The notes under the pieces: generated by a model
Told to the model about the DNA's origin: nothing
The model's input: only the letters and a program-made list of their open reading frames with translations
The model's database searches: none
Position numbers and translations under genes: made by a program
From: Roseimicrobium sp. ORNL1
Lineage (GTDB): Bacteria > Verrucomicrobiota > Verrucomicrobiia > Verrucomicrobiales > Verrucomicrobiaceae
Direction of reading: 5' to 3'
DNA length: 64,000 nucleotides
NCBI RefSeq assembly: GCF_011044495.1
Contig: NZ_CP049143.1
Location: 3,162,001-3,226,000 of the forward strand
Shown here: one piece after another, positions 1 through 64,000 of the stretch
Position numbering within the stretch: the first letter of the stretch is position 1
How the letters are laid out: every line of letters starts with the position of its first letter

Positions 1-620
1 TGGGTCCACGAGGTGGGAATCGAAAGGTGATTGACGATATAGAGCATCGCCACCGTGACGATGGTCGCGATGTAGAACCAGATGGCGACGTAGAGCGAGG
101 GCTCATTGCGCTTTGCCAGCGTCCAGAAGAAGTTGATGGCAAAGATGACCCACACCACGGCCACGGCGATGTTGATGGGCCAGATAAGTTCCGCGTATTC
201 CTTGCTGCGGCTCAGTCCGAGTGGGAGCGTGATCGCCGCGGAGAGGATGATGAGCTGCCACCCCCAGAAGTGAATGGCGCCCAGCAAATCAGAAGCCACG
301 CGCACCTTGCACAGGCGCTGCGTGGAGTAGTAGATGCCGGCGAACATCATGTTCCCGACGAAGGCGAAGATGACCGCATTCGTGTGCAGCGGACGCAGGC
401 GGCCAAACGTGAGCCACGAGGTGTCGAAGTTCATCCTCCAGTGTGTGAGCTGGGAGGCGATGATGACCCCCACCAGCATGCCTACCGCACCCCAGATGAT
501 GGAAGCCAGCAGGAACTGGCGGGGCAGGCGATCGTTGAACTCAATGGTGGTCTTTCCACTGCCTGCGGAAATCGATGGGGAAGGCGCGGAGTCGGGGGAG
601 GATCCGTTCGTAGAGTGCAT
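1..620 (-). CDS. ccoN: cbb3-type cytochrome c oxidase subunit I (CcoN), 3' part outside window
   Basis: Catalytic haem-copper subunit of the high-affinity terminal oxidase in the inner membrane. Reading the minus strand from an ATG at 620 gives MHSTNGSS, a Ser/Pro-rich leader of about 25 residues, then a first membrane helix containing WGAVGMLVGV, the motif RPLHTNAVIFAF with the haem-ligand-type His, and further hydrophobic helices (WQLIILSAAI, IWPINIAVAVVWVIFA). This order is typical of the CcoN amino terminus. The gene runs off the left edge, so it cannot be seen whether it is a stand-alone CcoN or a CcoNO fusion. ccoS lies 17 bp upstream on the same strand, supporting one transcript. Family assignment is firm; the boundary is partial. 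Confidence 0.9.
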   Translation of the reverse strand, partial: MHSTNGSSPDSAPSPSISAGSGKTTIEFNDRLPRQFLLASIIWGAVGMLVGVIIASQLTHWRMNFDTSWLTFGRLRPLHTNAVIFAFVGNMMFAGIYYSTQRLCKVRVASDLLGAIHFWGWQLIILSAAITLPLGLSRSKEYAELIWPINIAVAVVWVIFAINFFWTLAKRNEPSLYVAIWFYIATIVTVAMLYIVNHLSIPTSWT

Positions 621-637
621 GGATGCGGGGGATGAAA

Positions 638-832
638 TCAAGAGCCATGCCTGCCCGCCACGTGCGTCGTGGCTGCTCGACCAGGACGCACGGGCGGCAG
701 GTCCTCCTCCAGTGGCATGAGTGCCTCCTGTTCACTGCCCAGTCCGCGACGATGGCGGCTGCCCAAAAACAGGACCACGAAGAACACTGCCAGCAGCACG
801 CTTAAAAAGATGGTGATGGCGAGTGCTTCCAT
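638..832 (-). CDS. ccoS: cbb3 oxidase maturation protein CcoS
   Basis: Small (64 aa) single-span protein of the CcoS/FixS family, needed for cofactor insertion into cbb3 oxidase. Starting at the ATG at 832 it reads MEALAITIFLSVLLAVFFVVLFLGSR, i.e. one N-terminal membrane helix followed by a basic stop-transfer and a hydrophilic tail, the standard CcoS layout. A longer open frame extends upstream but has no family resemblance there. It directly precedes ccoN. Divergent from the P1B ATPase gene; the 254 bp between them must hold both promoters, but no FNR-type palindrome (TTGAT-N4-ATCAA) was seen. Confidence 0.85.
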   Translation of the reverse strand: MEALAITIFLSVLLAVFFVVLFLGSRHRRGLGSEQEALMPLEEDLPPVRPGRAATTHVAGRHGS

Positions 833-1086
833 GGTGAAGGAGAAGGGTTTGTTTCGGTATTGCATCGTCACCCTCAACCAGCGGTATGCGCATCGCTTGG
901 CGGATGTTGTGCTTCTCCGCACAGATCTTGTGAAATCGACAGATTTCCTTGCTGAATAGCGGGAATCACAACCCCTTCACAGCGGCACTTCTGCAGGTAA
1001 ATGCGCAAGATCGGTGTGGCCTGGAGAGCCTGGTTGCAGATAGTGATGTTGTTCACGTAATATCTGCCGGAGAAAATATTCGCGCC

Positions 1087-3339
1087 ATGCCAGCGACTGA
1101 CACGGAAAGCAGCGACTCGAACCAAGAGGCTTCCACCTGGATGGAAGGCATGGCTGCCTTTCTCGCGCAGGACGATGAGATCCTCGCCATGCGTCTGGAT
1201 CCCGCTGGTCAGACTATTTCTGTGGCTACGAAGGGCATCGTCAATGCCGCGAAGCTGAAAGACAAGCTCGATACGCTCATCCGGGAACTTGATGAGCAGT
1301 TCCTGTCGACCCGTCCGGCAGCACAGGGCGCCTCGGATGCCGCGCTGGTAATTGAGAGACCGCATGTCTCCTCCGCCGCGGAGCGGAAGGCCTGGACCTG
1401 GAGGCAGTTTGCCTGGCCCACGGTGCGTGATGCAGAGCTGGATCAAGCTTCTGAGTGGAAGCGCCTGGCCCTGCAAGCCGGTATGTGTCTGGTGCTGCTG
1501 CTGGCCGGCGTGATCTTGGAGCGGCACGAGCCCCTGAAGTGGCTGGCCATCGCCTGCTACACCGGCTCCATGATCGCCGGCGGCATCAATACAGCGGTGG
1601 AGACCTGGGCGAAGCTCAAGAACCTGCGCCTTGATATCGACTTCCTCATGCTCGCGGTGGCCCTCGCGGCATCGTCGATTGGCGCGTGGCGTGAGGGGGC
1701 TCTGCTGCTCTGTCTTTTCTCCACCTCCGGCGCCATCGAGCACTATGTGCTGCATCGCACACGCCGCGAGATTAGCGCGCTTACAAGAGCTGCACCGAAG
1801 GTGGCGCGGGTGATCGCTGCGGATGGCAGCCTGCAAATGCGTCCTGTGGAGTCTCTCGTAATTGGAGACCAATTGCGAGTGCTGCCGGATGAGTTGATTC
1901 CCGTCGACGGAACCTTGATTTCTGGAGAGACGGCGGTGGATGAATCCAATGTCACCGGTGAATCAGTGCCCATTGAGAAGGCCAGCGGAGATACGCTGTT
2001 GGGCGGAACGTTGAATCTCTGGGGCTCCATCGCCCTGCGTGTGGAAAAGGTGTCCGCCGAGAGCACGCTGCAGCGCATCATCGCGCTCATTGAGCAGGCG
2101 GAGCACCTGCGCGCGCCGAGCCAGCGCTTCACGGACAAGTTCGGCACCACCTACACGCTTTCTGCGATAGGGCTGACGATTGGCATGTTCTTCGTGTGGT
2201 GGCTGGTGGTGGGCATACAGCCGTTTGAGAATCTGCCTGGCACCACATCCGCCTTCTACCGCTCAATGACGTTGCTCGTGGTCATGTCTCCCTGTGCATT
2301 GGCCTTGAGTATTCCCTCCGCTATCCTCGCGGCGATTGCCTGGGGGGCGAGACACGGTCTGCTCTTCCGCGGTGGCGCCGCGGTCGAGAAGCTCGCTGAG
2401 GTGGATGTCATTTGCATGGATAAGACCGGCACGCTCACCGAGGGGGCCATGCGCGTGCGTCAGGTGGAGAGCTTCCCGGCCGGTCACGAGATTGAAGTCG
2501 CGCGCATCGCGGTCTCGCTGGACAGCCATTCCAATCATCCCATCTCACGCGCCATCAGTGAGTACGGCAGGCGGCACGAGCTGAAGCCGGAGACCGTGAC
2601 GGATTTCCAGCGCATCTCAGGGATGGGATTGCGCGGGAAGATTCATGATGTGGTGTATTATGTCGGCAGGCGTGAACTGCTGAGCCAGCCCCAATTCCGC
2701 GAATGGCTGCAGAAGGTGCCGGACACACCGCTTGCCTTCTCCGAAGTCTGGGTTCTGGGACAGGGCGTGGTGGGGCGCATCTTGTTGGAGGACTCCATTC
2801 GTGAGGGCAGCCGCTCCGTGCTGAAGCGGCTGAAGGAACATGGTATCGAAACCATGATGCTCACCGGTGACCGCCGCGCCGCCGCGGAGAGCGTGGCCAA
2901 GGAGTTGGGGGTCGCCAGCGTGCGTGCCGGCCTGCACCCGGGCGATAAGGTGAACATCATTCAAGAACTCACATCAAAGGGACGGAAAGTTGCGATGGTG
3001 GGTGACGGTGTGAATGATGCGCCCAGCCTTGCCGCCGCGCATGTGAGTGTGGCCATGGGCGCGCGGGGCAGTGATGCCGCCATGGAGCAGAGTGACATCG
3101 TGCTCATGAACGACCGCATTGAGAAGCTGCTCACTGCCCTGGAACTGAGTCAGCGTGCGCGGCGCATCATCCGGCAGAATTTGGCCATTGCGCTCGGAGC
3201 CATCGCGCTGGCTTCACTGGCGTCCCTCGCATCGCTGCTGCCCCTGGCCTGGGGCGTGGTGGCGCATGAAGGGAGCACCCTCATTGTGTGCCTGAACAGC
3301 CTGCGGCTCATCTTCCACAAGGACACGGCGGCGAAGTGA
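1087..3339 (+). CDS. P1B-4 type metal-efflux P-type ATPase (Co/Zn/Fe class)
   Basis: Inner-membrane ATP-driven transition-metal exporter, 750 aa from the ATG at 1087; a TTG at 949 in frame is less likely. Visible landmarks are the actuator motif TGES, the membrane metal-site motif SPC (residues 401-403), the phosphorylation motif DKTGT (D445), GDGVNDAP near the C terminus and HEGST (H727) in the last helices. SPC together with HEG-[G/S]-T defines the P1B-4 subgroup (CoaT, CtpD, PfeT, HMA1), which transports Co2+, Zn2+ or Fe2+, rather than the CPC-bearing copper pumps such as CcoI. The first 75 residues resemble a degenerate HMA domain without CxxC. It lies divergent from ccoS-ccoN, where a CcoI copper pump would be expected. 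Confidence 0.88.
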   Translation: MPATDTESSDSNQEASTWMEGMAAFLAQDDEILAMRLDPAGQTISVATKGIVNAAKLKDKLDTLIRELDEQFLSTRPAAQGASDAALVIERPHVSSAAERKAWTWRQFAWPTVRDAELDQASEWKRLALQAGMCLVLLLAGVILERHEPLKWLAIACYTGSMIAGGINTAVETWAKLKNLRLDIDFLMLAVALAASSIGAWREGALLLCLFSTSGAIEHYVLHRTRREISALTRAAPKVARVIAADGSLQMRPVESLVIGDQLRVLPDELIPVDGTLISGETAVDESNVTGESVPIEKASGDTLLGGTLNLWGSIALRVEKVSAESTLQRIIALIEQAEHLRAPSQRFTDKFGTTYTLSAIGLTIGMFFVWWLVVGIQPFENLPGTTSAFYRSMTLLVVMSPCALALSIPSAILAAIAWGARHGLLFRGGAAVEKLAEVDVICMDKTGTLTEGAMRVRQVESFPAGHEIEVARIAVSLDSHSNHPISRAISEYGRRHELKPETVTDFQRISGMGLRGKIHDVVYYVGRRELLSQPQFREWLQKVPDTPLAFSEVWVLGQGVVGRILLEDSIREGSRSVLKRLKEHGIETMMLTGDRRAAAESVAKELGVASVRAGLHPGDKVNIIQELTSKGRKVAMVGDGVNDAPSLAAAHVSVAMGARGSDAAMEQSDIVLMNDRIEKLLTALELSQRARRIIRQNLAIALGAIALASLASLASLLPLAWGVVAHEGSTLIVCLNSLRLIFHKDTAAK

Positions 3340-3443
3340 AGCAACATGCCGTGGAAGCACGCAAGATGTGCACGGACCGCCACAAGGGAAGGCTGGCAGG
3401 CTGTGGCGAAATCCTCTATACTGGGAACGAATTCCTCATTGCC

Positions 3444-3941
3444 ATGAATGCAACGAACGACATCGAATTCGACCCGAACACCTATGACATCGAAGACAGC
3501 GAGGATGTCATCAATCTGGCGAAGAGCATTGTGAACGGGCACTATCCAGGCATCCTCGGTACCATCGATGCCGAGGGAAAGCCGCAGATGCGCTGGATGT
3601 CCACCCTGGCCCTGGATGAGTTCCCCGTCTTCCAGACACTCACTTCACCGGGCAGCCGGAAGGTGCAGGAACTCAAGGAACATCCGGAGGTGAACTGGAT
3701 GTTCTTCAACAAGGACCTCTCCCTCGTGGTGAATCTCAAGGGCAAGGCGAAGGTCATCTCGGATGGCCCGACACTGAAGCGCATCTGGCAGCGCATCGTG
3801 GACATGTCCCATGCTTATTTCCTGGAGCACTATCACAAGAAGCCCGGCTTCTGCGCGATCGAGACCACGGTCGAATCCGTCGAGATCCACTCACCGAAGC
3901 ACAACGTGCACTTCACGCTCAAGCCATTTGAGATGGCGTGA
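3444..3941 (+). CDS. Pyridoxamine 5'-phosphate oxidase-fold (general stress protein 26-like) protein
   Basis: 165-aa cytosolic flavin- or haem-binding split-barrel protein of the PPOX superfamily. It opens with an acidic stretch, then the barrel strands GILGTIDAEGKPQMRWMSTL, TLTSPGSRKVQELKEHPEVNW and MFFNKDLSLVVNLKGKAKVI, typical of the GSP26/YzzA branch. A longer frame from 3288 overlaps the ATPase gene, so the ATG at 3444 is preferred. It lies about 100 bp after the ATPase gene in the same direction and may be co-transcribed. Substrate cannot be read from sequence. Such proteins are often part of general or hypoxic stress regulons, which fits the neighbourhood (inference). Confidence 0.8.
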   Translation: MNATNDIEFDPNTYDIEDSEDVINLAKSIVNGHYPGILGTIDAEGKPQMRWMSTLALDEFPVFQTLTSPGSRKVQELKEHPEVNWMFFNKDLSLVVNLKGKAKVISDGPTLKRIWQRIVDMSHAYFLEHYHKKPGFCAIETTVESVEIHSPKHNVHFTLKPFEMA

Positions 3942-3963
3942 GCGTGATGATCTGCAAGGCGTT

Positions 3964-6024
3964 CTACGAGCGCCTCGACTGGGGCGGGCGCGGCATGCGG
4001 CCCGGTGGCACCCGGTTCAAGGTGGCTCCGGGAATGCTGTTCATGGAGAACCATGAGGCAAGAGGGCGTGCCAGCAGCGGTGAGAACAACGCTGCCCGCA
4101 TGAAGGCATCCCTGAAAACGGCCTTTGCGCCTCCTCGCAAGGTCCCGAGCTTCATCCCCCATGCTGCCCGCCGGGTGGCGATACGGGCAGCGCGTGAGCG
4201 AATGCGATCATAGGCCTGAGACCAGGCAGCAGTTCTCGATGGATCGTCCTGCATGGCTGGTATGGCCACACTCAGGAACTCCGCGTCCGCGAATCCTGTG
4301 TTCATTCCCTGGCCTCCGATGGGACTCATGACATGCGCAGCATCTCCGCAAAGGAAGATGCGTCCGTCGACGAATGTGTCGCATTTCATCCAGCGTGGAC
4401 TGAAGGCAAACGCTGGAGGCAGTGCTTCGTCGGGTGTCCCCAGTGAAATGCCGGTGCGGTGCAGCACGGTCTGCACAATGGTCGTCCCATCCGCGCTGGT
4501 GGAGGCAAGGCGATCCGGCACCTGAATGACCCAGCGCCTCCTGCCTTCGGGAAGAGGGAAGGACTCGACGGCTCCATCCGCCGTGAAGAACAGGCGGGCC
4601 TCATTTCCCAAACCACTGGAGTCCTTGAAGTCCGCCATCACGAAGTGGCAGCCATATCTCCCTTCATGAGCGCGAATGCGTAGCCGGTTTCTCGTGGAGC
4701 CACGACTTCCATCGCAGGCGATCACGTGTCCTGCCGTCATGATGGTGGGTGTTTCCCGGTTGCGCACTTCTACTTGAACACCGGAACTGTCTTGAGAGAG
4801 GATCTTCGCTTCACTTCCTCTGACGATGGTCGCATGGGGATAGCGTTCGAGATTCGTGCGCAGGAGTTCCATGGTGTGGGATTGTGGCACACTCAGTACG
4901 AACTTGTGTGTGCCGGGTAGGAGGGTGAAGTCGCAGACACCGAGTGTGCCGTAGTGGCCATCCACCTTCACTTGTGCAATGGGAACTCCCAAGGCGATGA
5001 GTGACTCCGCGAGATTCAGCCGGCCAAAGATTTCGAGGGAGGGTGGGGTGATGCCAATGGCTTGCGATGGACATGACACGTCGGCCTGCTGCTCGATGAT
5101 CAGAACCTGTGTGCCACGCGCCGCGAGGAGATTCGCCAGCAGCAGTCCTACAGGACCGGCACCGATGATGACCACATCGTGATTCACGTTTTCACTTCTC
5201 GCGGTAGGAGCCTCCTTGCGCCGTCGTGGTAGACGGGGCAACCAGTAGGGCACGCGCTCCTGGTAGCGGACGAAGGCGTCTCCGTAGTATCTGGCATAGC
5301 GCTTCTCCTTCAGCACCGGCGCTGCGATACAGTAGCCAGTCCAAAGCAGTGCGGCCAGAAGATGATCCAGCGTCCAGACTGGAGCCGTCCACAGGATGAG
5401 AGCGAATGAGAGGTAGATGGGCTGCCGTACAAGCCGGAAGGTTCCCGACCTAGCGAAGGGTTTGTATACCACCGCCTCATTGCGCCACACGCTGCGCCAC
5501 CCCAGCGATCCGGTCTGCACATCCATGCCGGCATCATGCATCGACTTTGCCAGCAGCAGCCATGACGCTGCATAGAAAACATCCAGCAGATGCAGAAGCC
5601 AGCCTGTTGGCGCAGACCACAGCACATGTGAAGGAGACCACCAGAGGAACACCAGCAGGAGTTGCAGCGATGAGATGGTCGCAAAAAGGGTGGTGGACAG
5701 CGCCTTCCCCAGAGAGAAAGGCGCCAGTCTGGCCAACCACTTGCGACCACGCTCTCCGAGCAGCAGGCTGTGCCCAGCGGCGAACTGGGAGAGGAGCGCG
5801 AGGTTTCCCAGTACTCCCTTCCATCCTGAAAGGGTGCTCCATCCCGTTGTTAAGCCGGAACGGAGCGCCACGAACATCGTTGAGACCGCGATGATGAACA
5901 GTCCGTGGCACAGCATCCCATAGCCAAGCGCGGTCCACCGCTGCAGCGTGGTGTAGGGCGGAGAGGTGGGCCATCGCGTCGCTGGCCCTGAAGTTCCCTC
6001 CATCGACTTTGATGTGTCAGCCAT
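3964..6024 (-). CDS. Fusion of isoprenylcysteine-carboxyl-methyltransferase-like membrane domain and FAD monooxygenase (SrsB-SrsC-like)
   Basis: 686-aa two-domain enzyme. Residues about 25-265 form a multi-helix membrane methyltransferase of the ICMT/PEMT superfamily, ending in LVRQPIYLSF and the diagnostic tail EKRYARYYGDAFVRYQ-VPYWLP. After a basic linker, residue 281 onward is a UbiH/PHBH-type flavin monooxygenase: GAGPVG Rossmann motif (288-293), the CDGSRGSTRN segment and the late FAD motif GDAAHVMSPIGGQG. In Streptomyces griseus these activities are separate proteins, SrsB and SrsC, acting after the type III PKS SrsA on alkylresorcinols. The start at 6024 overlaps the PKS stop by 8 nt (ATGGCTGA), indicating translational coupling; a longer upstream frame has no family resemblance. 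No stop or frame break lies between the domains. Confidence 0.85.
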   Translation of the reverse strand: MADTSKSMEGTSGPATRWPTSPPYTTLQRWTALGYGMLCHGLFIIAVSTMFVALRSGLTTGWSTLSGWKGVLGNLALLSQFAAGHSLLLGERGRKWLARLAPFSLGKALSTTLFATISSLQLLLVFLWWSPSHVLWSAPTGWLLHLLDVFYAASWLLLAKSMHDAGMDVQTGSLGWRSVWRNEAVVYKPFARSGTFRLVRQPIYLSFALILWTAPVWTLDHLLAALLWTGYCIAAPVLKEKRYARYYGDAFVRYQERVPYWLPRLPRRRKEAPTARSENVNHDVVIIGAGPVGLLLANLLAARGTQVLIIEQQADVSCPSQAIGITPPSLEIFGRLNLAESLIALGVPIAQVKVDGHYGTLGVCDFTLLPGTHKFVLSVPQSHTMELLRTNLERYPHATIVRGSEAKILSQDSSGVQVEVRNRETPTIMTAGHVIACDGSRGSTRNRLRIRAHEGRYGCHFVMADFKDSSGLGNEARLFFTADGAVESFPLPEGRRRWVIQVPDRLASTSADGTTIVQTVLHRTGISLGTPDEALPPAFAFSPRWMKCDTFVDGRIFLCGDAAHVMSPIGGQGMNTGFADAEFLSVAIPAMQDDPSRTAAWSQAYDRIRSRAARIATRRAAWGMKLGTLRGGAKAVFRDAFMRAALFSPLLARPLASWFSMNSIPGATLNRVPPGRMPRPPQSRRS

Positions 6025-7186
6025 GCAACGTAGAATCGTGAAGGGTTTGCAAGGCCGTGAGTTCGATGGCGCGCTGCTTGGGACTGCATCCCACCCGCTG
6101 GAGCAGTGCCACCTCCACGGTGAGTCCCGGGCCAAAGGCCATGGCACACGTGGGTCCAGTCGTGGGGGCGCGCGTCTCCAGGAGGTCCTTCAACACAAAG
6201 AGCACTGTCGCGCTGCTCATGTTGCCATGGTTCTTCAACACGCGGCGGGAGCTCGCCAGCGCGGTGTTTGGCAGGTTCAGTCCCTGCTCCACCTTGTCGA
6301 GAATGGCGCGTCCACCGGGATGCACGGCCCACTCGGTGATCTCTTCGGGAGAGTGATCATGCTTGCCCAGTACTCGCGTCATGAGCGTTTGCATTTCTGC
6401 GCCGAGTATCTCCGGCACATAGCTGCTGAGCTTGATCTCGAAGCCGTGATTCCCAATGTCCCACGCCATGTGAGCTGCGCCTGAGGGCACCAACTCCGAA
6501 GTGAAGCCATCCAATCGATAAGCGGGTGTCTCTGCAGCCGGAGGACGCGCACTGATGATGGCCGCTGCAGCCCCATCCGCGAAAAGCGAATTGGCGAGCA
6601 TCACATCCGGCTTGTCTTCCAGTTGGAGATGGAGCGTGCACAGCTCCAGGCACACGACCAGCACTACGGCATCTTCACGAGCCGCGCAGAACTGCGCAGC
6701 CATGCGCAACGCCGGGAAGGCGGCATAGCAGCCCATGAATCCCAGGGTGTAGCGCTCCACACCGGGATTCAGCCCGAGCGCCTCCACCAGATGCAGTTCT
6801 GGCCCTGGATTCACGAATCCGGTGCAGGTGACATAGATGACATGCGTGATGTCGCTGGCCTTGTACCCACTGCCCTCGAGTGCACGTCTGGCTACTTGCT
6901 CGGACATCTCACGCGAGGCTTTGGCATAGCGGGCATTCCGCTCTGCCGTACCGGGGTTCCCCGGATAGCCTTTCTCGTTTGGTTGGAAGAGGCCGTTGCC
7001 GCCGGTCTCAAAGAATGTCTCCAGCACGCTGTACCGGGTCTCAATCCCGGAACGTCTGTACAGAGCACTCAGCAGGCGCCGGTGCCGTTCATCGGAGGTC
7101 CATCCCATCATGCGCTCACGGATGGTATCCTGCTGATACGAGAAGGGCGCCGCCAGGGTCGCGATGTGGTGAATGTATGCGCTCAT
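6017..7186 (-). CDS. Type III polyketide synthase (chalcone/stilbene synthase family)
   Basis: 389-aa homodimeric ketosynthase that extends an acyl-CoA starter with malonyl-CoA and cyclises it. The triad is complete: C153 in GFMGCYAAF, H289 in AVHPGGRAI and N322 in LKNHGNMSSATV. Length matches the family. It is the middle gene of a three-gene minus-strand operon: yceI-like gene 7 bp upstream, methyltransferase-hydroxylase fusion overlapping 8 nt downstream. By analogy with SrsA and BpsA, a long-chain alkylresorcinol or alkylpyrone product is likely, but the chain-length specificity cannot be read here. Confidence 0.92.
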   Translation of the reverse strand: MSAYIHHIATLAAPFSYQQDTIRERMMGWTSDERHRRLLSALYRRSGIETRYSVLETFFETGGNGLFQPNEKGYPGNPGTAERNARYAKASREMSEQVARRALEGSGYKASDITHVIYVTCTGFVNPGPELHLVEALGLNPGVERYTLGFMGCYAAFPALRMAAQFCAAREDAVVLVVCLELCTLHLQLEDKPDVMLANSLFADGAAAAIISARPPAAETPAYRLDGFTSELVPSGAAHMAWDIGNHGFEIKLSSYVPEILGAEMQTLMTRVLGKHDHSPEEITEWAVHPGGRAILDKVEQGLNLPNTALASSRRVLKNHGNMSSATVLFVLKDLLETRAPTTGPTCAMAFGPGLTVEVALLQRVGCSPKQRAIELTALQTLHDSTLHG

Positions 7187-7193
7187 CTGTGGC

Positions 7194-7787
7194 TTAGGCG
7201 TTGACTTTCTCCAGCGTGACCTTGGCGTGGACCTTCACCACGTCCCCTACACGGATGACCAGCATGACGGACGGCACCTTGATGCCGTACGCCTTCATCG
7301 AGACATCGAAGTCCAGTTCGAACGACGCGCTGTCTCCTTGCTGCTTCCAGTTCGAGATGGTCCCTGTGGCAGACTGTGTTTTCCCAAGAATAGTCAGCTT
7401 GAAGGGGAGCACCTGAGGCGAAGTGCCGGTGCCGGAAATGAGCTGGGAGAACTGCGTGTCGAACTCACCGGTCACCAGTGGGAAGTCCACGGCACGCATG
7501 GCCTTGCGCATGTTCTCGTCGCGCTTGGGTTCCTTGGTGTCCATTTCCACGGTCTTCACCTCTACCTTGGCTGTGATGGACGACGGTTTGTCGGCGTCCG
7601 TCATCCCAACGGTGGTGATGAAGGGCTGGGCCTTTACGGTACCTGACCAGTCGTGAAGGGTTGAAGTGCCGGCAAATGTAATGGAGGCAGAGGCTTTCCA
7701 CTGGGTGGTGGAGCTCTGCGCGGAGGCATGCGTCTCCAGCCCAAGCAGGACTGCAAGTGACGCAAGAAGGGCGAAAGGGATTCTCAT
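7194..7787 (-). CDS. YceI-family periplasmic lipid-binding protein
   Basis: 197-aa secreted protein. The ATG at 7787 begins a signal peptide (MRIPFALLASLAVLLGL, cleavage near HASAQ). The mature part has YceI features: WKASASITFAGTSTLHDWSG near the start, DENMRKAMRAVDFP in the middle and a beta-rich C terminus. Known YceI structures are lipocalin-like barrels that hold a long isoprenoid or quinone-like chain. Its position as first gene of the type III PKS operon (7 bp spacing) suggests a role in carrying the polyketide lipid in the periplasm; that role is inference. Confidence 0.85.
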   Translation of the reverse strand: MRIPFALLASLAVLLGLETHASAQSSTTQWKASASITFAGTSTLHDWSGTVKAQPFITTVGMTDADKPSSITAKVEVKTVEMDTKEPKRDENMRKAMRAVDFPLVTGEFDTQFSQLISGTGTSPQVLPFKLTILGKTQSATGTISNWKQQGDSASFELDFDVSMKAYGIKVPSVMLVIRVGDVVKVHAKVTLEKVNA

Positions 7788-7967
7788 GATGATGATGAAA
7801 AAGATGTAGAAGTGAAATGCTGATGAACAGAAGTGGGCGCGGCCGTCCGCATGACGTGCCAACGCAATTGCGTCCCATGGCCGTGTATTCGTCACGGCCT
7901 GGAGTGGGCGTGGATCACGAGCCTGCTGCCCTTACGGAAAGAGCATCATACGTGACCGGAATTCTGT

Positions 7968-8390
7968 TCAAAGCAGATGCACGCAGCGGGCGAGCCGTGC
8001 TTCTTCTGCGGTGGCCATCCCTTCATGGGGAGGGCTTCTTCCTGTCAGCCGCATGAGCCGCACCACCGTTGGCGCTGGCCGATACTCCCATGCGTGCAGC
8101 ATCTCCCACTGACAATTTTTCACGTCCGGTATCTCCGAGACGACAGCGGCGAGGGATTCGTCTGTAGTGCGGTCAGGGCGCTCGTCGCAATGGCAGGGAA
8201 TCTCCGGGCCCTGCGGGAGAGGTGCTTTTACCTGGCATGGGCCAGGATGCTCCTGCCTGACAAATGTTCCGTGATGATGGTGATGATGCGGAACATGAAT
8301 GCCGAGCGGCTCCAGCAACTGGCAAAGGCACCCCGGCAGGATGAGCTGCAAGGATGCCCAGACACAGAGGATGGATTTTAGCCAGGTCAC
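7968..8390 (-). CDS. Small secreted His-rich, Cys-rich protein, unknown function
   Basis: 140-aa protein with a hydrophobic N terminus (MTWLKSILCVWASLQLILPGC) that could be a signal peptide or lipobox, then a natural hexahistidine (VPHHHHHHGT, about residues 35-40), and CxC (PCHCDE). The His run and paired Cys suggest metal binding, for example copper, iron or zinc, in the periplasm. No named family was recognised. It is alone between the yceI operon and the globin genes. Upstream (about 8461-8490) lies TGCTAACTGGTCTCAATAGCA, whose TGCTA/TAGCA ends are inverted; a regulator cannot be named. Confidence 0.6.
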   Translation of the reverse strand: MTWLKSILCVWASLQLILPGCLCQLLEPLGIHVPHHHHHHGTFVRQEHPGPCQVKAPLPQGPEIPCHCDERPDRTTDESLAAVVSEIPDVKNCQWEMLHAWEYRPAPTVVRLMRLTGRSPPHEGMATAEEARLARCVHLL

Positions 8391-8552
8391 AAAGACACGA
8401 CGAGCGGAAGACCGATTCTGTGACCTCGAGATTTGCTTGGCGTTGAATGATTTTTTGCAATGCTAACTGGTCTCAATAGCAAGTTGGCGGAGACGTGACC
8501 TTCGCCGCCAGACAGGCTGAACGACGAAGGTCTTTTAATGGGAGTGCCGACC

Positions 8553-9146
8553 TTAAGGAACGGCGGGTGTCGCAGGCTTCGCCGGGCGATTGAGCACGGC
8601 ATCGCGAGTGCTGCCGACAATGGCCATGGCCTGTTCGATCAGTTGTGGATCGACCTTCAGTTCGGTGAGGGTTGCCAGCAGGTTCTCGGCAATGGCATCG
8701 AAGTGCGAGTCATTGAGTCCGCCGAGGCTTTCATGAGCGCTGCGGAGATCCTTGCCCGCGTACGGAATGGGACCACCGAGCGCAGCGGAGAGGAATTCCT
8801 TCTGCTTCCGCTTCTGCTTGTTCATGTTGATGTCCTCGAAGAAGTGGTTCACGCGCTTGTCCGCCAGCACCTTCACATAGAAGAGTTCCACGGCTGCATC
8901 GATGGCCGTCTTGCCGCCGAGCTTTTGGTACAGGCTGTTGGCACGATCATCGGAGAACTTCTGCTTGGCGGTCTCGTCGGCGAAGGCATAGCTGTTGCCT
9001 TCGTACACGAGCGTGATGGCGGGGTTCGCAGCTTTGCCAGTGACAGGGCAGGTGGGGGCGGTGGATTCGGCGCCTTTGCTGGTGTCCGCAGCAGTGGCGG
9101 CAAGAGAGCAGAAGGCGAGACTGAGGACCAGGATGGTTCTTTTCAT
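8553..9146 (-). CDS. Exported YHS-like/group I truncated haemoglobin fusion
   Basis: 197 aa. Signal peptide MKRTILVLSLAFCSLAATAAD; then about 45 residues resembling a YHS metal-binding domain (CPVTGKA, then LVYEGNSYAFADETAKQKF); then a group I truncated globin from LYQKLGGKTAIDAAV with VNHFFEDINM and the proximal-His segment SAHESLGGLNDSHFD. Start set at the ATG at 9146 because the signal peptide begins there. Truncated globins bind O2 or NO; an exported copy would act in the periplasm. It lies 119 bp downstream of the group III globin gene on the same strand, so co-regulation by the NsrR-like repressor is plausible. Confidence 0.85.
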   Translation of the reverse strand: MKRTILVLSLAFCSLAATAADTSKGAESTAPTCPVTGKAANPAITLVYEGNSYAFADETAKQKFSDDRANSLYQKLGGKTAIDAAVELFYVKVLADKRVNHFFEDINMNKQKRKQKEFLSAALGGPIPYAGKDLRSAHESLGGLNDSHFDAIAENLLATLTELKVDPQLIEQAMAIVGSTRDAVLNRPAKPATPAVP

Positions 9147-9265
9147 GGGTGGTAGCGTGTGAGCAGTGTGTGTTTGTGTTTCTTTTTCGGTTTGTCTGGG
9201 GGTATAAGCGTCCCTCCCACCGAGGAGGTGGATTGGGGCGCAAAGGGGGCAGCCGCTTTTCTTCC

Positions 9266-9739
9266 TCAAGCGGGCTGTTCGGCCCGGTACTTCGCGTAGC
9301 GGGCGCGTTGCTCCGGTGTCAGGCGGGCAGGATCGAAGCGTGGATCGGGCACACCATTGATGCGGCTGAACAGAACGTTCGCCATGTCCTGCGCGCAGTT
9401 CTTGATGTGATCCGCATTGGGACCGCTGAAAAGGCTGTCCACCGTTTGGCGGAAGAGCAGCAGCCAACGGTCAAACTGGGTGCGGCCCATCTCGGTCTGT
9501 GGCACCAGCTTCGCATGCGCGGCAACCGGATTGCCGGTGAATCCGCCCGTGCGGAAGAGCACCGTCTCCCAGAAGGCATACATGCGCGGCAGGTGGGTTT
9601 CCCAGTTGGTTCTGGCGACTTCGTCGAAGATAAAACCCAGGAGTTCATCCTTCCGCACGACCTCGTAGAAGGCATTCACAAGCCTCTCGATATCGGGGCG
9701 ACCTTGCAGGTCGGGGAGTTGGGGGTTGGCAATGTTCAT
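9266..9739 (-). CDS. Group III truncated haemoglobin
   Basis: 157-aa cytoplasmic globin of the trHbP (Campylobacter Ctb-like) class, associated with nitrosative and oxygen stress. Visible hallmarks are the N-terminal ERLVNAFYEVVRKDELLGFIF, HLPRMYAFWETVLF and GNPVAAHAKL with the proximal His. Length is slightly above the usual 130 aa because of a C-terminal tail (TPEQRARYAKYRAEQPA). Divergent from the NsrR-type gene, with an operator-like palindrome 8 bp upstream of the start codon (9747-9761). Expected to be repressed by NsrR and induced by NO. Confidence 0.9.
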   Translation of the reverse strand: MNIANPQLPDLQGRPDIERLVNAFYEVVRKDELLGFIFDEVARTNWETHLPRMYAFWETVLFRTGGFTGNPVAAHAKLVPQTEMGRTQFDRWLLLFRQTVDSLFSGPNADHIKNCAQDMANVLFSRINGVPDPRFDPARLTPEQRARYAKYRAEQPA

Positions 9740-9746
9740 TGAAATG

Positions 9747-9761
9747 GGTATTATAAATACC
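9747..9761. promoter_or_regulatory. Predicted NsrR operator
   Basis: GGTATTATAAATACC is an inverted repeat with 6-bp perfect arms and a 3-nt centre, and its core GTATTATAAATAC differs at one position from the GTATTTTAAATAC-type NsrR box. It lies between the divergent group III globin gene and the Rrf2-family regulator gene, close to the globin start, where repressor binding would block its transcription. Site seen directly; the regulator assignment is inference from position and match. Confidence 0.65.
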
Positions 9762-9826
9762 TAATTGGAAAACAAATCTTTCACTCCACAATGGGAATGC
9801 ATCGTTTCTGATTCTGATCTCACCTG

Positions 9827-10231
9827 ATGAAGCTCACCTACCGCACCGACTATGCTCTCCGCGTCCTCATCTATTTGATGAAGCGACCGGGAGAGAAGGC
9901 CACCACACGCGAGATGGCGGCGTTCTACGGTGTCTCGTTGAATCATCTCACGAAGGTGGCCAAGACGCTGACCCGCGCGGGCTGGCTGAAGACGGAACGC
10001 GGAGCGAGTGGGGGATTGATGCTGGCGCCACACACGCCGGATACGAAACTGGGCGAAATCGTACGCCTCACCGAGACGGCAGATGTCGTGGAGTGCTTCA
10101 CACCTGCGACGAATACCTGCCCCATTTCCGCGAAATGCGATTTGAAGCCCATCCTCTACAAGGCCCAAAGTGCCTTCTACTCCGTGCTCGATGCGCACAC
10201 GGTGCGTGATCTGGCGATGACATCGAAGTAG
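9827..10231 (+). CDS. nsrR: Rrf2-family Fe-S repressor, NsrR type
   Basis: 134-aa winged-helix regulator. MKLTYRTDYALRVLIYL is the standard Rrf2 opening, followed by the recognition region YGVSLNHLTKVAKTLTRAGWL. Three Cys, C90, C98 and C104 (ECFTPATNTC then AKC), have the spacing of NsrR, which ligates a [4Fe-4S] cluster destroyed by NO. IscR has a different Cys arrangement. Divergent from the two haemoglobin genes, with an NsrR-like palindrome between them. It probably represses the globin genes and itself. Symbol given by homology and context. Confidence 0.85.
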   Translation: MKLTYRTDYALRVLIYLMKRPGEKATTREMAAFYGVSLNHLTKVAKTLTRAGWLKTERGASGGLMLAPHTPDTKLGEIVRLTETADVVECFTPATNTCPISAKCDLKPILYKAQSAFYSVLDAHTVRDLAMTSK

Positions 10232-10503
10232 GTTCATCAAAAAGGGGGGCTGTTCTGCACCCCCAAGCTCGCATCCGGAGCTGCGGGGCACTCGGCATCT
10301 CTTGGGATTCGCCGGTGAAATCTTGGCGCGGCTCCCGTGAACCAGCTGCGCCTGAGCTGCGCGCGCTCCAAGAAACGCGCAATACATCCCAATGGATGCC
10401 GAGAGGTTTCGTCCCACTCGTGGGATCATGAAAGTGTCTTCCCAGCACACACCTTCGATTCACTCCTTCATCCCTCAGACTCCAACTCGAACCCACTACT
10501 CCC

Positions 10504-11460
10504 ATGAAAGTTCTCTGCGGTACCGATTTCTCCGAGCCTGCCAAAGCCGCCGCAGAAGTGGCGGCGTACATGGCGGCGAAGCTCAAACTTCCCCTGAAGC
10601 TGGTGCACTGCGTCGCAGACTGGCTCGCGCCTACGGAGTATCCGGTCGACGACACGCTCCAGACTCACGGCCAGGATTTGTTGGATGCGGAGGCTGACCG
10701 AATCTGCTCTCCTGGACAGAGGGTGGAGACCACGGTCATGCATGGCAGTGCCGACCATCATCTCACTTCCGAGGGAAATCACGACACCGCAATGGTGGTG
10801 GTGGGCGCCACGGGCAAGGGCATGGCCACGCGACTGTTGATGGGCAGTGTCGCTGAGCATGTGGCGGAGACCGTGAGTTCGCCCACGCTTGTCGTACGTC
10901 GTCCGGAGCCGTTGCTGGAGTGGCTGCAGAACGGCAAATCACTGAAGGTGCTTTGCGCGTCGGACATCAGCGAGTCTGAGCAGGCCATTTCCAGTGCGCT
11001 GGCAAGGTTGCTCATCCTCGGCCCCATCGATCTCGAGTGTGCCCACCTCGTCCAGACAGATGCCTTCATCTTGGAGAGCGAGTCATGGGCCGCTGAACCG
11101 TCGGACCTTCTTGCCCCCACGGCTGCAGAAGTGGCCAAGATTCAGGAGAAGGTGAAGGAACGCTTCTACCTTACAGTCGGTAAAATGCCGCAGGCTGTGC
11201 ATGTGCGGGTCTCATTGGGGAATCCCGCCTATGACCTTGTCTCCTTGGCTCACGAAACGAAAGCCGACCTGATCGTGGTGGGTTCGCACCACAAGCATGG
11301 GCTGCAACGTCTGCGGCATCCTTCCTTCTCCCGGCGAGTGCTCGCCCACACGGACACGAATGTCCTGTGTGTGTACCTGGGCACCGCGGACCTCGAGCCG
11401 CGGGTTTCCGTTACGCTTCGAAAAGAGGGGTATAAGGCGGAAGTCTCGGCCACAGCGTAG
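10504..11460 (+). CDS. Tandem-domain universal stress protein (UspA family)
   Basis: 318 aa with two UspA domains. Domain 1 (1-135) has the ATP-binding signature VVVGATGKG-(9)-GSVAEHV; domain 2 (about 147-300) has IVVGSHHKHGLQRLRHPSFSRRVL, where the G-S/T pattern is altered, so nucleotide binding may be confined to the first half. Start is the ATG at 10504, giving MKVLCGTDFSEPAK, a typical Usp N terminus. A second Usp gene follows about 100 bp downstream in the same direction. Tandem Usp proteins commonly accompany low-oxygen or stationary-phase regulons, consistent with the cbb3, globin and PPOX neighbours. Confidence 0.88.
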   Translation: MKVLCGTDFSEPAKAAAEVAAYMAAKLKLPLKLVHCVADWLAPTEYPVDDTLQTHGQDLLDAEADRICSPGQRVETTVMHGSADHHLTSEGNHDTAMVVVGATGKGMATRLLMGSVAEHVAETVSSPTLVVRRPEPLLEWLQNGKSLKVLCASDISESEQAISSALARLLILGPIDLECAHLVQTDAFILESESWAAEPSDLLAPTAAEVAKIQEKVKERFYLTVGKMPQAVHVRVSLGNPAYDLVSLAHETKADLIVVGSHHKHGLQRLRHPSFSRRVLAHTDTNVLCVYLGTADLEPRVSVTLRKEGYKAEVSATA

Positions 11461-11564
11461 TCGTGCGTCCTGCAAGGATGATGCGCGCTCGCAATGACGC
11501 AGGACGCGCATCGCATCGCAAGATCCGCAGTGCCCCCTATTCCCACATGGGGTATCCTAGGATC

Positions 11565-12512
11565 ATGAAAATCGCGCACAGTACAGCACCCGTGGTTGCT
11601 GAGCCTGGCTCGCGTGTCAGCAGGATTCTCGCACCCACGGATTTCTCGCCTTTCTCCCTGGCCGCCGTGGACGCCACAGTCGCTCTGGTGATGGCCAGCC
11701 CCGGTTCAACCGTCACTTTGTTACACGTGGTGGATCCCAAGGACGAACCCACTGCGGAACATGGAACAGCGCATCGTGGCACGAACCTGCCCAGCCGCAT
11801 CAATCATGCGGACCGGATGATGAAGCAGCTGCGCACCAAATACGGTGCACATGATGGCGACACGCTTGAAACGAGAGTCATGACTGGAGATGCCGCCCGC
11901 AGCATCTGTGAGATGGCCCGGAACGAGAGCTTTGACCTCATTGTGACGTCCAGCCATGGACACATGGGCCTGGCACGCACGCTCATTGGCAGCGTGGCTG
12001 AGCAGGTGGTGCAGCATGCGCCCTGTCCTGTTCTCGTGACAAAGGCCTTTGCGAATTCAGATGGCGTGCCCACGCTGAGGACGCCCGTGTTCAAGTTCAA
12101 GCGCATCGTGGTAGGTTATGACCACCGGGCCGGTGCCCGACATGCGCTGAACATGGCCCGTGCCTTGAGCAACCAGGAAGGCAGCCATGTCACTCTAGTG
12201 CATGTCCTGGAGCCTGCGCCTGCCTTTGTACTTTGCCCTGCGGAAAAGAAAGCTTGTTCTGATCGCCTCCATAAAGCTCTTGAAAAACTGGATGAGGTGC
12301 GCACGACCAAGCTACCGCTCAGCCATGATTGGGACCTGCGTGTCGAGGTGGGAGAGCCCTGGGACGTGATTGTGAAACTCGCGAAGGAGAAGGACAGCGA
12401 TCTGGTCATCGTAGGGCCGCACGAGCACACCCGCTGGGGACATTCGTACGTGGGCAGCACTGCGCAGTGGGTGGTGCGCCAGGCATGGTGCCCGGTGCTG
12501 GTAGTGAAGTGA
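11565..12512 (+). CDS. Second tandem-domain universal stress protein
   Basis: 315 aa from the ATG at 11565 (MKIAHSTAPV), before ILAPTDFSPFS. Both UspA halves keep a recognisable nucleotide motif: VTSSHGHMGLARTLIGSVAEQVV in the first and IVGPHEHTRWGHSYVGSTAQWVV in the second. The protein is not a recent copy of the preceding Usp, as the two share only family-level resemblance. Followed after 45 bp by the PAS histidine kinase gene, which suggests a single stress-signalling transcription unit. The longer reading from 11463 lacks family support. Confidence 0.87.
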   Translation: MKIAHSTAPVVAEPGSRVSRILAPTDFSPFSLAAVDATVALVMASPGSTVTLLHVVDPKDEPTAEHGTAHRGTNLPSRINHADRMMKQLRTKYGAHDGDTLETRVMTGDAARSICEMARNESFDLIVTSSHGHMGLARTLIGSVAEQVVQHAPCPVLVTKAFANSDGVPTLRTPVFKFKRIVVGYDHRAGARHALNMARALSNQEGSHVTLVHVLEPAPAFVLCPAEKKACSDRLHKALEKLDEVRTTKLPLSHDWDLRVEVGEPWDVIVKLAKEKDSDLVIVGPHEHTRWGHSYVGSTAQWVVRQAWCPVLVVK

Positions 12513-12557
12513 AGCGTCAGGAGCGCTCGCACAGGCGAGCAGAATGGGGAGAGGCGA

Positions 12558-13910
12558 ATGCCCAAAAGAATTGACATGACCGACATGGAACAATTACTGA
12601 GATGTCAGGCACGGGACGGTGACTTGCGGCTTCTAACTGCAAGTCACTTTCGACTCGGTGCCGCATTAAGTTCCATGTCTTCCGAAGCTTCCAATTCAGA
12701 AGGATTGCCCACCTCCGGTGGTCCCGGCACCCCGCCGGTGCAGCCTGCCTATGAAGAACTGTTGGAGAGGCTGGGGGAGTTGCACGACCTCAAGGCCGCG
12801 CTGGATGCGCATTCCATTGTCGCCATCACGGATCCTGAGGGTGATATCACCTATGTGAACGACAAGTTCTGCCAGATCTCCATGTACAGCCGTGAGGAGC
12901 TGCTGGGGCGCAATCACCGGATTATCAATTCCGGCCACCATCCGCGTGAGTTCTTCACCGGCATGTGGCGCACTATCTCGAAGGGCAAGGTATGGCGGGG
13001 TGAGATCAAGAATCGCGCGAAGGACGGCAGCTACTACTGGGTGGATACGACCATCTTCCCCTTCCTCGACAAGGCAGGGCAGCCCGTGCAGTACATCGCC
13101 ATTCGCACCGACATCAGCGTGCGGAAGAAGTACGAGGAGCAACTCGCCCAGATGGCGCGCACGCTCGCGGAAAAGAACAAGGAACTGGAGGCCATCGTCT
13201 ACGTCGCCTCGCACGACTTGCGCTCGCCGCTGGTGAACATCCAGGGATTCAGCAAGGAACTCTCCCGAGCCTGCAAGCTGTTGGAGACACGACTTGCCGG
13301 AAATGAGGCGGAGAAGCTTCCCGGTGTGGAAGAAGCGCTCAAGGAAGACATTCCGGAAGCGCTCAGCTTCATTCTCTCCAGCGTGGGCAAGATGGAAGCG
13401 CTTCTCGCCGGCTTCCTCAGATTCTCACGCATGGGGCGCGTGGCCCTCACCATCGTGCGGCTCGATATGAACCGTCTCATGTCCGAGATTATGGACACGA
13501 TGGAATACCAGTTCCAGCAGGCGGGAGCCACCGTGCGGGTCAGTGACTTGCCGCCCTGCATGGGCGATGCCGTGCAGATCAATCAGGTATTCTCCAACTT
13601 GATCGACAACGCTGTGAAATACCGCAGCCCGGGCCGGCCATGCAGCGTTACCATCAGTGCCCGGCGTGAAGATGGTCGCTCCATTTACTGCGTGGAGGAC
13701 AATGGCATCGGCATTGATACGGCCCACCAGTCGAAGGTGTTTGAAATCTTCCACCGCCTGGACCCTTCCCATGGACACGGTGAAGGGCTCGGGCTGACCA
13801 TCGCGCTGCGCATTCTGGAGCGGCATGAGGGAAGAATCTGGCTGGAGTCTGAGGCGGGCAAAGGCAGCCGCTTCTTTGTTTCACTCCCGGCTCCTTCAAC
13901 GCCCGCTTGA
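12558..13910 (+). CDS. PAS-domain sensor histidine kinase
   Basis: 450-aa soluble kinase. Disordered N terminus (1-70), one PAS/PAC domain (about 83-195: [17 protein letters not shown] through [13 protein letters not shown]), a HisKA region with phosphoacceptor H219 in [14 protein letters not shown], and an HATPase domain with N box [10 protein letters not shown]1 VEDNGIGID and G2 GEGLGLTI. No membrane segment, so the signal is cytoplasmic, perhaps redox or a small ligand in PAS. The ATG at 12558 has a strong Shine-Dalgarno GGGGAGAGG; an internal ATG at 12675 is the alternative. The HDLRSPL kinase class with a stand-alone CheY-like partner resembles phytochrome-Rcp pairs; the partner follows immediately. 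Confidence 0.9.
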
Positions 13911-13936
13911 TCTGCGAGTCTTCACGTGTTGCCTTC

Positions 13937-14401
13937 ATGAACTTGAAGCAGGAAGTTACCATTCTCATTGTCGATGATGATCCCGGTCATGCCCGGCTCA
14001 TCGAAAAAAATCTGCGCCGCGCCGCTCTGGCGAATCCCATCGAGCGTTTCTCAGACGGGCAGGAGGTGCTGGATTTCCTCTTCTGCAAAACAGAAAGGCA
14101 GCGGCCCGCGGAGGCAGCTTATCTGCTGCTGCTGGATATCCGCATGCCCAAGGTGGATGGCGTGGAAGTCTTGCGGCAGATCAAGGAGGACACGGAGTTG
14201 CGGAAGATTCCCGTGATCATGCTCACCACTACGGATGATCCTCGGGAGGTTTCGCGTTGTCACGCCCTGGGTTGCAGTCACTACCTGGTGAAGCCGGTGG
14301 ACTACGAGAAATTCTCCGAGACCATCGCGAGCCTGGGGCACTTTGTGACCATGGTCGAAGTGCCCGAAGTCAACGTCCAGCCCAGCCCTTCTGGAGCATG
14401 A
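13937..14401 (+). CDS. Single-domain CheY/Rcp-like response regulator
   Basis: 154 aa consisting of one receiver domain: ILIVDDDPGHARLIEKNLRRA, phosphoacceptor D67 in LLLLDIRMPKVDG, T in MLTTTDDP and K in YLVKPVDYEKF. The insertion around LFCKTERQRPAEA is typical of the Rcp1 subfamily that pairs with phytochrome-like kinases. There is no output domain. The start at ATG 13937 is preferred over an in-frame TTG at 13907. Its stop overlaps the next gene start (ATGA at 14398-14401), so it is translationally coupled to the hybrid kinase. Confidence 0.9.
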   Translation: MNLKQEVTILIVDDDPGHARLIEKNLRRAALANPIERFSDGQEVLDFLFCKTERQRPAEAAYLLLLDIRMPKVDGVEVLRQIKEDTELRKIPVIMLTTTDDPREVSRCHALGCSHYLVKPVDYEKFSETIASLGHFVTMVEVPEVNVQPSPSGA

Positions 14402-15468
14402 GCGAGGAAGCATCCACCACAGCACCGTCTCAGACCATCTTTGTCGTCGATGATGATGAAGGACTCACGAGATTGATCGCACGATCACTTCGCCGTGAGG
14501 GCTACCATGCGGAGACCGCCACCTCGGGAAAGGATGCCATGGCATGGCTTGCAGAGCATGAAGCCAGTCTCATGCTGCTGGACTTGAAACTTGCCGATCT
14601 CAATGCGACCGAACTCGTGGAGCGTCTGAAAGGTAGAGGACGACTCGTGCCCTTTGTCATCATCACGGGGCAGGGAGACGAGAGAGTGGCGGTCGATATG
14701 ATGAAACGCGGCGCATTGGATTACATTGTGAAGGACGGGCAGTTTCTGGAACTCGTGCCGACCGTCGTGCATCGTTCGCTGGCGCAGGTGGATCGCGAAA
14801 GGCGGCTGGTGGCTGCTGAGGAGGAACGCAAGCGACTGGAGCGTGAGGTGCTGGAGATCAGCGAACGTGAGCAGCGCCGCATCGGACACGATCTTCACGA
14901 TGGCCTGGGGCAGACGCTCGCCGGCGTGGACGTGCTGCTCGAAGTGCTGAAGAAGCGCCTTGCCTCAAATTCACCGGGCGATGCCGACGCGGTAGCCTCC
15001 ATTTCGTCCTATGTGAAGGAAGCCATCCAACAGACCAGAATGCTGGCGCGTGGCCTGTCCCCAGTCGAAGTGGAGAGGAAGGGCCTCATGTCCGCACTGA
15101 AGGCGCTGGCGGAGCATGCCGGTCTCCTCTTCAAGGTGAGCTGCAGCTTCGAATGTGATGATGCCGTGGAGGTGCAGGATCACGCCAAGGCCACGCACCT
15201 CTATCGCATCGCCCAGGAAGCGATGCACAATGCGGTGCGGCATGGAAAAGCGAAGCACATCGATATCATCCTCACGCAGGAGGGACCCAAGGCCACGCTA
15301 CGCGTCGTGAGCGACGGCACCGAAGGAACTCCCGTCCCCGAGATTAGCGGCAATGGCATGGGCCTCTATACCATGAAGTACCGCGCCGGCATGATCGGTG
15401 GGTCGGTGGAGATCCGTCCTGCGAAGCCCCACGGCACGGAAGTGGTATGTACCTTTCCGAATGGGTGA
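14398..15468 (+). CDS. Receiver-HisKA_3 sensor kinase (NarX/DegS-type core)
   Basis: 356 aa with the receiver domain at the N terminus: TIFVVDDDEG, phosphoacceptor D62 in LLDLKLADLN and K in YIVKDGQF. A coiled helix (RERRLVAAEEERKRLEREVLEISERE) leads to a HisKA_3 dimerisation domain with H164 in RRIGHDLHDGLGQTL, then a HATPase domain (IAQEAMHNAVRHGKA, GNGMGLYTMKYRA). HisKA_3 kinases normally act on LuxR-type response regulators, none of which is in this window. Third gene of the signalling operon, starting in an ATGA overlap with the response regulator gene. Confidence 0.9.
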   Translation: MSEEASTTAPSQTIFVVDDDEGLTRLIARSLRREGYHAETATSGKDAMAWLAEHEASLMLLDLKLADLNATELVERLKGRGRLVPFVIITGQGDERVAVDMMKRGALDYIVKDGQFLELVPTVVHRSLAQVDRERRLVAAEEERKRLEREVLEISEREQRRIGHDLHDGLGQTLAGVDVLLEVLKKRLASNSPGDADAVASISSYVKEAIQQTRMLARGLSPVEVERKGLMSALKALAEHAGLLFKVSCSFECDDAVEVQDHAKATHLYRIAQEAMHNAVRHGKAKHIDIILTQEGPKATLRVVSDGTEGTPVPEISGNGMGLYTMKYRAGMIGGSVEIRPAKPHGTEVVCTFPNG

Positions 15469-15805
15469 GTCCTCTGCCTGCGGTCAGCGGTAGTTGACTT
15501 CCAGCCCGGCCCTTGTCCAGCGTGGCCGGACTTGGCCTGCTCGGCGCGCCTCCGGCACTGACGGTTGTTGCCCCACATTGCTTTCTCCTCGAATGCCCTC
15601 GTTCGAAAGGAGTAGAAGGAAATCATCCCAGCGGCTCGTGGCAAAGATTGTCACATGCCCACATGGAAATGCCTTGTAAAATGCATGACGCGCGGTGATT
15701 TACCACACGGCACGGCGCGGAATGTGCGCGCACCAGCCGGTGCATTCGACGGAGCAGGAAGGCAAGGAGACTCGAGTCAGCAAACCCAACCAAAAGCGAC
15801 TACAC
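15469..15805. other. Intergenic region without recognised gene
   Basis: 337 bp between the signalling operon and the hydrolase gene. Short open frames exist on both strands but none resembles a protein family. No rho-independent hairpin with T run and no clear promoter motif was seen. Confidence 0.5.
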
Positions 15806-16630
15806 ATGAGCACGATCACCACCAAAGACGGTACGCAGATTTATTACAAGGACTGGGGCAGCGGGCAGCCCATCGTATTCAGCCACGGCTGGCCCCTCAG
15901 CGCAGATGCGTGGGAGGCACAGATGTTTTTCCTGGCATCAAACGGCTTCCGTTGCATCGGCCATGACCGCCGTGGGCACGGACGCTCCAGCCAGCCGTGG
16001 GATGGTAACCACATGGACCAGTACGCCGATGACCTGGCGGAGCTCTTTGAAAAACTGGACCTGAAGAACGTGATCATGATCGGCCACTCTACGGGTGGTG
16101 GCGAAGTGGCTCGCTACATTGGCCGTCACGGCACGAGCCGCGTGGCGAAGGCGGTGCTCATGGGTGCCGTGCCCCCCATCATGCTCAAGACAGAGGCCAA
16201 TCCCGGTGGATTGCCCATTGAGGTGTTCGATGGATTCCGCTCCGCGTATCTCGCGGATCGCGCGCAGTTCTTCCTGGATGTGGCGAGCGGCCCCTTCTTC
16301 GGCTTCAACCGCCCAGGCGCCAAGGTCTCACAAGGACTTATCCAGTCGTGGTGGACGCAGGGCATGCAGTCAGGGCACAAGAATGCCTATGACTGCATCA
16401 AGGCCTTCTCCGAAACGGATTTCACCGAGGACCTGAAGAAGTTCGATGTGCCCACGCTCATCATCCATGGCGATGATGACCAGATCGTGCCCATCGGCGC
16501 GTCCGCGATGATTTCTTCCAAGCTGGTGAAAGGCGCCCAGCTCAAGGTCTATCCCGGCGGATCCCACAGCCTCGGTGACACAGCTAAGGAGCAGCTCAAT
16601 CAGGACCTGCTGGCCTTTGCCCGATCCTAA
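15806..16630 (+). CDS. Alpha/beta hydrolase, non-haem chloroperoxidase/esterase type
   Basis: 274-aa cytosolic hydrolase. Catalytic triad visible: S95 in GHSTGGGE, D225 in HGDDDQIVP and H254 in GGSHSLGD; oxyanion region [13 protein letters not shown] and [10 protein letters not shown]. It matches the bacterial cofactor-free haloperoxidase/arylesterase group (about 275 aa). Start at ATG 15806 gives [18 protein letters not shown], the family N terminus. The next gene (SDR) is 57 bp downstream, same strand. Natural substrate unknown; peroxidase activity in this group is usually a side reaction of an esterase. Confidence 0.9.
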
Positions 16631-16687
16631 ATTAGCACTCCACTATTACCCAGCACTTCAGCACTCAGCGATTCGAAGCATTCAGGT

Positions 16688-17428
16688 ATGAAACTCAGCG
16701 GAAAAGTTGCCGTCGTCACCGGAGCGTCCAAGGGGATTGGCGCCGCCATCGCCAAGAAACTTGCGGCGGAGGGAGCGGCGGTGGTCGTGAACTACGCGAC
16801 CAGTCGTGAAGGAGCGGACAAGGTGGTGCAGGAAATCAAGGCCACCGGAGGGCAAGCTATCGCGGTCCAGGCCGATGTGGCGAAGCAGGCGGACGTCGTC
16901 CGCCTATTCGCCGAGGGCCAGGCCGCGTTCGGCCAGCTGGATATCCTGGTGAACAATGCCGGCCTCTATCGCGGAGCGCCGGTCGGTGAGATCACCGAGG
17001 AGAACTTCCACGTTCACTTCAATCTGAATGTGCTTGGTCTCATCTTCGCCACGCAGGAGGCGCTGAAGTACATCGGACCCGAGGGCGGCAGCATCGTCAA
17101 TGTGAGCTCCGTGCTCAGCACGCTCTCTTCCCCCGGCACGCCGGTGTACAATGCCACCAAGTCCGCGGTCGATGGACTCACACGCACCTTTGCCAAGGAA
17201 CTCGCGGCAAAGAAGATTCGTGTGAACTCTGTGAATCCCGGCCTGGTGGAGACGGAGGGCATCCACGCCGCAGGCATCATCGACTACGCCGCAACCGTGG
17301 CGGCGATGACTCCCCTGGGTCGCATCGGCCAGCCGGGCGACATCGCTCCCGTGGTGGCATTCCTCGCGTCAGCAGACTCCGGGTGGATCACCGGAGAGTG
17401 CCTCTATGCCACAGGCGGCCTGAGATAG
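16688..17428 (+). CDS. Short-chain dehydrogenase/reductase (SDR, FabG-like)
   Basis: 246-aa NAD(P)H oxidoreductase of the classical SDR family. TGASKGIG cofactor loop near residue 12, VNNAG, catalytic Ser in NVSSVLS, and Y154/K158 in VYNATKSA; the C-terminal GRIGQPGDIAPVVAFLAS is typical of FabG/glucose-dehydrogenase-like members. The residues following Gly in the cofactor loop suggest NADP preference, not proven. It follows the alpha/beta hydrolase gene and precedes a small membrane protein gene. Substrate cannot be assigned. Confidence 0.9.
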   Translation: MKLSGKVAVVTGASKGIGAAIAKKLAAEGAAVVVNYATSREGADKVVQEIKATGGQAIAVQADVAKQADVVRLFAEGQAAFGQLDILVNNAGLYRGAPVGEITEENFHVHFNLNVLGLIFATQEALKYIGPEGGSIVNVSSVLSTLSSPGTPVYNATKSAVDGLTRTFAKELAAKKIRVNSVNPGLVETEGIHAAGIIDYAATVAAMTPLGRIGQPGDIAPVVAFLASADSGWITGECLYATGGLR

Positions 17429-17521
17429 ATGCGAAAATCATCTAGCCAGCCTTCAGCGTGCTCCTGCTGAGGTGCTGGCCTTTTTTGTGCTTCACCTGAA
17501 ACCACCCTCATCACATTCCTC

Positions 17522-18004
17522 ATGTCCACACTCGGCATCATCCATACCATCATCGGTGTCATTGCAGTCATCGCCGGCATCATCGCCCTCGTACGTGATC
17601 ACCGGATCACTTCAAAGAACGCGACAGGACAGGTGTACCTGTGGACCACTGTCCTTACCTGCCTCACGGGGTTCGGCATTTTCCACCAGGGAGGCTTCAA
17701 CGTGGCGCACGTCCTGGGCATCATCACCCTCGTGGTGCTCGGCATCGCCTGGATGGCTGAGAACAAGGGATGGTTCGGTGGGAAGGCAAAAATGGTGGAG
17801 ACCCTCGGCTACACCCTGACGCTCTTCTTCCACTTCGTTCCCGGCATCACGGAAACGTCCACCCGCCTGCCTGTGGGTGCGCCGTTCATCACCAGCAGGG
17901 AGAGCCCGGTGCTGCAGGGCATCATCGGCACGGTGTTCCTCATCTTCATCGTCATCATGGTCGTGCAAGCACTCGCCCTTCGCAAAAGTGGGCGCTCGGC
18001 GTAG
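17522..18004 (+). CDS. Four-helix membrane protein, unknown function
   Basis: 160 aa with four predicted membrane helices: about 5-24 (IHTIIGVIAVIAGIIALV), 41-58, 64-80 (VLGIITLVVLGIAWM) and 131-152. Conserved-looking polar residues are the HRITSK loop and HFVPGITETSTRLP in the large loop before the last helix. It resembles DUF2306-like small membrane proteins but no firm family is claimed. It starts 94 bp after the SDR gene and ends 38 bp before the alcohol dehydrogenase gene, so one operon is possible. Confidence 0.75.
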   Translation: MSTLGIIHTIIGVIAVIAGIIALVRDHRITSKNATGQVYLWTTVLTCLTGFGIFHQGGFNVAHVLGIITLVVLGIAWMAENKGWFGGKAKMVETLGYTLTLFFHFVPGITETSTRLPVGAPFITSRESPVLQGIIGTVFLIFIVIMVVQALALRKSGRSA

Positions 18005-18042
18005 TGGTGGAACAGGCCCCGGTGGTGTACCATGGCGTCGTA

Positions 18043-19026
18043 ATGAAGGCCATGGTCCTCCGCAATGCGCGGCATCCTCTTGAGCTTCTTGAGGTGCCCA
18101 TACCAGTGCCATCCGAAAGGCAGGTACTGGTGAAGGTATTGGCCTGCGCCGTCTGCCGTACGGATCTGCACGTGGTCGATGGCGACCTGCCTCATCCCAA
18201 ACCTTTCCTCATTCCCGGACACGAGATTGTGGGAGAGGTCGTCACGGTGGGCTCGGAGGTGGCAACTCTCAAAGATGGCGATCGCGTGGGCATCCCCTGG
18301 CTGGGATGGACCTGTGGGATCTGCGAGTACTGCCTCACCGGTCATGAGAACCTTTGCGATACCGCCCGGTTCACCGGCTACACGCTCGACGGTGGCTATG
18401 CCGAGTATACCGTGGCAGATGCGCGCTTCTGCTTCTCGATTTCAAAGGACATGGATCCGGTTTCTGCTGCACCCTTGCTGTGCGCGGGTCTCATCGGCTA
18501 CCGGTCGCTGGTGAAAGCGGGCGAGGGACGCAGGCTGGGGCTCTACGGTTTTGGAGCGGCGGCACACATCATCATCCAGGTGGCGCGTCATCAGGGTCGT
18601 GAGATCTGTGCGTTCACTCGTGCGGGCGATGTCATGGCACAGGACTTTGCGAGGAGTCTTGGGGCCGTGTGGGCTGGCTCATCGACAGATGCTCCTCCGT
18701 TCCCGCTCGATGCCGCCATTATCTTCGCTCCAGCGGGAGAGCTTGTGCCCCTGGCCTTGCGCCATCTGCGCAAGGGTGGGGTAGTGGTGTGCGGAGGCAT
18801 TCACATGAGCGACATCCCCTCATTCCCGTATGCTGATCTCTGGGGGGAACGCAGCATCGTCTCCGTGGCCAATCTCACCCGGCAGGACGGTCTTGAGTTT
18901 CTCGCGCTGGCGCCTGCCGTTCCTGTGCTTACCGAGACCCGCGCCTTCCCGCTTGAATCTGCCAATGAAGCCCTCGCGGATTTGCGCGAGGGCAGGCTTC
19001 ATGGTGCAGCCGTGCTGGTGCCGTGA
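18043..19026 (+). CDS. Zinc-dependent alcohol dehydrogenase family protein
   Basis: 327-aa MDR-superfamily oxidoreductase. Catalytic zinc residues are visible in CAVCRTDLHVVDGDLP and GHEIVGEV, and the structural zinc lobe as CGICEYCLTGHENLC. The Rossmann segment LGLYGFGAAAHIIIQVA shows the GxGxxx-A variant found in the AdhA-like zinc-binding alcohol dehydrogenase family (Mycobacterium Rv1862-like). Start ATG 18043 precedes MKAMVLRNARHPLE. Probably oxidises or reduces short-chain alcohols/aldehydes; relatives occur in hypoxia-induced gene sets, in line with the neighbours. Confidence 0.9.
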   Translation: MKAMVLRNARHPLELLEVPIPVPSERQVLVKVLACAVCRTDLHVVDGDLPHPKPFLIPGHEIVGEVVTVGSEVATLKDGDRVGIPWLGWTCGICEYCLTGHENLCDTARFTGYTLDGGYAEYTVADARFCFSISKDMDPVSAAPLLCAGLIGYRSLVKAGEGRRLGLYGFGAAAHIIIQVARHQGREICAFTRAGDVMAQDFARSLGAVWAGSSTDAPPFPLDAAIIFAPAGELVPLALRHLRKGGVVVCGGIHMSDIPSFPYADLWGERSIVSVANLTRQDGLEFLALAPAVPVLTETRAFPLESANEALADLREGRLHGAAVLVP

Positions 19027-19030
19027 GGAG

Positions 19031-19870
19031 TTACGGCTGGGCGAGCGGCCACCTGTACATGGGATTTGTTGATTGCGGCAATCCAAGCTCCGGCACCCAC
19101 ACACTCACGGGGACGAACTCGAAGCCTCGTTCCCTCAGCCGGTCTATCACCGTGGGCAGTGCCTGCACAGTCTCAGGGTAACCCACATGCATGAGCACGA
19201 TGGCACCTTGGAGGTTTGCATCGCTCAGGCCCAGAATCCTGCCTTCAATGAAGGCTGCGGATTTCCGCGGTTCGATCGAGTCGAGGGTATCGATGCTCCA
19301 TCGCACGCCGTAGAAGCCCTCCTTTTCCATGATGCGTAGCACACGCTCATTCGTTTCGCCAAAAGGCGCACGGGCGAGGTGATGATATTGCGCGCCGAAC
19401 CATCCCACGAATCGATCATCCGTGCGGAGCAATTCCAACCGGATGTCCGCATCTTCGAGCTTGGTCAGGTCCTTGTGCGCCCATGTGTGATTACCGATGA
19501 AATGACCCTTCGCCACAATCGCTCTCGCTAGGGTCAGATTTTCACACGCCCATCTTCCCGTGAGGAAAAAGGTCGCGGTGATGCCCTCGCGTTCCAGCAC
19601 GCGGAGCAGGTCGTTCAGGCCATCGGCTTCGGCACCGGCGTCAAAGGTCAGTGCAACCTGGCGCAAATGGCGCGGTCCGCGTTCCAACTCCGGGCGCGGC
19701 GCGGGTGTCGGGATCTGTTTCGGTGTCGGCAGCGGTGCTGGTAATGTCCGCACGACCGTGTCGACTTTTGGGGTGGTCTTTTCACGTTGGGGAACCAGCA
19801 TCTGGTATCCGGCGACCAGAAGGATTGCCGCCACCGAGCAGGCACCCCACTTTCGAATGTTCAGTTTCAT
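19031..19870 (-). CDS. Membrane-anchored polysaccharide deacetylase (NodB domain)
   Basis: 279 aa. N-terminal anchor (WGACSVAAILLVAGYQML) and a Pro-rich linker precede a carbohydrate esterase 4 domain: motif 1 TFDAGAEADG, motif 2 HFIGNHTWAH with the metal His pair, RAPFGETN and IVLMHVGYPETV near the end. Motif 1 has TFDAG in place of TFDDG, so one canonical Asp is replaced by Ala; similar changes exist in some active relatives, but activity is uncertain. It likely acts on peptidoglycan or exopolysaccharide in the periplasm. Convergent with the alcohol dehydrogenase gene, 4 bp apart. ATG 19870 chosen because the anchor begins there. Confidence 0.87.
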   Translation of the reverse strand: MKLNIRKWGACSVAAILLVAGYQMLVPQREKTTPKVDTVVRTLPAPLPTPKQIPTPAPRPELERGPRHLRQVALTFDAGAEADGLNDLLRVLEREGITATFFLTGRWACENLTLARAIVAKGHFIGNHTWAHKDLTKLEDADIRLELLRTDDRFVGWFGAQYHHLARAPFGETNERVLRIMEKEGFYGVRWSIDTLDSIEPRKSAAFIEGRILGLSDANLQGAIVLMHVGYPETVQALPTVIDRLRERGFEFVPVSVWVPELGLPQSTNPMYRWPLAQP

Positions 19871-20028
19871 GGCCCGTTCCTCCCTTGATGTTTTGGGTTG
19901 GATTGGTGAACGACCCAAGGTCGCCGGGAGAGTGCCTTTACGCTCTCCACATCTTGCCCGTCGCCGTTCGTTTCCTGTCGTTGCCCGGCAGTTGCGCTTT
20001 GCGCCGCATCGGCTATGTCCGCGCGCAG

Positions 20029-21192
20029 ATGCCCGAGACCTCAACCCGCCTCACCGCCTTTTCCGAATCCGTCATCCGCGGCATGACCCGGATGGCCAAT
20101 CAACACAACGCCATCAACCTCTCCCAGGGTTTCCCTGACTTTGGGCCCCCGGAGGAACTGCTGCTCGCCCTGGAGCGCGCCACGAGGGGCAATTTTCACC
20201 AGTACTCGGTCACCTGGGGCTCGCCACGATTCCGCACGGCGCTCGCTGCCAAGATCTCGCGCTTTACCGGACTGGCCCTCGATCCGGATGAGCATCTGGT
20301 CGTAACCTGCGGCAGCACCGAAGCCATGATGGTCGCGATGATGACCGCCTGCAATCCGGGGGACAAGGTCATCGTCTTCTCGCCTTTCTACGAGAACTAT
20401 GCGGCCGATGCCATTCTCTCGGGAGCCCAGCCGATCTTCGTGCCGTTGCAACCACCTGACCTTGGCATCTCGATGGAAGCGCTTGCAAAGGCCTTTGAGC
20501 AAAAGCCCAAGGCCATCATCGTGTGTAATCCTTCCAACCCCACTGGCAAGGTCTTCACCCGCGAGGAACTTTTGCAGATTCTGCGCCTGGCGGAAGAACA
20601 CGATGCCTTCGTGATCACGGATGAACCGTATGAGCACATCGTGTATGCCGGACATGAGCATATTCCCTTTGCGGCTCTTCCTGGCGCGTTTGATCGGACC
20701 ATCACCTGCAACTCTCTGTCCAAGACCTACTCCATCACCGGTTGGCGCCTTGGCTATGTTCAGGCGAGCGGCGCGGTGATTCGCCAGGCGAGAAAGGTGC
20801 ATGACTTTCTGACCGTGGGTGCGGCAGCGCCCCTGCAGGAGGCAGCCATTGCAGGGCTGGAACTTCCCGACAGCTATTATGAAGGACTGAGAGAACTCTA
20901 CAGCCGGAAGCGGCAGGTGTTCCTGGAGCTCCTGCGTGAGACGGGGCTGAGCTACACCGAGCCGCAAGGCGCGTATTATGTGATGCTGGATGTCAGCGCG
21001 CTTGGATTTGAGAACGACACTGCCGCAGCGGAGTGGCTGGTGAAGGATGCGGGTGTGGCCGGAGTGCCGGGCTCAAGTTTCTTCCGCGAGCCGAGCGGTC
21101 AGATGGTCCGCTTTCACTTCGCGAAAAGTGAAGACGTATTGTGCGAAGCAGGCGGTCGACTTGCTGAGGGTATTGCCCGCCGATTGGGGTAA
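20029..21192 (+). CDS. PLP-dependent class I/II aminotransferase (methionine aminotransferase-like)
   Basis: 387-aa fold-type I aminotransferase. INLSQGFPDFGPPEEL at the N terminus, VTCGSTEAMMVAM, NPSNPTGKVF, DEPYEHIVY and the PLP-binding lysine K232 in NSLSKTYSITGWRLGY; the C-terminal Arg is in MVRFHFAKSED. The N terminus with QGFPDF and the DEPYEH motif match the YbdL/kynurenine aminotransferase-like branch, which acts on Met, Gln or Phe with 2-oxoacids. Start ATG 20029; the longer open frame upstream overlaps the divergent deacetylase gene. The 158 bp between the two genes hold both promoters. Confidence 0.9.
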   Translation: MPETSTRLTAFSESVIRGMTRMANQHNAINLSQGFPDFGPPEELLLALERATRGNFHQYSVTWGSPRFRTALAAKISRFTGLALDPDEHLVVTCGSTEAMMVAMMTACNPGDKVIVFSPFYENYAADAILSGAQPIFVPLQPPDLGISMEALAKAFEQKPKAIIVCNPSNPTGKVFTREELLQILRLAEEHDAFVITDEPYEHIVYAGHEHIPFAALPGAFDRTITCNSLSKTYSITGWRLGYVQASGAVIRQARKVHDFLTVGAAAPLQEAAIAGLELPDSYYEGLRELYSRKRQVFLELLRETGLSYTEPQGAYYVMLDVSALGFENDTAAAEWLVKDAGVAGVPGSSFFREPSGQMVRFHFAKSEDVLCEAGGRLAEGIARRLG

Positions 21193-21297
21193 TCACCCAG
21201 CGAATGCATTGCCGAATAAATTTCGAATCGTTTTAGTGCGGGCATAAAAATACCAGTTCATGTAAAAAAACTTCCGGAAAAAAAAGAAACTAAGTGA

Positions 21298-21615
21298 ATG
21301 CGCTCCTCGGATGTTTATGCGGGCATGAACACCGAGACCCACTGCGAGTTCGATCGTTGCGACTACGTTTGCGCAAATGGCTTCAGCTTTACGGCGATTC
21401 GTGTCGATGAAAGCTGTGTGCCGGACAAGGCGGCTGCGGAAGTGATGCGTGATAATTTTGACCGGGAATTCAATCATGCATTCATCCTTGGAGTGCGTCG
21501 CACTTCTGCCGGATGGAGCTTTTACTATCCGAAAAAAACCGTGGCGTTTCCACGTGAAATCCAGGCAACGAACTGGGACAAGTTGCCGTGGAAGCGGCAG
21601 ATGCTGAGTGCGTGA
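21298..21615 (+). CDS. Hypothetical small protein
   Basis: 105 aa, soluble, three Cys in the first third (ETHCEFDRCDYVC) and aromatic C-terminal half (RRTSAGWSFYYPKK, NWDKLPWKR). No family recognised. The upstream 105 bp are AT-rich, consistent with its own promoter. Coding bias resembles its neighbours, so it is probably a real gene. Confidence 0.55.
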   Translation: MRSSDVYAGMNTETHCEFDRCDYVCANGFSFTAIRVDESCVPDKAAAEVMRDNFDREFNHAFILGVRRTSAGWSFYYPKKTVAFPREIQATNWDKLPWKRQMLSA

Positions 21616-21707
21616 TACCATGCCCGTGCATGCCGCATGGGCATCTGTGTTAAGTCCTGATCCTTTGATGCACGCGTGGCACGTCGCGCTGGTGCGATCC
21701 GGGGATC

Positions 21708-22193
21708 ATGAAAACTTCCCTATTATTTGCAGTGCTCCTCGCCGCTGCGGTACCAGCCGTGACGGCGCAGGAGGCCAAATCTGAAAAGACGCTCGGCCAA
21801 AAGACGGCTGACGCGCTGGAGAAGGCCGGCGAAAAAACCAAGGAAGCCGGCAAGGCTCTGATGGACTCTACGAAGAAGACTGCCGAAGCCGTGAAAGACG
21901 CGGTGACGCCTGCAGACGCTCGCAGAGTGGAGGTACGCCTGATTGATCACAAAATCGAAATGCCGCAGCAACTGGCGGCGGGCAAGACCGCCTTCATCGT
22001 GACGAATGGTGGCTCAGCGAAGCACAACTTCGAAATCGAAGGCCAGGGTATGGAGAAGAAGTTCCTCACCGACGTGGGACCGAATGAAACCAAGACCCTG
22101 CATGTCGACCTGAAGCCGGGCTCTTACAAGGTCTACTGCCCCGTGGGTGACCACGAAGAGCACGGCATGAAGATGGACCTGACCGTGAAGTAA
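21708..22193 (+). CDS. Secreted cupredoxin-like protein with amphipathic N-terminal repeat
   Basis: 161 aa. Signal peptide MKTSLLFAVLLAAAVPAVTAQ; residues 22-66 are Ala/Lys/Glu-rich (KTADALEKAGEKTKEAGKAL), likely an extended helix; then a plastocyanin/azurin-like domain. Putative copper ligands are H in KHNFEIEG, and C, H and M in YCPVGDHEEHGMKMD. It could be an electron carrier or copper chaperone in the periplasm, possibly serving cbb3 oxidase (inference). No operon partner is obvious. Confidence 0.8.
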   Translation: MKTSLLFAVLLAAAVPAVTAQEAKSEKTLGQKTADALEKAGEKTKEAGKALMDSTKKTAEAVKDAVTPADARRVEVRLIDHKIEMPQQLAAGKTAFIVTNGGSAKHNFEIEGQGMEKKFLTDVGPNETKTLHVDLKPGSYKVYCPVGDHEEHGMKMDLTVK

Positions 22194-22294
22194 CAGCTTT
22201 CAATCGTCGCTACCAAGTTGGCTCGATTGAGCGGTGCATCATGCAGCGCCTCATCGGTAGCTGCGTGCTGTACTTTTGATTGGAAGTAGAGCGC

Positions 22295-23458
22295 TCACTC
22301 CTTCTTGACCACCTGGCCATCACCTTGGAATGCCTGCCAGTCCGCGGCATAGCTGCCGTTGATGAGCCAGGAGGCATTGGACTTCTCGCCAGTGTAGTCC
22401 GCATACGGAGCGATGGACAGGGTCTGATAACCACCCTTCGCCGCATCCCAGTTTTTCCCGAGGTGGCCGCTCTCTTCGGTAAGGGCATTGAGCTTCACCA
22501 GACCTTTCCGCGGATCCGCATCAGAAGGCACGCGCGCCACAAAGGTGTGGCGCAGGAAGGAAAAAACCAGCGGCCATGTCTTGTCACCAGGACCATGGCC
22601 GGTCTTTGGTTCCACAGCGAAGTTCCACACGGCGTGGTGCTTCTTTCGCATCACCTCCACCACCGCTAGGTTTTCTTCCTTGGAAGGACGCTGCAGGAAT
22701 TGATCATCCTCACCAAAGATGACGAGCCCTGGCACCTGCGCGCCGCCGGGTTGGTACACTTGAAACGTGATGCCCGGACGCATGGACACCCATGCCCACA
22801 CGCGTGCACCTTCCGTGGCGGGGAAGATGGCGGAGTAGCCGGTGCCATTCGAGTGACCGTAGAGGAACAGCGGCGCATTCGGCAACTCGGGATGACCGGA
22901 CTTTTCGCCGAAGGCAGCGAGGCGCTCATACAGCAGGCTCTTCGGCCAGAAGCCACGTTGCATGGGATTGCCCACAAACTTGAAGATTCCCAGATGCAGT
23001 TCCTGCGCGATCTTCCGCAGTTCGGGATGTTTGTAGAGATTTTCACCACTGCCGTGGCCCGAGATGGCTACGATGCCTTTCACGACCTCCACGCCCTCAG
23101 GGATCCAGAGGTCAAACTTCACCTCCTCCCGTTTCCCTTCACCCTTCTCCTTCACGGCTTGCTTCCATTGTTCATCCGTAACCTTCCAGTCCCAGTTCCT
23201 TCCCACAACCTGTTGCGGTGACGGCGTGCCCCACTTGGCTTCATCAAGCACTCCATTCCACGCCTGCTCAGCGCCCTTGGATTGCAGGTTCCTCTGCACC
23301 CAGCCGATGCTGTGGCATTCGGGAAGCTGCAGTGTCTCGCTGAGTTCGATGTCGGCGGCGAGGTTGGAAGTGAAAGGCAGGCAGAGCAGCAACGATGTGA
23401 TGGCGGCACCACGAAGGCGAATCAAACGGGCGATTGGTAGACAGATGGGACGATTCAT
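22295..23458 (-). CDS. Secreted alpha/beta-hydrolase-like protein
   Basis: About 387 aa from the ATG at 23458; ATGs at 23470 and 23473 are alternatives. Signal peptide-like N terminus (AAITSLLLCLPFTSNLAAD). The domain shows the beta strand GIVAISGHGSG, the nucleophile elbow YGHSNGTGYS, an acidic strand VIFGEDDQFLQ and late His in KTGHGPGDKTW, so a complete hydrolase triad is present. It likely acts as a periplasmic esterase or lipase; related PVC proteins are often annotated only as hypothetical. Convergent gene arrangement with the cupredoxin gene. Confidence 0.72.
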   Translation of the reverse strand: MNRPICLPIARLIRLRGAAITSLLLCLPFTSNLAADIELSETLQLPECHSIGWVQRNLQSKGAEQAWNGVLDEAKWGTPSPQQVVGRNWDWKVTDEQWKQAVKEKGEGKREEVKFDLWIPEGVEVVKGIVAISGHGSGENLYKHPELRKIAQELHLGIFKFVGNPMQRGFWPKSLLYERLAAFGEKSGHPELPNAPLFLYGHSNGTGYSAIFPATEGARVWAWVSMRPGITFQVYQPGGAQVPGLVIFGEDDQFLQRPSKEENLAVVEVMRKKHHAVWNFAVEPKTGHGPGDKTWPLVFSFLRHTFVARVPSDADPRKGLVKLNALTEESGHLGKNWDAAKGGYQTLSIAPYADYTGEKSNASWLINGSYAADWQAFQGDGQVVKKE

Positions 23459-23633
23459 GAGGCGACTCATCATACGGTGCCGTGAGGTGCGATGATGCGG
23501 GTAGAAGGCAAAAAACCTGACAGCTCTTGTTATTATCTGGAGCGCTCCCAAGACAGGGAAACAGTGACACGTCGAAACCGCTTCCAGTGGCACAAAATGT
23601 TTTACTTAGGGCGCGGTTAATCTACATCGCTGC

Positions 23634-24278
23634 ATGTTTCCCAGGCTCCTGGTTCTCGCCGCCCTTGCGGCTTGCCTTTCTAGCTGTGTCACATCCCGAG
23701 TGGGGGTGGAGGTCACACGTTTTCACAAGCTGCCGCCGAAAGGGCAGGGAGAGACTTTCAAAATCCTGAACATCAAGCGTGGCGCTACTCTTGCTTTGGA
23801 ACATGAGCACTATCTGAGCTTGATGATTCAGGGGTTCGAGAAATATGGATGGCGCCACGCTCCAGACAATCCGGACTATAGGATTGCGATCGAGTACGAT
23901 GTATTCGATGGAGGGATACAGCGCGGGTACTCGTCGGTGTGGGGCCAGACGAGCCCGGGAAGCACCACGCATCACTCGGGAACACTCAGTTCCTACAGCG
24001 GTGGCTACAACAGCGTCGACTATTCAGGCACCAGCTATACACCTGCCACCTACGGCGTGGTGGGGATGGTGCCGACTGCCACTCAAATGTGGGTGAGCTA
24101 CATGTTGATCATGGTCAAAGACCGGAAGGGTAACACTGTGCTGGAGGCAAAGAACGTCAGTTCTGGTCCCACCTCCAGCTTGAATGTCGTTCTTCCAAAG
24201 ATCATTGAAGCCTTCTTCCAGGATTTTCCCGGCGTCTCAGGGAAGACAATGAACTACATCAAGCCCCTATCCTTGTAG
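23634..24278 (+). CDS. DUF4136-type lipoprotein
   Basis: 214 aa. The N terminus LLVLAALAACLSSC is a lipoprotein signal with lipobox LSSC (Cys18). The rest matches DUF4136: early KILNIKRG, FEKYGWRHAPDNPDYRIAIEYDV, a Gly/Ser/Tyr-rich stretch (about 100-140) and MLIMVKDRKGNTVLEAKNVS. Probably outer-membrane anchored; function unknown. It is divergent from the hydrolase gene at 23458. Confidence 0.78.
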   Translation: MFPRLLVLAALAACLSSCVTSRVGVEVTRFHKLPPKGQGETFKILNIKRGATLALEHEHYLSLMIQGFEKYGWRHAPDNPDYRIAIEYDVFDGGIQRGYSSVWGQTSPGSTTHHSGTLSSYSGGYNSVDYSGTSYTPATYGVVGMVPTATQMWVSYMLIMVKDRKGNTVLEAKNVSSGPTSSLNVVLPKIIEAFFQDFPGVSGKTMNYIKPLSL

Positions 24279-24326
24279 CCGCTACAAAAAGCGCACGGCA
24301 AAAGTCCGAACCGGCCCGCTTCCACG

Positions 24327-24722
24327 CTACTCCCACAACCGGTTCACCGCCCACATGGGCGCCAGCAGTGGTTCCTGCAGTACGCGGCTGCTGTAGGAAT
24401 TGTCCAGCGACACGCAGTGCTTCACCGCGTCCATGGCCGCCGGGATATTTCCCTGCTGCGAATGAGCGCATGCGATGCCGAACCACGCCTCGGGATGATC
24501 CTTGATGTGCGTTCCCAAGCGCTCAGAGAGCGCCAGGGCCTCGTCCCAGGCATTGATGCCCACGAGCACATCCAGCCTGGCAAGTAGCACATCGGGATGG
24601 TCGTCCCACTCCACCGGCACCTTTGCCAGCACATCACCAGCGGCCTGCCACATGCCAAGATCGCGGAATCCCTCGAACTCGGTGAGCAGCTGGCTGAGAG
24701 GTGACGGAAGGGGTGACGGCAT
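24327..24722 (-). CDS. Tetratricopeptide-repeat protein
   Basis: 131-aa soluble protein made of about three TPR-like helical hairpins: GFRDLGMWQAAGDVLAKVPVEW, ARLDVLVGINAWDEALALSERLG and EAWFGIACAHSQQGNIPAAMDAVKHCVSLD. Likely a protein-binding adaptor. Convergent with the DUF4136 gene, 49 bp apart. Start ATG at 24722. Confidence 0.75.
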   Translation of the reverse strand: MPSPLPSPLSQLLTEFEGFRDLGMWQAAGDVLAKVPVEWDDHPDVLLARLDVLVGINAWDEALALSERLGTHIKDHPEAWFGIACAHSQQGNIPAAMDAVKHCVSLDNSYSSRVLQEPLLAPMWAVNRLWE

Positions 24723-24848
24723 GGATATTAGACGGTCTCTAAAGATGCCGCCTCAGAGTCAGGACGCCAAGCTCAAAGAGGAATTATCAACCATTCTTCA
24801 GGATTTGTTGCGCCGTGCACGAAATCCTAAGGCATTTTGCCTCGTCGA

Positions 24849-26429
24849 TCATTTCCACTGCATCTGAGTCTCCGCCGGAATGAGACGCACCATACGGATG
24901 AGGTCCCAGTTGGTGAGACGGATACCGCCAATACCTTCCTGCGATTTGATGCGACGCGGAATGCTGGTGCCGTGCAGTCCATAAGGCAGCGCTTCCTTCG
25001 TCTTGGTCCTCGAGAGATTCAGCCACACCAGGCCTACGGGATTGTTGGGGCCTTCAGCGATGAATTGCTCGCTGGCCAGGGCCGCTCGTGAGGCTGGGGC
25101 CAAAGGCGCGGAAGCCGGTGCGTCCGGAGGGGCGGTGGGATTGACCGAGCCAGCTGTAGTCGTCTGAATGAGCACGGTCGGTGCGGCCTTGGGTGTGTCC
25201 TTCGGCTCCTGTAGGGTCGCCAGCTTGGGGAGGGGAATCGCTTGGTGAATGGTCCACGAGCCAGAGCCGCGCAGACCCGGTCTGGCGAAGCCCACGGGTG
25301 CCACGGCAATCACTTTGCCGCCGCGTGAGACTTCGAGTCGGGAGAGTTCCACCAGCGCCACGGTGACGGGATTTGCTGGATCTGCCTCGGGCTGCAATGT
25401 GCCGTCAAAGGCCTTTTCGATTTCGAACGGGGTGACGTTAGGCACCTGGAATCCCGTGCCGGCCTGGGGATTCTTGATCCGCGGATTCAGATTCCGCAGG
25501 AAGACTTCATCGCAGTGGTAGCGCTCGGCCACGAATTCCCATGCGCTACGATAGAGCAGTGTCGGTGCGGAGGTCAGTTCCGCGTAGGTGACGGGCGGCT
25601 CCACTTCATCCTTCCCTGCGGTCTTGCCACCCTTTTTGCGCACCGGAGCCGGAGTGGCGCCCGGGGCCTGATTGGTAATAAAGCGAAAATCCTCCGGCTT
25701 CAGTGTGTAACCGGTGAGGGGAGTGCGCACCACTTCGAGCGCCTTCTCCTTGAGCGCCGTCATGTCGATGAACTCAGGGTGATTGTCGCGGAAGAGCTGC
25801 AGCGTCTTGCTGAAGACAGGACCGGCATTCCCATCGATGGAGCCACAGGAGTAGCCTTCGCGGTCGAGGTAGATCTGCATCAGCAGATCCTCCTGCCCCG
25901 GTGGGAGCATGGCGGGAGCCTTCGGCGTCTGGCTGTCGCCGCCTTCTTCCGTGGCCGGTTCCTTCTTGCTGCCCTCCTTTTTGGGCGGGGGCGGCGGAGC
26001 CATGGCCATGACTTCCTCAATGGTCGGAATTTTGAGTTTCTGCCCGATCTGGATGGTGTCCTTGGTCAACCCGTTGAATTCCTTGAGTTGCTGCCCCGAG
26101 ATGCCGAACTTTTTGCCAATCAACACCAGCGCATCTCCCTTCTTCACCTCATACTCGCGCGGCCGCGGTTCCTGGACATTCGGACCCACACCCGAGGGAC
26201 CATTGGCGGGCATTCCCGGCTGTCCCTGCACGGTTACATTTGGTGTGGGCGCAGGCGTGGCCCAGTTCTTGACCGAATCCGAAGCCACCGGCCACCACTT
26301 CCACTCCACCGCTTTTTCGAGTCCCGGCTCAATCGTCGCCGGGGCCTTGGGGACCTCGAGCTGGGATTGCGCGGAGAGCTGCAGTGCAAACGCACTGAAC
26401 AGGGCGGATGACAGGGACAAGGTGCGCAT
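24849..26429 (-). CDS. LysM/L,D-transpeptidase-like protein lacking the catalytic Cys
   Basis: 526 aa from the ATG at 26429 (TTG at 26447 also in frame). Signal peptide (LSSALFSAFALQLSAQ), LysM domain (about 92-138: YEVKKGDALVLIGKKFGI to LKIPTIEE), a Pro/Lys/Glu linker, a peptidoglycan-binding-like section (LMQIYLDREGYSCGSIDGNAG), then a YkuD-like C-terminal domain. The signature should read HGT...S-x-G-C-I-R; here it is LHGTSIPRRIKSQEG followed by IGGIRLTNWD, i.e. Gly at the catalytic Cys position, confirmed codon by codon on the minus strand. The protein probably binds cell wall but should not cross-link it. Gene is otherwise intact. Confidence 0.82.
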   Translation of the reverse strand: MRTLSLSSALFSAFALQLSAQSQLEVPKAPATIEPGLEKAVEWKWWPVASDSVKNWATPAPTPNVTVQGQPGMPANGPSGVGPNVQEPRPREYEVKKGDALVLIGKKFGISGQQLKEFNGLTKDTIQIGQKLKIPTIEEVMAMAPPPPPKKEGSKKEPATEEGGDSQTPKAPAMLPPGQEDLLMQIYLDREGYSCGSIDGNAGPVFSKTLQLFRDNHPEFIDMTALKEKALEVVRTPLTGYTLKPEDFRFITNQAPGATPAPVRKKGGKTAGKDEVEPPVTYAELTSAPTLLYRSAWEFVAERYHCDEVFLRNLNPRIKNPQAGTGFQVPNVTPFEIEKAFDGTLQPEADPANPVTVALVELSRLEVSRGGKVIAVAPVGFARPGLRGSGSWTIHQAIPLPKLATLQEPKDTPKAAPTVLIQTTTAGSVNPTAPPDAPASAPLAPASRAALASEQFIAEGPNNPVGLVWLNLSRTKTKEALPYGLHGTSIPRRIKSQEGIGGIRLTNWDLIRMVRLIPAETQMQWK

Positions 26430-26552
26430 TTTTGTACACAGATTCAAAGGTGCAGGTCGCTGGCAGGCAAGGGAAAACTCAGATCGGATTTACGTACGAT
26501 CCATGGGCTCTGGATTGAAAATGCAGACCGTGGAGCGGCTGCGGCATTGACG

Positions 26553-27041
26553 TCACGCGACCTTCTGCTCCGGCACCTCTTTAAAGGAGGCTATCGCAAG
26601 CAAGATGGCAGCGACCACGACACATGCGTCCGCCACATTGAAAGTCGGCCATGGATTCGCGAACTTCACATGCAGGTCGAAGCTCAGGAAATCCACCACA
26701 TACCCGTGCAGGATGCGGTCCGTAAAGTTCCCGCACACCCCAGCCACCAGCAGCGCAATCGCCGTGCGACTGATTCCCCCGGGGAACATGCCCTTCCGAT
26801 ACAGCCATGTGATCAACCCGAGCGCCGCCAACGCGATGCCGCCGAAGACGTAGTTCGAGTACTCGCCGCCATTGAACTGGCCAAACGCGATGCCCGTATT
26901 CTTCACATGGTGAATGGTGAAGAAGTTCTGCACGACCACCCAGCTCTCCGTTTCGACCTCAATATTTTTCACAATCCAGTGCTTGGTCCACTGGTCGAGG
27001 ATGTAGAGCGGAAGGCTGAGGAAAAGAAGCAGGCGCAGCAT
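26553..27041 (-). CDS. lspA: Lipoprotein signal peptidase (signal peptidase II)
   Basis: 162-aa inner-membrane aspartyl peptidase that cleaves prolipoprotein signal peptides. Four membrane helices, with the conserved blocks DQWTKHWI, VKNTGIAFG, VCGNFTDRILHGYVVDF and FNVADACVVV, the last two carrying the catalytic Asp pair. Length fits the family. Start ATG at 27041; the upstream extension of the frame has no similarity. It is the essential enzyme for the lipoproteins encoded nearby. It sits 111 bp from the LysM protein gene. Confidence 0.93.
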   Translation of the reverse strand: MLRLLLFLSLPLYILDQWTKHWIVKNIEVETESWVVVQNFFTIHHVKNTGIAFGQFNGGEYSNYVFGGIALAALGLITWLYRKGMFPGGISRTAIALLVAGVCGNFTDRILHGYVVDFLSFDLHVKFANPWPTFNVADACVVVAAILLAIASFKEVPEQKVA

Positions 27042-27299
27042 GAAACCAAAAGGGGAGGAGAGGGGAGGCGGACTGTGACCCAGCATCCGGCATTCGGCAA
27101 TCAGGATGTGCGCGCGGCGAGGCAGGTCAGTGCTCCGGAATTGAGCAGCAAACAGACCAGATTGTCCGCCTTGCCCAGTACACAGGCATCGGGGAAGCCC
27201 GGAGGGCCTTCGTCCACCCCAGTACCTCACGCTCCACCCGCTGTGCCTGACGTTCCACTGACACGTAAACGCAAAACACCCTATGGAACGCCGCACCTG

Positions 27300-27329
27300 T
27301 CAAGGAGTGGGGACATTCCTGTCCCCATT
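27300..27329 (+). repeat. 30-bp dispersed palindromic element, copy 1
   Basis: TCAAGGAGT followed by hairpin GGGGACA-TTCC-TGTCCCC and CATT/ATT tail. Identical over 30 bp to the copy at 45934 and 27/30 to an inverted copy at 27551. Confidence 0.75.
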
Positions 27330-27550
27330 CAAGACGTAGCTACCCCTTGAGACGTATCGGATCCGCGCGCACATCAATGTCACGGATTCAAATCCGTGTC
27401 TTCGTGAAGAAACGAGGCTTCGCCAAAGTGGCTCACGCTGCCCTCAGCGTGAATCATCCCATAGCGCGAAGCGCCAAATTTTAAACCGGTCAGCTACCTT
27501 CCCAACTGGTGATTCTCACCCCTCGTGCTCCCTGGCTCACCTCAAACCAA

Positions 27551-27580
27551 AATGGGGACAAGAATACCCCCACTCCTTGA
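27551..27580 (-). repeat. 30-bp dispersed palindromic element, copy 2 (inverted)
   Basis: Reverse complement reads TCAAGGAGTGGGGGTATTC then TTGTCCCCATT, 27 of 30 positions identical to copy 1. It lies 221 bp from copy 1 in opposite orientation, so the two could also pair with each other over a long loop. Confidence 0.7.
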
Positions 27581-27864
27581 GAGGCCGCATCGTGTCATCG
27601 AAGCGCACCGCGCCACCACTCCGCTTCTCTGCGTCCTTTGCCTCTCTGCCCCTTTGCGGTTAACCAGAAGCCACCCAGCACGCACCACCATCGAAGCACC
27701 CTCTTTCTCTTCCACTTTGCTGATTTGCTTCTTCGCTGCTTTGCGACCCAACCCCATCCGATCCGCCAGCTTCCCAAAACGAAAACTCCGGGGCCAGCGG
27801 CTTACAGCCTGCCGACCTCGGAGTCATCACACTTCAACTTCGCTAACGCTTGCGCGCTCTGACC

Positions 27865-30800
27865 CTATCCCAGTCGCACCAGCAGGTCCTTGCTCTCCAC
27901 GCTCTCACCCACCTTCGCGAAGACCTCTTGCACGGTGCCCGCCACAGGTGAGGCGACGGCGGCGAACATCTTCATGGCCTCCAGCGTGAGCAGGGTCTCG
28001 CCCTCCTTCACCTTTTGGCCCACGCTCACCGCCACGCTGGCGATCATGCCAGGCATCGGCGCGCCGACTTCATTCGTCTTCGCAGGATCTGCCTTGGGTC
28101 GGGAGGTGCCCTCCTTGGCGAGTTTCTTGTTCGCCACGGTGGTGTGGCGCGGATAACCGTTAAGCTCGAAGATGGCGGTCTGCTTGCCCTTGGCATCTGG
28201 CTCGGTGAGGTTCAGCATGCGGACGAAGAGGGTCTTGCCTTCTTCGAGGTCAACATGGATTTCCTCCTCATCACGCAGGCCGTAGTAGTAGGCCGGAGTG
28301 GGGAGCACGCTCACATCGCCGAATTGCTCGCGATGATCCGCATACTTCATGAAGACGTCCGGATACATCAGGTAGCTCCACACATCGTCCTCGGTGGGCT
28401 TTTTCTTCAGTTTCGTCTCCAGCTCCTTGCGCACGTCTTCCAGTTTGATCTTCGCGGCGTGGTCACCGGGGCGGCCTTTCAGGCGCTTGCCGCCCTTGCC
28501 CACAATCGCGTCGGCGAGTGCGTTCCACTTCACCCACGAGTCTTTGGCCTCGTCTTTGTCGAGCCCGTAGAAGGGCTCACCAAGCCAGCCTTCGAACATG
28601 CTGGTCACGTCCTTGCTCCACTTTGTGCCCTTCAGGTTGATGATGTCTGCCGGCTTCACGCCGCGTGCCACACACTCGATGGCGAGGTCACCCACCACCT
28701 TGCTGCTCGGCGTCACCTTGATGATGTCACCGCAGAGCTGGTTCACCTCCGCATACGCGTGCGCGATCTCGGGCCAGCGCGGTCCCAGGCCCATGCCCGT
28801 GGCCTGTTCCTTGAGGTTCGTGTACTGGCCGCCGGGCATCTCATGGAGGTACACTTCCGCCGTGCCGTAGGGTTCGCTGGTATCAAAGGGTTTGTAGAAG
28901 GCACGCACCGCTGCCCAGTAGTCGCTGAATTCCTGCAACGCCTCAGTATCCAGGCCGGTATCACGCGGCGTGTGTTGCAGGCTGGCCACGATGCTGTTCA
29001 GGTTCGGCTGCGAGGTGCCGCCACTCATGCTGGCGATTGCGGCATCCGCCACGTCCACGCCGCCATCTGCCGCTTGCAGGATGCTGCTGGCATTCAGGCC
29101 GCTGGTGTCATGTGTGTGGAAGTGAATGGGGATGCCCACTTCTTCCTTGAGCGCCTTCACCAGCTTCTTCGCCGCATAGGGGCGCACGAGGCCGGCCATA
29201 TCCTTGATGCACAGCATGTGCGCGCCCATCTTCTCCAGCTCGCGTGCGAGCTTCACGTAGTACTTCAGGCCGTACTTGTCGCGCTTCGGATCCAGGATGT
29301 CGCCAGTGTAGCAGAGCGTGCCTTCGCAAATGGAATTGGTCTCCTCACGCACCGCGTCCATCGCTGGCACGAGGTTCGGCAGGTAGTTCAGCGAATCGAA
29401 GATGCGGAAGATGTCCATGCCGTTCTCCGCGGCATGCTTCACAAATCCCTTCACCACATTGTCGGGATAGTTGCTGTAGCCCACGGCGTTCGAGCCGCGG
29501 AAGAGCATCTGGAAAAGGATGTTCGGCACGCGAGCGCGGAGCTGGCGCAGGCGCTCCCATGGATCTTCGCGCAGGAAGCGCATGGTCACATCGAAGGTGG
29601 CGCCGCCCCACATCTCCATGGAGAAGAGATTCGGCGTGCGATGCGACACGGCACTGGCCACAGCCAGCATGTCATACGTGCGCATGCGCGTAGCCAGCAG
29701 GGACTGGTGCGCATCGCGGAAGGTGGTGTCCGTGAGCAGCAGACGCTTTTGTTTGGCGACCCAGTTCTTGCAGAAGGCCTCCGGGCCCATCTCCGTGAGG
29801 AGCTGCTTCGTGCCCTTCGGCGGCTCGATGCGGTGATCCCAGTGCGGCACCGGCGGCTTGCGGAATTCCTGATCGGGCTTGTGTCCCTTGGCGAAGGGAT
29901 TGCCGTTCACACTCACATCGGCGAGGTAGCTCAGCAGCTTGGTGGCGCGGTCCTTGCGCGGGGCGAACTTGAAGAGATGCGGATTCGTATCAATGAAGCG
30001 CGTGGTCGCCTGCCCGTTGCGGAAAAGCGGGTCGTGAATCACATTCAGGAGGAAGGGAATGTTCGTCTTCACCCCGCGGATGCGGAATTCACTGAGCGCG
30101 CGATGCATGCGATCCAGCGCCTGCTGGTACGTGCGGGCGAAGACCGTCACCTTCACCAGCATGGAGTCGTAGTAGGGCGTGATCACCGCGCCATTCACCC
30201 CGAGTGCGCCGTCAAGGCGCACGCCGAAGCCACCGGCGCTGCGGTACGTGAGGATCTTGCCGAAGTCCGGCGTGAACCCGTTCTCCGGATCCTCCGTGGT
30301 GATGCGGCACTGCACCGCGTAGCCGGACTTCTCAATGTCCTGCTGCTCCGGCAGCGCAAGCGGCTGCTCATGCATCTTCGAACCCTGCGCAATGAGTATC
30401 TGCGAACGCACGATGTCGATGCCGGTGATCTCCTCCGTCACGGTGTGTTCCACCTGGATGCGGGGATTCATTTCGATGAAGTACCACTCGCCCGTCTCCA
30501 CATCCACGAGGAACTCGACGGTACCGGCGTGAGTGTAGTTCACCTCTTTCGCAATTTTCACCGCAGCGTCGCACAGGCCATCAATGATCTTCTGATCAAT
30601 CTGGTAGCTGGGCGCCTGCTCAATCACCTTCTGGTGGCGGCGCTGTACTGAGCAGTCGCGCTCATGCAGGTGAATGACATTGCCATGCTTGTCCCCGAGG
30701 ATCTGCACCTCGATGTGCTTCGCGCGTCCCACGAACTTCTCCAGGAACACCGCGCCATTGCCGAAGGCGCGCTTCGCCTCGGTCTGCGCTTCGTCGAGCA

Positions 30801-31407
30801 GCGGTTCGAGTTCCTTCGCCTCGCGCACCACGCGCATGCCGCGGCCACCGCCGCCGAAGGCTGCCTTGATGATGAGCGGGAACCCAATCTTCCGCGCCGT
30901 GGTGAGTGCTTCCTTGCGGGAGTCGATGGGGTCCTTCGTTCCCGGCAGCGTTGGCACACCGAGCTTCTCCGCCACATTGCGCGCGGCGGTCTTGTCACCC
31001 ATCATCTCCAGCACCTTCGGCTCCGGCCCAATGAAGATGATGCCGGCATCACGACATGCCTGGGCGAATTGCGGATTCTCCGAGAGGAAGCCATAACCGG
31101 GGTGGATGGCGTCCACGCCCTTTTCCTTGGCCAGGATCACGATGCCCTCGTAGTCGAGGTACGCGCCGAGCGGTCCCTTGTCCTTGTTCAGCTCGTAGGC
31201 TTCGTCCGCCTTGAAGCGGTGTGGGCAGAAACGGTCCTCCTGGGCATACACCGCCACGGTGCGGATGCCGAGCTCCGTAGCAGCGCGGAAGACGCGGATG
31301 GCGATCTCAGAGCGATTTGCCACCATGAGCTTGCGGATGGGGCGAAGTTCATGTGCTGCGGCGAGTTCGGCAGCGGGCTCGGACTTTACGGATTTTTTGC
31401 TGGGCAT
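27865..31407 (-). CDS. pyc: Pyruvate carboxylase
   Basis: 1180-aa single-chain biotin enzyme converting pyruvate and bicarbonate to oxaloacetate (anaplerosis). Domain order: biotin carboxylase (about 24-480; KAAFGGGGRGMRVV ATP loop, EMNPRIQVEHTVTE), carboxyltransferase (about 560-850; TDTTFRDAHQSLLATRMRT with metal Asp), PYC linker domain, and biotin carrier domain with K1146 in LEAMKM. Full length and intact. The first 20 residues are a Lys/Ser/Ala extension. Divergent from the TetR gene at 31527; the operator-like repeat between them may link the two. Confidence 0.95.
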   Translation of the reverse strand: MPSKKSVKSEPAAELAAAHELRPIRKLMVANRSEIAIRVFRAATELGIRTVAVYAQEDRFCPHRFKADEAYELNKDKGPLGAYLDYEGIVILAKEKGVDAIHPGYGFLSENPQFAQACRDAGIIFIGPEPKVLEMMGDKTAARNVAEKLGVPTLPGTKDPIDSRKEALTTARKIGFPLIIKAAFGGGGRGMRVVREAKELEPLLDEAQTEAKRAFGNGAVFLEKFVGRAKHIEVQILGDKHGNVIHLHERDCSVQRRHQKVIEQAPSYQIDQKIIDGLCDAAVKIAKEVNYTHAGTVEFLVDVETGEWYFIEMNPRIQVEHTVTEEITGIDIVRSQILIAQGSKMHEQPLALPEQQDIEKSGYAVQCRITTEDPENGFTPDFGKILTYRSAGGFGVRLDGALGVNGAVITPYYDSMLVKVTVFARTYQQALDRMHRALSEFRIRGVKTNIPFLLNVIHDPLFRNGQATTRFIDTNPHLFKFAPRKDRATKLLSYLADVSVNGNPFAKGHKPDQEFRKPPVPHWDHRIEPPKGTKQLLTEMGPEAFCKNWVAKQKRLLLTDTTFRDAHQSLLATRMRTYDMLAVASAVSHRTPNLFSMEMWGGATFDVTMRFLREDPWERLRQLRARVPNILFQMLFRGSNAVGYSNYPDNVVKGFVKHAAENGMDIFRIFDSLNYLPNLVPAMDAVREETNSICEGTLCYTGDILDPKRDKYGLKYYVKLARELEKMGAHMLCIKDMAGLVRPYAAKKLVKALKEEVGIPIHFHTHDTSGLNASSILQAADGGVDVADAAIASMSGGTSQPNLNSIVASLQHTPRDTGLDTEALQEFSDYWAAVRAFYKPFDTSEPYGTAEVYLHEMPGGQYTNLKEQATGMGLGPRWPEIAHAYAEVNQLCGDIIKVTPSSKVVGDLAIECVARGVKPADIINLKGTKWSKDVTSMFEGWLGEPFYGLDKDEAKDSWVKWNALADAIVGKGGKRLKGRPGDHAAKIKLEDVRKELETKLKKKPTEDDVWSYLMYPDVFMKYADHREQFGDVSVLPTPAYYYGLRDEEEIHVDLEEGKTLFVRMLNLTEPDAKGKQTAIFELNGYPRHTTVANKKLAKEGTSRPKADPAKTNEVGAPMPGMIASVAVSVGQKVKEGETLLTLEAMKMFAAVASPVAGTVQEVFAKVGESVESKDLLVRLG

Positions 31408-31489
31408 GGGAAGGAGCGAAGGTTGCGTTCTCCACCATCACCCTCCTGCATCCCGTGGCAAGCAGATGAACTTGAATTTTGACAAGTCT

Positions 31490-31507
31490 GTCTATTGATT
31501 GATAGAC
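31490..31507. promoter_or_regulatory. Operator-like inverted repeat overlapping a predicted promoter
   Basis: GTCTAT-TGATTG-ATAGAC, 6-bp perfect arms with 6-nt spacer, 19 bp before the tetR start. A TTGACA at 31479-31484 and a GATAGA at 31501 (16-bp spacing) look like -35 and -10 boxes, so a repressor bound here would cover the -10. Likely autoregulation by the TetR protein and possibly control of the divergent pyc gene. Confidence 0.5.
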
Positions 31508-31526
31508 TGGCCTTTCTAAAAATTTC

Positions 31527-32135
31527 ATGGCCCGACGCCGCGACATCACCAAGGCTGAAATCATCGATGCCGCCCGCCATCTCATCGAGATGCGTGGCTG
31601 CAATGGCTTCAGCGTGCGCGACGTGAGTGAGGAGGTGGGCCTCACCACCGCGAGTCTGCACTACCATTTTCCTACAAAAGGCGGGCTCATCACGGGAGTA
31701 ATCAGCCAGGACCGCGCGAAAATGAACGAGCGCATGGCCGCGATTGAGGGAGAGGCGGAGACCTTCGCTTCCCGCACGGAGTTGATGAATCACTTCTTCT
31801 CCACCACCTCCAGGGATCCTGGCGCCATCGGTCCCGCTGTGGTGGCTGTGGTGGACCTTTTCACCCTGCCTCTGGAGTGCCAGGCAGAGGTGCAGCAGTG
31901 GTTCCTGAACCTAGAAGGCTGGCTCACCCGCTTTGCCATGCAGGCCCGTGCCACTGGCGAGTTCCCGACAGATCGCCCCGTGGACGTTCAGGTTTCCGAA
32001 GCTTGCGCGTCCTTGCTCGGTACCATGTTGCTGTCGCGCACACGGGAGCATCTTTCGCCTTTGCAAGGGTCCGGTCCTCGGCTAGCAAACAGGATTCATG
32101 GACACAATCGCCCGCCTGGAACAGGTCTTCCATAA
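31527..32135 (+). CDS. TetR/AcrR-family transcriptional regulator
   Basis: 202-aa repressor. N-terminal helix-turn-helix: ITKAEIIDAARHLIEMRGCNGFSVRDVSEEVGLTTASLHYHFPTKGGL, the hallmark of the family. C-terminal ligand domain (about 60-190) contains no recognisable signature. Starts with ATG at 31527 just after an inverted repeat. Its last 38 nt overlap the acyl carrier protein gene in another frame, indicating coupled translation. Ligand unknown; adjacent ACP suggests a fatty-acyl or polyketide connection (inference). Confidence 0.85.
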   Translation: MARRRDITKAEIIDAARHLIEMRGCNGFSVRDVSEEVGLTTASLHYHFPTKGGLITGVISQDRAKMNERMAAIEGEAETFASRTELMNHFFSTTSRDPGAIGPAVVAVVDLFTLPLECQAEVQQWFLNLEGWLTRFAMQARATGEFPTDRPVDVQVSEACASLLGTMLLSRTREHLSPLQGSGPRLANRIHGHNRPPGTGLP

Positions 32136-32334
32136 CATCTTCGAAGACGACAGCATCAAGCTCACGCGCGAAACGACCGCGCAGGACATCGAGGCGTGGG
32201 ACTCTGTGCAGCACGTGACGCTCATGCTGGAGGTCGAGGCCGAGTTCAAAGTGCGCTTCTCCACCTCCGAAATGGCATACCTCAAGAACGTGGGCGAACT
32301 CGTGGACCTCATCGACAAGAAGGCGAAGAAGTAG
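32098..32334 (+). CDS. Acyl carrier protein
   Basis: 78-aa carrier. Helix I MDTIARLEQVFHNIFEDDSI, then the 4'-phosphopantetheine attachment site in EAWDSVQHVTLMLEVEAEF (Ser of DSV, where DSL is usual) and helix IV KNVGELVDLIDKK. More divergent than a housekeeping AcpP, so it is likely a dedicated carrier for a secondary or specialised acyl pathway. No ketosynthase or ligase partner is adjacent. Its start lies inside the end of the tetR gene. Confidence 0.82.
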   Translation: MDTIARLEQVFHNIFEDDSIKLTRETTAQDIEAWDSVQHVTLMLEVEAEFKVRFSTSEMAYLKNVGELVDLIDKKAKK

Positions 32335-32676
32335 GGAGCGGTTCTTGGTTCTTGGTTCTTGGTTCTTGGTTCTTGGTTGGCGTCGGGGTCACATCATTCG
32401 CCCGCCCCGCGACCTCCACACATCGCATTTCTCAGTCTCCGAAGTTCCTCTGCGTCTCTGTGTCTCTGCGTTGGATCCCACGTGCCTAACCCCGCACCCC
32501 TAGGTCAGGGTCCCCTCAAACCGAGACCCAATCCCGCTATTCCGCGTTCTTCCCCTCCGTAGTATAAGAGGAACGGTCGTAGTGCCGGGGCGAGAGAGTC
32601 CTTCACTTCTCATCTTGCCCTCTTCCAGACGCTCGCCAGCTTGTCTTGGTCCAGCTTCCTTCCTCACCCCCTTCAC
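32335..32676. other. Repeat-containing intergenic region
   Basis: 342 bp. It holds a heptanucleotide tandem repeat (32341-32375) and a CTCTGCGTCTCTGTGTCTC low-complexity tract (about 32449-32471) like that at 27620. No gene seen. The E2 promoter presumably lies in its right half. Confidence 0.5.
32341..32375 (+). repeat. Tandem heptanucleotide repeat (GTTCTTG)x5
   Basis: Five perfect copies of GTTCTTG directly downstream of the acyl carrier protein stop, followed by a partial copy GTTGG. Because 7 is not a multiple of 3 the tract cannot be a simple peptide repeat. Copy number is likely to vary between strains. Confidence 0.9.
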
Positions 32677-33921
32677 ATGCCATCCATTCCGATTCTCATG
32701 CCCCAGCTCGGCGAAAGCATTGCCGAGGCTACCATCGTGCGCGTGCTTATTGAGTCCGGCGCCAAGGTGGAGGCTGGGCAGGACATCTTCGAGGTGGAGA
32801 CCAGCAAGGCCGTGATGACCGTGACCGCCCCGTGCTCCGGCGCGGTGGGTGAGGTGACCGCCATCCCGCAGACCAGCTACGCCGTGGGCGCCACCCTCGG
32901 CGCGTTGCTTGTGAGCGAGGAGGATGCGAAGGCCATGGGCTTCGCCGACCAGCGTTCCATCACCGGCCCCGTGTCCCCGATGAAGTCCGAGTCCGCGAAC
33001 GGCTCGGATACGAAGAACGTGCACTTCGCCGTGGATGACCACAGCACCATTCACGAACGTCAGCCGACGGTGGAGCCCGTGGTGGGTGGTCTGCCCGTGC
33101 CCGCCGGTGCCGGCGGTGCCACCTACATTTCCGCCCGCATGCGTGCCCGCATGCATGAAATGGGCCTGAATGCTGCTGACCTCTCCGCCGTGGCCGGCAG
33201 TGGGGCAGGGGGCCGCGTGACGGTAGAGGACTTTGAGCAATTCCTGCGTTCCTTGGAAGCGCATCGCATGACGAAGGCCTCGGCCATGCGCATCGCCGTG
33301 GCGGACTCCATGCGCCGTAGCTGGACCCGCCCGCTTGCCACAGTCGGCATTTCCGTGGTGCTGGATCCCCTTCTGGTGCATCGCAAGAAGGCCAATCCCA
33401 AGCCCGGCCCCGCCTTGTACGCCGTCCGTGCTCTGGCGCTCGCCCTCTCGGAAAACACCGCTGTGGCCGGACGTCTCGTGGGGAACCGCATCGTGCATCC
33501 CAGCGCCATCGACATCGGCTTCGCCGTTGAGGTGGATGATGGTGTGATGGTTCCTGTGTTGCGCGAGGTTGAACAGAAACCACTCGCCGCCCTCGTGACT
33601 CCCTACAACGAACTCGTGGAAAAGGCCCGCGTGCGTCGTCTTCCGGTCGATAGCAAGCGCCCGGGCATCGCCACCGTGACGAACTTCGGCACCTTCGGCA
33701 TCACCTGGGCCACGCCCATCCCGCTGCCTGAGCAGAACCTCGTTCTCGGCCTCGGCGCCGGCAGCAAGGTGCCACGCTGGAGCGATGAAGTCGGCACCTT
33801 CATTCCCGTGACTGAAGCCGAACTCACTCTCAGCTTCGACCACCGCATCCTCGATGGCGGCGGCGCCGGCCGTTTGCTCAACCGCGTGGCTGCACTGCTG
33901 CAGACGCCGGAGAAGCTGTGA
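32677..33921 (+). CDS. Dihydrolipoamide acyltransferase, E2 of a 2-oxoacid dehydrogenase complex
   Basis: 414 aa. Lipoyl domain 1-76 with lipoyl K44 in ETSKAVMTV; peripheral-subunit-binding domain about 155-190 (YISARMRARMHEMGLNAADLSAVAGSGAGGRVTVEDF); catalytic acyltransferase domain about 198-414 ending in FDHRILDGGGAGRLL with the active-site His and Asp. This is the normal single-lipoyl E2 layout; pyruvate or branched-chain specificity cannot be decided. No E1 or E3 genes are adjacent. The start ATG at 32677 precedes MPSIPILMPQLGES. A partial copy of its own 3' end follows. Confidence 0.88.
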   Translation: MPSIPILMPQLGESIAEATIVRVLIESGAKVEAGQDIFEVETSKAVMTVTAPCSGAVGEVTAIPQTSYAVGATLGALLVSEEDAKAMGFADQRSITGPVSPMKSESANGSDTKNVHFAVDDHSTIHERQPTVEPVVGGLPVPAGAGGATYISARMRARMHEMGLNAADLSAVAGSGAGGRVTVEDFEQFLRSLEAHRMTKASAMRIAVADSMRRSWTRPLATVGISVVLDPLLVHRKKANPKPGPALYAVRALALALSENTAVAGRLVGNRIVHPSAIDIGFAVEVDDGVMVPVLREVEQKPLAALVTPYNELVEKARVRRLPVDSKRPGIATVTNFGTFGITWATPIPLPEQNLVLGLGAGSKVPRWSDEVGTFIPVTEAELTLSFDHRILDGGGAGRLLNRVAALLQTPEKL

Positions 33922-33947
33922 GGTTATACGCTGAGGGGGCGCAGGAA

Positions 33948-34047
33948 CCCAGCACTGACCCTGAGCTTCGACCACCGCATCCTCAATGGCGCCGGTCGCT
34001 TGCTCAACCAGATGGCTGCACTGCTGCAGGTGTCGGACAAGCTGTGA
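33948..34047 (+). pseudogene. Duplicated 3' fragment of the E2 gene
   Basis: The frame reads ALTLSFDHRILNGAGRLL followed by NQMAALLQVSDKL and stop, clearly derived from the C terminus of the E2 protein (LTLSFDHRILDGGGAGRLL...NRVAALLQTPEKL). The catalytic Asp-Gly is changed to Asn-Gly and two residues are missing, so the copy has decayed. It has no start codon and lies 26 bp after the E2 stop, between pieces of a repeat. It is either a tandem 3' duplication or the last remnant of a second E2 gene. Confidence 0.85.
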
Positions 34048-34068
34048 TGCCAACGGCTATCTGTATTG

Positions 34069-34173
34069 CGCCCTGAAGGGGCGTAGGAGCCCAGCCCAGG
34101 GTTAGGGAGCCTCAGCGACCGACACCCTGGGTGGTGTGCGAGAATGTATCCCACCCTGAAGGGGTGGAGGAGC
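34069..34173. repeat. Composite palindromic repeat (CCCTGAAGGGG units)
   Basis: Two small hairpin units, CGCCCTGAAGGGGCG (34069-34083) and CCACCCTGAAGGGGTGG (34151-34167), each followed by AGGAGC, flank an inner inverted repeat CCCAGGGT (34095-34102)/ACCCTGGG (34124-34131). A degenerate third unit (GAGGGGGCGCAGGAACCCAGC) is at about 33933-33953, just before the E2 fragment. No coding frame. Confidence 0.65.
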
Positions 34174-34284
34174 ATGTGGCCATCTCCCATTGGTAACCAC
34201 ACAAAAAATGGCGGGTAAGAAAACCCGCTATCCACTGTCCGGTCGCAGACCAGGCTTCCTTCTAGCGCTACCCCTCCGCAGCTG

Positions 34285-34786
34285 CTACTTCTTCGCAAGC
34301 TGCGGCAGCAATCCCGCTTTCACCGCCTTCTCAGCCGCGGCATCCGGAGCAGCTTCCCACTTCTTCAGCGCGGCTTCATTGTAGAAATACACCTTCACGC
34401 CCTTGTACTCCACGGAGGGACTGTGGCGTCACGATGTTCTTGTCATTGATTGGGCAGAAGCGCTGTGGGAGCAGTTCCACCTTGTCGAGACCGAGTTCCG
34501 CCTCCTTGCCCTTGAACTGCGGCAGAAGGCCAAGTTCTAAGCCAGCCTTGATGTAGTACTTCTCGTTCTTCTTCCAGAGCTTGTCGCACTTGCCACAGCA
34601 CAGGCCCACGGGCACACCGCTGGATTCCACGATGTATTCCGCATCCACCTCGTCATCCGTCATGATCGGGCAGAGCTTGTTGGCAGGATCTGCGGAGAAG
34701 GCAGGAATGGCGAAGCCGGAAAGCGCGATGACGCAAGCGACGCTTGCCATCCAGGAAGACGAAGTACGCAGAGCAGTAGTTTTCAT
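34285..34786 (-). pseudogene. Secreted YHS/TRASH-like protein gene broken by a frameshift
   Basis: Starts at ATG 34786 with a signal peptide (MKTTALRTSSSWMASVACVIALSGFAIPAFSA split by hydrophobic core). The mature part has LCPIMTDDEVDAEYIV and VGLCCGKCDKLWKKNEKYY, a Cys-rich metal-binding pattern, then a second CPINDKNIVTP block. The opening frame ends early at 34376, but from about 34421 downward another frame continues with PSVEYKGVKVYFYNEAALKKW and ends AGLLPQLAKK at 34285, matching the first half's KYYIKAGLELGLLPQ. A 2-nt deletion in an original PDSPSVEYKG (CCA[GA]CAGTCCC) explains the break. Either a real mutation or an assembly error. Confidence 0.75.
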
Positions 34787-34935
34787 GGACCGCGATGCTA
34801 GGCACCGCCGCAGTACTCGCAACCGCACCACCGCATTTTGGCAAGGTGGAGCCATCCCCGCGCAACGCGGAACATCCCTGCGGACAACGTGCGGAATCAC
34901 TTGCCCATCCTTGCCCTCCACGCTCCCTTCTCCCC

Positions 34936-35889
34936 ATGCGCCTCACCATCCTCGATGCTTTCACCGCCAACCCCGGCGATCTCTCCTGGGCCGGACTGGA
35001 GTCCCTCGCCGACTGCACCTTTCATGATCGCACCGCTCCCGCCGAGGTGCTCGTGCGCGCACAGGATGCCGAGCTGGTAATCACAAACAAGACCGTGCTC
35101 AGCGGAGATACCATCCGCTCCCTGCCAAAGCTCAAGTACATCGGCGTGCTCGCCACCGGCTACAATGTGGTGGACGTCGCTGCTGCGAAGGAGTGCGGCA
35201 TCACCGTGACGAATGTGCCGGGCTACAGCACGCCCTCCGTGGCGCAGACGGTCTTCGCGTTGCTTCTGGAACTCACTCACCGCGTCGGCCACCACGCACA
35301 GACCGTTCGTGAGGGACGCTGGAGCCAATGCCCCGACTTCTGCTACTGGGACGGCACCCTGGTGGAACTCAGCGGACGCACCCTCGGCATCCTGGGCTAC
35401 GGCACCATTGGAGAAGGCGTGGCCAGGATCGCGCTCGCACTCGGCATGAAAGTCATCGCCAATCGCCGCACGTGGAAAGAGGCGCCCATCGAAGGCGTCA
35501 CTCCTGCCTCCCAAGAGGAAGTGTTCGCCCAGTCGGACGTCCTCTCCCTGCACTGCCCGCTTACTGAAGACACCAAGCACATCATCAACGCGCAGAACAT
35601 CGCGAAGATGAAACCCTCAGCGCTGCTCATCAACACTGCGCGAGGCCCTCTGGTGAACGAAGCCGAACTTGCTGCTGCCCTGAACGATGGCCGCCTCGCC
35701 GGTGTTGGACTCGATGTCCTTTCCGCCGAGCCGCCCCCTGCGGACAACCCGCTGCTCACCGCGAAGAATTGCTACATCACCCCGCACATCGCCTGGGCCA
35801 GCAAGGAGGCGCGCGAGCGCCTCATCAATGTGGCCACGCAAAATGTGAAAGCGTTCCTCGATGGCAAGCCACAGAACGTGGTGGGGTAG
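34936..35889 (+). CDS. D-2-hydroxyacid dehydrogenase (glycerate dehydrogenase-like)
   Basis: 317-aa NAD-dependent oxidoreductase. N-terminal lid domain with VLATGYNVVDVAAAKECGI, Rossmann motif LGILGYGTIGEGVA, INTARGPLVNEAELAAAL with the catalytic Arg, LDVLSAEPPPADNPLL with the catalytic Glu and PHIAWAS with the catalytic His. Complete triad and standard length. The start ATG 34936 precedes MRLTILDAF; the upstream extension overlaps the divergent gene. Likely reduces hydroxypyruvate or glyoxylate. Confidence 0.92.
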   Translation: MRLTILDAFTANPGDLSWAGLESLADCTFHDRTAPAEVLVRAQDAELVITNKTVLSGDTIRSLPKLKYIGVLATGYNVVDVAAAKECGITVTNVPGYSTPSVAQTVFALLLELTHRVGHHAQTVREGRWSQCPDFCYWDGTLVELSGRTLGILGYGTIGEGVARIALALGMKVIANRRTWKEAPIEGVTPASQEEVFAQSDVLSLHCPLTEDTKHIINAQNIAKMKPSALLINTARGPLVNEAELAAALNDGRLAGVGLDVLSAEPPPADNPLLTAKNCYITPHIAWASKEARERLINVATQNVKAFLDGKPQNVVG

Positions 35890-35967
35890 CCCAACGTACT
35901 TCGCGAGTCCCTTCGCGAGACCTGACACTTGAAATACACTTGCGAAGGGACTCGCGAGCTACGTTGG
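35890..35967. repeat. Long imperfect inverted repeat
   Basis: Arms of about 29 nt: CCAACGTACTTCGCGAGTCC then CTTCGCGAG at 35891-35919, and its near reverse complement at 35939-35967, with only three mismatches and a 19-nt loop. It starts 1 bp after the dehydrogenase stop codon and ends 6 bp before the next ATG. No T run follows, so a simple terminator is less likely than a REP/MITE-like element, although the RNA hairpin would be very stable. Confidence 0.8.
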
Positions 35968-35973
35968 ACTGCC

Positions 35974-36315
35974 ATGATCTTCGAATCCATTGGGATTGGC
36001 CTCTGGCTGCTTGCCAGCATTTTTTTGGGCAGCAAGGTCGTCAAATCGGGATATGGGCCTGCGCGTGTTCAACTCGAGAGCTGGGTAAAAGCCGAAGGAC
36101 TCAAATTCGTCTCCGCCTCACCTCGCTTGTTCTGGCGTGGTCCGTTTTTCTTGGCCAATGGCATGCAGAAGGTATTTCGATTCGCCGCCATGGACCCCGA
36201 TGGCACTGTGAGGCGTGGATGGGCCTGTTGTGGCTGGTTCTTTGTCTCTTGGAAGAGTGGACTGGAGGACAAGGTAGTAGTTCAGTGGGACTTCACGCCG
36301 TTACCAGTGGTTTGA
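35974..36315 (+). CDS. Small membrane-anchored protein, paralogue 1
   Basis: 113 aa. One N-terminal membrane helix (IGIGLWLLASIFLGSKVV), then a soluble domain with ESWVKAEGLKFVSASPRLFW and FRFAAMDPDGTVRRGWACCGWFF. No family recognised. The second gene downstream repeats this plan, so the two are likely diverged tandem paralogues. ATG 35974 immediately follows the inverted repeat. Confidence 0.6.
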   Translation: MIFESIGIGLWLLASIFLGSKVVKSGYGPARVQLESWVKAEGLKFVSASPRLFWRGPFFLANGMQKVFRFAAMDPDGTVRRGWACCGWFFVSWKSGLEDKVVVQWDFTPLPVV

Positions 36316-36376
36316 ATGTAGTGGTAAAACACAGTGTTGCGTCGTACACAACGGCTCCCTTCCCAGGTACCTCCGC

Positions 36377-36784
36377 GTGTTCCTATCTGAACTTTTCCAC
36401 AGCGCATTCACGCTCGCTCTGCTGGCAATTTCCCAGGTGGAACTTCACCGGGAACGGGTGAAGGAAGCGAATGAGTCTTTTCTCTTCATCGGTGGCTCCT
36501 TCGCCGTGATGATTGCGGTAGTCGGCTACATGGGTTGGTGCAGCAAGGACGCGGAGAAAAGAGTGAGGACCTGGGCGCAGCGGGAAGGTTTTGAGCTGTT
36601 GGATTTCGATGCTGGCGGCTATGGCAACCGCCAGACCCGCCCTCTGTGCATCATCTGCCGGGTCAAAGTGAAGGATGTGGATGGTGTAGTTCGGACTGGT
36701 TCAATCTTCCTGGCTCTGGGAATATTCGCGTTCCTCACGCGGAGGATCAAAGTGAAGTGGGACAAAGAAGCCAGTCCACGGTGA
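36377..36784 (+). CDS. Small membrane-anchored protein, paralogue 2
   Basis: Up to 135 aa; start uncertain (GTG at 36377, or a later ATG near 36508 at MIAVVGYMGW). A membrane helix is followed by KRVRTWAQREGFELLDFDAGGYG and RVKVKDVDGVVRTGSIFLALGIF, matching the W-x2-EG and DG-x-VR-x-G positions of the preceding gene. Function unknown. Confidence 0.55.
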   Translation: MFLSELFHSAFTLALLAISQVELHRERVKEANESFLFIGGSFAVMIAVVGYMGWCSKDAEKRVRTWAQREGFELLDFDAGGYGNRQTRPLCIICRVKVKDVDGVVRTGSIFLALGIFAFLTRRIKVKWDKEASPR

Positions 36785-36834
36785 GTGACAGTTTGTGCTC
36801 GCGGCGTTCGTTTACTGGCTCCCACAATCGCCCC

Positions 36835-38352
36835 ATGAAACACTCGCCGCTCTTCGCACTGTTATTGCTCCTGACTGCCGCTGCCCCTGCAGCTGATTTC
36901 GTTCCTCTCTTCGACGGCAAGACCCTCACCGGCTGGAAGCAGCTCGGCGGCAAGGCGAAGTACGAAATCGTGGAGGAGGCCATCGTCGGCACCAGCGTGC
37001 CAGACACGCCAAACTCCTTCCTCTGCACGGAAAAGGACTACGGTGACTTCATCCTGGAGATGGAAGTCATGGTCGACTCCCGTCTGAATAGCGGCATTCA
37101 ATTCCGCTCCGAGTCCAAGGCGGACTACCAAAACGGCCGTGTGCATGGCCTGCAATTTGAACTCGATCCCAGCGACCGCGCCTGGACCGGCGGCATCTAC
37201 GAAGAAGGACGTCGCGGATGGCTGAACAATCTCGAAGCCAATGACCCCGCACGCTACGCCTTCAAACGCGACGCCTGGAACCGCGTGCGCATCGAGGCGA
37301 ATGGCGATCACCTTCGCACCTTCCTGAATGGCGTACCCGCCGGCGAACTCACCGACAACATGACGCCGAAAGGTTTCATCGCCCTGCAAGTGCACGGGGT
37401 GGGGAAGGAGACCACGCCGATGTCCGTGAAGTGGCGCAACATCCGCATCCTGGAGAATCCCAAGGCAGAAGACCTCACGCCCGCCAAGGCTGCCGACTCG
37501 CAAGCCTCGCCCGTGCCAGGGGAGGCCAAGGTGGAACTTGTGCAGAGCGGCTTCAAATTCACCGAAGGCCCTGCGCTCGCGAGCGATGGCCGCATCTTCT
37601 TCACCGACATCCCAAACAACCGTATTCACATTTACGATCCTGCCTCTGGTCAAATCACCATCCATCGTGAGAACACCGGCGGCGCGAACGGCCTCATGTT
37701 CACGCCCTCCGGCGCGTTGCTGGCATGCGAAGGCACCAATCGCCTCGTCACCCGCCAAGTTGGTACCGGCGAAGCCGAGCCGATCGCGAAGGAATACAAC
37801 GGCGCCACTTTCAATGCGCCCAACGATCTCGACCTCGACGGCAAGGGCGGCATCTACTTCACCGACCCCAATTACCGCAAGGAAGCACCCACGCAAGACA
37901 AGGAGGCCGTGTACTACATCGCCACCGGCAAGGGCAATGCCCAGGGCGGCAAGATCACCCGCGTGGTGGATGATTGCGTGAAGCCCAACGGCGTGATCGT
38001 CTCCCTCGATAAGAAGACCCTGTATGTCTGCGACAATGGCGCCAACAAGGTGCGTGCGTACGACATCGATCCCAAGACCGCAGCCTGCACCAACGGACGC
38101 GACTTCGCGAAGATGGAAGAAGGTAAAACTACCGGCGGCGACGGGATGACCATCGATGAGCGCGGCAATCTTTATGTGACCGCGCAGAAGTTCATCTGGG
38201 TCTTCTCGCCCGAGGGCAAGACGATTGCAAAAATCGAAGTGCCTGAAGGTCCTGCGAACTGCGTCTTTGGCGCCAAGGGCACCCAGACCCTCTACATCAC
38301 CGCCCGCACCGGTTTTTACAAAGTGAAGCTCGCGGTCGATGGTCGTCGATAG
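36835..38352 (+). CDS. Secreted DUF1080 (3-keto-disaccharide hydrolase) - gluconolactonase fusion
   Basis: 505 aa. Signal peptide MKHSPLFALLLLLTAAAPA; DUF1080/concanavalin-like domain about 21-212 (FVPLFDGKTLTGWKQLGG, SGIQFRSESKADY, WNRVRIEANGDHLRTFLNG); SMP-30/gluconolactonase beta-propeller about 235-505 (FTEGPALASDGRIFFTDIPNNRI, NAPNDLDLDGKGGIYFTDPNY, KPNGVIVSLDKKTLYVCDN) with the metal-binding Glu, Asn and Asp positions of the family. This combination is common in Planctomycetes and Verrucomicrobia and points to periplasmic sugar or sugar-lactone degradation. Confidence 0.9.
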   Translation: MKHSPLFALLLLLTAAAPAADFVPLFDGKTLTGWKQLGGKAKYEIVEEAIVGTSVPDTPNSFLCTEKDYGDFILEMEVMVDSRLNSGIQFRSESKADYQNGRVHGLQFELDPSDRAWTGGIYEEGRRGWLNNLEANDPARYAFKRDAWNRVRIEANGDHLRTFLNGVPAGELTDNMTPKGFIALQVHGVGKETTPMSVKWRNIRILENPKAEDLTPAKAADSQASPVPGEAKVELVQSGFKFTEGPALASDGRIFFTDIPNNRIHIYDPASGQITIHRENTGGANGLMFTPSGALLACEGTNRLVTRQVGTGEAEPIAKEYNGATFNAPNDLDLDGKGGIYFTDPNYRKEAPTQDKEAVYYIATGKGNAQGGKITRVVDDCVKPNGVIVSLDKKTLYVCDNGANKVRAYDIDPKTAACTNGRDFAKMEEGKTTGGDGMTIDERGNLYVTAQKFIWVFSPEGKTIAKIEVPEGPANCVFGAKGTQTLYITARTGFYKVKLAVDGRR

Positions 38353-38373
38353 CCGGACGCATTTCACAAAAAA

Positions 38374-38395
38374 GTGGGGACATCTATCTCCCCAC
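38374..38395 (+). repeat. Dispersed palindromic element, diverged copy 4
   Basis: GTGGGGACATCTATCTCCCCAC, a hairpin sharing GTGGGGACAT and CCCCA with the 30-bp element of 27300 and 45934. It lies shortly after the gluconolactonase stop. Confidence 0.5.
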
Positions 38396-38426
38396 TCACC
38401 GGCCTCACGGCATACTCCAAAAAAAG

Positions 38427-38454
38427 AGCGGCGGGTTGTTCACCCGCCGCTTTT
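38427..38454. terminator. Bidirectional rho-independent terminator
   Basis: AGCGGCGGGT-TGTTC-ACCCGCCGCT, a 10-bp perfect GC-rich stem with A run on the left and TTTT on the right. It sits between two converging genes and can terminate both. Confidence 0.9.
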
Positions 38455-38497
38455 GTATTCGTTACAAAAGCTCAAGCCAACCGAGCCGAAAATGCGC

Positions 38498-39022
38498 TTA
38501 GGACCTCGAAATCCGGTCCTGGGCCCACACGTAGCCGGGGGAGAACACCTCCCGGTGGCCGAGACCTTCCACATCGTGGCCGGAAAGCGCGGCAAAGGGC
38601 GCGTCTCCGGAGAAAAAAACTGAGGGGTAGAGCCACTCTTCGTCGCCAATCTGCAGGCGGGGAATGAGGGCATCTCCTGCGCGCTCAATCTCCCAGCGCA
38701 TCACGAGGGGGTACTCCTCTCCGGCATTCTTCCAGTTGTCCAGTTCCAGCCAGCCGATGACACCGGTGTTGTTGGCGATGTCCCAGATTTCTCCCGACTC
38801 AAGGTCCACACGCACCGCAAATTGCACCGGATGCTGCGTGCCGCGGGAATCCTGCACCAGAGCAAACACCAGGGAGGGGTGGCTCACGGGATTGCAGGCC
38901 CGGATTTCAAACCCGAAATTTTTCGTGCAATACCGCACTCGTACCCGCCCATGACACTGGACGGAAACATCGTGGAGAGCGGCGACGGCAGGGGACCAAG
39001 GGCTTTCGGAAGGGAGCTTCAT
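38498..39022 (-). CDS. Hypothetical soluble protein
   Basis: 174 aa, no signal peptide or membrane span. Beta-rich sequence (VRVRYCTKNFGFEIRAC, VQFAVRVDLESGEIWDI, GVIGWLELDNWKNAGEEYPLVMRWEIE). No family recognised. Codon use is like the neighbouring genes and it ends just before the bidirectional terminator, which supports it as real. Start ATG at 39022. Confidence 0.6.
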   Translation of the reverse strand: MKLPSESPWSPAVAALHDVSVQCHGRVRVRYCTKNFGFEIRACNPVSHPSLVFALVQDSRGTQHPVQFAVRVDLESGEIWDIANNTGVIGWLELDNWKNAGEEYPLVMRWEIERAGDALIPRLQIGDEEWLYPSVFFSGDAPFAALSGHDVEGLGHREVFSPGYVWAQDRISRS

Positions 39023-39562
39023 AAAGGTTACTGGGCGACGGCACCGCGGGGCGATGTGTTAGGTCTAGTTAATACCCCGACATCCATAAGTTCAACAAAA
39101 ATTTTATAGAATCCGTAATACTTAGAATATCTTAATGGTTCATTCTCATAAATAACTCGCAATCCTGAATTTAAAAAACTGCTCGAAATGAGAGGGTTGG
39201 GACGCTGAACTGCCGGATTCTCTCAAAAGTCGCCAATTTTTCATAGGGAAATTTTTAAAAAGTTGCGCCACTGAATCAAAAACTTTTGATGATTATTAAG
39301 CTAAGTTAATAGAGGGGTAAACCGTTCTAAAGAGCTCTGAACCAATTTGTTTCATTGCAATTATCATGCCACGAGTCGGCCTGACAACTGACGATGTCTT
39401 CAAGTGCCATTAGGCGCCTCAGCACACGCCGCAACAGAACCGCATCAGAACGGCAAAGTTTCGCAAACCCCGCTAAACAATCCCTCAAAAGCGATAATAA
39501 TTCCGAGGGCGCTTTGCCCTAGTGCAGAACGCCCGATTCAAAGCCTGATGGGGCGCTGAAAT
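39023..39562. other. AT-rich gene-free region
   Basis: 540 bp; 39085-39370 is markedly AT-rich compared with the genome and without a credible ORF. It contains a 17-mer, AATCCGTAATACTTAGA (39111-39127), that recurs at 44706-44722. Likely promoter or regulatory DNA, or a remnant of acquired sequence. Confidence 0.5.
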
Positions 39563-40510
39563 TCAGCCGTTCCCCAGCCGATCCCGGTCATGTTTTGCCA
39601 GCAAATCTTGGGCGGGACCGATGGGTACGATGCCAGTTGGATTGATCTCCGTGTGGGTGACGTAGTAGTGCCGCTTGATGTGGTCTATGTCCACCGTATC
39701 GGCGATGCCCGGCTGCTGATACAGGTCCAGCAGGTAACCGTGGAGATTTGGGTAGTCCACAATGCGCCGCACATTGCACTTGAAGTGCCCGTGGTACACC
39801 GCGTCAAAACGCACCAGCGTGCAGAAGAGCCGCCAATCCGCCTCCACCATGCGCGTGCCGAAGAGATAACGCTTTCTTCCCAAGCGCTTTTCCAGTTCAT
39901 CCAGTGCGGCAAAGAGCGAGCGGCAGGCCTTCTCATAGGCCGTCTGGCTCGTGGCAAAGCCAGCCTGGTACACGCCATTATTTACCTTCTCATAGATAAA
40001 CTTGCTGAGCTTCGCTTGTTCTTCCGCAATGTCTGCCGGGAAGAGATCCACCTTGCTGTCGCCAGCGTTGGGAAATGCATCGTTGAACATGCGGCAGATG
40101 TCGTCCTCAGAGTTGTTGACGATGCGCTTCTGTTCCTTGTCCCACAGCACAGGCACGGTGTAACGCCCGCGGAATTTTGGGTCGGAGGCAAGGTAGGCCT
40201 CGCTCAGAAACTTGAAGCCATTCACCGGATCTTCGCTGTATCCCGGACCGTTTCGAAAAGCCCAGCCGCGCTCGTCCCGCACGGGATCCACCACGGTCAG
40301 GCCAATGACCTTCTGCAGCCCCTTCAGATTCCGCACCACGAGCGCGCGACTGGCCCAGGGACAGGCCAGGGAAATGTAGAGGTGGTACCGGCCCGCCACG
40401 GGAGGCAGCGTGCTTGAGCCCGGCTCAATCCAGTCGCGGAACGCATCTTCCTGGCGCTCGAATTCTCCGTCGTCAGACTGTTCTTCGGCGAACTGCGGCT
40501 TGATTTTCAT
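39563..40510 (-). CDS. Glutathionyl-hydroquinone reductase (GST Xi class, YqjG/PcpF family)
   Basis: 315 aa. The thioredoxin-fold half contains the redox Cys in HLYISLACPWASRAL, then GWAFRNGPGYSEDPVNGF, VPVLWDKEQKRIVNNSEDDICRMF, and the helical half has KYRLFGT-like RKRYLFGTRMVEADWRLFCTLVRFD. These are hallmarks of enzymes that remove glutathione from glutathionyl-hydroquinones. It uses GSH and acts on quinone adducts, protecting from quinone stress. Start ATG 40510. Confidence 0.9.
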   Translation of the reverse strand: MKIKPQFAEEQSDDGEFERQEDAFRDWIEPGSSTLPPVAGRYHLYISLACPWASRALVVRNLKGLQKVIGLTVVDPVRDERGWAFRNGPGYSEDPVNGFKFLSEAYLASDPKFRGRYTVPVLWDKEQKRIVNNSEDDICRMFNDAFPNAGDSKVDLFPADIAEEQAKLSKFIYEKVNNGVYQAGFATSQTAYEKACRSLFAALDELEKRLGRKRYLFGTRMVEADWRLFCTLVRFDAVYHGHFKCNVRRIVDYPNLHGYLLDLYQQPGIADTVDIDHIKRHYYVTHTEINPTGIVPIGPAQDLLAKHDRDRLGNG

Positions 40511-40582
40511 GGAGGTGAATACGCCGCGCCCCGCCGCATCGAGCGGATTACCTGCGGAAAAAATTACCTCCTCGACCGCGCA

Positions 40583-40873
40583 CTACTTCCTGCCGTGCTT
40601 GCCTGCATTTCTGCTTCCGGACTTCTTCGTCGGCGGGATCACGTGGCTGTTTTCCTCGATGATATCGTCATTCACGAAATTCTCGTCCGTGGGTGAGTCG
40701 CTGCTGCTCGCAAAGGTGCTGCTTGCCGTGACAGGCGTGCTGAGGCCAGCCTTGCCGGATTCCACTCGTTTCTGGGCCTGACTCTGGTCACCGGCTGGGG
40801 GCATCTGCTGGGATTCATCGGTGCTGTGCCGGTTGCGGGATGCGCTTGGGATTGTCCTGGGTTTACCACTCAT
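40583..40873 (-). CDS. Small disordered hypothetical protein
   Basis: 96 aa, rich in Ser, Thr, Asn and Lys without hydrophobic core; ends in GSRNAGKHGRK. No family. It may be a real small gene since its start is an ATG and it lies 72 bp upstream of the hydroquinone reductase on the same strand, but coding status is uncertain. Confidence 0.4.
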   Translation of the reverse strand: MSGKPRTIPSASRNRHSTDESQQMPPAGDQSQAQKRVESGKAGLSTPVTASSTFASSSDSPTDENFVNDDIIEENSHVIPPTKKSGSRNAGKHGRK

Positions 40874-40987
40874 GATGTGTCTCCTCCTGAAAAGAGATCG
40901 CGGTTCTCCCTTCCGATGGACGGACGAGGTGGAGTCGGAGGAGGTGGGGAGGGGAGAACACTCGCCATGTCTCCCGGGATAAGAAGA

Positions 40988-41017
40988 AAAGGCCGCGCTG
41001 TTTCCAGCGCGGCCTTT
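40988..41017 (-). terminator. Rho-independent terminator of the Sel1-repeat gene
   Basis: AAAGGCCGCGCTG-TTTC-CAGCGCGGCCTTT, 13-bp perfect stem; on the minus strand it is followed by TTTTCTTCTT. Lies 50 bp beyond the Sel1 gene stop. Confidence 0.9.
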
Positions 41018-41066
41018 GAGTGGTTAGGGACTTCGTGTTCCGCTTACTGCGAAAACGCGGCCGGGT

Positions 41067-42800
41067 TTAGCGGCTGCGGGGAGCCGGGGTGGCCGGCCTG
41101 GCAGGAGCAGCAGCAGGAGTGGCGGCGGGGGCTGCGGCCGGGGCGGCACCAGCAGCGGCAGCGGGATTCGCTGCAGCTTCCTTGCGGCGCTTGAGCTCGC
41201 CTTCGATGCGTTCCACATCCGCGTCGGCTTTCTTCCTCTGGTCCACCGTCAGCTTGGCACCAGCTTCGTCGCGAGCCTGGGCAGCGATCTGGTTGTTCTT
41301 GTCGATGTTCGAGGCCTGCTTGAAGTAGAGGTAGGCGCGCTCGAAGTTCTGCTTCGGCTGCTCACCGGACGGCACCATGAGACCGCGGAAGTAGAGGCTG
41401 CCGAGGCGGACGAGGGCGTCCATGCGCACTGCATCGCTCGCGTTCACGGCTTGAGCTGCATCATTGTAGTAGCCGCCTGCAGCGAAGAACTGCGAGACGT
41501 TCGGGTCCTTCTGGGGCACCAGGCCGTTTTCGGTCACGATACCGTAGCTCAGGTTGCCGTCGGGCAGACCAGCTGCAGCAGCACGGGCGAACCAGGCAGC
41601 GGCGGAGACCGGGTCCTTCTGGGTGCCGGCGCCGTTCAGGTAGTACACACCGGTCTTCTGCATGCCATAGGGGAGGCCCAGGATGGCGGACTGGAGGTAC
41701 AGGGTGAATGCCTTGTTCAGGTCGCGGTCCACAGCGCGACCGGCTTCATAGAACGTGGCCACCTGGAACATCGCAGGAGCGGAATTGTTTTGCGCGGCCA
41801 GACGGTAGAGTTGGAGGGCCGCAGCGTCGTTGCGCTGCACTTCCACCTTGTCGTCGCCAGGAGTGAAGTCCACGCCGCCATCATAGAAGGTGGCGAGGCG
41901 GAGCTGCGCAGCGGCGTCATTGCCCTGAGCGGCCTTGGTGTAGAAGTCGAGGGCCTTCGTGAAGTCCTTCGGTACGCCGGCGAGACCGCCTTCGTGAAGT
42001 TCACCCATGGTGCGGAGACCGGCGGGAACTTTCTGGTCAGCGAGCTGCTGGAACTTCTTCACTGCGGCGCCTGGATCCTTCTGGATTTCCTTGTCACCGA
42101 TCTTGCCGCCACCGAAAAGCAGGGCGCCCATGTAGGCGAGTGCGTTCGGGTTGGCTGCGTCAGAGGCCTTCTGGAGGTAGGTCCAGGCCTTTTCGTCGTC
42201 CTTCTTCTCAGGGCCGCCACCGCCAGCATAGAACTGGGCGATTTCGAAGTCAGCCTGGCTGTCCTTGTCCTTGGAGGCAGTATCCAGCAGCTTGAAAGCA
42301 GCGTCCGCGTCGGGCTTTTCACCTGCGCCACCGCGCAGGTAGATGGTCGCCATGTTGCGGCGGGCTTCGTTGAGGCCCTTGTCAGCCGCCTGCTTGATGT
42401 AGGTCACGCCTTCCTTGGCCTTCTCCACTGCTTGGGCGGAGGTGGCAAGGATGGTGCCGTAGTTGTTCATGGCCTGGAGCTGGCCCTGGTCAGCAGCCTT
42501 TTTGTAGTACTCAAGCGACTGCTCCACACCACCCTGCTGGTTGCTCTGGCGGAGGAAGTGGGCCCAGGCAAACTGAGCGTCCTTGTCACCGCCGTCCGCT
42601 AGCGTTTTGATGTTGGCGAAAATTTCGTTCATGCCCTTGCCTGCAGGAGCCTGCTGACCGCTCGCGGCGAGCTTCTGGGCTTCTTCCAGAGCCTGCACAT
42701 TCTGGGTCATGGCCGGGCTTGGATTTTTCCACTCGTCCGTATTGAGGCCGAGCGCAGCCGCCATCGCGACCAGCTTAATGTTGATGATACTTTGCAGCAT
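41067..42800 (-). CDS. Sel1-repeat (TPR-like) protein
   Basis: 577 aa. Multiple Sel1-like repeats run from about 60 to 480, for example AQFAWAHFLRQSNQQGGVEQSLEYYKKAADQG, GLRTMGELHEGGLAGVPKDFTKALDFYTKAAQGN and GVYYLNGAGTQKDPVSAAAWFARAAAAG. The C-terminal 50 residues are Ala/Pro rich (AAAGAAPAAAPAATPAAAPARPA), typical of a cell-surface linker or simple-repeat tail. The N terminus (MLQSIINIKLVAMAAALGL) could be a signal anchor. Probably a scaffold in the envelope. Start ATG 42800. Confidence 0.85.
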   Translation of the reverse strand: MLQSIINIKLVAMAAALGLNTDEWKNPSPAMTQNVQALEEAQKLAASGQQAPAGKGMNEIFANIKTLADGGDKDAQFAWAHFLRQSNQQGGVEQSLEYYKKAADQGQLQAMNNYGTILATSAQAVEKAKEGVTYIKQAADKGLNEARRNMATIYLRGGAGEKPDADAAFKLLDTASKDKDSQADFEIAQFYAGGGGPEKKDDEKAWTYLQKASDAANPNALAYMGALLFGGGKIGDKEIQKDPGAAVKKFQQLADQKVPAGLRTMGELHEGGLAGVPKDFTKALDFYTKAAQGNDAAAQLRLATFYDGGVDFTPGDDKVEVQRNDAAALQLYRLAAQNNSAPAMFQVATFYEAGRAVDRDLNKAFTLYLQSAILGLPYGMQKTGVYYLNGAGTQKDPVSAAAWFARAAAAGLPDGNLSYGIVTENGLVPQKDPNVSQFFAAGGYYNDAAQAVNASDAVRMDALVRLGSLYFRGLMVPSGEQPKQNFERAYLYFKQASNIDKNNQIAAQARDEAGAKLTVDQRKKADADVERIEGELKRRKEAAANPAAAAGAAPAAAPAATPAAAPARPATPAPRSR

Positions 42801-42990
42801 AGATTTGGTTTGGATAAATGAGGAGGCTCCTTTTGACCCGCGAACGGGGCAAGCGCTCATTTTTGGCGAAAAGGCGTTTCTTGTGCAAGTATTTCCCCTA
42901 AGAAACTGACAAGAACGTAAAGCTTGCATCTTCGGAAAGAGTGGTTTTTCCGTTGCATCCGGCGGGAGGGTGCTGGCACGATGGGGCCAC

Positions 42991-44715
42991 ATGGAATCCA
43001 CGTTGCAAGCAACATTCGCCCAGGCACGCGTCCACGGAGCGGCCTTGCGTCACCGGTTGAGATACGGACTGGGGGAGGGGCGGCCCATGACCTTCACCAT
43101 CGTGGCCTTCATGGGACTGTACATGCTCGCGGCCTACCTGCTGGTGAATCAGGGCCTGCGCTTCGTACACAATCTGCCTCTGCTGGGACCGATGCTTACG
43201 GAGCGCATGTTGTACCTGCTGTTCTTCTTCTTTTTCCTCATGCTGGTGATCTCCAACTCCGCGATCACGGGCATCAGCCTCTTCCGCAGGCAGGAGACGG
43301 GCTGGCATCTCAGCCTGCCCATGCCGCACAGCAGCATTGTGCTGTGGAGAACGGTGGAGGGACTGCTGCTCTCCAGCTGGGGCCTGCTCCTGCTCAGCGC
43401 GCCCATTCTGGCCGCCTTCGGAAATGTGCTGGAGGCCAGCCCTTCGTTTTACGTTCTGAGCCTTCTTGCGGTCGTGGCGCTCATCTCCGTGGCGTCGAAC
43501 ATGAGTTCCTGGCTGCTGCTGCTCGTCGTGCGCTGCTACCGTCCGTGGTGGCTGAAGGTGGCCGTGGTGCTGGGCGTTGCGGTGGTCATCGGCATTTCAT
43601 GGCAGATTCGCGGGCAGCAGACCGCCCAACTCATTTCCGGCGACGTCGCGGCGAATGTGAACCAGCTCTTGCAGCACACAAAGGTGTGCACTCATCCTCT
43701 GCTGCCCAGTTCCTGGGTGGCGGAAGTCGTGATCTCCAGTGGCAGGGGATTGCCGGGGCGCTCGTGGTTCTACCTGCTCACGCTCATGAGCTATGCGCTC
43801 GTGGTGTGGCTGCTCACACGCTGGCTTGCAGGACGATTTTTCTACGACACCTGGAATATGGCCATGGCGCGCATGGAGGGACGCCAGTTGACCAAGGGAC
43901 AGCAGGTCTTTGGCAAACGCTCACGCCGCGGGCTGCGGATGTTCCTGTTGGGCTTGCGGCGGCAGACCCAGGCACTCGTGATGAAAGACGTGCGCATCTT
44001 CCTTCGCGAGCCCATGCAGTGGGGCCAGTGCGCGCTGATCTTCGGGCTGTTGCTGGTGTACACTTCGAACCTGCGCCACCTGAGCTACAACTACAAGGAT
44101 GCGATCTGGAGTTCCATCACGAGTTACCTGAATCTCACCGTGTGCTGCCTGGCCATGTCCACGCTGAGCACGCGCTTTGTGTTTCCCCAATTCAGCATGG
44201 AGGGCCAGCGCCTGTGGATCCTGGGACTCGCTCCCTTTCCTCTGACAAAAGTGCTGAGTCAGAAATTGTGGCTCAATGTCTGCGTCGTCACGCCGGTCAC
44301 CGCACTGCTGGTCATCATCTCCTCCATGAGCCTCAAGCTTTCCTTCGAGCGCTCCTCCTTCTTCGTCATCGCGATCATCATGCAAACGATCGGACTCAAT
44401 GCGCTCGCTCTCTCACTTGGCGCATTGCTGCCCAACTTCCGCGAGACAAACTCCGCCAAGATTGTTTCCGGCTTCGGGGGAACGCTTTGTCTGGTGCTCA
44501 GTTTCTTCTACATCGTGCTTTCGGTTGGCATCCTCGTGGTGCCTGCCGTACATCGCCACGCTGCAGTCGCGAAAGGCGTGAACGTTCCTGAGTTTGGAGC
44601 CTTAGATTTCGGTGCACTGAGCGTACTGTTCATACTAACAGTTTTGTCTGGTGGGATGCCTTACTTTTTCGCGCTCCAGAGAACAAAACGATTGGCAAAC
44701 TTAGGAAATCCGTAA
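42991..44715 (+). CDS. ABC-2/ABC exporter-type membrane permease
   Basis: 574 aa, at least ten hydrophobic segments in two groups (about 35-260 and 360-570) separated by a basic cytoplasmic loop (MEGRQLTKGQQVFGKRSRRGLRMF). The segment RRQTQALVMKDVRIFLREPMQWGQ is typical of the putative ABC exporter permease family found in Bacteroidetes, Verrucomicrobia and Planctomycetes. No ATPase subunit gene is adjacent. Start ATG 42991 preferred over GTG 42970. Divergent from the Sel1 gene. Confidence 0.75.
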   Translation: MESTLQATFAQARVHGAALRHRLRYGLGEGRPMTFTIVAFMGLYMLAAYLLVNQGLRFVHNLPLLGPMLTERMLYLLFFFFFLMLVISNSAITGISLFRRQETGWHLSLPMPHSSIVLWRTVEGLLLSSWGLLLLSAPILAAFGNVLEASPSFYVLSLLAVVALISVASNMSSWLLLLVVRCYRPWWLKVAVVLGVAVVIGISWQIRGQQTAQLISGDVAANVNQLLQHTKVCTHPLLPSSWVAEVVISSGRGLPGRSWFYLLTLMSYALVVWLLTRWLAGRFFYDTWNMAMARMEGRQLTKGQQVFGKRSRRGLRMFLLGLRRQTQALVMKDVRIFLREPMQWGQCALIFGLLLVYTSNLRHLSYNYKDAIWSSITSYLNLTVCCLAMSTLSTRFVFPQFSMEGQRLWILGLAPFPLTKVLSQKLWLNVCVVTPVTALLVIISSMSLKLSFERSSFFVIAIIMQTIGLNALALSLGALLPNFRETNSAKIVSGFGGTLCLVLSFFYIVLSVGILVVPAVHRHAAVAKGVNVPEFGALDFGALSVLFILTVLSGGMPYFFALQRTKRLANLGNP

Positions 44716-44720
44716 TACTT

Positions 44721-44745
44721 AGAGGAGCAAAGCAACAGCTCCTCT
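44721..44745 (+). promoter_or_regulatory. Hairpin abutting the start codon of the next gene
   Basis: AGAGGAGC (44721-44728) and GCTCCTCT (44738-44745) form an 8-bp perfect stem with a 9-nt loop; the ATG begins 2 nt later at 44748. The only Shine-Dalgarno-like GGAG is in the 5' arm, so folding would hide it. It may control translation of the following gene or end the upstream transcript; no T run follows. Confidence 0.5.
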
Positions 44746-44747
44746 TT

Positions 44748-45416
44748 ATGCCGAAGATTACCAGCTTCTTTGACGAGCAGGATGCTCCCGAGCTCCGCTT
44801 CGAAGAGCCGGAAACGGCACACAACAGGCAGCCCAAGCGGGCTGCCAACTACGCCGCCAGCGCGTCCATGCCCGCCGTGGGCATCTCTCCAGACTCTGCT
44901 GGGGAGTTGAAGATGAAGCAGGCCATGGCTCTCAGGCTCCAGCAGGAGCTTGATCGCACCCAGCGTGAAGCACGCGAACTCGAGCTGCGCCAGCAGAAAG
45001 AAGATCGCTTCCATGACGGTCGTCGCGACATGTGCGAACGCCTGAGCCGTGGTCTCGCCAAACTCGATCGTGAGTTGCACAATTCGCAAAAGGCGGTGGA
45101 GGAAATTTCGCTCGCACGCGAGGTGTATCAACACCACCTCGATACGCTTCGGAACATCTCTCCGGAACTCATCAAGCAGAACCATGATGAGGACGTCCTC
45201 GATCACGCCGTAGGTGCGGTGGAGGATGCTGAATCCGAATATGGGAAGGCCAATCATCGGCTCGCCAGTGTGATGCCCGGCGTGGCGCATCACGTGGGCG
45301 CTCCCGGGGCGCTGCCGCAGGACTTCGGCACGTGGTTCCGCATGGGCTTCGCCTTCACTCTTCCCCTGGCAATCATCGCCATCCTTTTCTACCTCGCTCT
45401 CAAACTCCTAGCCTGA
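44748..45416 (+). CDS. Coiled-coil protein with C-terminal membrane anchor
   Basis: 222 aa. Long heptad-like helix from about 57 to 150 (KMKQAMALRLQQELDRTQREARELELRQQKEDR) and a single C-terminal transmembrane segment (FTLPLAIIAILFYLALKLL), a tail-anchored layout. No family recognised. Followed 8 bp later by a second small tail-anchored protein, which suggests a pair with a shared role. Confidence 0.6.
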   Translation: MPKITSFFDEQDAPELRFEEPETAHNRQPKRAANYAASASMPAVGISPDSAGELKMKQAMALRLQQELDRTQREARELELRQQKEDRFHDGRRDMCERLSRGLAKLDRELHNSQKAVEEISLAREVYQHHLDTLRNISPELIKQNHDEDVLDHAVGAVEDAESEYGKANHRLASVMPGVAHHVGAPGALPQDFGTWFRMGFAFTLPLAIIAILFYLALKLLA

Positions 45417-45424
45417 AACTCCCC

Positions 45425-45751
45425 ATGGCCGGAAACAAACGCATGCGCAAGCGCGCACCCCAGAACGCCCCGATGCTCCCTTTCATGGATGAAAGCGAGC
45501 CGCGTGATGTGGCGACCCTGCAGCGGAAAGCCAAGGAGATTCAGCGCAACATGCACCGCCTGAAGGTGGAGATGGCTGCGGATCGCTTGGGCTTTCCCGT
45601 GGGCAAGCCTCGCAAGATGACCTTTGCCCAGGCCCAGGCCAAGCGCCGCCGCTTCATGGTGCAGGCCACCGAGTTCCTGATCACCGCCGTCCTCTTCATC
45701 GGCGCCTGCGCCTGGCTCTACCAGTGGTGGCTGGCTCGCCAGGGGAGCTAG
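45425..45751 (+). CDS. Small basic protein with C-terminal membrane helix
   Basis: 108 aa. Basic N-terminal half (NKRMRKRAPQNAP), helical middle (LQRKAKEIQRNMHRLKVEMAADRLGF), and one transmembrane helix (EFLITAVLFIGACAWLYQWW). Starts 8 bp after the coiled-coil gene; probably same operon. No family recognised. Confidence 0.6.
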   Translation: MAGNKRMRKRAPQNAPMLPFMDESEPRDVATLQRKAKEIQRNMHRLKVEMAADRLGFPVGKPRKMTFAQAQAKRRRFMVQATEFLITAVLFIGACAWLYQWWLARQGS

Positions 45752-45789
45752 CCCAGTAGCCGTGCCCCGAGCACGAAGGAATCATTCTT

Positions 45790-45825
45790 GGGTATATCAC
45801 ACCATGGCGTGATATACCCTTTTTG
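45790..45825 (+). terminator. Rho-independent terminator
   Basis: GGGTATATCAC-ACCATGGC-GTGATATACCC followed by TTTTTG: 11-bp perfect stem and T run, 38 bp after the plus-strand gene. Confidence 0.9.
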
Positions 45826-45933
45826 TTTGCCCATCGCCCAGGACATTGCCGCAGGCTCAGCGAGCGGGAACACCTCGTTCCCGAGAGCGTGAAACATCTC
45901 CTGATACACCATTCTCCACAACGTCGCCAGCCT

Positions 45934-45963
45934 TCAAGGAGTGGGGACATTCCTGTCCCCATT
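45934..45963 (+). repeat. 30-bp dispersed palindromic element, copy 3
   Basis: Identical over 30 bp to the copy at 27300-27329, 18.6 kb away, with the same GGGGACA-TTCC-TGTCCCC hairpin. Confidence 0.8.
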
Positions 45964-46280
45964 ACGGTCTGTAACTCACCATCTCCTCGTTGCTCTGCCA
46001 CTTTCGGCAGCCGTTCCCACTAACAGGATCAGCCTGCTTGTGTTCCGGCAGATTCCACAGCGCAAACCGATGAACATCTTCGGAGCGCTTTGCGTCGTGG
46101 AGTGCGGTGGCAACGGCCTCCCTTGAGGCCGCGACACTGCTTTGAACGAAGGGGTTTCACTCACAAAAACAAGGGGCCACGATAGAAATCTCGTGCTTCC
46201 GCATACCGACATCGACGCAAAGCGCACATTCCACCTCCCCCGCGTGATTCGCGACTGTCCCACATCATCACGGGCACATC

Positions 46281-46314
46281 CGTAAAACAAACGGGGCAGG
46301 TGTGACCTGCCCCG
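46281..46314 (-). terminator. Rho-independent terminator of the DUF1501 operon
   Basis: CGGGGCAGGT-GTG-ACCTGCCCCG, 10-bp perfect stem; on the minus strand TTTGTTTT follows. Lies 45 bp beyond the DUF1501 stop codon. Confidence 0.9.
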
Positions 46315-46358
46315 CTGTATTGCCTTGCGTAGAAAATGAAATCCCCGTTCCTCCCATC

Positions 46359-47657
46359 TCAACCAAACAGCGCCGTCACTGGCTGGCCCTTGTCCGCCAC
46401 GGTGAAGGGACGCTTGCTCGGTGAGTAGAGCACCGTATCCAGCGGCAGGCCCAGCGCATAGGCGATGGTCGCATTGAAGTCAGGCACGGTGATCTTGTTC
46501 TCCGTCACCTCAATGCCCTTGTCCGTCTTGCCGTACACCTGGCCGCCGTTCACCCCGCCGCCCCACAGCACGCTGGAGAAGGCCTTGGGATAGTGGTCGC
46601 GTCCCGAGTTCTGGTTGATCTTCGGCGTGCGGCCGAACTCACTGGTGAGCACCACCAGCGTATCTTCCAGGAGTCCACGGCGATCGAGATCTCCCAGCAG
46701 GGCACCGAGTCCCTGGTCGAGCGTGTCCAGCTTCTCTGGAAGGCGCGTGTAGATGTCCTGGTGCATGTCCCAGCCGCCCAGTGTCACTTCCACAAAGCGC
46801 ACGCCATGCTCCACCAGACGGCGCGCCAGCAGGCAGCCCTGGCCGAAGGAGTCATTACCATAGAGATCGTGCATGTCCTCCGGCTCCTTGTTGAGGTCAA
46901 AGGCCACGAGATCCTCGCTCTTCATCACGTTCACGGCGTCGCGATACACATCCGCATAGGCACGCACGTTCTTGTACTCATAGGCGGACTGGAATCCCTG
47001 GTCGAGCTTCGCCGATAGGTTCAGACGATAGTCAAAATCGCTCTCCGTGAGAGCCGCCAGGCGATGGCTGTTCTGCAGGCCGGCCGCAGCGTTGTTCACG
47101 ATGAGAGGCTGGAAGGCCGCCTCGAAGAAGCCGCCGCCCGGATGCTTGCTGTCACTGGTGATGACCACACTGCCGGGCAGCGCGCTGTTGCCCTTACCCT
47201 GGAACTTCTGCAACCACGCACCCATGGTGGGGTGCCGTGTGGCGCCGCGCATGGTGTAGCCGGTGTGCTGGAAGTAATTGCCCTGGGCGTGCGCTCCCTG
47301 CGTGCTGGTCAGTGAGTTGATGACCACCCCGTGGTGCATCATCTTCGCCGTGTTCGGAAGCAGTTCGCCAATCTGCACGCCATCCGCGGAGGTCGAGATG
47401 GTCTTGGTGTCACCCATGGTATCCGCTCCCGGCACGCAGCCAAAGGTGTCCAGATGCGTCATGCCACCACTCATGTAGAGGTAGATGACATTGCGCGCAG
47501 TGCCGACCTGTTTCGCTTTCGAAGCTCCCTCAAATGGAGCAGCGGAGATGCGAGGAGCGAGCGCTCCCATCACCGAGACTCCGAGGCAGGTCTTCGCCAC
47601 ATTCATGACGAAGTCGCGACGGGAAAGTTCGTCAGCTCTAAGGAGATCCGTTTTCAT
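46359..47657 (-). CDS. DUF1501 family protein, probable Tat-exported sulfatase-like
   Basis: 432 aa. Twin-arginine type N terminus (LSRRDFVMNVAKTCLGVSVMGALAPRISAA) then a DUF1501 domain: VIYLYMSGGMTHLDTFG, HHGVVINSLTSTQGAHAQGNYFQHTGY, VEVTLGGWDMHQDIYT, TSEFGRTPKINQNSGRDHYP. DUF1501 proteins are widespread in Planctomycetes and Verrucomicrobia and have an alkaline-phosphatase/sulfatase-like fold. It is normally encoded next to a PSD1 protein, as here, forming a two-gene system of undetermined biochemical role. Confidence 0.92.
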   Translation of the reverse strand: MKTDLLRADELSRRDFVMNVAKTCLGVSVMGALAPRISAAPFEGASKAKQVGTARNVIYLYMSGGMTHLDTFGCVPGADTMGDTKTISTSADGVQIGELLPNTAKMMHHGVVINSLTSTQGAHAQGNYFQHTGYTMRGATRHPTMGAWLQKFQGKGNSALPGSVVITSDSKHPGGGFFEAAFQPLIVNNAAAGLQNSHRLAALTESDFDYRLNLSAKLDQGFQSAYEYKNVRAYADVYRDAVNVMKSEDLVAFDLNKEPEDMHDLYGNDSFGQGCLLARRLVEHGVRFVEVTLGGWDMHQDIYTRLPEKLDTLDQGLGALLGDLDRRGLLEDTLVVLTSEFGRTPKINQNSGRDHYPKAFSSVLWGGGVNGGQVYGKTDKGIEVTENKITVPDFNATIAYALGLPLDTVLYSPSKRPFTVADKGQPVTALFG

Positions 47658-47720
47658 AGGATGAAGGAGGTGAGAAATGGGCGACTGACTTGGCTTGAGC
47701 AGGGATTGTGGTGGAGATGA

Positions 47721-49895
47721 TTACTGGATGAAGAGGAACTGCGAACCGGTGAGCAGCGCGTGCGTCACGTCATCGACCGCCTTGTCACCACGCTGTTGGA
47801 GGACCTGGCCCATCACGGCGCGCTCGTTGTTCGTGGGCATGCGGCTCAGGAAGGAGAGATAGAGCACATCCATCTTTTGCTGCGGCGTGGCGGCCTTCTT
47901 CAGGTCCTGGCTGAGCTTGGAGAGGGGATTGCCCAGTACTTCGGAGGCCGGACCATTGAGCAGCGAGAGTGCTTGCGGCACGGAGGCGTCATCGCTCGCG
48001 TTCTGAATGAGTTCGCGATCCGACTGGCCAAAGGTGCGCAGGAAGTGGCCGGGCTTCGCAGGGGAGGGCAGTTCCGAGGCGCGGGCGTTCAGCGAAAGGC
48101 TGCCACCCATCTTCATGGCTTCACGGCGCTCTTCCTTGGAGAGCGCAGCGAGTGCAGCCTTGTCATAAGCGCTCATGCCTTGCTTCTCGGGCCGGTAGCC
48201 ACGGCGCAGATCGTTGGCGCGCTCCTCGCCAATAAGGGCTTCGAGCACATCATTGGAATTTCCCTTGCGAAGGCGCGCGGCTTCACGAGCTAGCTTTTGC
48301 GCGGCATCAGCATTGCCACCGCTTTCACGCATTTGCTTGGCCTGCTCCGTGAGTTCCGCAATTCTCTTGTCGGTATCCGCGCGGGCAGCAGTGCCCTGCT
48401 TTGCGACTTCCACGAGTGCCTCGGGACCCTTCGAGTTTACGGTGTTGAGGAACATGCTCAGATCATCGAGGTACTGGTGCAGGCGCACATTGTCGTCCTC
48501 CACCTGGTCATCGATGTTCCCTTTCGAAAGCGTCACCATGGAGTCCCACACCTGTTCGGCGCTCATGCGGCGTAGGATGGGGCCGGTGAAATGGTAGGTC
48601 TCACCCAGCGGTACTTCCGTGGTGGTGGCCATGCGTTGATACGTGTCCGTGTTGTACAGCACGCGGAGGAAGGACTTCAGCGAGTACTTCTTCTCCTGCA
48701 TGAGTGCGGTGAGGTACTCCATCAGCTCATTGTTGGAAGGCACCGTCGAGTCCATCATTTCATCCACCGGCTCGATGAGGCCGATGCCGAAGGCCTTCTT
48801 CCACATACGATTCGCGATCACGGTGGTGAAGCGCGGATTCTCAGGAGAAGTCATCCACTTGGAGAAGGCATCCAGCCGCGTGGGGCTGCCGGCGACATCC
48901 GCCTCATGGCCGAACATCACTTTCGGCTGGATGGTCTGGCCAGCCTTGGCATCTGGATACTTGTAGTCCGCCGGCAGCGTGGGCAGCTTGTCCGCCCAGT
49001 TGATGCTCGTGTAGCGCAGCGGCTTCATCACATCCTGGAAGGCCTTGCGTACCATCTCCACATCTTCACGGCTGATTTGCGGCTTCTTCGCCTCTTCAGT
49101 ACCAGTGGCCTCCATCTTCTTGCGCTGCTCGGCCATGTAGGCCTTGCGCTCATCCTTGGTCATGTTCTTCAGCGCGGCGCGGTCAATGTCCGGAGCCTTC
49201 GCGCCCTTCTTGCCCTTGGGGGCCAGGTTCTTCAGCGCGTTCTTCTCATAGCCACGGGTGTCCATGCCGTAGGTGAAGGCGGCCATGCCGTAGTAATCCA
49301 TCTGCGTCCACTTGTCGAAAGGGTGGTTGTGGCACTGGGCGCAGACGATCTGGGTGCCCAAGAAGACCTGCACCGTGTAGGCTAGGTGATCGAGCTTGTT
49401 TTCATCCCGCATGTAGAAGCCGATGGAGCCGCTATCCCACACGCCACCTTCGGTGGTCATCAAGTTACGGACGAATTGATCATAGGGCGTGTTCGCCTTG
49501 AGCTGCTTCTTCAGCCACTCTTCATAGGCCTCGGCCGTGATGCGGCCCTTCACATTGTCCGTGAGGCGCAGCACGTCCGCCCAGTAGTTGAACATGTTGC
49601 TGGTGTAGCCGTCACTGCCCAGCAGCTTGTCGATGAGCTTGGTCTTCTTCGCCGGGTCGTTGGAGCGGACGAACTCCTGCGATTCCTCCACCGTCGGGAT
49701 GCGGCCTGCGATGTCCAGGTACAACCGGCGCACCAGCACCTCATCCGTGGCCGGCGCGTTGGGCTTCAGTTTGTTCTTCTCCCATTCCTTGGCCAGGATG
49801 GCGTCAATCTTCTGCGCCTCCGGCAAGCTGGCAGCATGGACGGCGGCGGCGCCGAGTGTAAGGGTCAGCGCGGCAAGGGCGAGTTTCGCTTTCAT
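47721..49895 (-). CDS. DUF1549/DUF1553 (PSD1-type) secreted protein with cytochrome-c-like motif
   Basis: 724 aa. Signal peptide MKAKLALAALTLTLGAAAVHA; DUF1549 domain about 28-230, including VRRLYLDIAGRIPTVEE and the haem-c-like site CAQCHNHPFDKWTQMDY; central Lys-rich linker; DUF1553 domain about 355-720 (FTTVIANRMWKKAFGIGLIEPVDE, LGETYHFTGPILRRMSAEQVWDSM, GSQFLF). The CxxCH suggests covalent haem and a periplasmic redox role. Same strand as the DUF1501 gene, 63 bp upstream of it. Confidence 0.92.
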   Translation of the reverse strand: MKAKLALAALTLTLGAAAVHAASLPEAQKIDAILAKEWEKNKLKPNAPATDEVLVRRLYLDIAGRIPTVEESQEFVRSNDPAKKTKLIDKLLGSDGYTSNMFNYWADVLRLTDNVKGRITAEAYEEWLKKQLKANTPYDQFVRNLMTTEGGVWDSGSIGFYMRDENKLDHLAYTVQVFLGTQIVCAQCHNHPFDKWTQMDYYGMAAFTYGMDTRGYEKNALKNLAPKGKKGAKAPDIDRAALKNMTKDERKAYMAEQRKKMEATGTEEAKKPQISREDVEMVRKAFQDVMKPLRYTSINWADKLPTLPADYKYPDAKAGQTIQPKVMFGHEADVAGSPTRLDAFSKWMTSPENPRFTTVIANRMWKKAFGIGLIEPVDEMMDSTVPSNNELMEYLTALMQEKKYSLKSFLRVLYNTDTYQRMATTTEVPLGETYHFTGPILRRMSAEQVWDSMVTLSKGNIDDQVEDDNVRLHQYLDDLSMFLNTVNSKGPEALVEVAKQGTAARADTDKRIAELTEQAKQMRESGGNADAAQKLAREAARLRKGNSNDVLEALIGEERANDLRRGYRPEKQGMSAYDKAALAALSKEERREAMKMGGSLSLNARASELPSPAKPGHFLRTFGQSDRELIQNASDDASVPQALSLLNGPASEVLGNPLSKLSQDLKKAATPQQKMDVLYLSFLSRMPTNNERAVMGQVLQQRGDKAVDDVTHALLTGSQFLFIQ

Positions 49896-50301
49896 GAGCG
49901 GGGCAAGGTTGGTATTCACCTGTGATTGGCGCGGAAACGGCATTCTTTGCCGTTTCTTAATTCGATTTTGCGAATTTTTTTCGCCGGGGGGTCCTGCGGG
50001 GTCGTCTGGAGGGCAGGGGGGATTAAGGTGTTTATACACCATTTCGGGCGGAAGGTCCAGAACAGATGGGGGGTGGAAGGGGTGGGACTGCAGATGAGGG
50101 GGAGAACGCAGAGGGGGATGACAGGCGGGGTGCCACGCTTTGTGGGAGCGGAGCCGCAGGGGTGACTCAGCAGGTTTTTTCCTGCGCCTGCAAAGCCAGA
50201 ACCAGAGGTAGCCTGAAAAACCCTATAGCTTGAGTTGTTTTTTCTGCATGTTTGCACACAATTGGTATGTTGCGCGCGCACCCGCACCCTGAATCTCACG
50301 A
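49896..50301. other. G-rich intergenic region at left boundary of accessory DNA
   Basis: 406 bp between the PSD1 gene and the first cassette-like gene. The plus strand 49980-50160 has many G runs. Contains the PSD1 promoter on the minus strand; no ORF or attC-like site was seen here. Confidence 0.5.
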
Positions 50302-50994
50302 ATGAAAGCCACCAGACTGCAACTCATCTTGATCCTCTGCGCAATAGCCAGCGGCGGCCTGTTTTGTTTGCTAAAGTTTGGTTACCATGAATCTGTGAAA
50401 GATTCAGTGAGTTCTGCTGGCGTCGTATTTACCGCATCAGGTCTGTTTTTCGCAGCCTATTCGCTCAGCGAGAACCACCGCTGGAATCGATACCAGTATA
50501 CCCTCGAGATGATGGCTGAATGGAACAACCAAGTGAGATCACACCTTGACGTGATTTTCTCAAACTTTCCGGCGTTATACCAAATTCCAGATAATTTGAA
50601 TTTGTCCCAATGGAAGATCGACGAGGGCCGCGCCAAAGAAATTAACACTGCTACGAGCCAATCACAAGACGCGACCATCAGAAACTCTATCCTGACGACG
50701 ATGAACTTCTTCGAGGCAATGGCTCGTGCATACGAGATTGGGGCTGTTGAGCGAGACACGGTTCGGGAGTCATTCGGCCCAATGATGTTGGACTTGTGGC
50801 ACTATTTCGGGCCCTTTGTCGTGGTGGCGGGGCGTTCCGATCACCGAGATCCTTGGCCACCGCTTCGCCGCGTATGCAACCTTTGGAATGCGGAATACCT
50901 CCGTGCCGTCGCAGCAGAAGCCGCTAAGGCCGCCGACGCGCGATGCCGCGAAGCCCAAGGTGGGTCCAAAACTCGTCCCCAAACAGGGAGTTGA
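50302..50994 (+). CDS. Membrane-anchored hypothetical protein (DUF4760-like)
   Basis: 230 aa. Two N-terminal membrane helices (LQLILILCAIASGGLFCLL; AGVVFTASGLFFAAYSL) followed by a helical cytosolic part (MAEWNNQVRSHLDVIFSNF, NFFEAMARAYEIGAVERDTV, MMLDLWHYFGPFV). This plan resembles DUF4760 proteins; assignment is tentative. GC content is lower than the surroundings. First ORF of the cassette array, followed 13 bp later by an attC-like site. Confidence 0.65.
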   Translation: MKATRLQLILILCAIASGGLFCLLKFGYHESVKDSVSSAGVVFTASGLFFAAYSLSENHRWNRYQYTLEMMAEWNNQVRSHLDVIFSNFPALYQIPDNLNLSQWKIDEGRAKEINTATSQSQDATIRNSILTTMNFFEAMARAYEIGAVERDTVRESFGPMMLDLWHYFGPFVVVAGRSDHRDPWPPLRRVCNLWNAEYLRAVAAEAAKAADARCREAQGGSKTRPQTGS

Positions 50995-51007
50995 ATTGCA
51001 TGAAAGC

Positions 51008-51087
51008 GCCTAATCGTGCGCTGCAGCGCACCCGGCCATCACGCTCGTACCGCAAATGCGGCGGTGAGCTTGGTTCGTTCGCTTTAG
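51008..51087 (+). repeat. attC-like site 1
   Basis: Core-type GCCTAAT (51008-51014), then GTGCGCTGCAGCGCACCCGG and, about 50 bp on, GCGGTGAGCTTGG, partly complementary. The right core box is degenerate (CTTTAGAT). Shares the CGCTGCAGCG...CCCGGCCATC sequence with attC-like site 6. Confidence 0.55.
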
Positions 51088-51089
51088 AT

Positions 51090-51743
51090 ATGAACCGCTG
51101 GAGAACCATCATCCTTCTAACAGTAGTCGCTCTCGCGGCGCTGCCGATGGGCGCGTTTTCTTCAGGGGAAGGGGATGACCCGGAGCCCCAGAACCACGTG
51201 ATTCCGGCGGTCAAGAAGGCCATCGGCCCAGGCGAGCTGTATTGGCTGATGGATCGAGCCTGTGTTCAGGGTGACACCATGAGCGTGCAGATGCTCCTCA
51301 ACGCCGGAGCGGAACCGGATGGCGTGAACGACTACAAGCATTTTGAGCGATTCGAACCCGTGTGGCACCTGCATCAGGCGGCCTATGGAGGTCACGTGGA
51401 GGTGGTCGACATGCTTTTGAAGGCCGGAGCGACAGTCGATCTCCAGTGTGGCGAGGGGGAGACCGCACTTTTTATGGCCGTCTATTACAACCGGGCGGCC
51501 GTGGTGCGGCGCCTGCTAGAGGCTGGCGCCAATGCGAGCCTCAAGGTCAATGGCAAGACGGCGATCGAAGTCGCCCGTGTAAAGGGATATAGCGACATCG
51601 TCTCCGCGCTTGAACTCGCTGCGGGGTCGAAACAGAAAGGCGAACAAGGCAGCGATGGAAAATCCGCTGCCCGTTCCGACCCGACTTCGAAGGGGGGCAA
51701 CAAACCTCAGCCGGCATCAGCATCGGGGGGACGCTCCCAATAG
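51090..51743 (+). CDS. Secreted ankyrin-repeat protein
   Basis: 217 aa. Signal peptide MNRWRTIILLTVVALAALPMGAF; then about four ankyrin repeats between 45 and 180 (ACVQGDTMSVQMLLNAGAEPD, HLHQAAYGGHVEVVDMLLKAGAT, TALFMAVYYNRAAVVRRLLEAGANASL, KTAIEVARVKGYSDIVSALEL), and a disordered Gly/Ser tail. Probably a periplasmic protein-binding scaffold. It starts 2 bp after attC-like site 1 and is followed by site 2, consistent with a gene cassette. Confidence 0.8.
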   Translation: MNRWRTIILLTVVALAALPMGAFSSGEGDDPEPQNHVIPAVKKAIGPGELYWLMDRACVQGDTMSVQMLLNAGAEPDGVNDYKHFERFEPVWHLHQAAYGGHVEVVDMLLKAGATVDLQCGEGETALFMAVYYNRAAVVRRLLEAGANASLKVNGKTAIEVARVKGYSDIVSALELAAGSKQKGEQGSDGKSAARSDPTSKGGNKPQPASASGGRSQ

Positions 51744-51755
51744 CGGGTAGTGGGT

Positions 51756-51813
51756 GCCTGGCCTGCGACGTTCGGCAACGTCCTCGATATGCCCACTTTC
51801 GCTGCCGTTAGGC
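51756..51813 (+). repeat. attC-like site 2
   Basis: Ends in the canonical core GTTAGGC (51807-51813); the left partner GCCTGGC (51756-51762) is close to GCCTAAC. The inner arms pair only weakly. Confidence 0.4.
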
Positions 51814-51933
51814 CGCTGAACCATTTCCCCGCGACCAAGAAATTCGAAAAATGAATGTCCTGAAGTCACTCGCTTGTTCGTCGTAGCATTGAAAGACCCG
51901 AAAACCATCAACTTACTTACAACGAACAATACT

Positions 51934-52401
51934 ATGACAAGTTCCATCCGTACCTGCCTCTGGTTCCGCGACGGTCGAGGCCTTGAGGCTGCTGAATTCT
52001 ACTGCTCCCTGATCCCGGGAAGCCGGATCGAGAAGACCTTTTCTGCCGACGCCGGACATGGTGCCTTCTCGGTAATCGACTTCTCGCTGGGCGGAGTGCC
52101 CTACCAAATTCTCGACGCCGGGCCGATGTTCACGCTGACTGAGGCGGTGTCGATTTCGGTGGCGACGGACGATCAGGCCGAGTCGGATCGGCTTTGGGCG
52201 GCGCTGACCGCGAATGGTGGCGAGGAAAGCCACTGCGGATGGCTCAAGGACCGCTACGGGGTGTCGTGGCAGGTTTACCCAAAGCGGTTGACGGAGTTGA
52301 CGACGAATGCCGACAAGGATGTGTCTGCCAAGGCGATGGCAGCCATGATGACGCAAATGAAAATCGACATCGCCGCGATCGAAGCAGCGGTTCGTGGCTA
52401 G
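51934..52401 (+). CDS. VOC/PhnB-like superfamily protein
   Basis: 155 aa. Start MTSSIRTCLWFRDGRGLEAAEFYCSLIPGSRIEKTF and GHGAFSVIDFSLGGVPYQILDAGPMF are typical of the PhnB/3-demethylubiquinone-methyltransferase-like branch of the vicinal-oxygen-chelate superfamily; GVSWQVYPKRLTEL gives the final strand. Small metal-dependent enzymes of this group often occur as cassette genes. Lies between attC-like sites 2 and 3. Confidence 0.85.
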   Translation: MTSSIRTCLWFRDGRGLEAAEFYCSLIPGSRIEKTFSADAGHGAFSVIDFSLGGVPYQILDAGPMFTLTEAVSISVATDDQAESDRLWAALTANGGEESHCGWLKDRYGVSWQVYPKRLTELTTNADKDVSAKAMAAMMTQMKIDIAAIEAAVRG

Positions 52402-52413
52402 AAGATGCCCACG

Positions 52414-52515
52414 GCCTGACCATGCGCTGCGGCCAACCCGCTGGGTGACGGTGTCTTGAGACGGATGCGAACACATTTGTCTCGCCCAGCGGTTGGCCGA
52501 GCTTTAGCGTCAGGC
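52414..52515 (+). repeat. attC site 3 (best preserved)
   Basis: GCCTGAC (52414-52420) and GTCAGGC (52509-52515) are perfectly complementary core boxes. Inside, CGGCCAACCCGCTGGG (52430-52445) pairs with CCCAGCGGTTGGCCG (52485-52499) with a single bulged C, leaving an unpaired spacer beside the cores and a 39-nt terminal loop. This is the folded structure integron integrases recognise. It begins 13 bp after the VOC gene stop. Confidence 0.85.
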
Positions 52516-52536
52516 CAGGAGATCAAACCCAACGTG

Positions 52537-53058
52537 ATGAAGCCATGGATCATGCGCATACTCGCCCTTGCTTGCTGCCTGCTGTTGGCGACTGCTGCGT
52601 TAGGTGAAGCTTGGGATTTTCTAACAAACTGGGATGAGCCAGGCCAGGAAACGATATCGCAGTCCGAGGACATGGCGTTGGCGCGTGGCACGTGGAGACA
52701 ATCATTGCAGGCTTCGCCCATGGAATTGAGCATTGACGGCCAGACGATCCACATCAACTCGGCTTGGGTGGAGCAGAATTCACATCAAAGCGAGAGATGG
52801 TGGGGAACTTCTGAGACTCCATTGGATGGTTATAGCCTCTGCTTCACACTTGCCGGGCATTCCATCCCTCGTTCCCATTACTTCACGACGGGAGATGACA
52901 GTTATCCTGTCACTGAGACCTCTTGGTCGAGCACCATTGTTACCTACACTGCCGAATTGCAACGGCCTGAAGATGCCTCCGGAATCCAGCTCACCCTGAC
53001 CACCATGACAAAGGATGATTCTAACTCCCCGCAACTTCGATTCAGCGCGAAGAAATAA
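52537..53058 (+). CDS. Secreted hypothetical protein (cassette)
   Basis: 173 aa from the ATG at 52537. Signal peptide MRILALACCLLLATAALGEAW (after a short MKPWI leader). The mature protein is rich in Ser/Thr and Trp (NWDEPGQETISQSEDMAL, SERWWGTSETPLDGYSLCF) and predicted beta. No family recognised. It lies 2 bp before the next ORF, so the two form a two-gene cassette, and directly follows attC site 3. Confidence 0.6.
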   Translation: MKPWIMRILALACCLLLATAALGEAWDFLTNWDEPGQETISQSEDMALARGTWRQSLQASPMELSIDGQTIHINSAWVEQNSHQSERWWGTSETPLDGYSLCFTLAGHSIPRSHYFTTGDDSYPVTETSWSSTIVTYTAELQRPEDASGIQLTLTTMTKDDSNSPQLRFSAKK

Positions 53059-53060
53059 AC

Positions 53061-53711
53061 ATGAAAATCGTCTTCATCCTTCCGGTCTTTGTGGCCATCG
53101 CTCAACTCCACGCGGCAGACTCGAAGCCGCCACTGACGCGAATCGAGTATCGCAGTATCTCTCCCAAAATTCAGCCAGACTCATTCGCCGCTAAACCCAA
53201 GATTCTTTACATTGGCGGAACCACTTACTCCCGCATGGAAGAACAAGCCGACCCACTACTCGGTATCCATGGCCTCATCGTCGTCGCAGAGCCAGATATC
53301 TGGATGGTCAATCTCATTCCCCGCGTCGCGCAACACATCGTTGACCCGGGCCCCACTTTCAATACACACCACAACATTCTCGACCGCAACGCTCCCGAGG
53401 AGTTTTCCACATTGGAATTTGGTAAGGAAGTTGAGTTTTTTCGCAGTCATCAGGCTGCTTCACTCACACCGCAGTCACTCGACGGACAGCGTTGTGACGC
53501 ATCCGAGTTTAGGCACGCGGACTATCGCATCGTTCTTTTTACCCGGGCAGACACCCAAAAGCCTTTTCACCTCGACGTGTTTCGCGACGACAAACCTTAC
53601 TTTTCCATCCGTTATTTGACCTACGAGAGGGACCTTCCCTTTGACCCTGAACTTTTCAAGCCACCAACCGGCGTCAAGATTGTTGAAGGAAAACCAAGCG
53701 ACCCCCAATGA
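53061..53711 (+). CDS. Secreted hypothetical protein (cassette, second ORF)
   Basis: 216 aa. Signal peptide MKIVFILPVFVAIAQLHAAD; soluble beta-rich domain (IEYRSISPKIQPDSF, ILYIGGTTYSRMEEQADPLLGIHGLIVV, DPGPTFNTHHNIL, YRIVLFTRADTQKPFHLDVF). Not recognised. Its GC content is below that of flanking chromosomal genes. An attC-like core GCCTAAC starts 2 nt after its stop codon. Confidence 0.6.
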   Translation: MKIVFILPVFVAIAQLHAADSKPPLTRIEYRSISPKIQPDSFAAKPKILYIGGTTYSRMEEQADPLLGIHGLIVVAEPDIWMVNLIPRVAQHIVDPGPTFNTHHNILDRNAPEEFSTLEFGKEVEFFRSHQAASLTPQSLDGQRCDASEFRHADYRIVLFTRADTQKPFHLDVFRDDKPYFSIRYLTYERDLPFDPELFKPPTGVKIVEGKPSDPQ

Positions 53712-53712
53712 C

Positions 53713-53745
53713 GCCTAACCGTTTGCTGAGCTTGGCGTCGTTCGC
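53713..53745 (+). repeat. attC-like site 4 (degenerate)
   Basis: GCCTAAC at 53713-53719 right after a stop codon; GACGCC (53710) and GGCGTC (53734-53739) are complementary and GAGCTTGG is shared with sites 1 and 6. No intact right core box. Confidence 0.45.
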
Positions 53746-53809
53746 TCAATCCGAATAGCAGCACGTTTGGAAGTTACCCGCTTACGAAATCAATTCACAA
53801 TCAGCGCCT

Positions 53810-54226
53810 ATGTCCAAATCTCCTCCGGCCGAGTTCCCTGCCGACCTGATTCGTCCGAGAAGCGGATCACTCTTCATCGGTGATCGGCAGCCCGGTGTTT
53901 CAGTTGAGTTGATACCGTTCACCATCGATGGTGAAGCTGTTGAGCAGACTTTGGATTTCATACTTGAGATTAGCGCGACTGACCTGAAAGACTTAGCGGG
54001 TCGAAAGTTCGAGTTTCCATCAAATCCGGAGGACGGCTACGTTGAGGGCTCGATCTACATTTGGAGCGTCCATAATCCCATCGATCTGCACTCCATCACG
54101 TTTGGTGACCCGCATGATGACGAGGTAAGCGTCACCTTGGACATGACTTTCGTTTTTGAGTTTGAGGGGGAAAGGAAGAACTTGCGGACCACACTTTCGG
54201 TGGATCTTTGCATCGAGCGGGAATAG
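53810..54226 (+). CDS. Hypothetical acidic soluble protein (cassette)
   Basis: 138 aa, acidic, beta-rich (GSLFIGDRQPGVSVELIPFTIDGE, EGSIYIWSVHNPIDLHSITFGDPHDDEVSVTLDMTFVFEFEGERK). No signal peptide, no recognised domain. Size and acidity resemble immunity-type proteins, but no toxin partner was seen, so no function is assigned. Lies between attC-like sites 4 and 5. Confidence 0.6.
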   Translation: MSKSPPAEFPADLIRPRSGSLFIGDRQPGVSVELIPFTIDGEAVEQTLDFILEISATDLKDLAGRKFEFPSNPEDGYVEGSIYIWSVHNPIDLHSITFGDPHDDEVSVTLDMTFVFEFEGERKNLRTTLSVDLCIERE

Positions 54227-54327
54227 CCAACCGCACCATGCGTGGTACTCCTCCAATGGAACAACAGGCCGAATAAGCGGGCGTAGGCAATCAGCTTGCA
54301 ACCGGTGGCTGATTCTTGATGTTGGGC
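54226..54327 (+). repeat. attC-like site 5
   Basis: Right core GTTGGGC (54321-54327) fits GTTRRRY; left partner GCCAAC (54226-54231) lacks one base of GCCCAAC. AGCCAACCG pairs with CGGTGGCT near 54303-54310 with one bulge. Confidence 0.45.
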
Positions 54328-54344
54328 GACTCTAAACGAACACC

Positions 54345-54533
54345 GTGGAAGAAACACCTCATTTAAGGCCATATCAGGCAATCATTTGGGGCCCCGAGCC
54401 ACATGCCATCGGAATCCGCAAAGTCTACTTCGCTGTCGATGGAAATGAAGCAAACAGGCAGGTTGTTGCTGAATACGGAGAGAATTGCACTTCATCTATT
54501 TGGAATGAGGAAGATTCCGAGAAACCCCGCTAG
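54345..54533 (+). CDS. Small hypothetical protein (cassette)
   Basis: 62 aa from a GTG at 54345: METPHL-like start, RPYQAIIWGPEPHAIGIRKVYFAVDG, then NCTSSIWNEEDSEKPR. Soluble, no family. Too short for certainty; placement between two attC-like sites is the main support. Confidence 0.45.
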   Translation: MEETPHLRPYQAIIWGPEPHAIGIRKVYFAVDGNEANRQVVAEYGENCTSSIWNEEDSEKPR

Positions 54534-54542
54534 CAGAGAAAT

Positions 54543-54626
54543 GCCTAACCATGCGCTGCAGCGAACCCGGCCATCGCGCTTCTGGTAGCAATCGTGGTGT
54601 GCCGTGGGCTGGGTCGCTGAGCTTGG
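54543..54626 (+). repeat. attC-like site 6
   Basis: GCCTAAC (54543-54549); CAGCGAACCCGGC pairs with GCTGGGTCGCTG (54608-54619) apart from small mismatches, and GAGCTTGG follows as in sites 1 and 4. The right core is lost. Confidence 0.6.
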
Positions 54627-54694
54627 AGTGTCGTCCGGTCAGCACGGAGCGCCTCCTACACTTAAAGCGCCCCGATGCAATCCAGGCCAGTTTC

Positions 54695-55207
54695 CTACTG
54701 ATTGTTCAACGAGAAATGCATGGGAGGAGGGCAACCTCGAAAGTGCCTGTTCCAAAACTGCTGGGTACGGGAGGGAGGCGTGCCTCTGTCCAGGGCTTTC
54801 AGGTATGCGGCCTTCAATCTTGGGAAGTGTTGGCTGGCGCGGGAGAGATCGGGGAAGCCTCCGACCTGGATGGGAGGCTGTCCCGATTCGTAGATGCAAA
54901 ATCCATCAAGGCCTCCCAGTGTAGCGCTTCGATACCATCCTACCGCGCAACGCAAGGTGGTATCCACGGTTTCGGGCCAGCGGATCAAGACGCATGAAAT
55001 CGAAAGGGTGACTTCCGGCATTTCATTGTCGACTCGCTCGCTCGTCAGCCCGATCCATGAGTGTACAGGTCCGTCTTCACCGATGCCTGAGGACACCACG
55101 GAAAAACCTGGGTGCAAGCTCACCGCATACCGAAGCTCTTCCAAGGTGGGCTCTAAGGCCGCATGAAGCTGCTTGGTAAGTTCTTCTAATGGGATGGATT
55201 CTTCCAT
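54695..55207 (-). CDS. Hypothetical soluble protein, reversed relative to the array
   Basis: 170 aa from the ATG at 55207. N-terminal helix (LEELTKQLHAALEPTLEELRYAV), a beta section (GEDGPVHSWIGLTSERVDNEMPEVTLSISCVLIRW), then VGGFPDLSRASQHFPRLKAAYLKAL. Not recognised. Only ORF on the minus strand of the array. The IS5-like element starts 18 bp upstream of its start codon, probably in its promoter. Confidence 0.55.
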   Translation of the reverse strand: MEESIPLEELTKQLHAALEPTLEELRYAVSLHPGFSVVSSGIGEDGPVHSWIGLTSERVDNEMPEVTLSISCVLIRWPETVDTTLRCAVGWYRSATLGGLDGFCIYESGQPPIQVGGFPDLSRASQHFPRLKAAYLKALDRGTPPSRTQQFWNRHFRGCPPPMHFSLNNQ

Positions 55208-55224
55208 GTGCTGGCAGGCCTCTA

Positions 55225-56078
55225 GGTCATGTCTGAGAACCTCAAATGAGTCTTAAATAACGTGGCTCAGAGGATATTTGGTGGCAGCATAGGAACGACA
55301 TGAAAGTTCGATTTCTCTGGTGGGAGCCGCTGAAAAAGCGGCTCACAAAAATGGTGGTGCCCAGGTAAATCAAGGCGGGCGACCTCGCACCGACTTGGGC
55401 CTGTTATTGGACGCCCTGTTCTATCGCCTGCGCAACGCAGGGCCCTGGCGTGACCTGCCAGAGCGGTTCGGGCCGTACTCCACCATTCACGGCTGGCACA
55501 GCCGCTGGGCCAAGGAGGGCCTTTGGTTCAAAATCCTGGAGGTCTTCACGCGCCGAGTCCGCGGTCCGGTGCGCTTGGTGGATGGCACTCACATCCTGGT
55601 GCACCAATGCGCGGCCAATCCCGCTGGCGGTGCTGCCACACAAGCCATGGGAAAGACGCGTGGTGGACGCAACACCAAGCTCATGGCTCTGACCGATGCC
55701 CAAGGTCGCTTGGTCAACACAGCGCTCATTGAAGGACAGGCTTACGAAGGACGTCATGTGGTCAATCTAATCAGAGCGGGATGTAATCTGCGCATCGTGG
55801 GGGACAAGGGTTTTGATGATGACAAACTTCGCGACACACTACGCGCTTTGGGTCATCAACCGTGCTTCCCCACCAAGAAGAACCGCAAACATCAGGTGCG
55901 CATCCCCAAGAAACTTTACCGCACTCGATACCGGGTGGAGAACTTCTTCTGCCGCTTGAAGCGATGGGGCTGCACCGCCACCCGTCGTGACAAGCTTGCT
56001 CAGAACTTCCTGTCCCTTATTCACTTCGCCGCAGTGATTGACTGGCTAAGGTCCTAAATACAGGTTTTCAGACACGAC
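55225..56078 (+). mobile_element. IS5-family insertion sequence A
   Basis: 854 bp bounded by terminal inverted repeats: left GGTCATGTCTGAGAACCT, right AGGTTTTCAGACACGACC, which match as inverted repeats at 16 of 18 positions. Both ends are flanked by CTAG (55221-55224 and 56079-56082), a direct target duplication of the type seen for the IS5 family. It contains one main transposase frame (55320-56057). Appears complete. Confidence 0.85.
55320..56057 (+). CDS. IS5-family DDE transposase (element A)
   Basis: 245 aa from GTG 55320. After a short N terminus it shows GGRPRTDLGLLLDALFYRL, GPWRDLPERFGPYSTIHGWHSRW, the first Asp in LVDGTHILVHQ, the second in VGDKGFDDDKLRD, and the Glu in RYRVENFFCRLKRWG, i.e. 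a complete DDE set. The usual IS5 N-terminal region (LTD-x-QW-x6-LLP) is not evident in this frame; a short ATG frame at 55300 in another phase may be its remnant, which would require frameshifting. Confidence 0.85.
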   Translation: MGAAEKAAHKNGGAQVNQGGRPRTDLGLLLDALFYRLRNAGPWRDLPERFGPYSTIHGWHSRWAKEGLWFKILEVFTRRVRGPVRLVDGTHILVHQCAANPAGGAATQAMGKTRGGRNTKLMALTDAQGRLVNTALIEGQAYEGRHVVNLIRAGCNLRIVGDKGFDDDKLRDTLRALGHQPCFPTKKNRKHQVRIPKKLYRTRYRVENFFCRLKRWGCTATRRDKLAQNFLSLIHFAAVIDWLRS

Positions 56079-56082
56079 CTAG

Positions 56083-56219
56083 GGAAACGGAGTGAGGAAC
56101 CGGGCCGTTATCATATCCAAGGTCTGAAATAATATTTAGATGAGATGTCCGTTATGGATCGGACCGTTTCGGAAACGACACGGCTCCTTTCGATCGCGCT
56201 CGCTCCGTCGGCACTGTGT
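56083..56219. other. 137-bp spacer between the two insertion sequences
   Basis: No ORF of note. Sequence between the IS copies includes GGACCGTTTCGG and other short repeats; could be what remains of the original target locus. Confidence 0.4.
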
Positions 56220-56289
56220 TAGGGCGTGTTTTGATAATGTAGGACGACGAGATTGCCTGGGCAATGTTCTTGAGTGATAGGTGATTGCG

Positions 56290-56355
56290 ATGCAACCAAT
56301 CAAACGTTTGTGGCTGTCGGACGCCCGCTGGGAGGCGCTAAAAAAATTAACGTAA
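56290..56355 (+). CDS. Transposase N-terminal ORF (element B)
   Basis: 21 codons: MQPIKRLWLSDARWEALKKLT and stop. The LSDARWEAL segment is the typical start of IS5-type transposases. The continuation is in another frame that opens at 56351, so a +1 shift near the A7 run and the stop would be needed to join them. Either frameshift expression or a decayed element. Confidence 0.6.
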   Translation: MQPIKRLWLSDARWEALKKLT

Positions 56356-56422
56356 GCGGTCGGAGAAAGATTTTTCGATTCGATCCAAAAGGAGACGCCG
56401 GCGTGGCCGTCCTTCCAAGGAT

Positions 56423-57094
56423 GTGCGGTTGATGCTGGAGGGCATTGTCTGGGTGCTGCGTACAGGAGCCCCATGGCGGGACCTGCCTGAGGGGTTTGGC
56501 CCTTGGGAGACAGTGTACGGTCGCTTTCGTCGCTGGCTGGCGGGTGGCCTTTGGCAGCGCCTTTTAGGCAGGCTGGCACGCTACACCACAGGCAAGCTGC
56601 GCCACATGGATGCTACGTGCTGCAAGGTGCATCAGTTTGCCAATGGCGGACATGGAGGAGTCCAAGCCAATGCCATCGGGCGCACCAAGGGCGGGGCCAA
56701 CACCAAGGTTCACGCCTTGGTAGATACCAAAGGCATGGCCTGTTGCGTGAAGCTGAGTGCCGGACAGGTTCATGAATCTACAGTGGCTCTCGAGTTGACC
56801 AAGGCCGTGCCCAAAGGCTGTACGCTGGTGGGAGACAAAGCCTATGATGTCGATGCCTTGCGTGACCATTGGGAGGACCGCGGTGTGGGCGTTTGCGTGC
56901 CCGCACGCGAGGGACGCAAGCAGCCAGCCGCACATCATAAAGGCTGGTATCGCAAGCGTCACCAAGTGGAAAACTTCTTCCAACGCCTCAAAACCTTCCT
57001 TCGCATCGACCGCCGCCTCGACAAACTTGCTGCCACCTTCCTCGCCTTTGTTCAGCTAGCTTGCGTTCTCAATGCTATCAAATACCATTTCTAA
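56423..57094 (+). CDS. IS5-family transposase main ORF (element B)
   Basis: 223 aa from GTG 56423; family similarity extends upstream in the same frame to about 56351 (KRSEKDFSIRSKRRRRRGRP). It contains VLRTGAPWRDLPEGFGPWETVYGRFRRW, first Asp in HMDATCCKVHQ, second in LVGDKAYDVDALRD, and Glu in HQVENFFQRLKTFL, a complete catalytic triad. Needs a frameshift from the upstream ORF for a full-length protein. Confidence 0.85.
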   Translation: MRLMLEGIVWVLRTGAPWRDLPEGFGPWETVYGRFRRWLAGGLWQRLLGRLARYTTGKLRHMDATCCKVHQFANGGHGGVQANAIGRTKGGANTKVHALVDTKGMACCVKLSAGQVHESTVALELTKAVPKGCTLVGDKAYDVDALRDHWEDRGVGVCVPAREGRKQPAAHHKGWYRKRHQVENFFQRLKTFLRIDRRLDKLAATFLAFVQLACVLNAIKYHF

Positions 57095-57368
57095 AACACG
57101 CCCTAGTGCCGAATTGCCCGTGATTGCATCCACATTCATGCTGCGACAAAATCTAAATGCTTACTAAATGCCATTCTGAATCTTGCGACTTCCGTGTGAG
57201 AAAAATGTTAGAAGCGAACTCGGAAACGCGAATGAATGGGCTTCGCAACGAGCAAAAGCTGTCCGTTCACTCTGTTTTGATGGCCGTGTTGCAAAAAATT
57301 TGAGAAAACGACTAATTTTTGCTAGCACTCATATTGACCAAATACTCAAACGAGTGAAATTACTATAA

Positions 57369-59615
57369 ATGGCTGATCGCTACCAGTTCGTACGCAAAGT
57401 CGCCCAAGGCGGCTTCGGTGAAGTGTATACCGCGTTTGACCGCACGCTGAAGCGTGAGGTCGCAATCAAACGCTTGTTGAACAAGAACGACGGTGCGGAG
57501 GAAGCAGCTGCGGAGGAGGCGTTCCAGCGAGAGGCCCTGGTGCTCGCGGCCATGCAGCACCCGAACATTGTTAATATCTTCGACTTCGATCGGGACGAAG
57601 AAGGCACGTTCGTGGTGATGGAGATGCTGGAGGGCAAGACCCTCAAGGAAGCACTCGACCGCGGCGCGCTCACTTGGGAAGACTTCCATCGTCTCGTGCG
57701 CCAGACCTTGGATGCCATCGTCGCTGCTCACAAAGCGGACATCCTGCACCGCGACCTCAAGCCAGAGAACATTTTTCTCAAGCGCACGATCACCGGCTCC
57801 TGGACGGTGAAGGTGCTGGACTTCGGTCTTGCCAAACTTTCCCAAACACCCAGCCGCCAGACCATGGACGGCAAGGGGAACGTCTTCGGCTCCATCTATT
57901 ATATGGCTCCGGAGCAGTTCCGGCGTGAGGCGCTTGATGTACGCACGGATATTTATGCCTTGGGCTGCCTCTTCTACCAGGCGCTGACCCAGCGCTTCCC
58001 CTTCGAGGGGGACAACATGGCCGGCACCATGGACGCCCACCTGAATCATCTGGTGAAGTCCGTGGAACTACGGCGTAAAGACACGCCGCCCGCTGTGGCT
58101 GCATGGCTGATGAAGATGATTTCCGCGGATCGCAAGGAGCGTCCCTCCACGGCCCTGATCGCACGCAAGGAATTCGAAGACGCGTTGGATGGCAAAATGC
58201 CGGTGCCCAACGGCATGGTGGCCCTGCCACCTTCGGTCACTGGCTCCACACGGACTTCCACGACATCATCTGGACCGCCTCCCGCTCCAGTGGCGCGCCC
58301 TCCGATGACGATGGCTTCGGGGAGAGCGTCGGCCCATTCCAATGGCAACGGCTCCTCGGGTGGCATCGCGGTGGCGGCTGAAGCACCGACTCATCGCAAT
58401 CCGCCGACGCAACGCGGTGCGCCTACACAGCGCGGAGCTCCCACCGCCTCTCCCGCGCGCGCCACATCCGGTGTGGTGACCGTGAATCCGCGTCCCGTCA
58501 TGTCCACTGCTGCAGTGACGCATTCTGAAGATGCCGGCGCATGGGCGAAGTACAAAAATTACGTCCTCGCCGGGGTGCCCGTGCTGCTCGCCGTGGGCTT
58601 CTTTGTCTTCATCATGGGGCGCGGCGAGGAAACCAAAGCGGCGGGAACCCCAAGCACATCAACGACGCCGAAGCCAGCTACGCCGGCGGCTGCGTCCACG
58701 CCGTCTGCACCTTCGTCCTCATCGAATTCTCAGTCCGGTTGGCCCTCGTCGCTGCCCAAGGCTGTGGCTCTCACGCTGCCCTTGGAAGACCAGCTCGTGT
58801 GGCGCTGCCGTGCAGACACGGAAATCTGGCACAAGGGTCTCAGTGGCAATGAGGACCGCAGGGTTCCCACCGGCCAGGGAGCGCGCATTCATGTGTGGAA
58901 GAGCATCGCTCCCGTCCTGAAGGAAGTGTGGATGAGAGGTTATGACAACACCCCCGAACATCTTCCCGCGGTGACGGTGGGAGATTGCAACGGACCAGGG
59001 ACCACGCGCACGCGAATCAGCTTCGCTGGCGAGGCGGGCCTTCGCAATATTCTCGACTCCAGTGCGGCGCTTAAGGTTCCAGGGAATGGCGTAGCCGGTT
59101 CGACTGGCGTCACCGTCGCGGTGGTCTTTCGCGCCAATGCGTCCAAGAAGGACAAGTCCATCCGTCCGGTACTCCTGAGCTCCAGCTGGTCCAAGGATAC
59201 CCTCAGCATCCACCACAGTCATATCGCCGGCCAGTACTGGGCGCGCGTGCAGCATGGGGAAACGCTGGTGCTGCCGCTGGTGCGCCCTGCCACCTTTGAG
59301 AAGAAGGGCTCGCCCTGGATGTGGTCGGTGGTCGTCGCTGTGTGGGATGCCAAGGCTGGCAAGGTGCGTGTGGCAGTCCGCTCTCCAGATGGGAAGATCA
59401 CCCACTCGGATGAGGCTTCCCTGCCGACTGGCATGCCGATGATGGATCAGCTCACCTTTGGCTACTATCCGCTTCCCTCCGACACCAAGCTGGAGAAGGA
59501 CGAGAAGTTCGACGGCGACATGACGGAAGTGGCCGTGTACCAGCATGCGCTTGACAAGGGCAATCAGGAGAAGGTGCTCAACGGCCTTTGGGATTGCTAC
59601 TTCCTGCAGCGGTAA
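57369..59615 (+). CDS. Transmembrane Ser/Thr protein kinase with LamG-like C-terminal domain
   Basis: 748 aa. Kinase domain 5-275: GGFGEVY glycine loop, K34 in VAIKRLL, catalytic D129 in HRDLKPEN, DFG 151-153, APEQ; intact, active-looking Hanks-type kinase. A Pro/Ser/Thr/Ala-rich juxtamembrane stretch (about 285-390) precedes one membrane helix about 398-418 (VLAGVPVLLAVGFFVFIMG). The outside part (about 430-748) is a concanavalin/LamG-like domain (GLRNILDSSAALKVPG, IAGQYWARVQHGETLVLP, EVAVYQHALDKG), a plausible ligand sensor. Upstream 260 bp are AT-rich and separate it from IS element B. Confidence 0.9.
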   Translation: MADRYQFVRKVAQGGFGEVYTAFDRTLKREVAIKRLLNKNDGAEEAAAEEAFQREALVLAAMQHPNIVNIFDFDRDEEGTFVVMEMLEGKTLKEALDRGALTWEDFHRLVRQTLDAIVAAHKADILHRDLKPENIFLKRTITGSWTVKVLDFGLAKLSQTPSRQTMDGKGNVFGSIYYMAPEQFRREALDVRTDIYALGCLFYQALTQRFPFEGDNMAGTMDAHLNHLVKSVELRRKDTPPAVAAWLMKMISADRKERPSTALIARKEFEDALDGKMPVPNGMVALPPSVTGSTRTSTTSSGPPPAPVARPPMTMASGRASAHSNGNGSSGGIAVAAEAPTHRNPPTQRGAPTQRGAPTASPARATSGVVTVNPRPVMSTAAVTHSEDAGAWAKYKNYVLAGVPVLLAVGFFVFIMGRGEETKAAGTPSTSTTPKPATPAAASTPSAPSSSSNSQSGWPSSLPKAVALTLPLEDQLVWRCRADTEIWHKGLSGNEDRRVPTGQGARIHVWKSIAPVLKEVWMRGYDNTPEHLPAVTVGDCNGPGTTRTRISFAGEAGLRNILDSSAALKVPGNGVAGSTGVTVAVVFRANASKKDKSIRPVLLSSSWSKDTLSIHHSHIAGQYWARVQHGETLVLPLVRPATFEKKGSPWMWSVVVAVWDAKAGKVRVAVRSPDGKITHSDEASLPTGMPMMDQLTFGYYPLPSDTKLEKDEKFDGDMTEVAVYQHALDKGNQEKVLNGLWDCYFLQR

Positions 59616-59644
59616 TTTTTGCTGATTTCAGCTTTCGCTTGCCT

Positions 59645-59677
59645 CAGGGACCTGCACTGCAGGTCCCTGTTTGTTTT
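59645..59677 (+). terminator. Rho-independent terminator after the kinase gene
   Basis: CAGGGACCTGCA-C-TGCAGGTCCCTG then TTTGTTTT, a near-complete palindrome with a T-rich tail 29 bp after the kinase stop. Confidence 0.85.
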
Positions 59678-59825
59678 AGGATTGGGGCGCCGGAGGGGAT
59701 GGGGTGGTGTAACCCGAAAGCACTTCGTGAGTAGGGGAATCGTGCAAAAGGGGATCATTGTTCGATTCCGAACAAAGAATAGTAATTGACTCATGCTGCG
59801 AACCAGTCTCAATGAAGGTGAGACT

Positions 59826-59869
59826 CAGACGCAATTGCGACTGCTCAACGCTTATTGCGACTGAGTCTT
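59826..59869. promoter_or_regulatory. Palindromic operator cluster upstream of the TonB receptor (possible Fur sites)
   Basis: CAGACGCAATTGCGACTG (59826-59843) is a near-perfect palindrome, and ATTGCGACTG repeats 20 bp later (59854-59863) with a GACT-G-AGTC palindrome. Two sites spaced two helical turns apart before an iron-uptake operon suggest an iron regulator such as Fur, though the match to the Escherichia coli consensus is weak. Confidence 0.45.
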
Positions 59870-59905
59870 GGCACCAATACTCCACTAGACTCAGAACCAA
59901 CACAC

Positions 59906-62209
59906 ATGAAGAGACGCAGCTCCCGCAGCAAGTCTTCTACTCGCAGACACGCGACCGAAGGTCTTGCCGTTACTACGACGCTCCTTTGCGCAGCCGGCAA
60001 TCTGGCGGCCCAGAATGCCGCTCCTGCCCCCACAGCTCCCACGAACGCCACCACACTTCCCCCCGTGGTCGTGGAAGGCTCCCAGGACAAGGTTTACAAG
60101 CCCGAGCGCGTTGAGTCGCCCAAGATCCAGGGCCCGCTTCGCGACGTTCCCCAGACCATCACCGTCATCCCGGAAGCGGTCATCAAGGAGCAGAACGCAA
60201 CCTCCCTTCGCGACGTGCTGCGCAACGTCCCCGGCATCTCCATCCAGGCGGGTGAAGGTGGCGGCGGCCCTGCCGGTGACAACCTTTCCATCCGTGGCTT
60301 CAACGCCAAGACCGACATCTTCGTGGACAACGTCCGCGACTTCGGTGGCTACACCCGTGACCCCTTCAACTTCCAACAGGTGGAAGTGTTCAAGGGACCT
60401 TCCTCCACCAACGCCGGTCGTGGATCCACCGGTGGTTCCATCAACCTCGTCTCCAAAGCCGCTCAGCTTCAGCCCTTCTATGCAGCAGATGTGGGCGGCG
60501 GCACGGACAACTACTTCCGTGCTACGCTGGACGTCAACCAGCCTCTCTGGACCAACCAGGCACCCGGCACGCCGCTGCCTGCTCCTGTGTCCGGCAAGGG
60601 CGTGGTGAACGTCTCTGGCAAGGGTGCAAAGTCCGTGGCTCCCGTGGCCCCCGGCCCGGAAACCGGTGCTGCGCTGCGCTTGAATGGCCTCTACCATCAC
60701 GCCGATATCCCCGGCCGTGACTACGTGGAAGATGAACGCTGGGGCCTTGCAGGTTCCCTCGTGTTCGGCCTTGGTACAGACACCCGTCTTACCCTGAACT
60801 ATTTCCACCTTGAGCAGGACAACCAGCCTGACTACGGCATCCCGTGGGTGCCGGACACCGTCACCAGCCTGAGCAAGTATGCGAACAAGGCCGCTCCGGT
60901 GCCCTTCCACAACTACTACGGTCTGACGGATCGCGACTACGAAGAAATCAGCACGGACATCGGCACTGCCATCTTCGAGCATGACTTCTCGGACAACCTG
61001 CGCCTCCGCAGCCTGTTCCGCGTGGGCCGCACCACTCGTGACTCCATCATCTCCGCGCCGCGTTTTGCTGGCACGGGCACCACGCTGAACCATCAGCTCC
61101 AGTCCCGCGATCAGGAAGACACCATCTACTCGAACCAGACCGACATCACGGCTGAATTCGAAACGGGCGCTCTCAGGCACACCCTCACTGGCGGCTTCGA
61201 GCTGACGCGTGAAGAGTCTGAGAACCGCGCGCGTGCGTCCACCGTGACTCCGCAGTCGGACCTCTTCCATCCGAACCCGACGCAGAATTTCACCGGTCGC
61301 ATCTACCACACCGGCGCCTACTCGGCTGCTGATGTGGACTCCGCTGCCCTCTACCTCTTCGACAAGGTAGCCATCGGTGACCATTGGGAAGTCAACGGCG
61401 GCCTCCGCTGGGACTACCTCGAAACCGACTTCACCGACGGTCATGCTGACGGTGGCTCGGATCACTACAATCGTGACGACAGCCTGCTGAGCTGGCGCGC
61501 CGCCCTGGTCTACAAGCCAGCGGAAAACGGCAGCATCTACTTCGCGTACGGCACTTCGTTTAACCCCGCGACCGAACTGCTCGTGAGCAGCTCCGCCTCC
61601 GCGGTGGTGAACCAGTTCAACACCGACCCGGAAGAGAACCGCAGCTACGAAGTGGGTACGAAGTGGGATATCCTCGATGAGAAGGTCTCCTTCACGGCGG
61701 CCCTCTTCCGCACGGAGAAGACCAATGCCCGTACCGCTGACCCCGCTGACCCGACGAACTTCGAACTCTCGGGTGAGCAGGTCGTCCAGGGTGCTGAGTT
61801 CGGCATCAATGGCAATATCACCGACAGCTGGCGCGTCTTCGCGGGCTACACCTATCTCGACAGCGAGATCGAAGCCTCGGCGAACGCGGATGAAGTGGGC
61901 AACCATGTTCCCAACACGCCTGAGCACTCCTTCAACCTCTGGACGGTCTATGACCTGCCTTACGGCTTCCAGATCGGTGCAGGCGCTCAGTACGTGGGCA
62001 GCCGCTTCAACAACAACCTGAACCAGCGTGAAGCTCCGGATTACTGGACCTTCGACGCGATGCTGGGCTATCAGGTGAACGAAAACATCGCCATTCGTCT
62101 CAACGTGTACAACCTCGCCGACGAGGACTACATCGACCGCGTGGGTGGTGGTCACTTCGTCCCTGGCCCGGGCCGTTCGGCGGTGGTTTCGCTCAACGTT
62201 AAGTTCTAA
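59906..62209 (+). CDS. TonB-dependent catecholate siderophore receptor
   Basis: 767-aa outer-membrane barrel. Signal peptide (EGLAVTTTLLCAAGNLAAQ), N-terminal TonB region, plug domain from about 70 (VVVEGSQDKVYKPERVESPK, RDVPQTITVIPEAVIKEQNATSLRDVLRNVPGISI, LSIRGFNAKTDIFVDNVRDFGGYTRDPFNFQQVEVFKGPSS) and a 22-strand barrel ending in VVSLNVKF with a C-terminal Phe. Matches Fiu/CirA-like receptors. First gene of an iron-uptake operon with PiuC and PepSY-TM genes. The start ATG 59906 is preferred over an earlier in-frame codon at 59855. Confidence 0.93.
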   Translation: MKRRSSRSKSSTRRHATEGLAVTTTLLCAAGNLAAQNAAPAPTAPTNATTLPPVVVEGSQDKVYKPERVESPKIQGPLRDVPQTITVIPEAVIKEQNATSLRDVLRNVPGISIQAGEGGGGPAGDNLSIRGFNAKTDIFVDNVRDFGGYTRDPFNFQQVEVFKGPSSTNAGRGSTGGSINLVSKAAQLQPFYAADVGGGTDNYFRATLDVNQPLWTNQAPGTPLPAPVSGKGVVNVSGKGAKSVAPVAPGPETGAALRLNGLYHHADIPGRDYVEDERWGLAGSLVFGLGTDTRLTLNYFHLEQDNQPDYGIPWVPDTVTSLSKYANKAAPVPFHNYYGLTDRDYEEISTDIGTAIFEHDFSDNLRLRSLFRVGRTTRDSIISAPRFAGTGTTLNHQLQSRDQEDTIYSNQTDITAEFETGALRHTLTGGFELTREESENRARASTVTPQSDLFHPNPTQNFTGRIYHTGAYSAADVDSAALYLFDKVAIGDHWEVNGGLRWDYLETDFTDGHADGGSDHYNRDDSLLSWRAALVYKPAENGSIYFAYGTSFNPATELLVSSSASAVVNQFNTDPEENRSYEVGTKWDILDEKVSFTAALFRTEKTNARTADPADPTNFELSGEQVVQGAEFGINGNITDSWRVFAGYTYLDSEIEASANADEVGNHVPNTPEHSFNLWTVYDLPYGFQIGAGAQYVGSRFNNNLNQREAPDYWTFDAMLGYQVNENIAIRLNVYNLADEDYIDRVGGGHFVPGPGRSAVVSLNVKF

Positions 62210-62223
62210 GACAAAGCTGAATA

Positions 62224-62916
62224 ATGCTGATCCGCATCCCTGACGTTCTAAACGCAGAACAAGTCGCGCACGCGCGGCAGGTGCTGGACCAGGCAGAGTG
62301 GACTGATGGCCGGGTAACCGCCGGTCATCAGTCTGCCAAGACCAAGGACAACATGCAGATTCCTGAGGGGCATCCCGCCGCGAAGGAACTGGGTGGCATG
62401 ATCCTGGATGCCTTGAGCCGCAACCCCCTCTTTCTTTCTTCAGCGCTTCCGCTGAAGATCTTCCCCCCGTTGTTCAATCGCTATACCGGGGGCCAGTCCT
62501 TCGGCACGCATGTGGACAATGCCATCCGCCAGGTGCCGGGCACCCCGCTGCGCATTCGCACGGACTTGTCCGCCACGCTTTTCTTCGCAGATCCCGAAGA
62601 GTATGACGGTGGTGAACTGTGCATCGAAGACATGTATGGCGTGCAGCGCGTGAAGCTGCCGGCCGGTCACATGGTGCTCTATCCCGCGACCAGCCTGCAT
62701 CACGTGACGCCTGTCACCCGTGGCGCGCGTGTTTGCTCCTTCTTCTGGCTGCAGAGCATGATCCGCGATGACATGCAGCGCTCTCTGTTGTTTGATCTCG
62801 ATCTCGCCATCCAGCGTCTGAGCCGTGACCTTCCCGGCAATGACACGGTGGAGAAGACGAACGTGCAGCTCACGGGCGTATATCACAACTTGCTCCGCCA
62901 ATGGGCGGAGATGTAA
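62224..62916 (+). CDS. Fe2+/2-oxoglutarate-dependent PKHD-type hydroxylase (PiuC/YbiX family)
   Basis: 230-aa dioxygenase. Iron facial triad in GTHVDNAI (His, Asp) and [11 protein letters not shown] (distal His), with the 2-oxoglutarate Arg in [10 protein letters not shown]. The Fiu-linked Escherichia coli homologue YbiX and Pseudomonas PiuC sit beside a TonB receptor, as here (14 bp downstream of it). Probably acts in catecholate siderophore utilisation; its precise substrate is not established. Confidence 0.93.
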
Positions 62917-63023
62917 AAGACGAGTTCCAACCAAACATAGGCCGCTTCAGATGCATGCTCCTTGCCGGAGTTTGCATCGAGAGCGGCCTTTTCCACTCTC
63001 AAACCGTTCTCAGTTTCTCCTTC

Positions 63024-64000
63024 ATGCTTCGCGTTCTCCGCAGTCTGTTCTTCTGGTCGCATCTCGCTGCTGGTGTTGTGGCCGGCTTGATCATCCTCGT
63101 CATGGCCGTGACGGGCGCGCTCATGACCTATGAGCGCCAGATTCTGGAATGGGCGGATGGGTATAGCGTCACAGCGACGCAGAAACCGGCGGACATCTCT
63201 TTGGAGAAGCTTCTGGGCCGCATAGGCGAGCATGCCAAGGAAGGTCCCGCGCCCTCCGGTGTGATGATTCTTTCAGAGGCGAACTCTTCCGTCGCCGTGA
63301 GCCTTGGCCGTGAGAAACAAATCTATGTGCACCCAGAAAGTGGCGATCTGCTGGGTGAGGGGAATCCAGGCCTGCGCGGCTTCTTCAAGTTCGTGCTCAG
63401 CGTGCATCGCTGGCTTGCAGCGCAAGGTGACTACAAGGACATTGGCGGCAACATCACCAAGGCCGCAAACGTCGCCTTCCTGCTGCTGATGCTCACCGGC
63501 ATCTACCTCTGGTGGCCCAAGAACTGGACATGGCGCGCCATCCACATGCGCACCACCATGAACTTCAAGATTCATGGCAAGGCCCGCCATTGGAACTGGC
63601 ACCACGCCCTCGGCTTCTGGGGCATCCTTCCTCTTTCCATCATCGCGCTCACCGGACTCATCATGTCCTACACGTGGGCGAACAATCTGCTCTTCACCCT
63701 GACGGGTACCGAGGCGCCTCCCCCGCGACAGGCATCTCCCGGTGGTGGCAAAGGTGGTTCGCCTCCCAAGCAACAACACCCGACCCCTGAACAATGGAAG
63801 GGCCTCGATGCCGCGTGGAAACTCGCCGCTGCCAAGCTGCCCGAGTGGGAGAGTATCCAGGTGAAATTGCCTGAGAAGCCCGGTGCACCTGCCGCCTTCA
63901 CGATTGCCACTTCGCATCGCGGTCGGCCCGACTTGAAGTCCACGCTCACGGTGGATCTCAAAACTGGAACCGAGTCCGCGTGGGAAACGTTCAGTGACTT
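63024..64000 (+). CDS. PepSY-associated TM (PepSY_TM) iron-reductase-like protein, 3' part outside window
   Basis: At least 325 aa visible. Start MLRVLRSLFFWSHLAAGVVAGLIILVMAVTGALMTYE (first helix), periplasmic PepSY-like segment (DISLEKLLGRIG, SVAVSLGREKQIYVHPESGDLLGEG), then VHRWL, FLLLMLTGIYLWWPK, a His-rich GKARHWNWHHALGFWGILPL helix pair and a large Pro-rich loop. His residues in the helices resemble haem-b ligands of ferrisiderophore reductases such as FsrB/FoxB. Runs off the right edge without a stop. Third gene of the iron operon. Confidence 0.85.
   Translation, partial: MLRVLRSLFFWSHLAAGVVAGLIILVMAVTGALMTYERQILEWADGYSVTATQKPADISLEKLLGRIGEHAKEGPAPSGVMILSEANSSVAVSLGREKQIYVHPESGDLLGEGNPGLRGFFKFVLSVHRWLAAQGDYKDIGGNITKAANVAFLLLMLTGIYLWWPKNWTWRAIHMRTTMNFKIHGKARHWNWHHALGFWGILPLSIIALTGLIMSYTWANNLLFTLTGTEAPPPRQASPGGGKGGSPPKQQHPTPEQWKGLDAAWKLAAAKLPEWESIQVKLPEKPGAPAAFTIATSHRGRPDLKSTLTVDLKTGTESAWETFSD

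Follow-up and report, generated by a model that had tools for sequence, protein, structure and literature searches.

A YceI-family protein, a type III polyketide synthase and a fused methyltransferase-hydroxylase in Roseimicrobium sp. ORNL1: a three-gene unit with a probable quinone-like lipid product

The window analysed here is a 64,000 nt stretch of the Roseimicrobium sp. ORNL1 genome (NZ_CP049143.1, positions 3,162,001 to 3,226,000), and coordinates below are those of the window. Three closely spaced genes were identified on its minus strand. The first, yceI (7194-7787), encodes a 197 aa protein with a Sec-type leader recognized by eye and ends 7 nt before the start of a type III polyketide synthase gene (PKS; 6017-7186, 389 aa). 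The third (3964-6024) encodes a protein of 686 aa in which a methyltransferase half with membrane helices (5212-6024, approximately residues 1-271) is joined to an FAD hydroxylase half of the group A flavoprotein monooxygenases (3964-5190, approximately residues 279-686). Over 8 nt (ATGGCTGA, 6017-6024) the end of the PKS gene, with its stop, overlaps the start of the fusion gene, an arrangement read from the sequence that may allow translational coupling. Genes, coordinates and overlap all confirmed an initial annotation, which had described yceI, a PKS with an intact catalytic triad and a single 686 aa fusion. A promoter and terminator scan of positions 3300-9900 returned nothing informative for the three-gene unit.

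The PKS displayed both Chal_sti_synt_N and Chal_sti_synt_C domains (PF00195 and PF02797; 91.9 and 91.4 bits, Pfam cut-off 27). The triad (Cys153-His289-Asn322) and Trp242 were invariant in all 26 aligned PKSs and in each of the seven sequences of a second alignment. Trp242 aligned with a Gly of stilbene synthase, and was equated with the position of ArsB Trp281 by alignment with stilbene synthase and PKSs of ICMT-type clusters rather than with ArsB or SrsA themselves. According to available extracts of the literature, Trp281 in ArsB versus Gly in ArsC tracks resorcinol versus pyrone formation (PMC9927152; PMC5916927). By alignment, the window PKS carries the triad and resorcinol-type Trp characteristic of SrsABC-type systems, and it is 30 % identical to the PKS of an ICMT-type actinobacterial cluster (L218). 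The genome contains a second type III PKS gene, whose cluster (L033) is without the methyltransferase half.

The frame of the fusion gene is uninterrupted between the two domains. Of 387 genomes sampled from the phylum, 10 gave matches running through both halves, and a Prosthecobacter MAG (G391/L108) gave one at 50 % identity, which upholds the fusion as initially annotated. One of the 10 genomes (G050) was flagged for two stops, yet no stop interrupts the translation of its matched region. A lost stop, frameshift or assembly error as the origin of the fusion was ruled out by this recurrence. Recurrence of both-half matches in relatives shows that the fusion is no accident and suggests that the arrangement is a genuine variant, not described so far, of a known pathway. 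An AlphaFold model of the whole fusion reached a pLDDT of 88.2 and a pTM of 0.82.

The only family match of the methyltransferase half was to NF045656 (MddA), and its 78.6 bits lie below the curated NCBIfam cut-off of 270 for an MddA methanethiol S-methyltransferase. Pfam returned no match up to an E value of 0.5, whereas the protein beside the PKS in L218 scored 101.9 bits against ICMT (PF04140) in the same search. A PDB sequence search with this half gave one match (E 0.65), and a structure search with the whole fusion covered, among the matches listed, only approximately residues 279-679, leaving the methyltransferase half uncovered. In a methyltransferase tree (L129 omitted as a duplicate of L055), 15 rows of the window-type half were separated from six MddA-like rows with support of 100/100; R200, P202, E240, Y254 and V258 were common to all 21. 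This half is closer to a thiol methyltransferase than to an ICMT. With the L218 protein standing in for SrsB, this half did not qualify as the ICMT-family methyltransferase of SrsABC-type systems, and an ICMT/SrsB identity was rejected as far as such stand-ins allow. The earlier 'ICMT-type' label was abandoned in favour of a distinct clade with a weak, sub-threshold MddA-like match. The two types also occur side by side: one actinobacterial cluster (G431, L220) contains an ICMT and, separately, a 44 % homologue of the window methyltransferase.

That MddA is the sole family match would suit a methyltransferase acting on a thiol, as in methanethiol chemistry, or on some other small substrate instead of a polyketide ring. 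We consider this highly improbable, given a score far under the cut-off, the separate clade and the company this half keeps. All 13 phylum genomes carrying it also have a PKS match, in G050 on another contig, in a scan scoring up to three candidates per genome; the 44 % homologue, which was the single close actinobacterial match in a search that was not PKS-based, likewise sits in a PKS cluster.

The FAD half was assigned to FAD_binding_3 (PF01494) at 157.3 bits (Pfam cut-off 22). Its model aligned with p-hydroxybenzoate hydroxylases (PHBH) and PnpA with Z of about 42 (VIA-align), and Foldseek matches included UbiH (7mwa) and UbiI (4k22). The model supports a PHBH/UbiH-like fold of aromatic hydroxylases, bearing out the UbiH-like monooxygenase of the initial annotation and corresponding to the flavin-dependent aromatic hydroxylase of SrsABC-type systems. 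There was no meaningful BLASTP match between this half and the FAD protein of L218, though both belong to PF01494 (66.4 bits in L218).

A FAD tree was built from 39 rows, drawn from 40 loci that had been hand-picked among the 91 loci having a FAD match. Grouping of the fused FAD domains as one clade was rejected under the model used (p-AU 1.2e-30); the fusion has therefore been lost, gained or moved several times. Well-supported branches of the methyltransferase tree are compatible with one fusion origin, but 0 % of 200 bootstrap trees contain it. We tentatively prefer repeated loss of the methyltransferase half.

The YceI protein belongs to PF04264 (42.9 bits, Pfam cut-off 23.7). Its AlphaFold model (pLDDT 86.4) aligned with the polyisoprenoid-binding protein TT1927b (1wub) with Z of 19.1 and an rmsd of 2.1 over 161 residues (VIA-align), so that a family match above cut-off, a lipocalin-like barrel and the secretion signal seen by eye all indicate a YceI-family protein. 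Octaprenyl compounds or ubiquinone-8 have been found inside YceI proteins, as reported in extracts of PMC9113575. Of 115 loci selected by PKS similarity, 32 have yceI close to the PKS and on its strand, comprising all 15 loci with a window-type methyltransferase versus 17 of the 100 without. The gene was not found in the other 83, including those titled Balneolota, and absence is not established in at least five of these (L059, L115, L132, L142 and L158) because they have fewer than 600 bases upstream of the PKS. The YceI linkage noted initially is genuine, and part of the family conserves it.

These distributions bear on whether YceI belongs to the pathway. It might instead be a general stress-defence lipocalin that merely lies beside the PKS, leaving a pathway of PKS and fusion only; the 83 loci in which it was not found would fit this, as would Burkholderia YceI lipocalins, linked to a cytochrome b561 gene and described in the available text of PMC9113575 as active against lipid peroxyl radicals. 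We regard this as unlikely. Each of the two type III PKS genes of the genome is directly preceded by one of its three YceI genes, the linkage holds in every methyltransferase-bearing locus, and it extends to records titled Desulfuromonas and Desulfuromusa (L116 and L105).

Given the observed gene structure, domains, co-conservation and the folds predicted for YceI and the FAD half, we favour, with somewhat more than even confidence, a reading in which the three genes act as a single unit for producing and handling an alkylquinone-type phenolic lipid with a long alkyl chain. A membrane-tethered enzyme would convert an alkylresorcinol, by methylation and hydroxylation, into an alkyl(hydro)quinone, which YceI would hold in the periplasm. 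We infer every chemical step, the order of steps, the YceI ligand and a redox or membrane-protective role of the lipid. The PKS would extend a fatty acyl-CoA with malonyl-CoA units and close the ring, giving an alkylresorcinol or alkylresorcylic acid, a greasy product that would remain in the inner membrane. There the embedded methyltransferase half may methylate the ring (O- or C-methylation), and the FAD half, kept at the membrane by the fusion, would hydroxylate the ring, giving an alkyl(hydro)quinone. After its secretion to the periplasm, YceI might hold the alkyl chain and carry or store the product. The unit thus probably turns fatty acids into a quinone-like membrane lipid. The alkylresorcinol- or alkylquinone-type pathway proposed in the initial annotation draws support from the resorcinol-type Trp and the PHBH/UbiH-like FAD half, with the chemistry remaining inferential.

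Fuller clusters in relatives add an MMPL transporter, a UbiE/COQ5-type methyltransferase and another class I methyltransferase (Pfam in L041; locus map). The window unit is without these UbiE, second methyltransferase and MMPL genes, and a search of the window's genome for the second methyltransferase, with one relative as query and no positive control, gave no match. These absences weigh against the favoured reading, as do the likeness of the methyltransferase half to a thiol methyltransferase, the rejected single clade of fused FAD domains, the missing methyltransferase half in the second PKS cluster and the 83 loci in which yceI was not found. The end product could also be a methylated, hydroxylated alkylresorcinol resembling hierridin, a structural or antibiotic lipid rather than a quinone redox carrier, with YceI serving export or storage. 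The same enzyme classes occur in the window unit, and we give this reading a minor though appreciable chance; the UbiE-type and further methyltransferases of the fuller clusters, as in quinone head decoration, argue against it, as does a carrier from a family known to bind quinones. Returning to the quinone-type product, a broader and considerably more tentative extension is that Verrucomicrobiota and some Desulfuromonadales possess a ubiquinone-like pathway built on a polyketide, not an isoprenoid. The PKS would make the alkyl ring, the fused methyltransferase-hydroxylase and UbiE-type or other methyltransferases would decorate it, and a dedicated YceI, with MMPL in some lineages, would ferry this non-isoprenoid quinone through the periplasm, where it would serve as an electron carrier or antioxidant outside the cytoplasm.

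If the product is a polyketide quinone, such carriers would extend from Actinobacteria, where the available text of PMC9927152 places them, to Verrucomicrobiota. YceI lipocalins, whose natural ligand is treated as unsettled in extracts of PMC9113575, would gain a candidate ligand through genetic linkage. Recurrence of the fusion indicates the pair of tailoring steps that act jointly and provides a single enzyme to examine.

Several known systems resemble the unit in part, as far as the published extracts consulted describe them. The srsABC operon of Streptomyces griseus and PKS-ICMT-FAD clusters yield methylated alkylresorcinols and alkylquinones (PMC9927152, PMC6669644, PMC10896814), and they share with the unit a type III PKS that is followed by methyltransferase and flavin hydroxylase functions. 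Unlike the MddA-like, fused methyltransferase of the window, SrsB-type enzymes are separate ICMTs (srsB of M. antarctica is termed an ICMT in PMC6669644), and these descriptions do not mention YceI. The one-to-one equivalence with SrsA, SrsB and SrsC drawn initially did not survive comparison with L218 and L220 as stand-ins for the Srs proteins: the methyltransferase is not of the ICMT family, the FAD half has no meaningful BLASTP match to the L218 FAD protein and the PKSs are 30 % identical. Literature searches pairing YceI with type III polyketide synthase, and MddA or methyltransferase with type III polyketide, found nothing, and 'fusion' has zero occurrences in PMC10896814, PMC8086630 and PMC9927152, each of which is weak evidence of absence. 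For Verrucomicrobiota, a type III PKS cluster is on record in the Oceaniferula flavus paper, the main text of which has zero occurrences of resorcinol, methyltransferase and YceI.

The pkqABC genes of M. smegmatis and Streptomyces sp. MNU77, set against the window unit by description, also encode a PKS with a resorcinol-type Trp, a methyltransferase and an oxidoreductase; they differ in being three genes, with YceI and MMPL not mentioned in the extracts of PMC9927152. Their product is given there as an alkyl benzoquinone, and polyketide quinones of the PKS-methyltransferase-oxidoreductase operon are reported to carry electrons in mycobacteria, with the same role suggested in Streptomyces. Likened by description and not by sequence, the planctomycete 'Saltatorellus ferox' operon of Milke et al. 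2024 combines a PKS with two methyltransferases and a 'lipid/isoprenoid-binding protein', and in C. glutamicum its PKS produced C15/C17 alkylresorcinols together with methylated derivatives (extracts of PMC10896814). In that account the methyltransferases are two genes, and neither an oxidoreductase nor a fusion is described. A carrier linked to such a PKS, called unusual in the initial annotation, is hence not wholly unreported, but YceI itself goes unnamed, as the word is absent from the text of that source. The hidABC hierridin clusters, also compared by description, share a methyltransferase, oxidoreductase and type III PKS acting on pentadecylresorcinol, but the genes are separate and mostly in another order, with a carrier not mentioned in the extracts (PMC10896814, PMC8086630). 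Finally, the window YceI shares family, fold and signal peptide with YceI/BcnA lipocalins; for BcnA, the linked gene in the available text of PMC9113575 encodes a cytochrome b561, whereas for the window YceI it encodes a PKS.

The initial annotation had described a yceI gene, a type III PKS gene and a gene for a single 686-aa protein, and this trio was borne out by frames and Pfam domains. All three lie head to tail on the minus strand: yceI (7194–7787; YceI Pfam 42.9 bits, cut-off 23.7), the type III PKS gene (6017–7186; Chal_sti_synt_N/C above cut-offs) and the methyltransferase-FAD fusion in one 686-aa frame (3964–6024; FAD_binding_3 above cut-off). Only 7 nt separate yceI from the PKS gene, whilst the PKS and fusion genes overlap as annotated, by ATGGCTGA. 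A PNPOx-like gene (3459–3941, plus strand) runs convergently past the end of the fusion, and the unit therefore very likely ends there. The upstream region (8553–14398) contained two globin-like genes on the unit's strand, the nearer above the Pfam cut-off and the farther below it, a divergent Rrf2 regulator and, beyond these, genes for two universal stress proteins, a PAS kinase and an accompanying response regulator. The globin-like, Rrf2 and universal stress genes fit a redox or low-oxygen role for the unit, a reading that is only suggestive.

The PKS triad, previously read as intact, was invariant together with Trp242 in 26/26 aligned PKSs and in 7/7 of a second alignment, three members of which come from ICMT-type actinobacterial clusters (assigned by Pfam for L218 and L220, by eye for L210). 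Trp242 lies opposite a glycine in an aligned stilbene synthase; extracts of two papers ascribe resorcinol over pyrone formation partly to ArsB Trp281, its presumed counterpart (PMC9927152; PMC5916927).

The methyltransferase half had been labelled ICMT-type, an identity that we reject as far as comparison with stand-ins for SrsB goes. Pfam hmmscan of this half returned no family up to E 0.5, whereas an actinobacterial protein beside the PKS of locus L218 scored 101.9 bits against PF04140 (ICMT); BLASTP between the two aligned a 31-residue stretch that includes the RxP motif (E 0.034). The profile of MddA (methanethiol S-methyltransferase, NF045656) was covered almost completely, at 78.6 bits against a cut-off of 270. 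In a tree of 21 rows, 15 pathway methyltransferases were split from six MddA-like proteins with support of 100/100. Arg200, Pro202, Glu240, Tyr254 and Val258 (window numbering) were common to all rows, whilst His40, Met50, Gln170, Trp176, Tyr204, Lys239 and Arg242 were invariant in the pathway rows and different in the MddA-like ones. Tree split, family scores and residue pattern together indicate that, on sequence grounds, this half forms a branch of its own among membrane methyltransferases, one that has so far turned up alongside this pathway. The actinobacterial genome G431 (locus L220), one of 6/246 genomes with any match to the half, carries an ICMT between its PKS and FAD genes; in addition it encodes a 278-aa protein homologous to the half (44 %), adjoining a 745-aa gene that is MMPL transporter-like by eye.

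The AlphaFold model of the fusion (44-row alignment) had a pLDDT of 88.2 and pTM of 0.82; residues ~279–679 aligned structurally, at Z about 42 and rmsd 2.5, with p-hydroxybenzoate hydroxylases and PnpA, and Foldseek matched the FAD half to UbiH and UbiI. With the fused protein as query (E 1e-30, up to three candidates scored per genome), 38 of 387 genomes of the phylum were matched. One match spanned both halves in ten: the window's own 7.96 Mb, single-contig genome (G000), G187, G190, G159, G247, G035, G050, G087, G174 and G038. The methyltransferase was a separate match in three (G004, G093 and G186), and the remaining 25 matched the FAD half alone. Two stops were flagged in G050, yet the matched stretch translates stop-free. 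The annotated single fused protein thus recurs, as it does in Prosthecobacter sp. W1111 (L108). In a 39-row FAD tree the ten fused rows did not form a clade (p-AU 1.2e-30), and within families fused proteins stood beside unfused ones. An old fusion whose methyltransferase half was lost repeatedly is plausible; repeated fusion or transfer might also have produced this distribution. Two other kinds of fusion were each seen in one genome: PKS and FAD hydroxylase of the same pathway in one 779-aa frame (L044:1684–4023), and FAD hydroxylase and MTc methyltransferase within one stop-to-stop frame (L052:4803–6761).

The YceI model (pLDDT 86.4) matched polyisoprenoid-binding TT1927b (161 residues, Z 19.1) as well as the YceI of E. 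coli (Z 18.4), and YceI proteins have been found with octaprenyl compounds and ubiquinone-8, according to an extract of PMC9113575; by analogy, the window YceI would have a lipid ligand. Two of the three YceI genes in the window's genome lie directly upstream of its two type III PKS genes, where random placement of three would be expected, by our own arithmetic, to put one on the same strand and no more than 500 bases ahead of a given PKS ~0.0001 times. The two PKS clusters may be duplicates and therefore perhaps not independent cases. The second (L033, G000:C1 about 6.839–6.842 Mb) comprises YceI, a PKS 57 % identical to that of the window and a FAD protein that lacks the methyltransferase half, with a serine carboxypeptidase-like gene upstream.

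Iterated profiles of eight protein families were mapped on 115 PKS loci: the window, 34 from the genome PKS search (33 from its best-scoring end, including L033, and the low-scoring G234) and the best 80 of a longer list of named loci, hence no census; L055 and L129 are one genome. YceI lay near the PKS on the same strand in 32/115 loci (the window, 16/34 and 15/80), and 28 have it immediately ahead of the PKS. The window-type methyltransferase occurred in 15 loci, fused in 11; all 15 had YceI, against 17/100 loci without it. The proposed YceI–PKS linkage holds for part of these loci. UbiE was labelled in 24 loci, MMPL in 7 and X9 in 9, the UbiE and MTc labels being approximate because their profiles overlap: Pfam confirmed UbiE/COQ5 and MMPL in L041, and a gene of L103 with the UbiE label was more akin to class I methyltransferases of other kinds. 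The most complete clusters have the order YceI-PKS-MMPL-MT=FAD-UbiE-MTc (L039, L041 and L043) or YceI-PKS-X9-MT=FAD-UbiE-MTc (L055/L129 and L056), MT=FAD being the fusion. Mapped actinobacterial and Balneolota loci were mostly PKS-MTc-FAD without YceI; YceI was present in the Desulfuromusa- and Desulfuromonas-titled loci L105 and L116. X9, a protein of ~160–220 aa (L045, L048, L049, L051, L055, L056, L105, L120 and L129), gave no Pfam family above cut-off in the three examined (L049, L129 and L105), with a leader peptide recognised on inspection of the L129 and L105 proteins. A response regulator and histidine kinase adjoin the YceI end of the L049 cluster divergently (L049:9822–11647), and ORFs clustering with one or both were present in several other loci.

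The mechanism that we propose builds on directly observed gene order, domains, two predicted folds and co-conservation. The PKS would convert acyl-CoA and malonyl-CoA to an alkylresorcinol or alkylresorcylic acid, the ring may then be methylated in the membrane, the tethered FAD half would hydroxylate it, and YceI might hold or transfer the product. The closest systems by function, as described in extracts of PMC9927152 and PMC6669644, are srsABC and pkqABC. SrsB carries out decarboxylative methylation of alkylresorcylic acid, going by a title cited in PMC5916927, a step left out of our mechanism because SrsB and the window methyltransferase half belong to different families. The planctomycete 'S. 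ferox' operon, whose PKS was shown to make alkylresorcinols, anticipates the linkage of carrier to PKS, as far as an extract of its description goes (PMC10896814).
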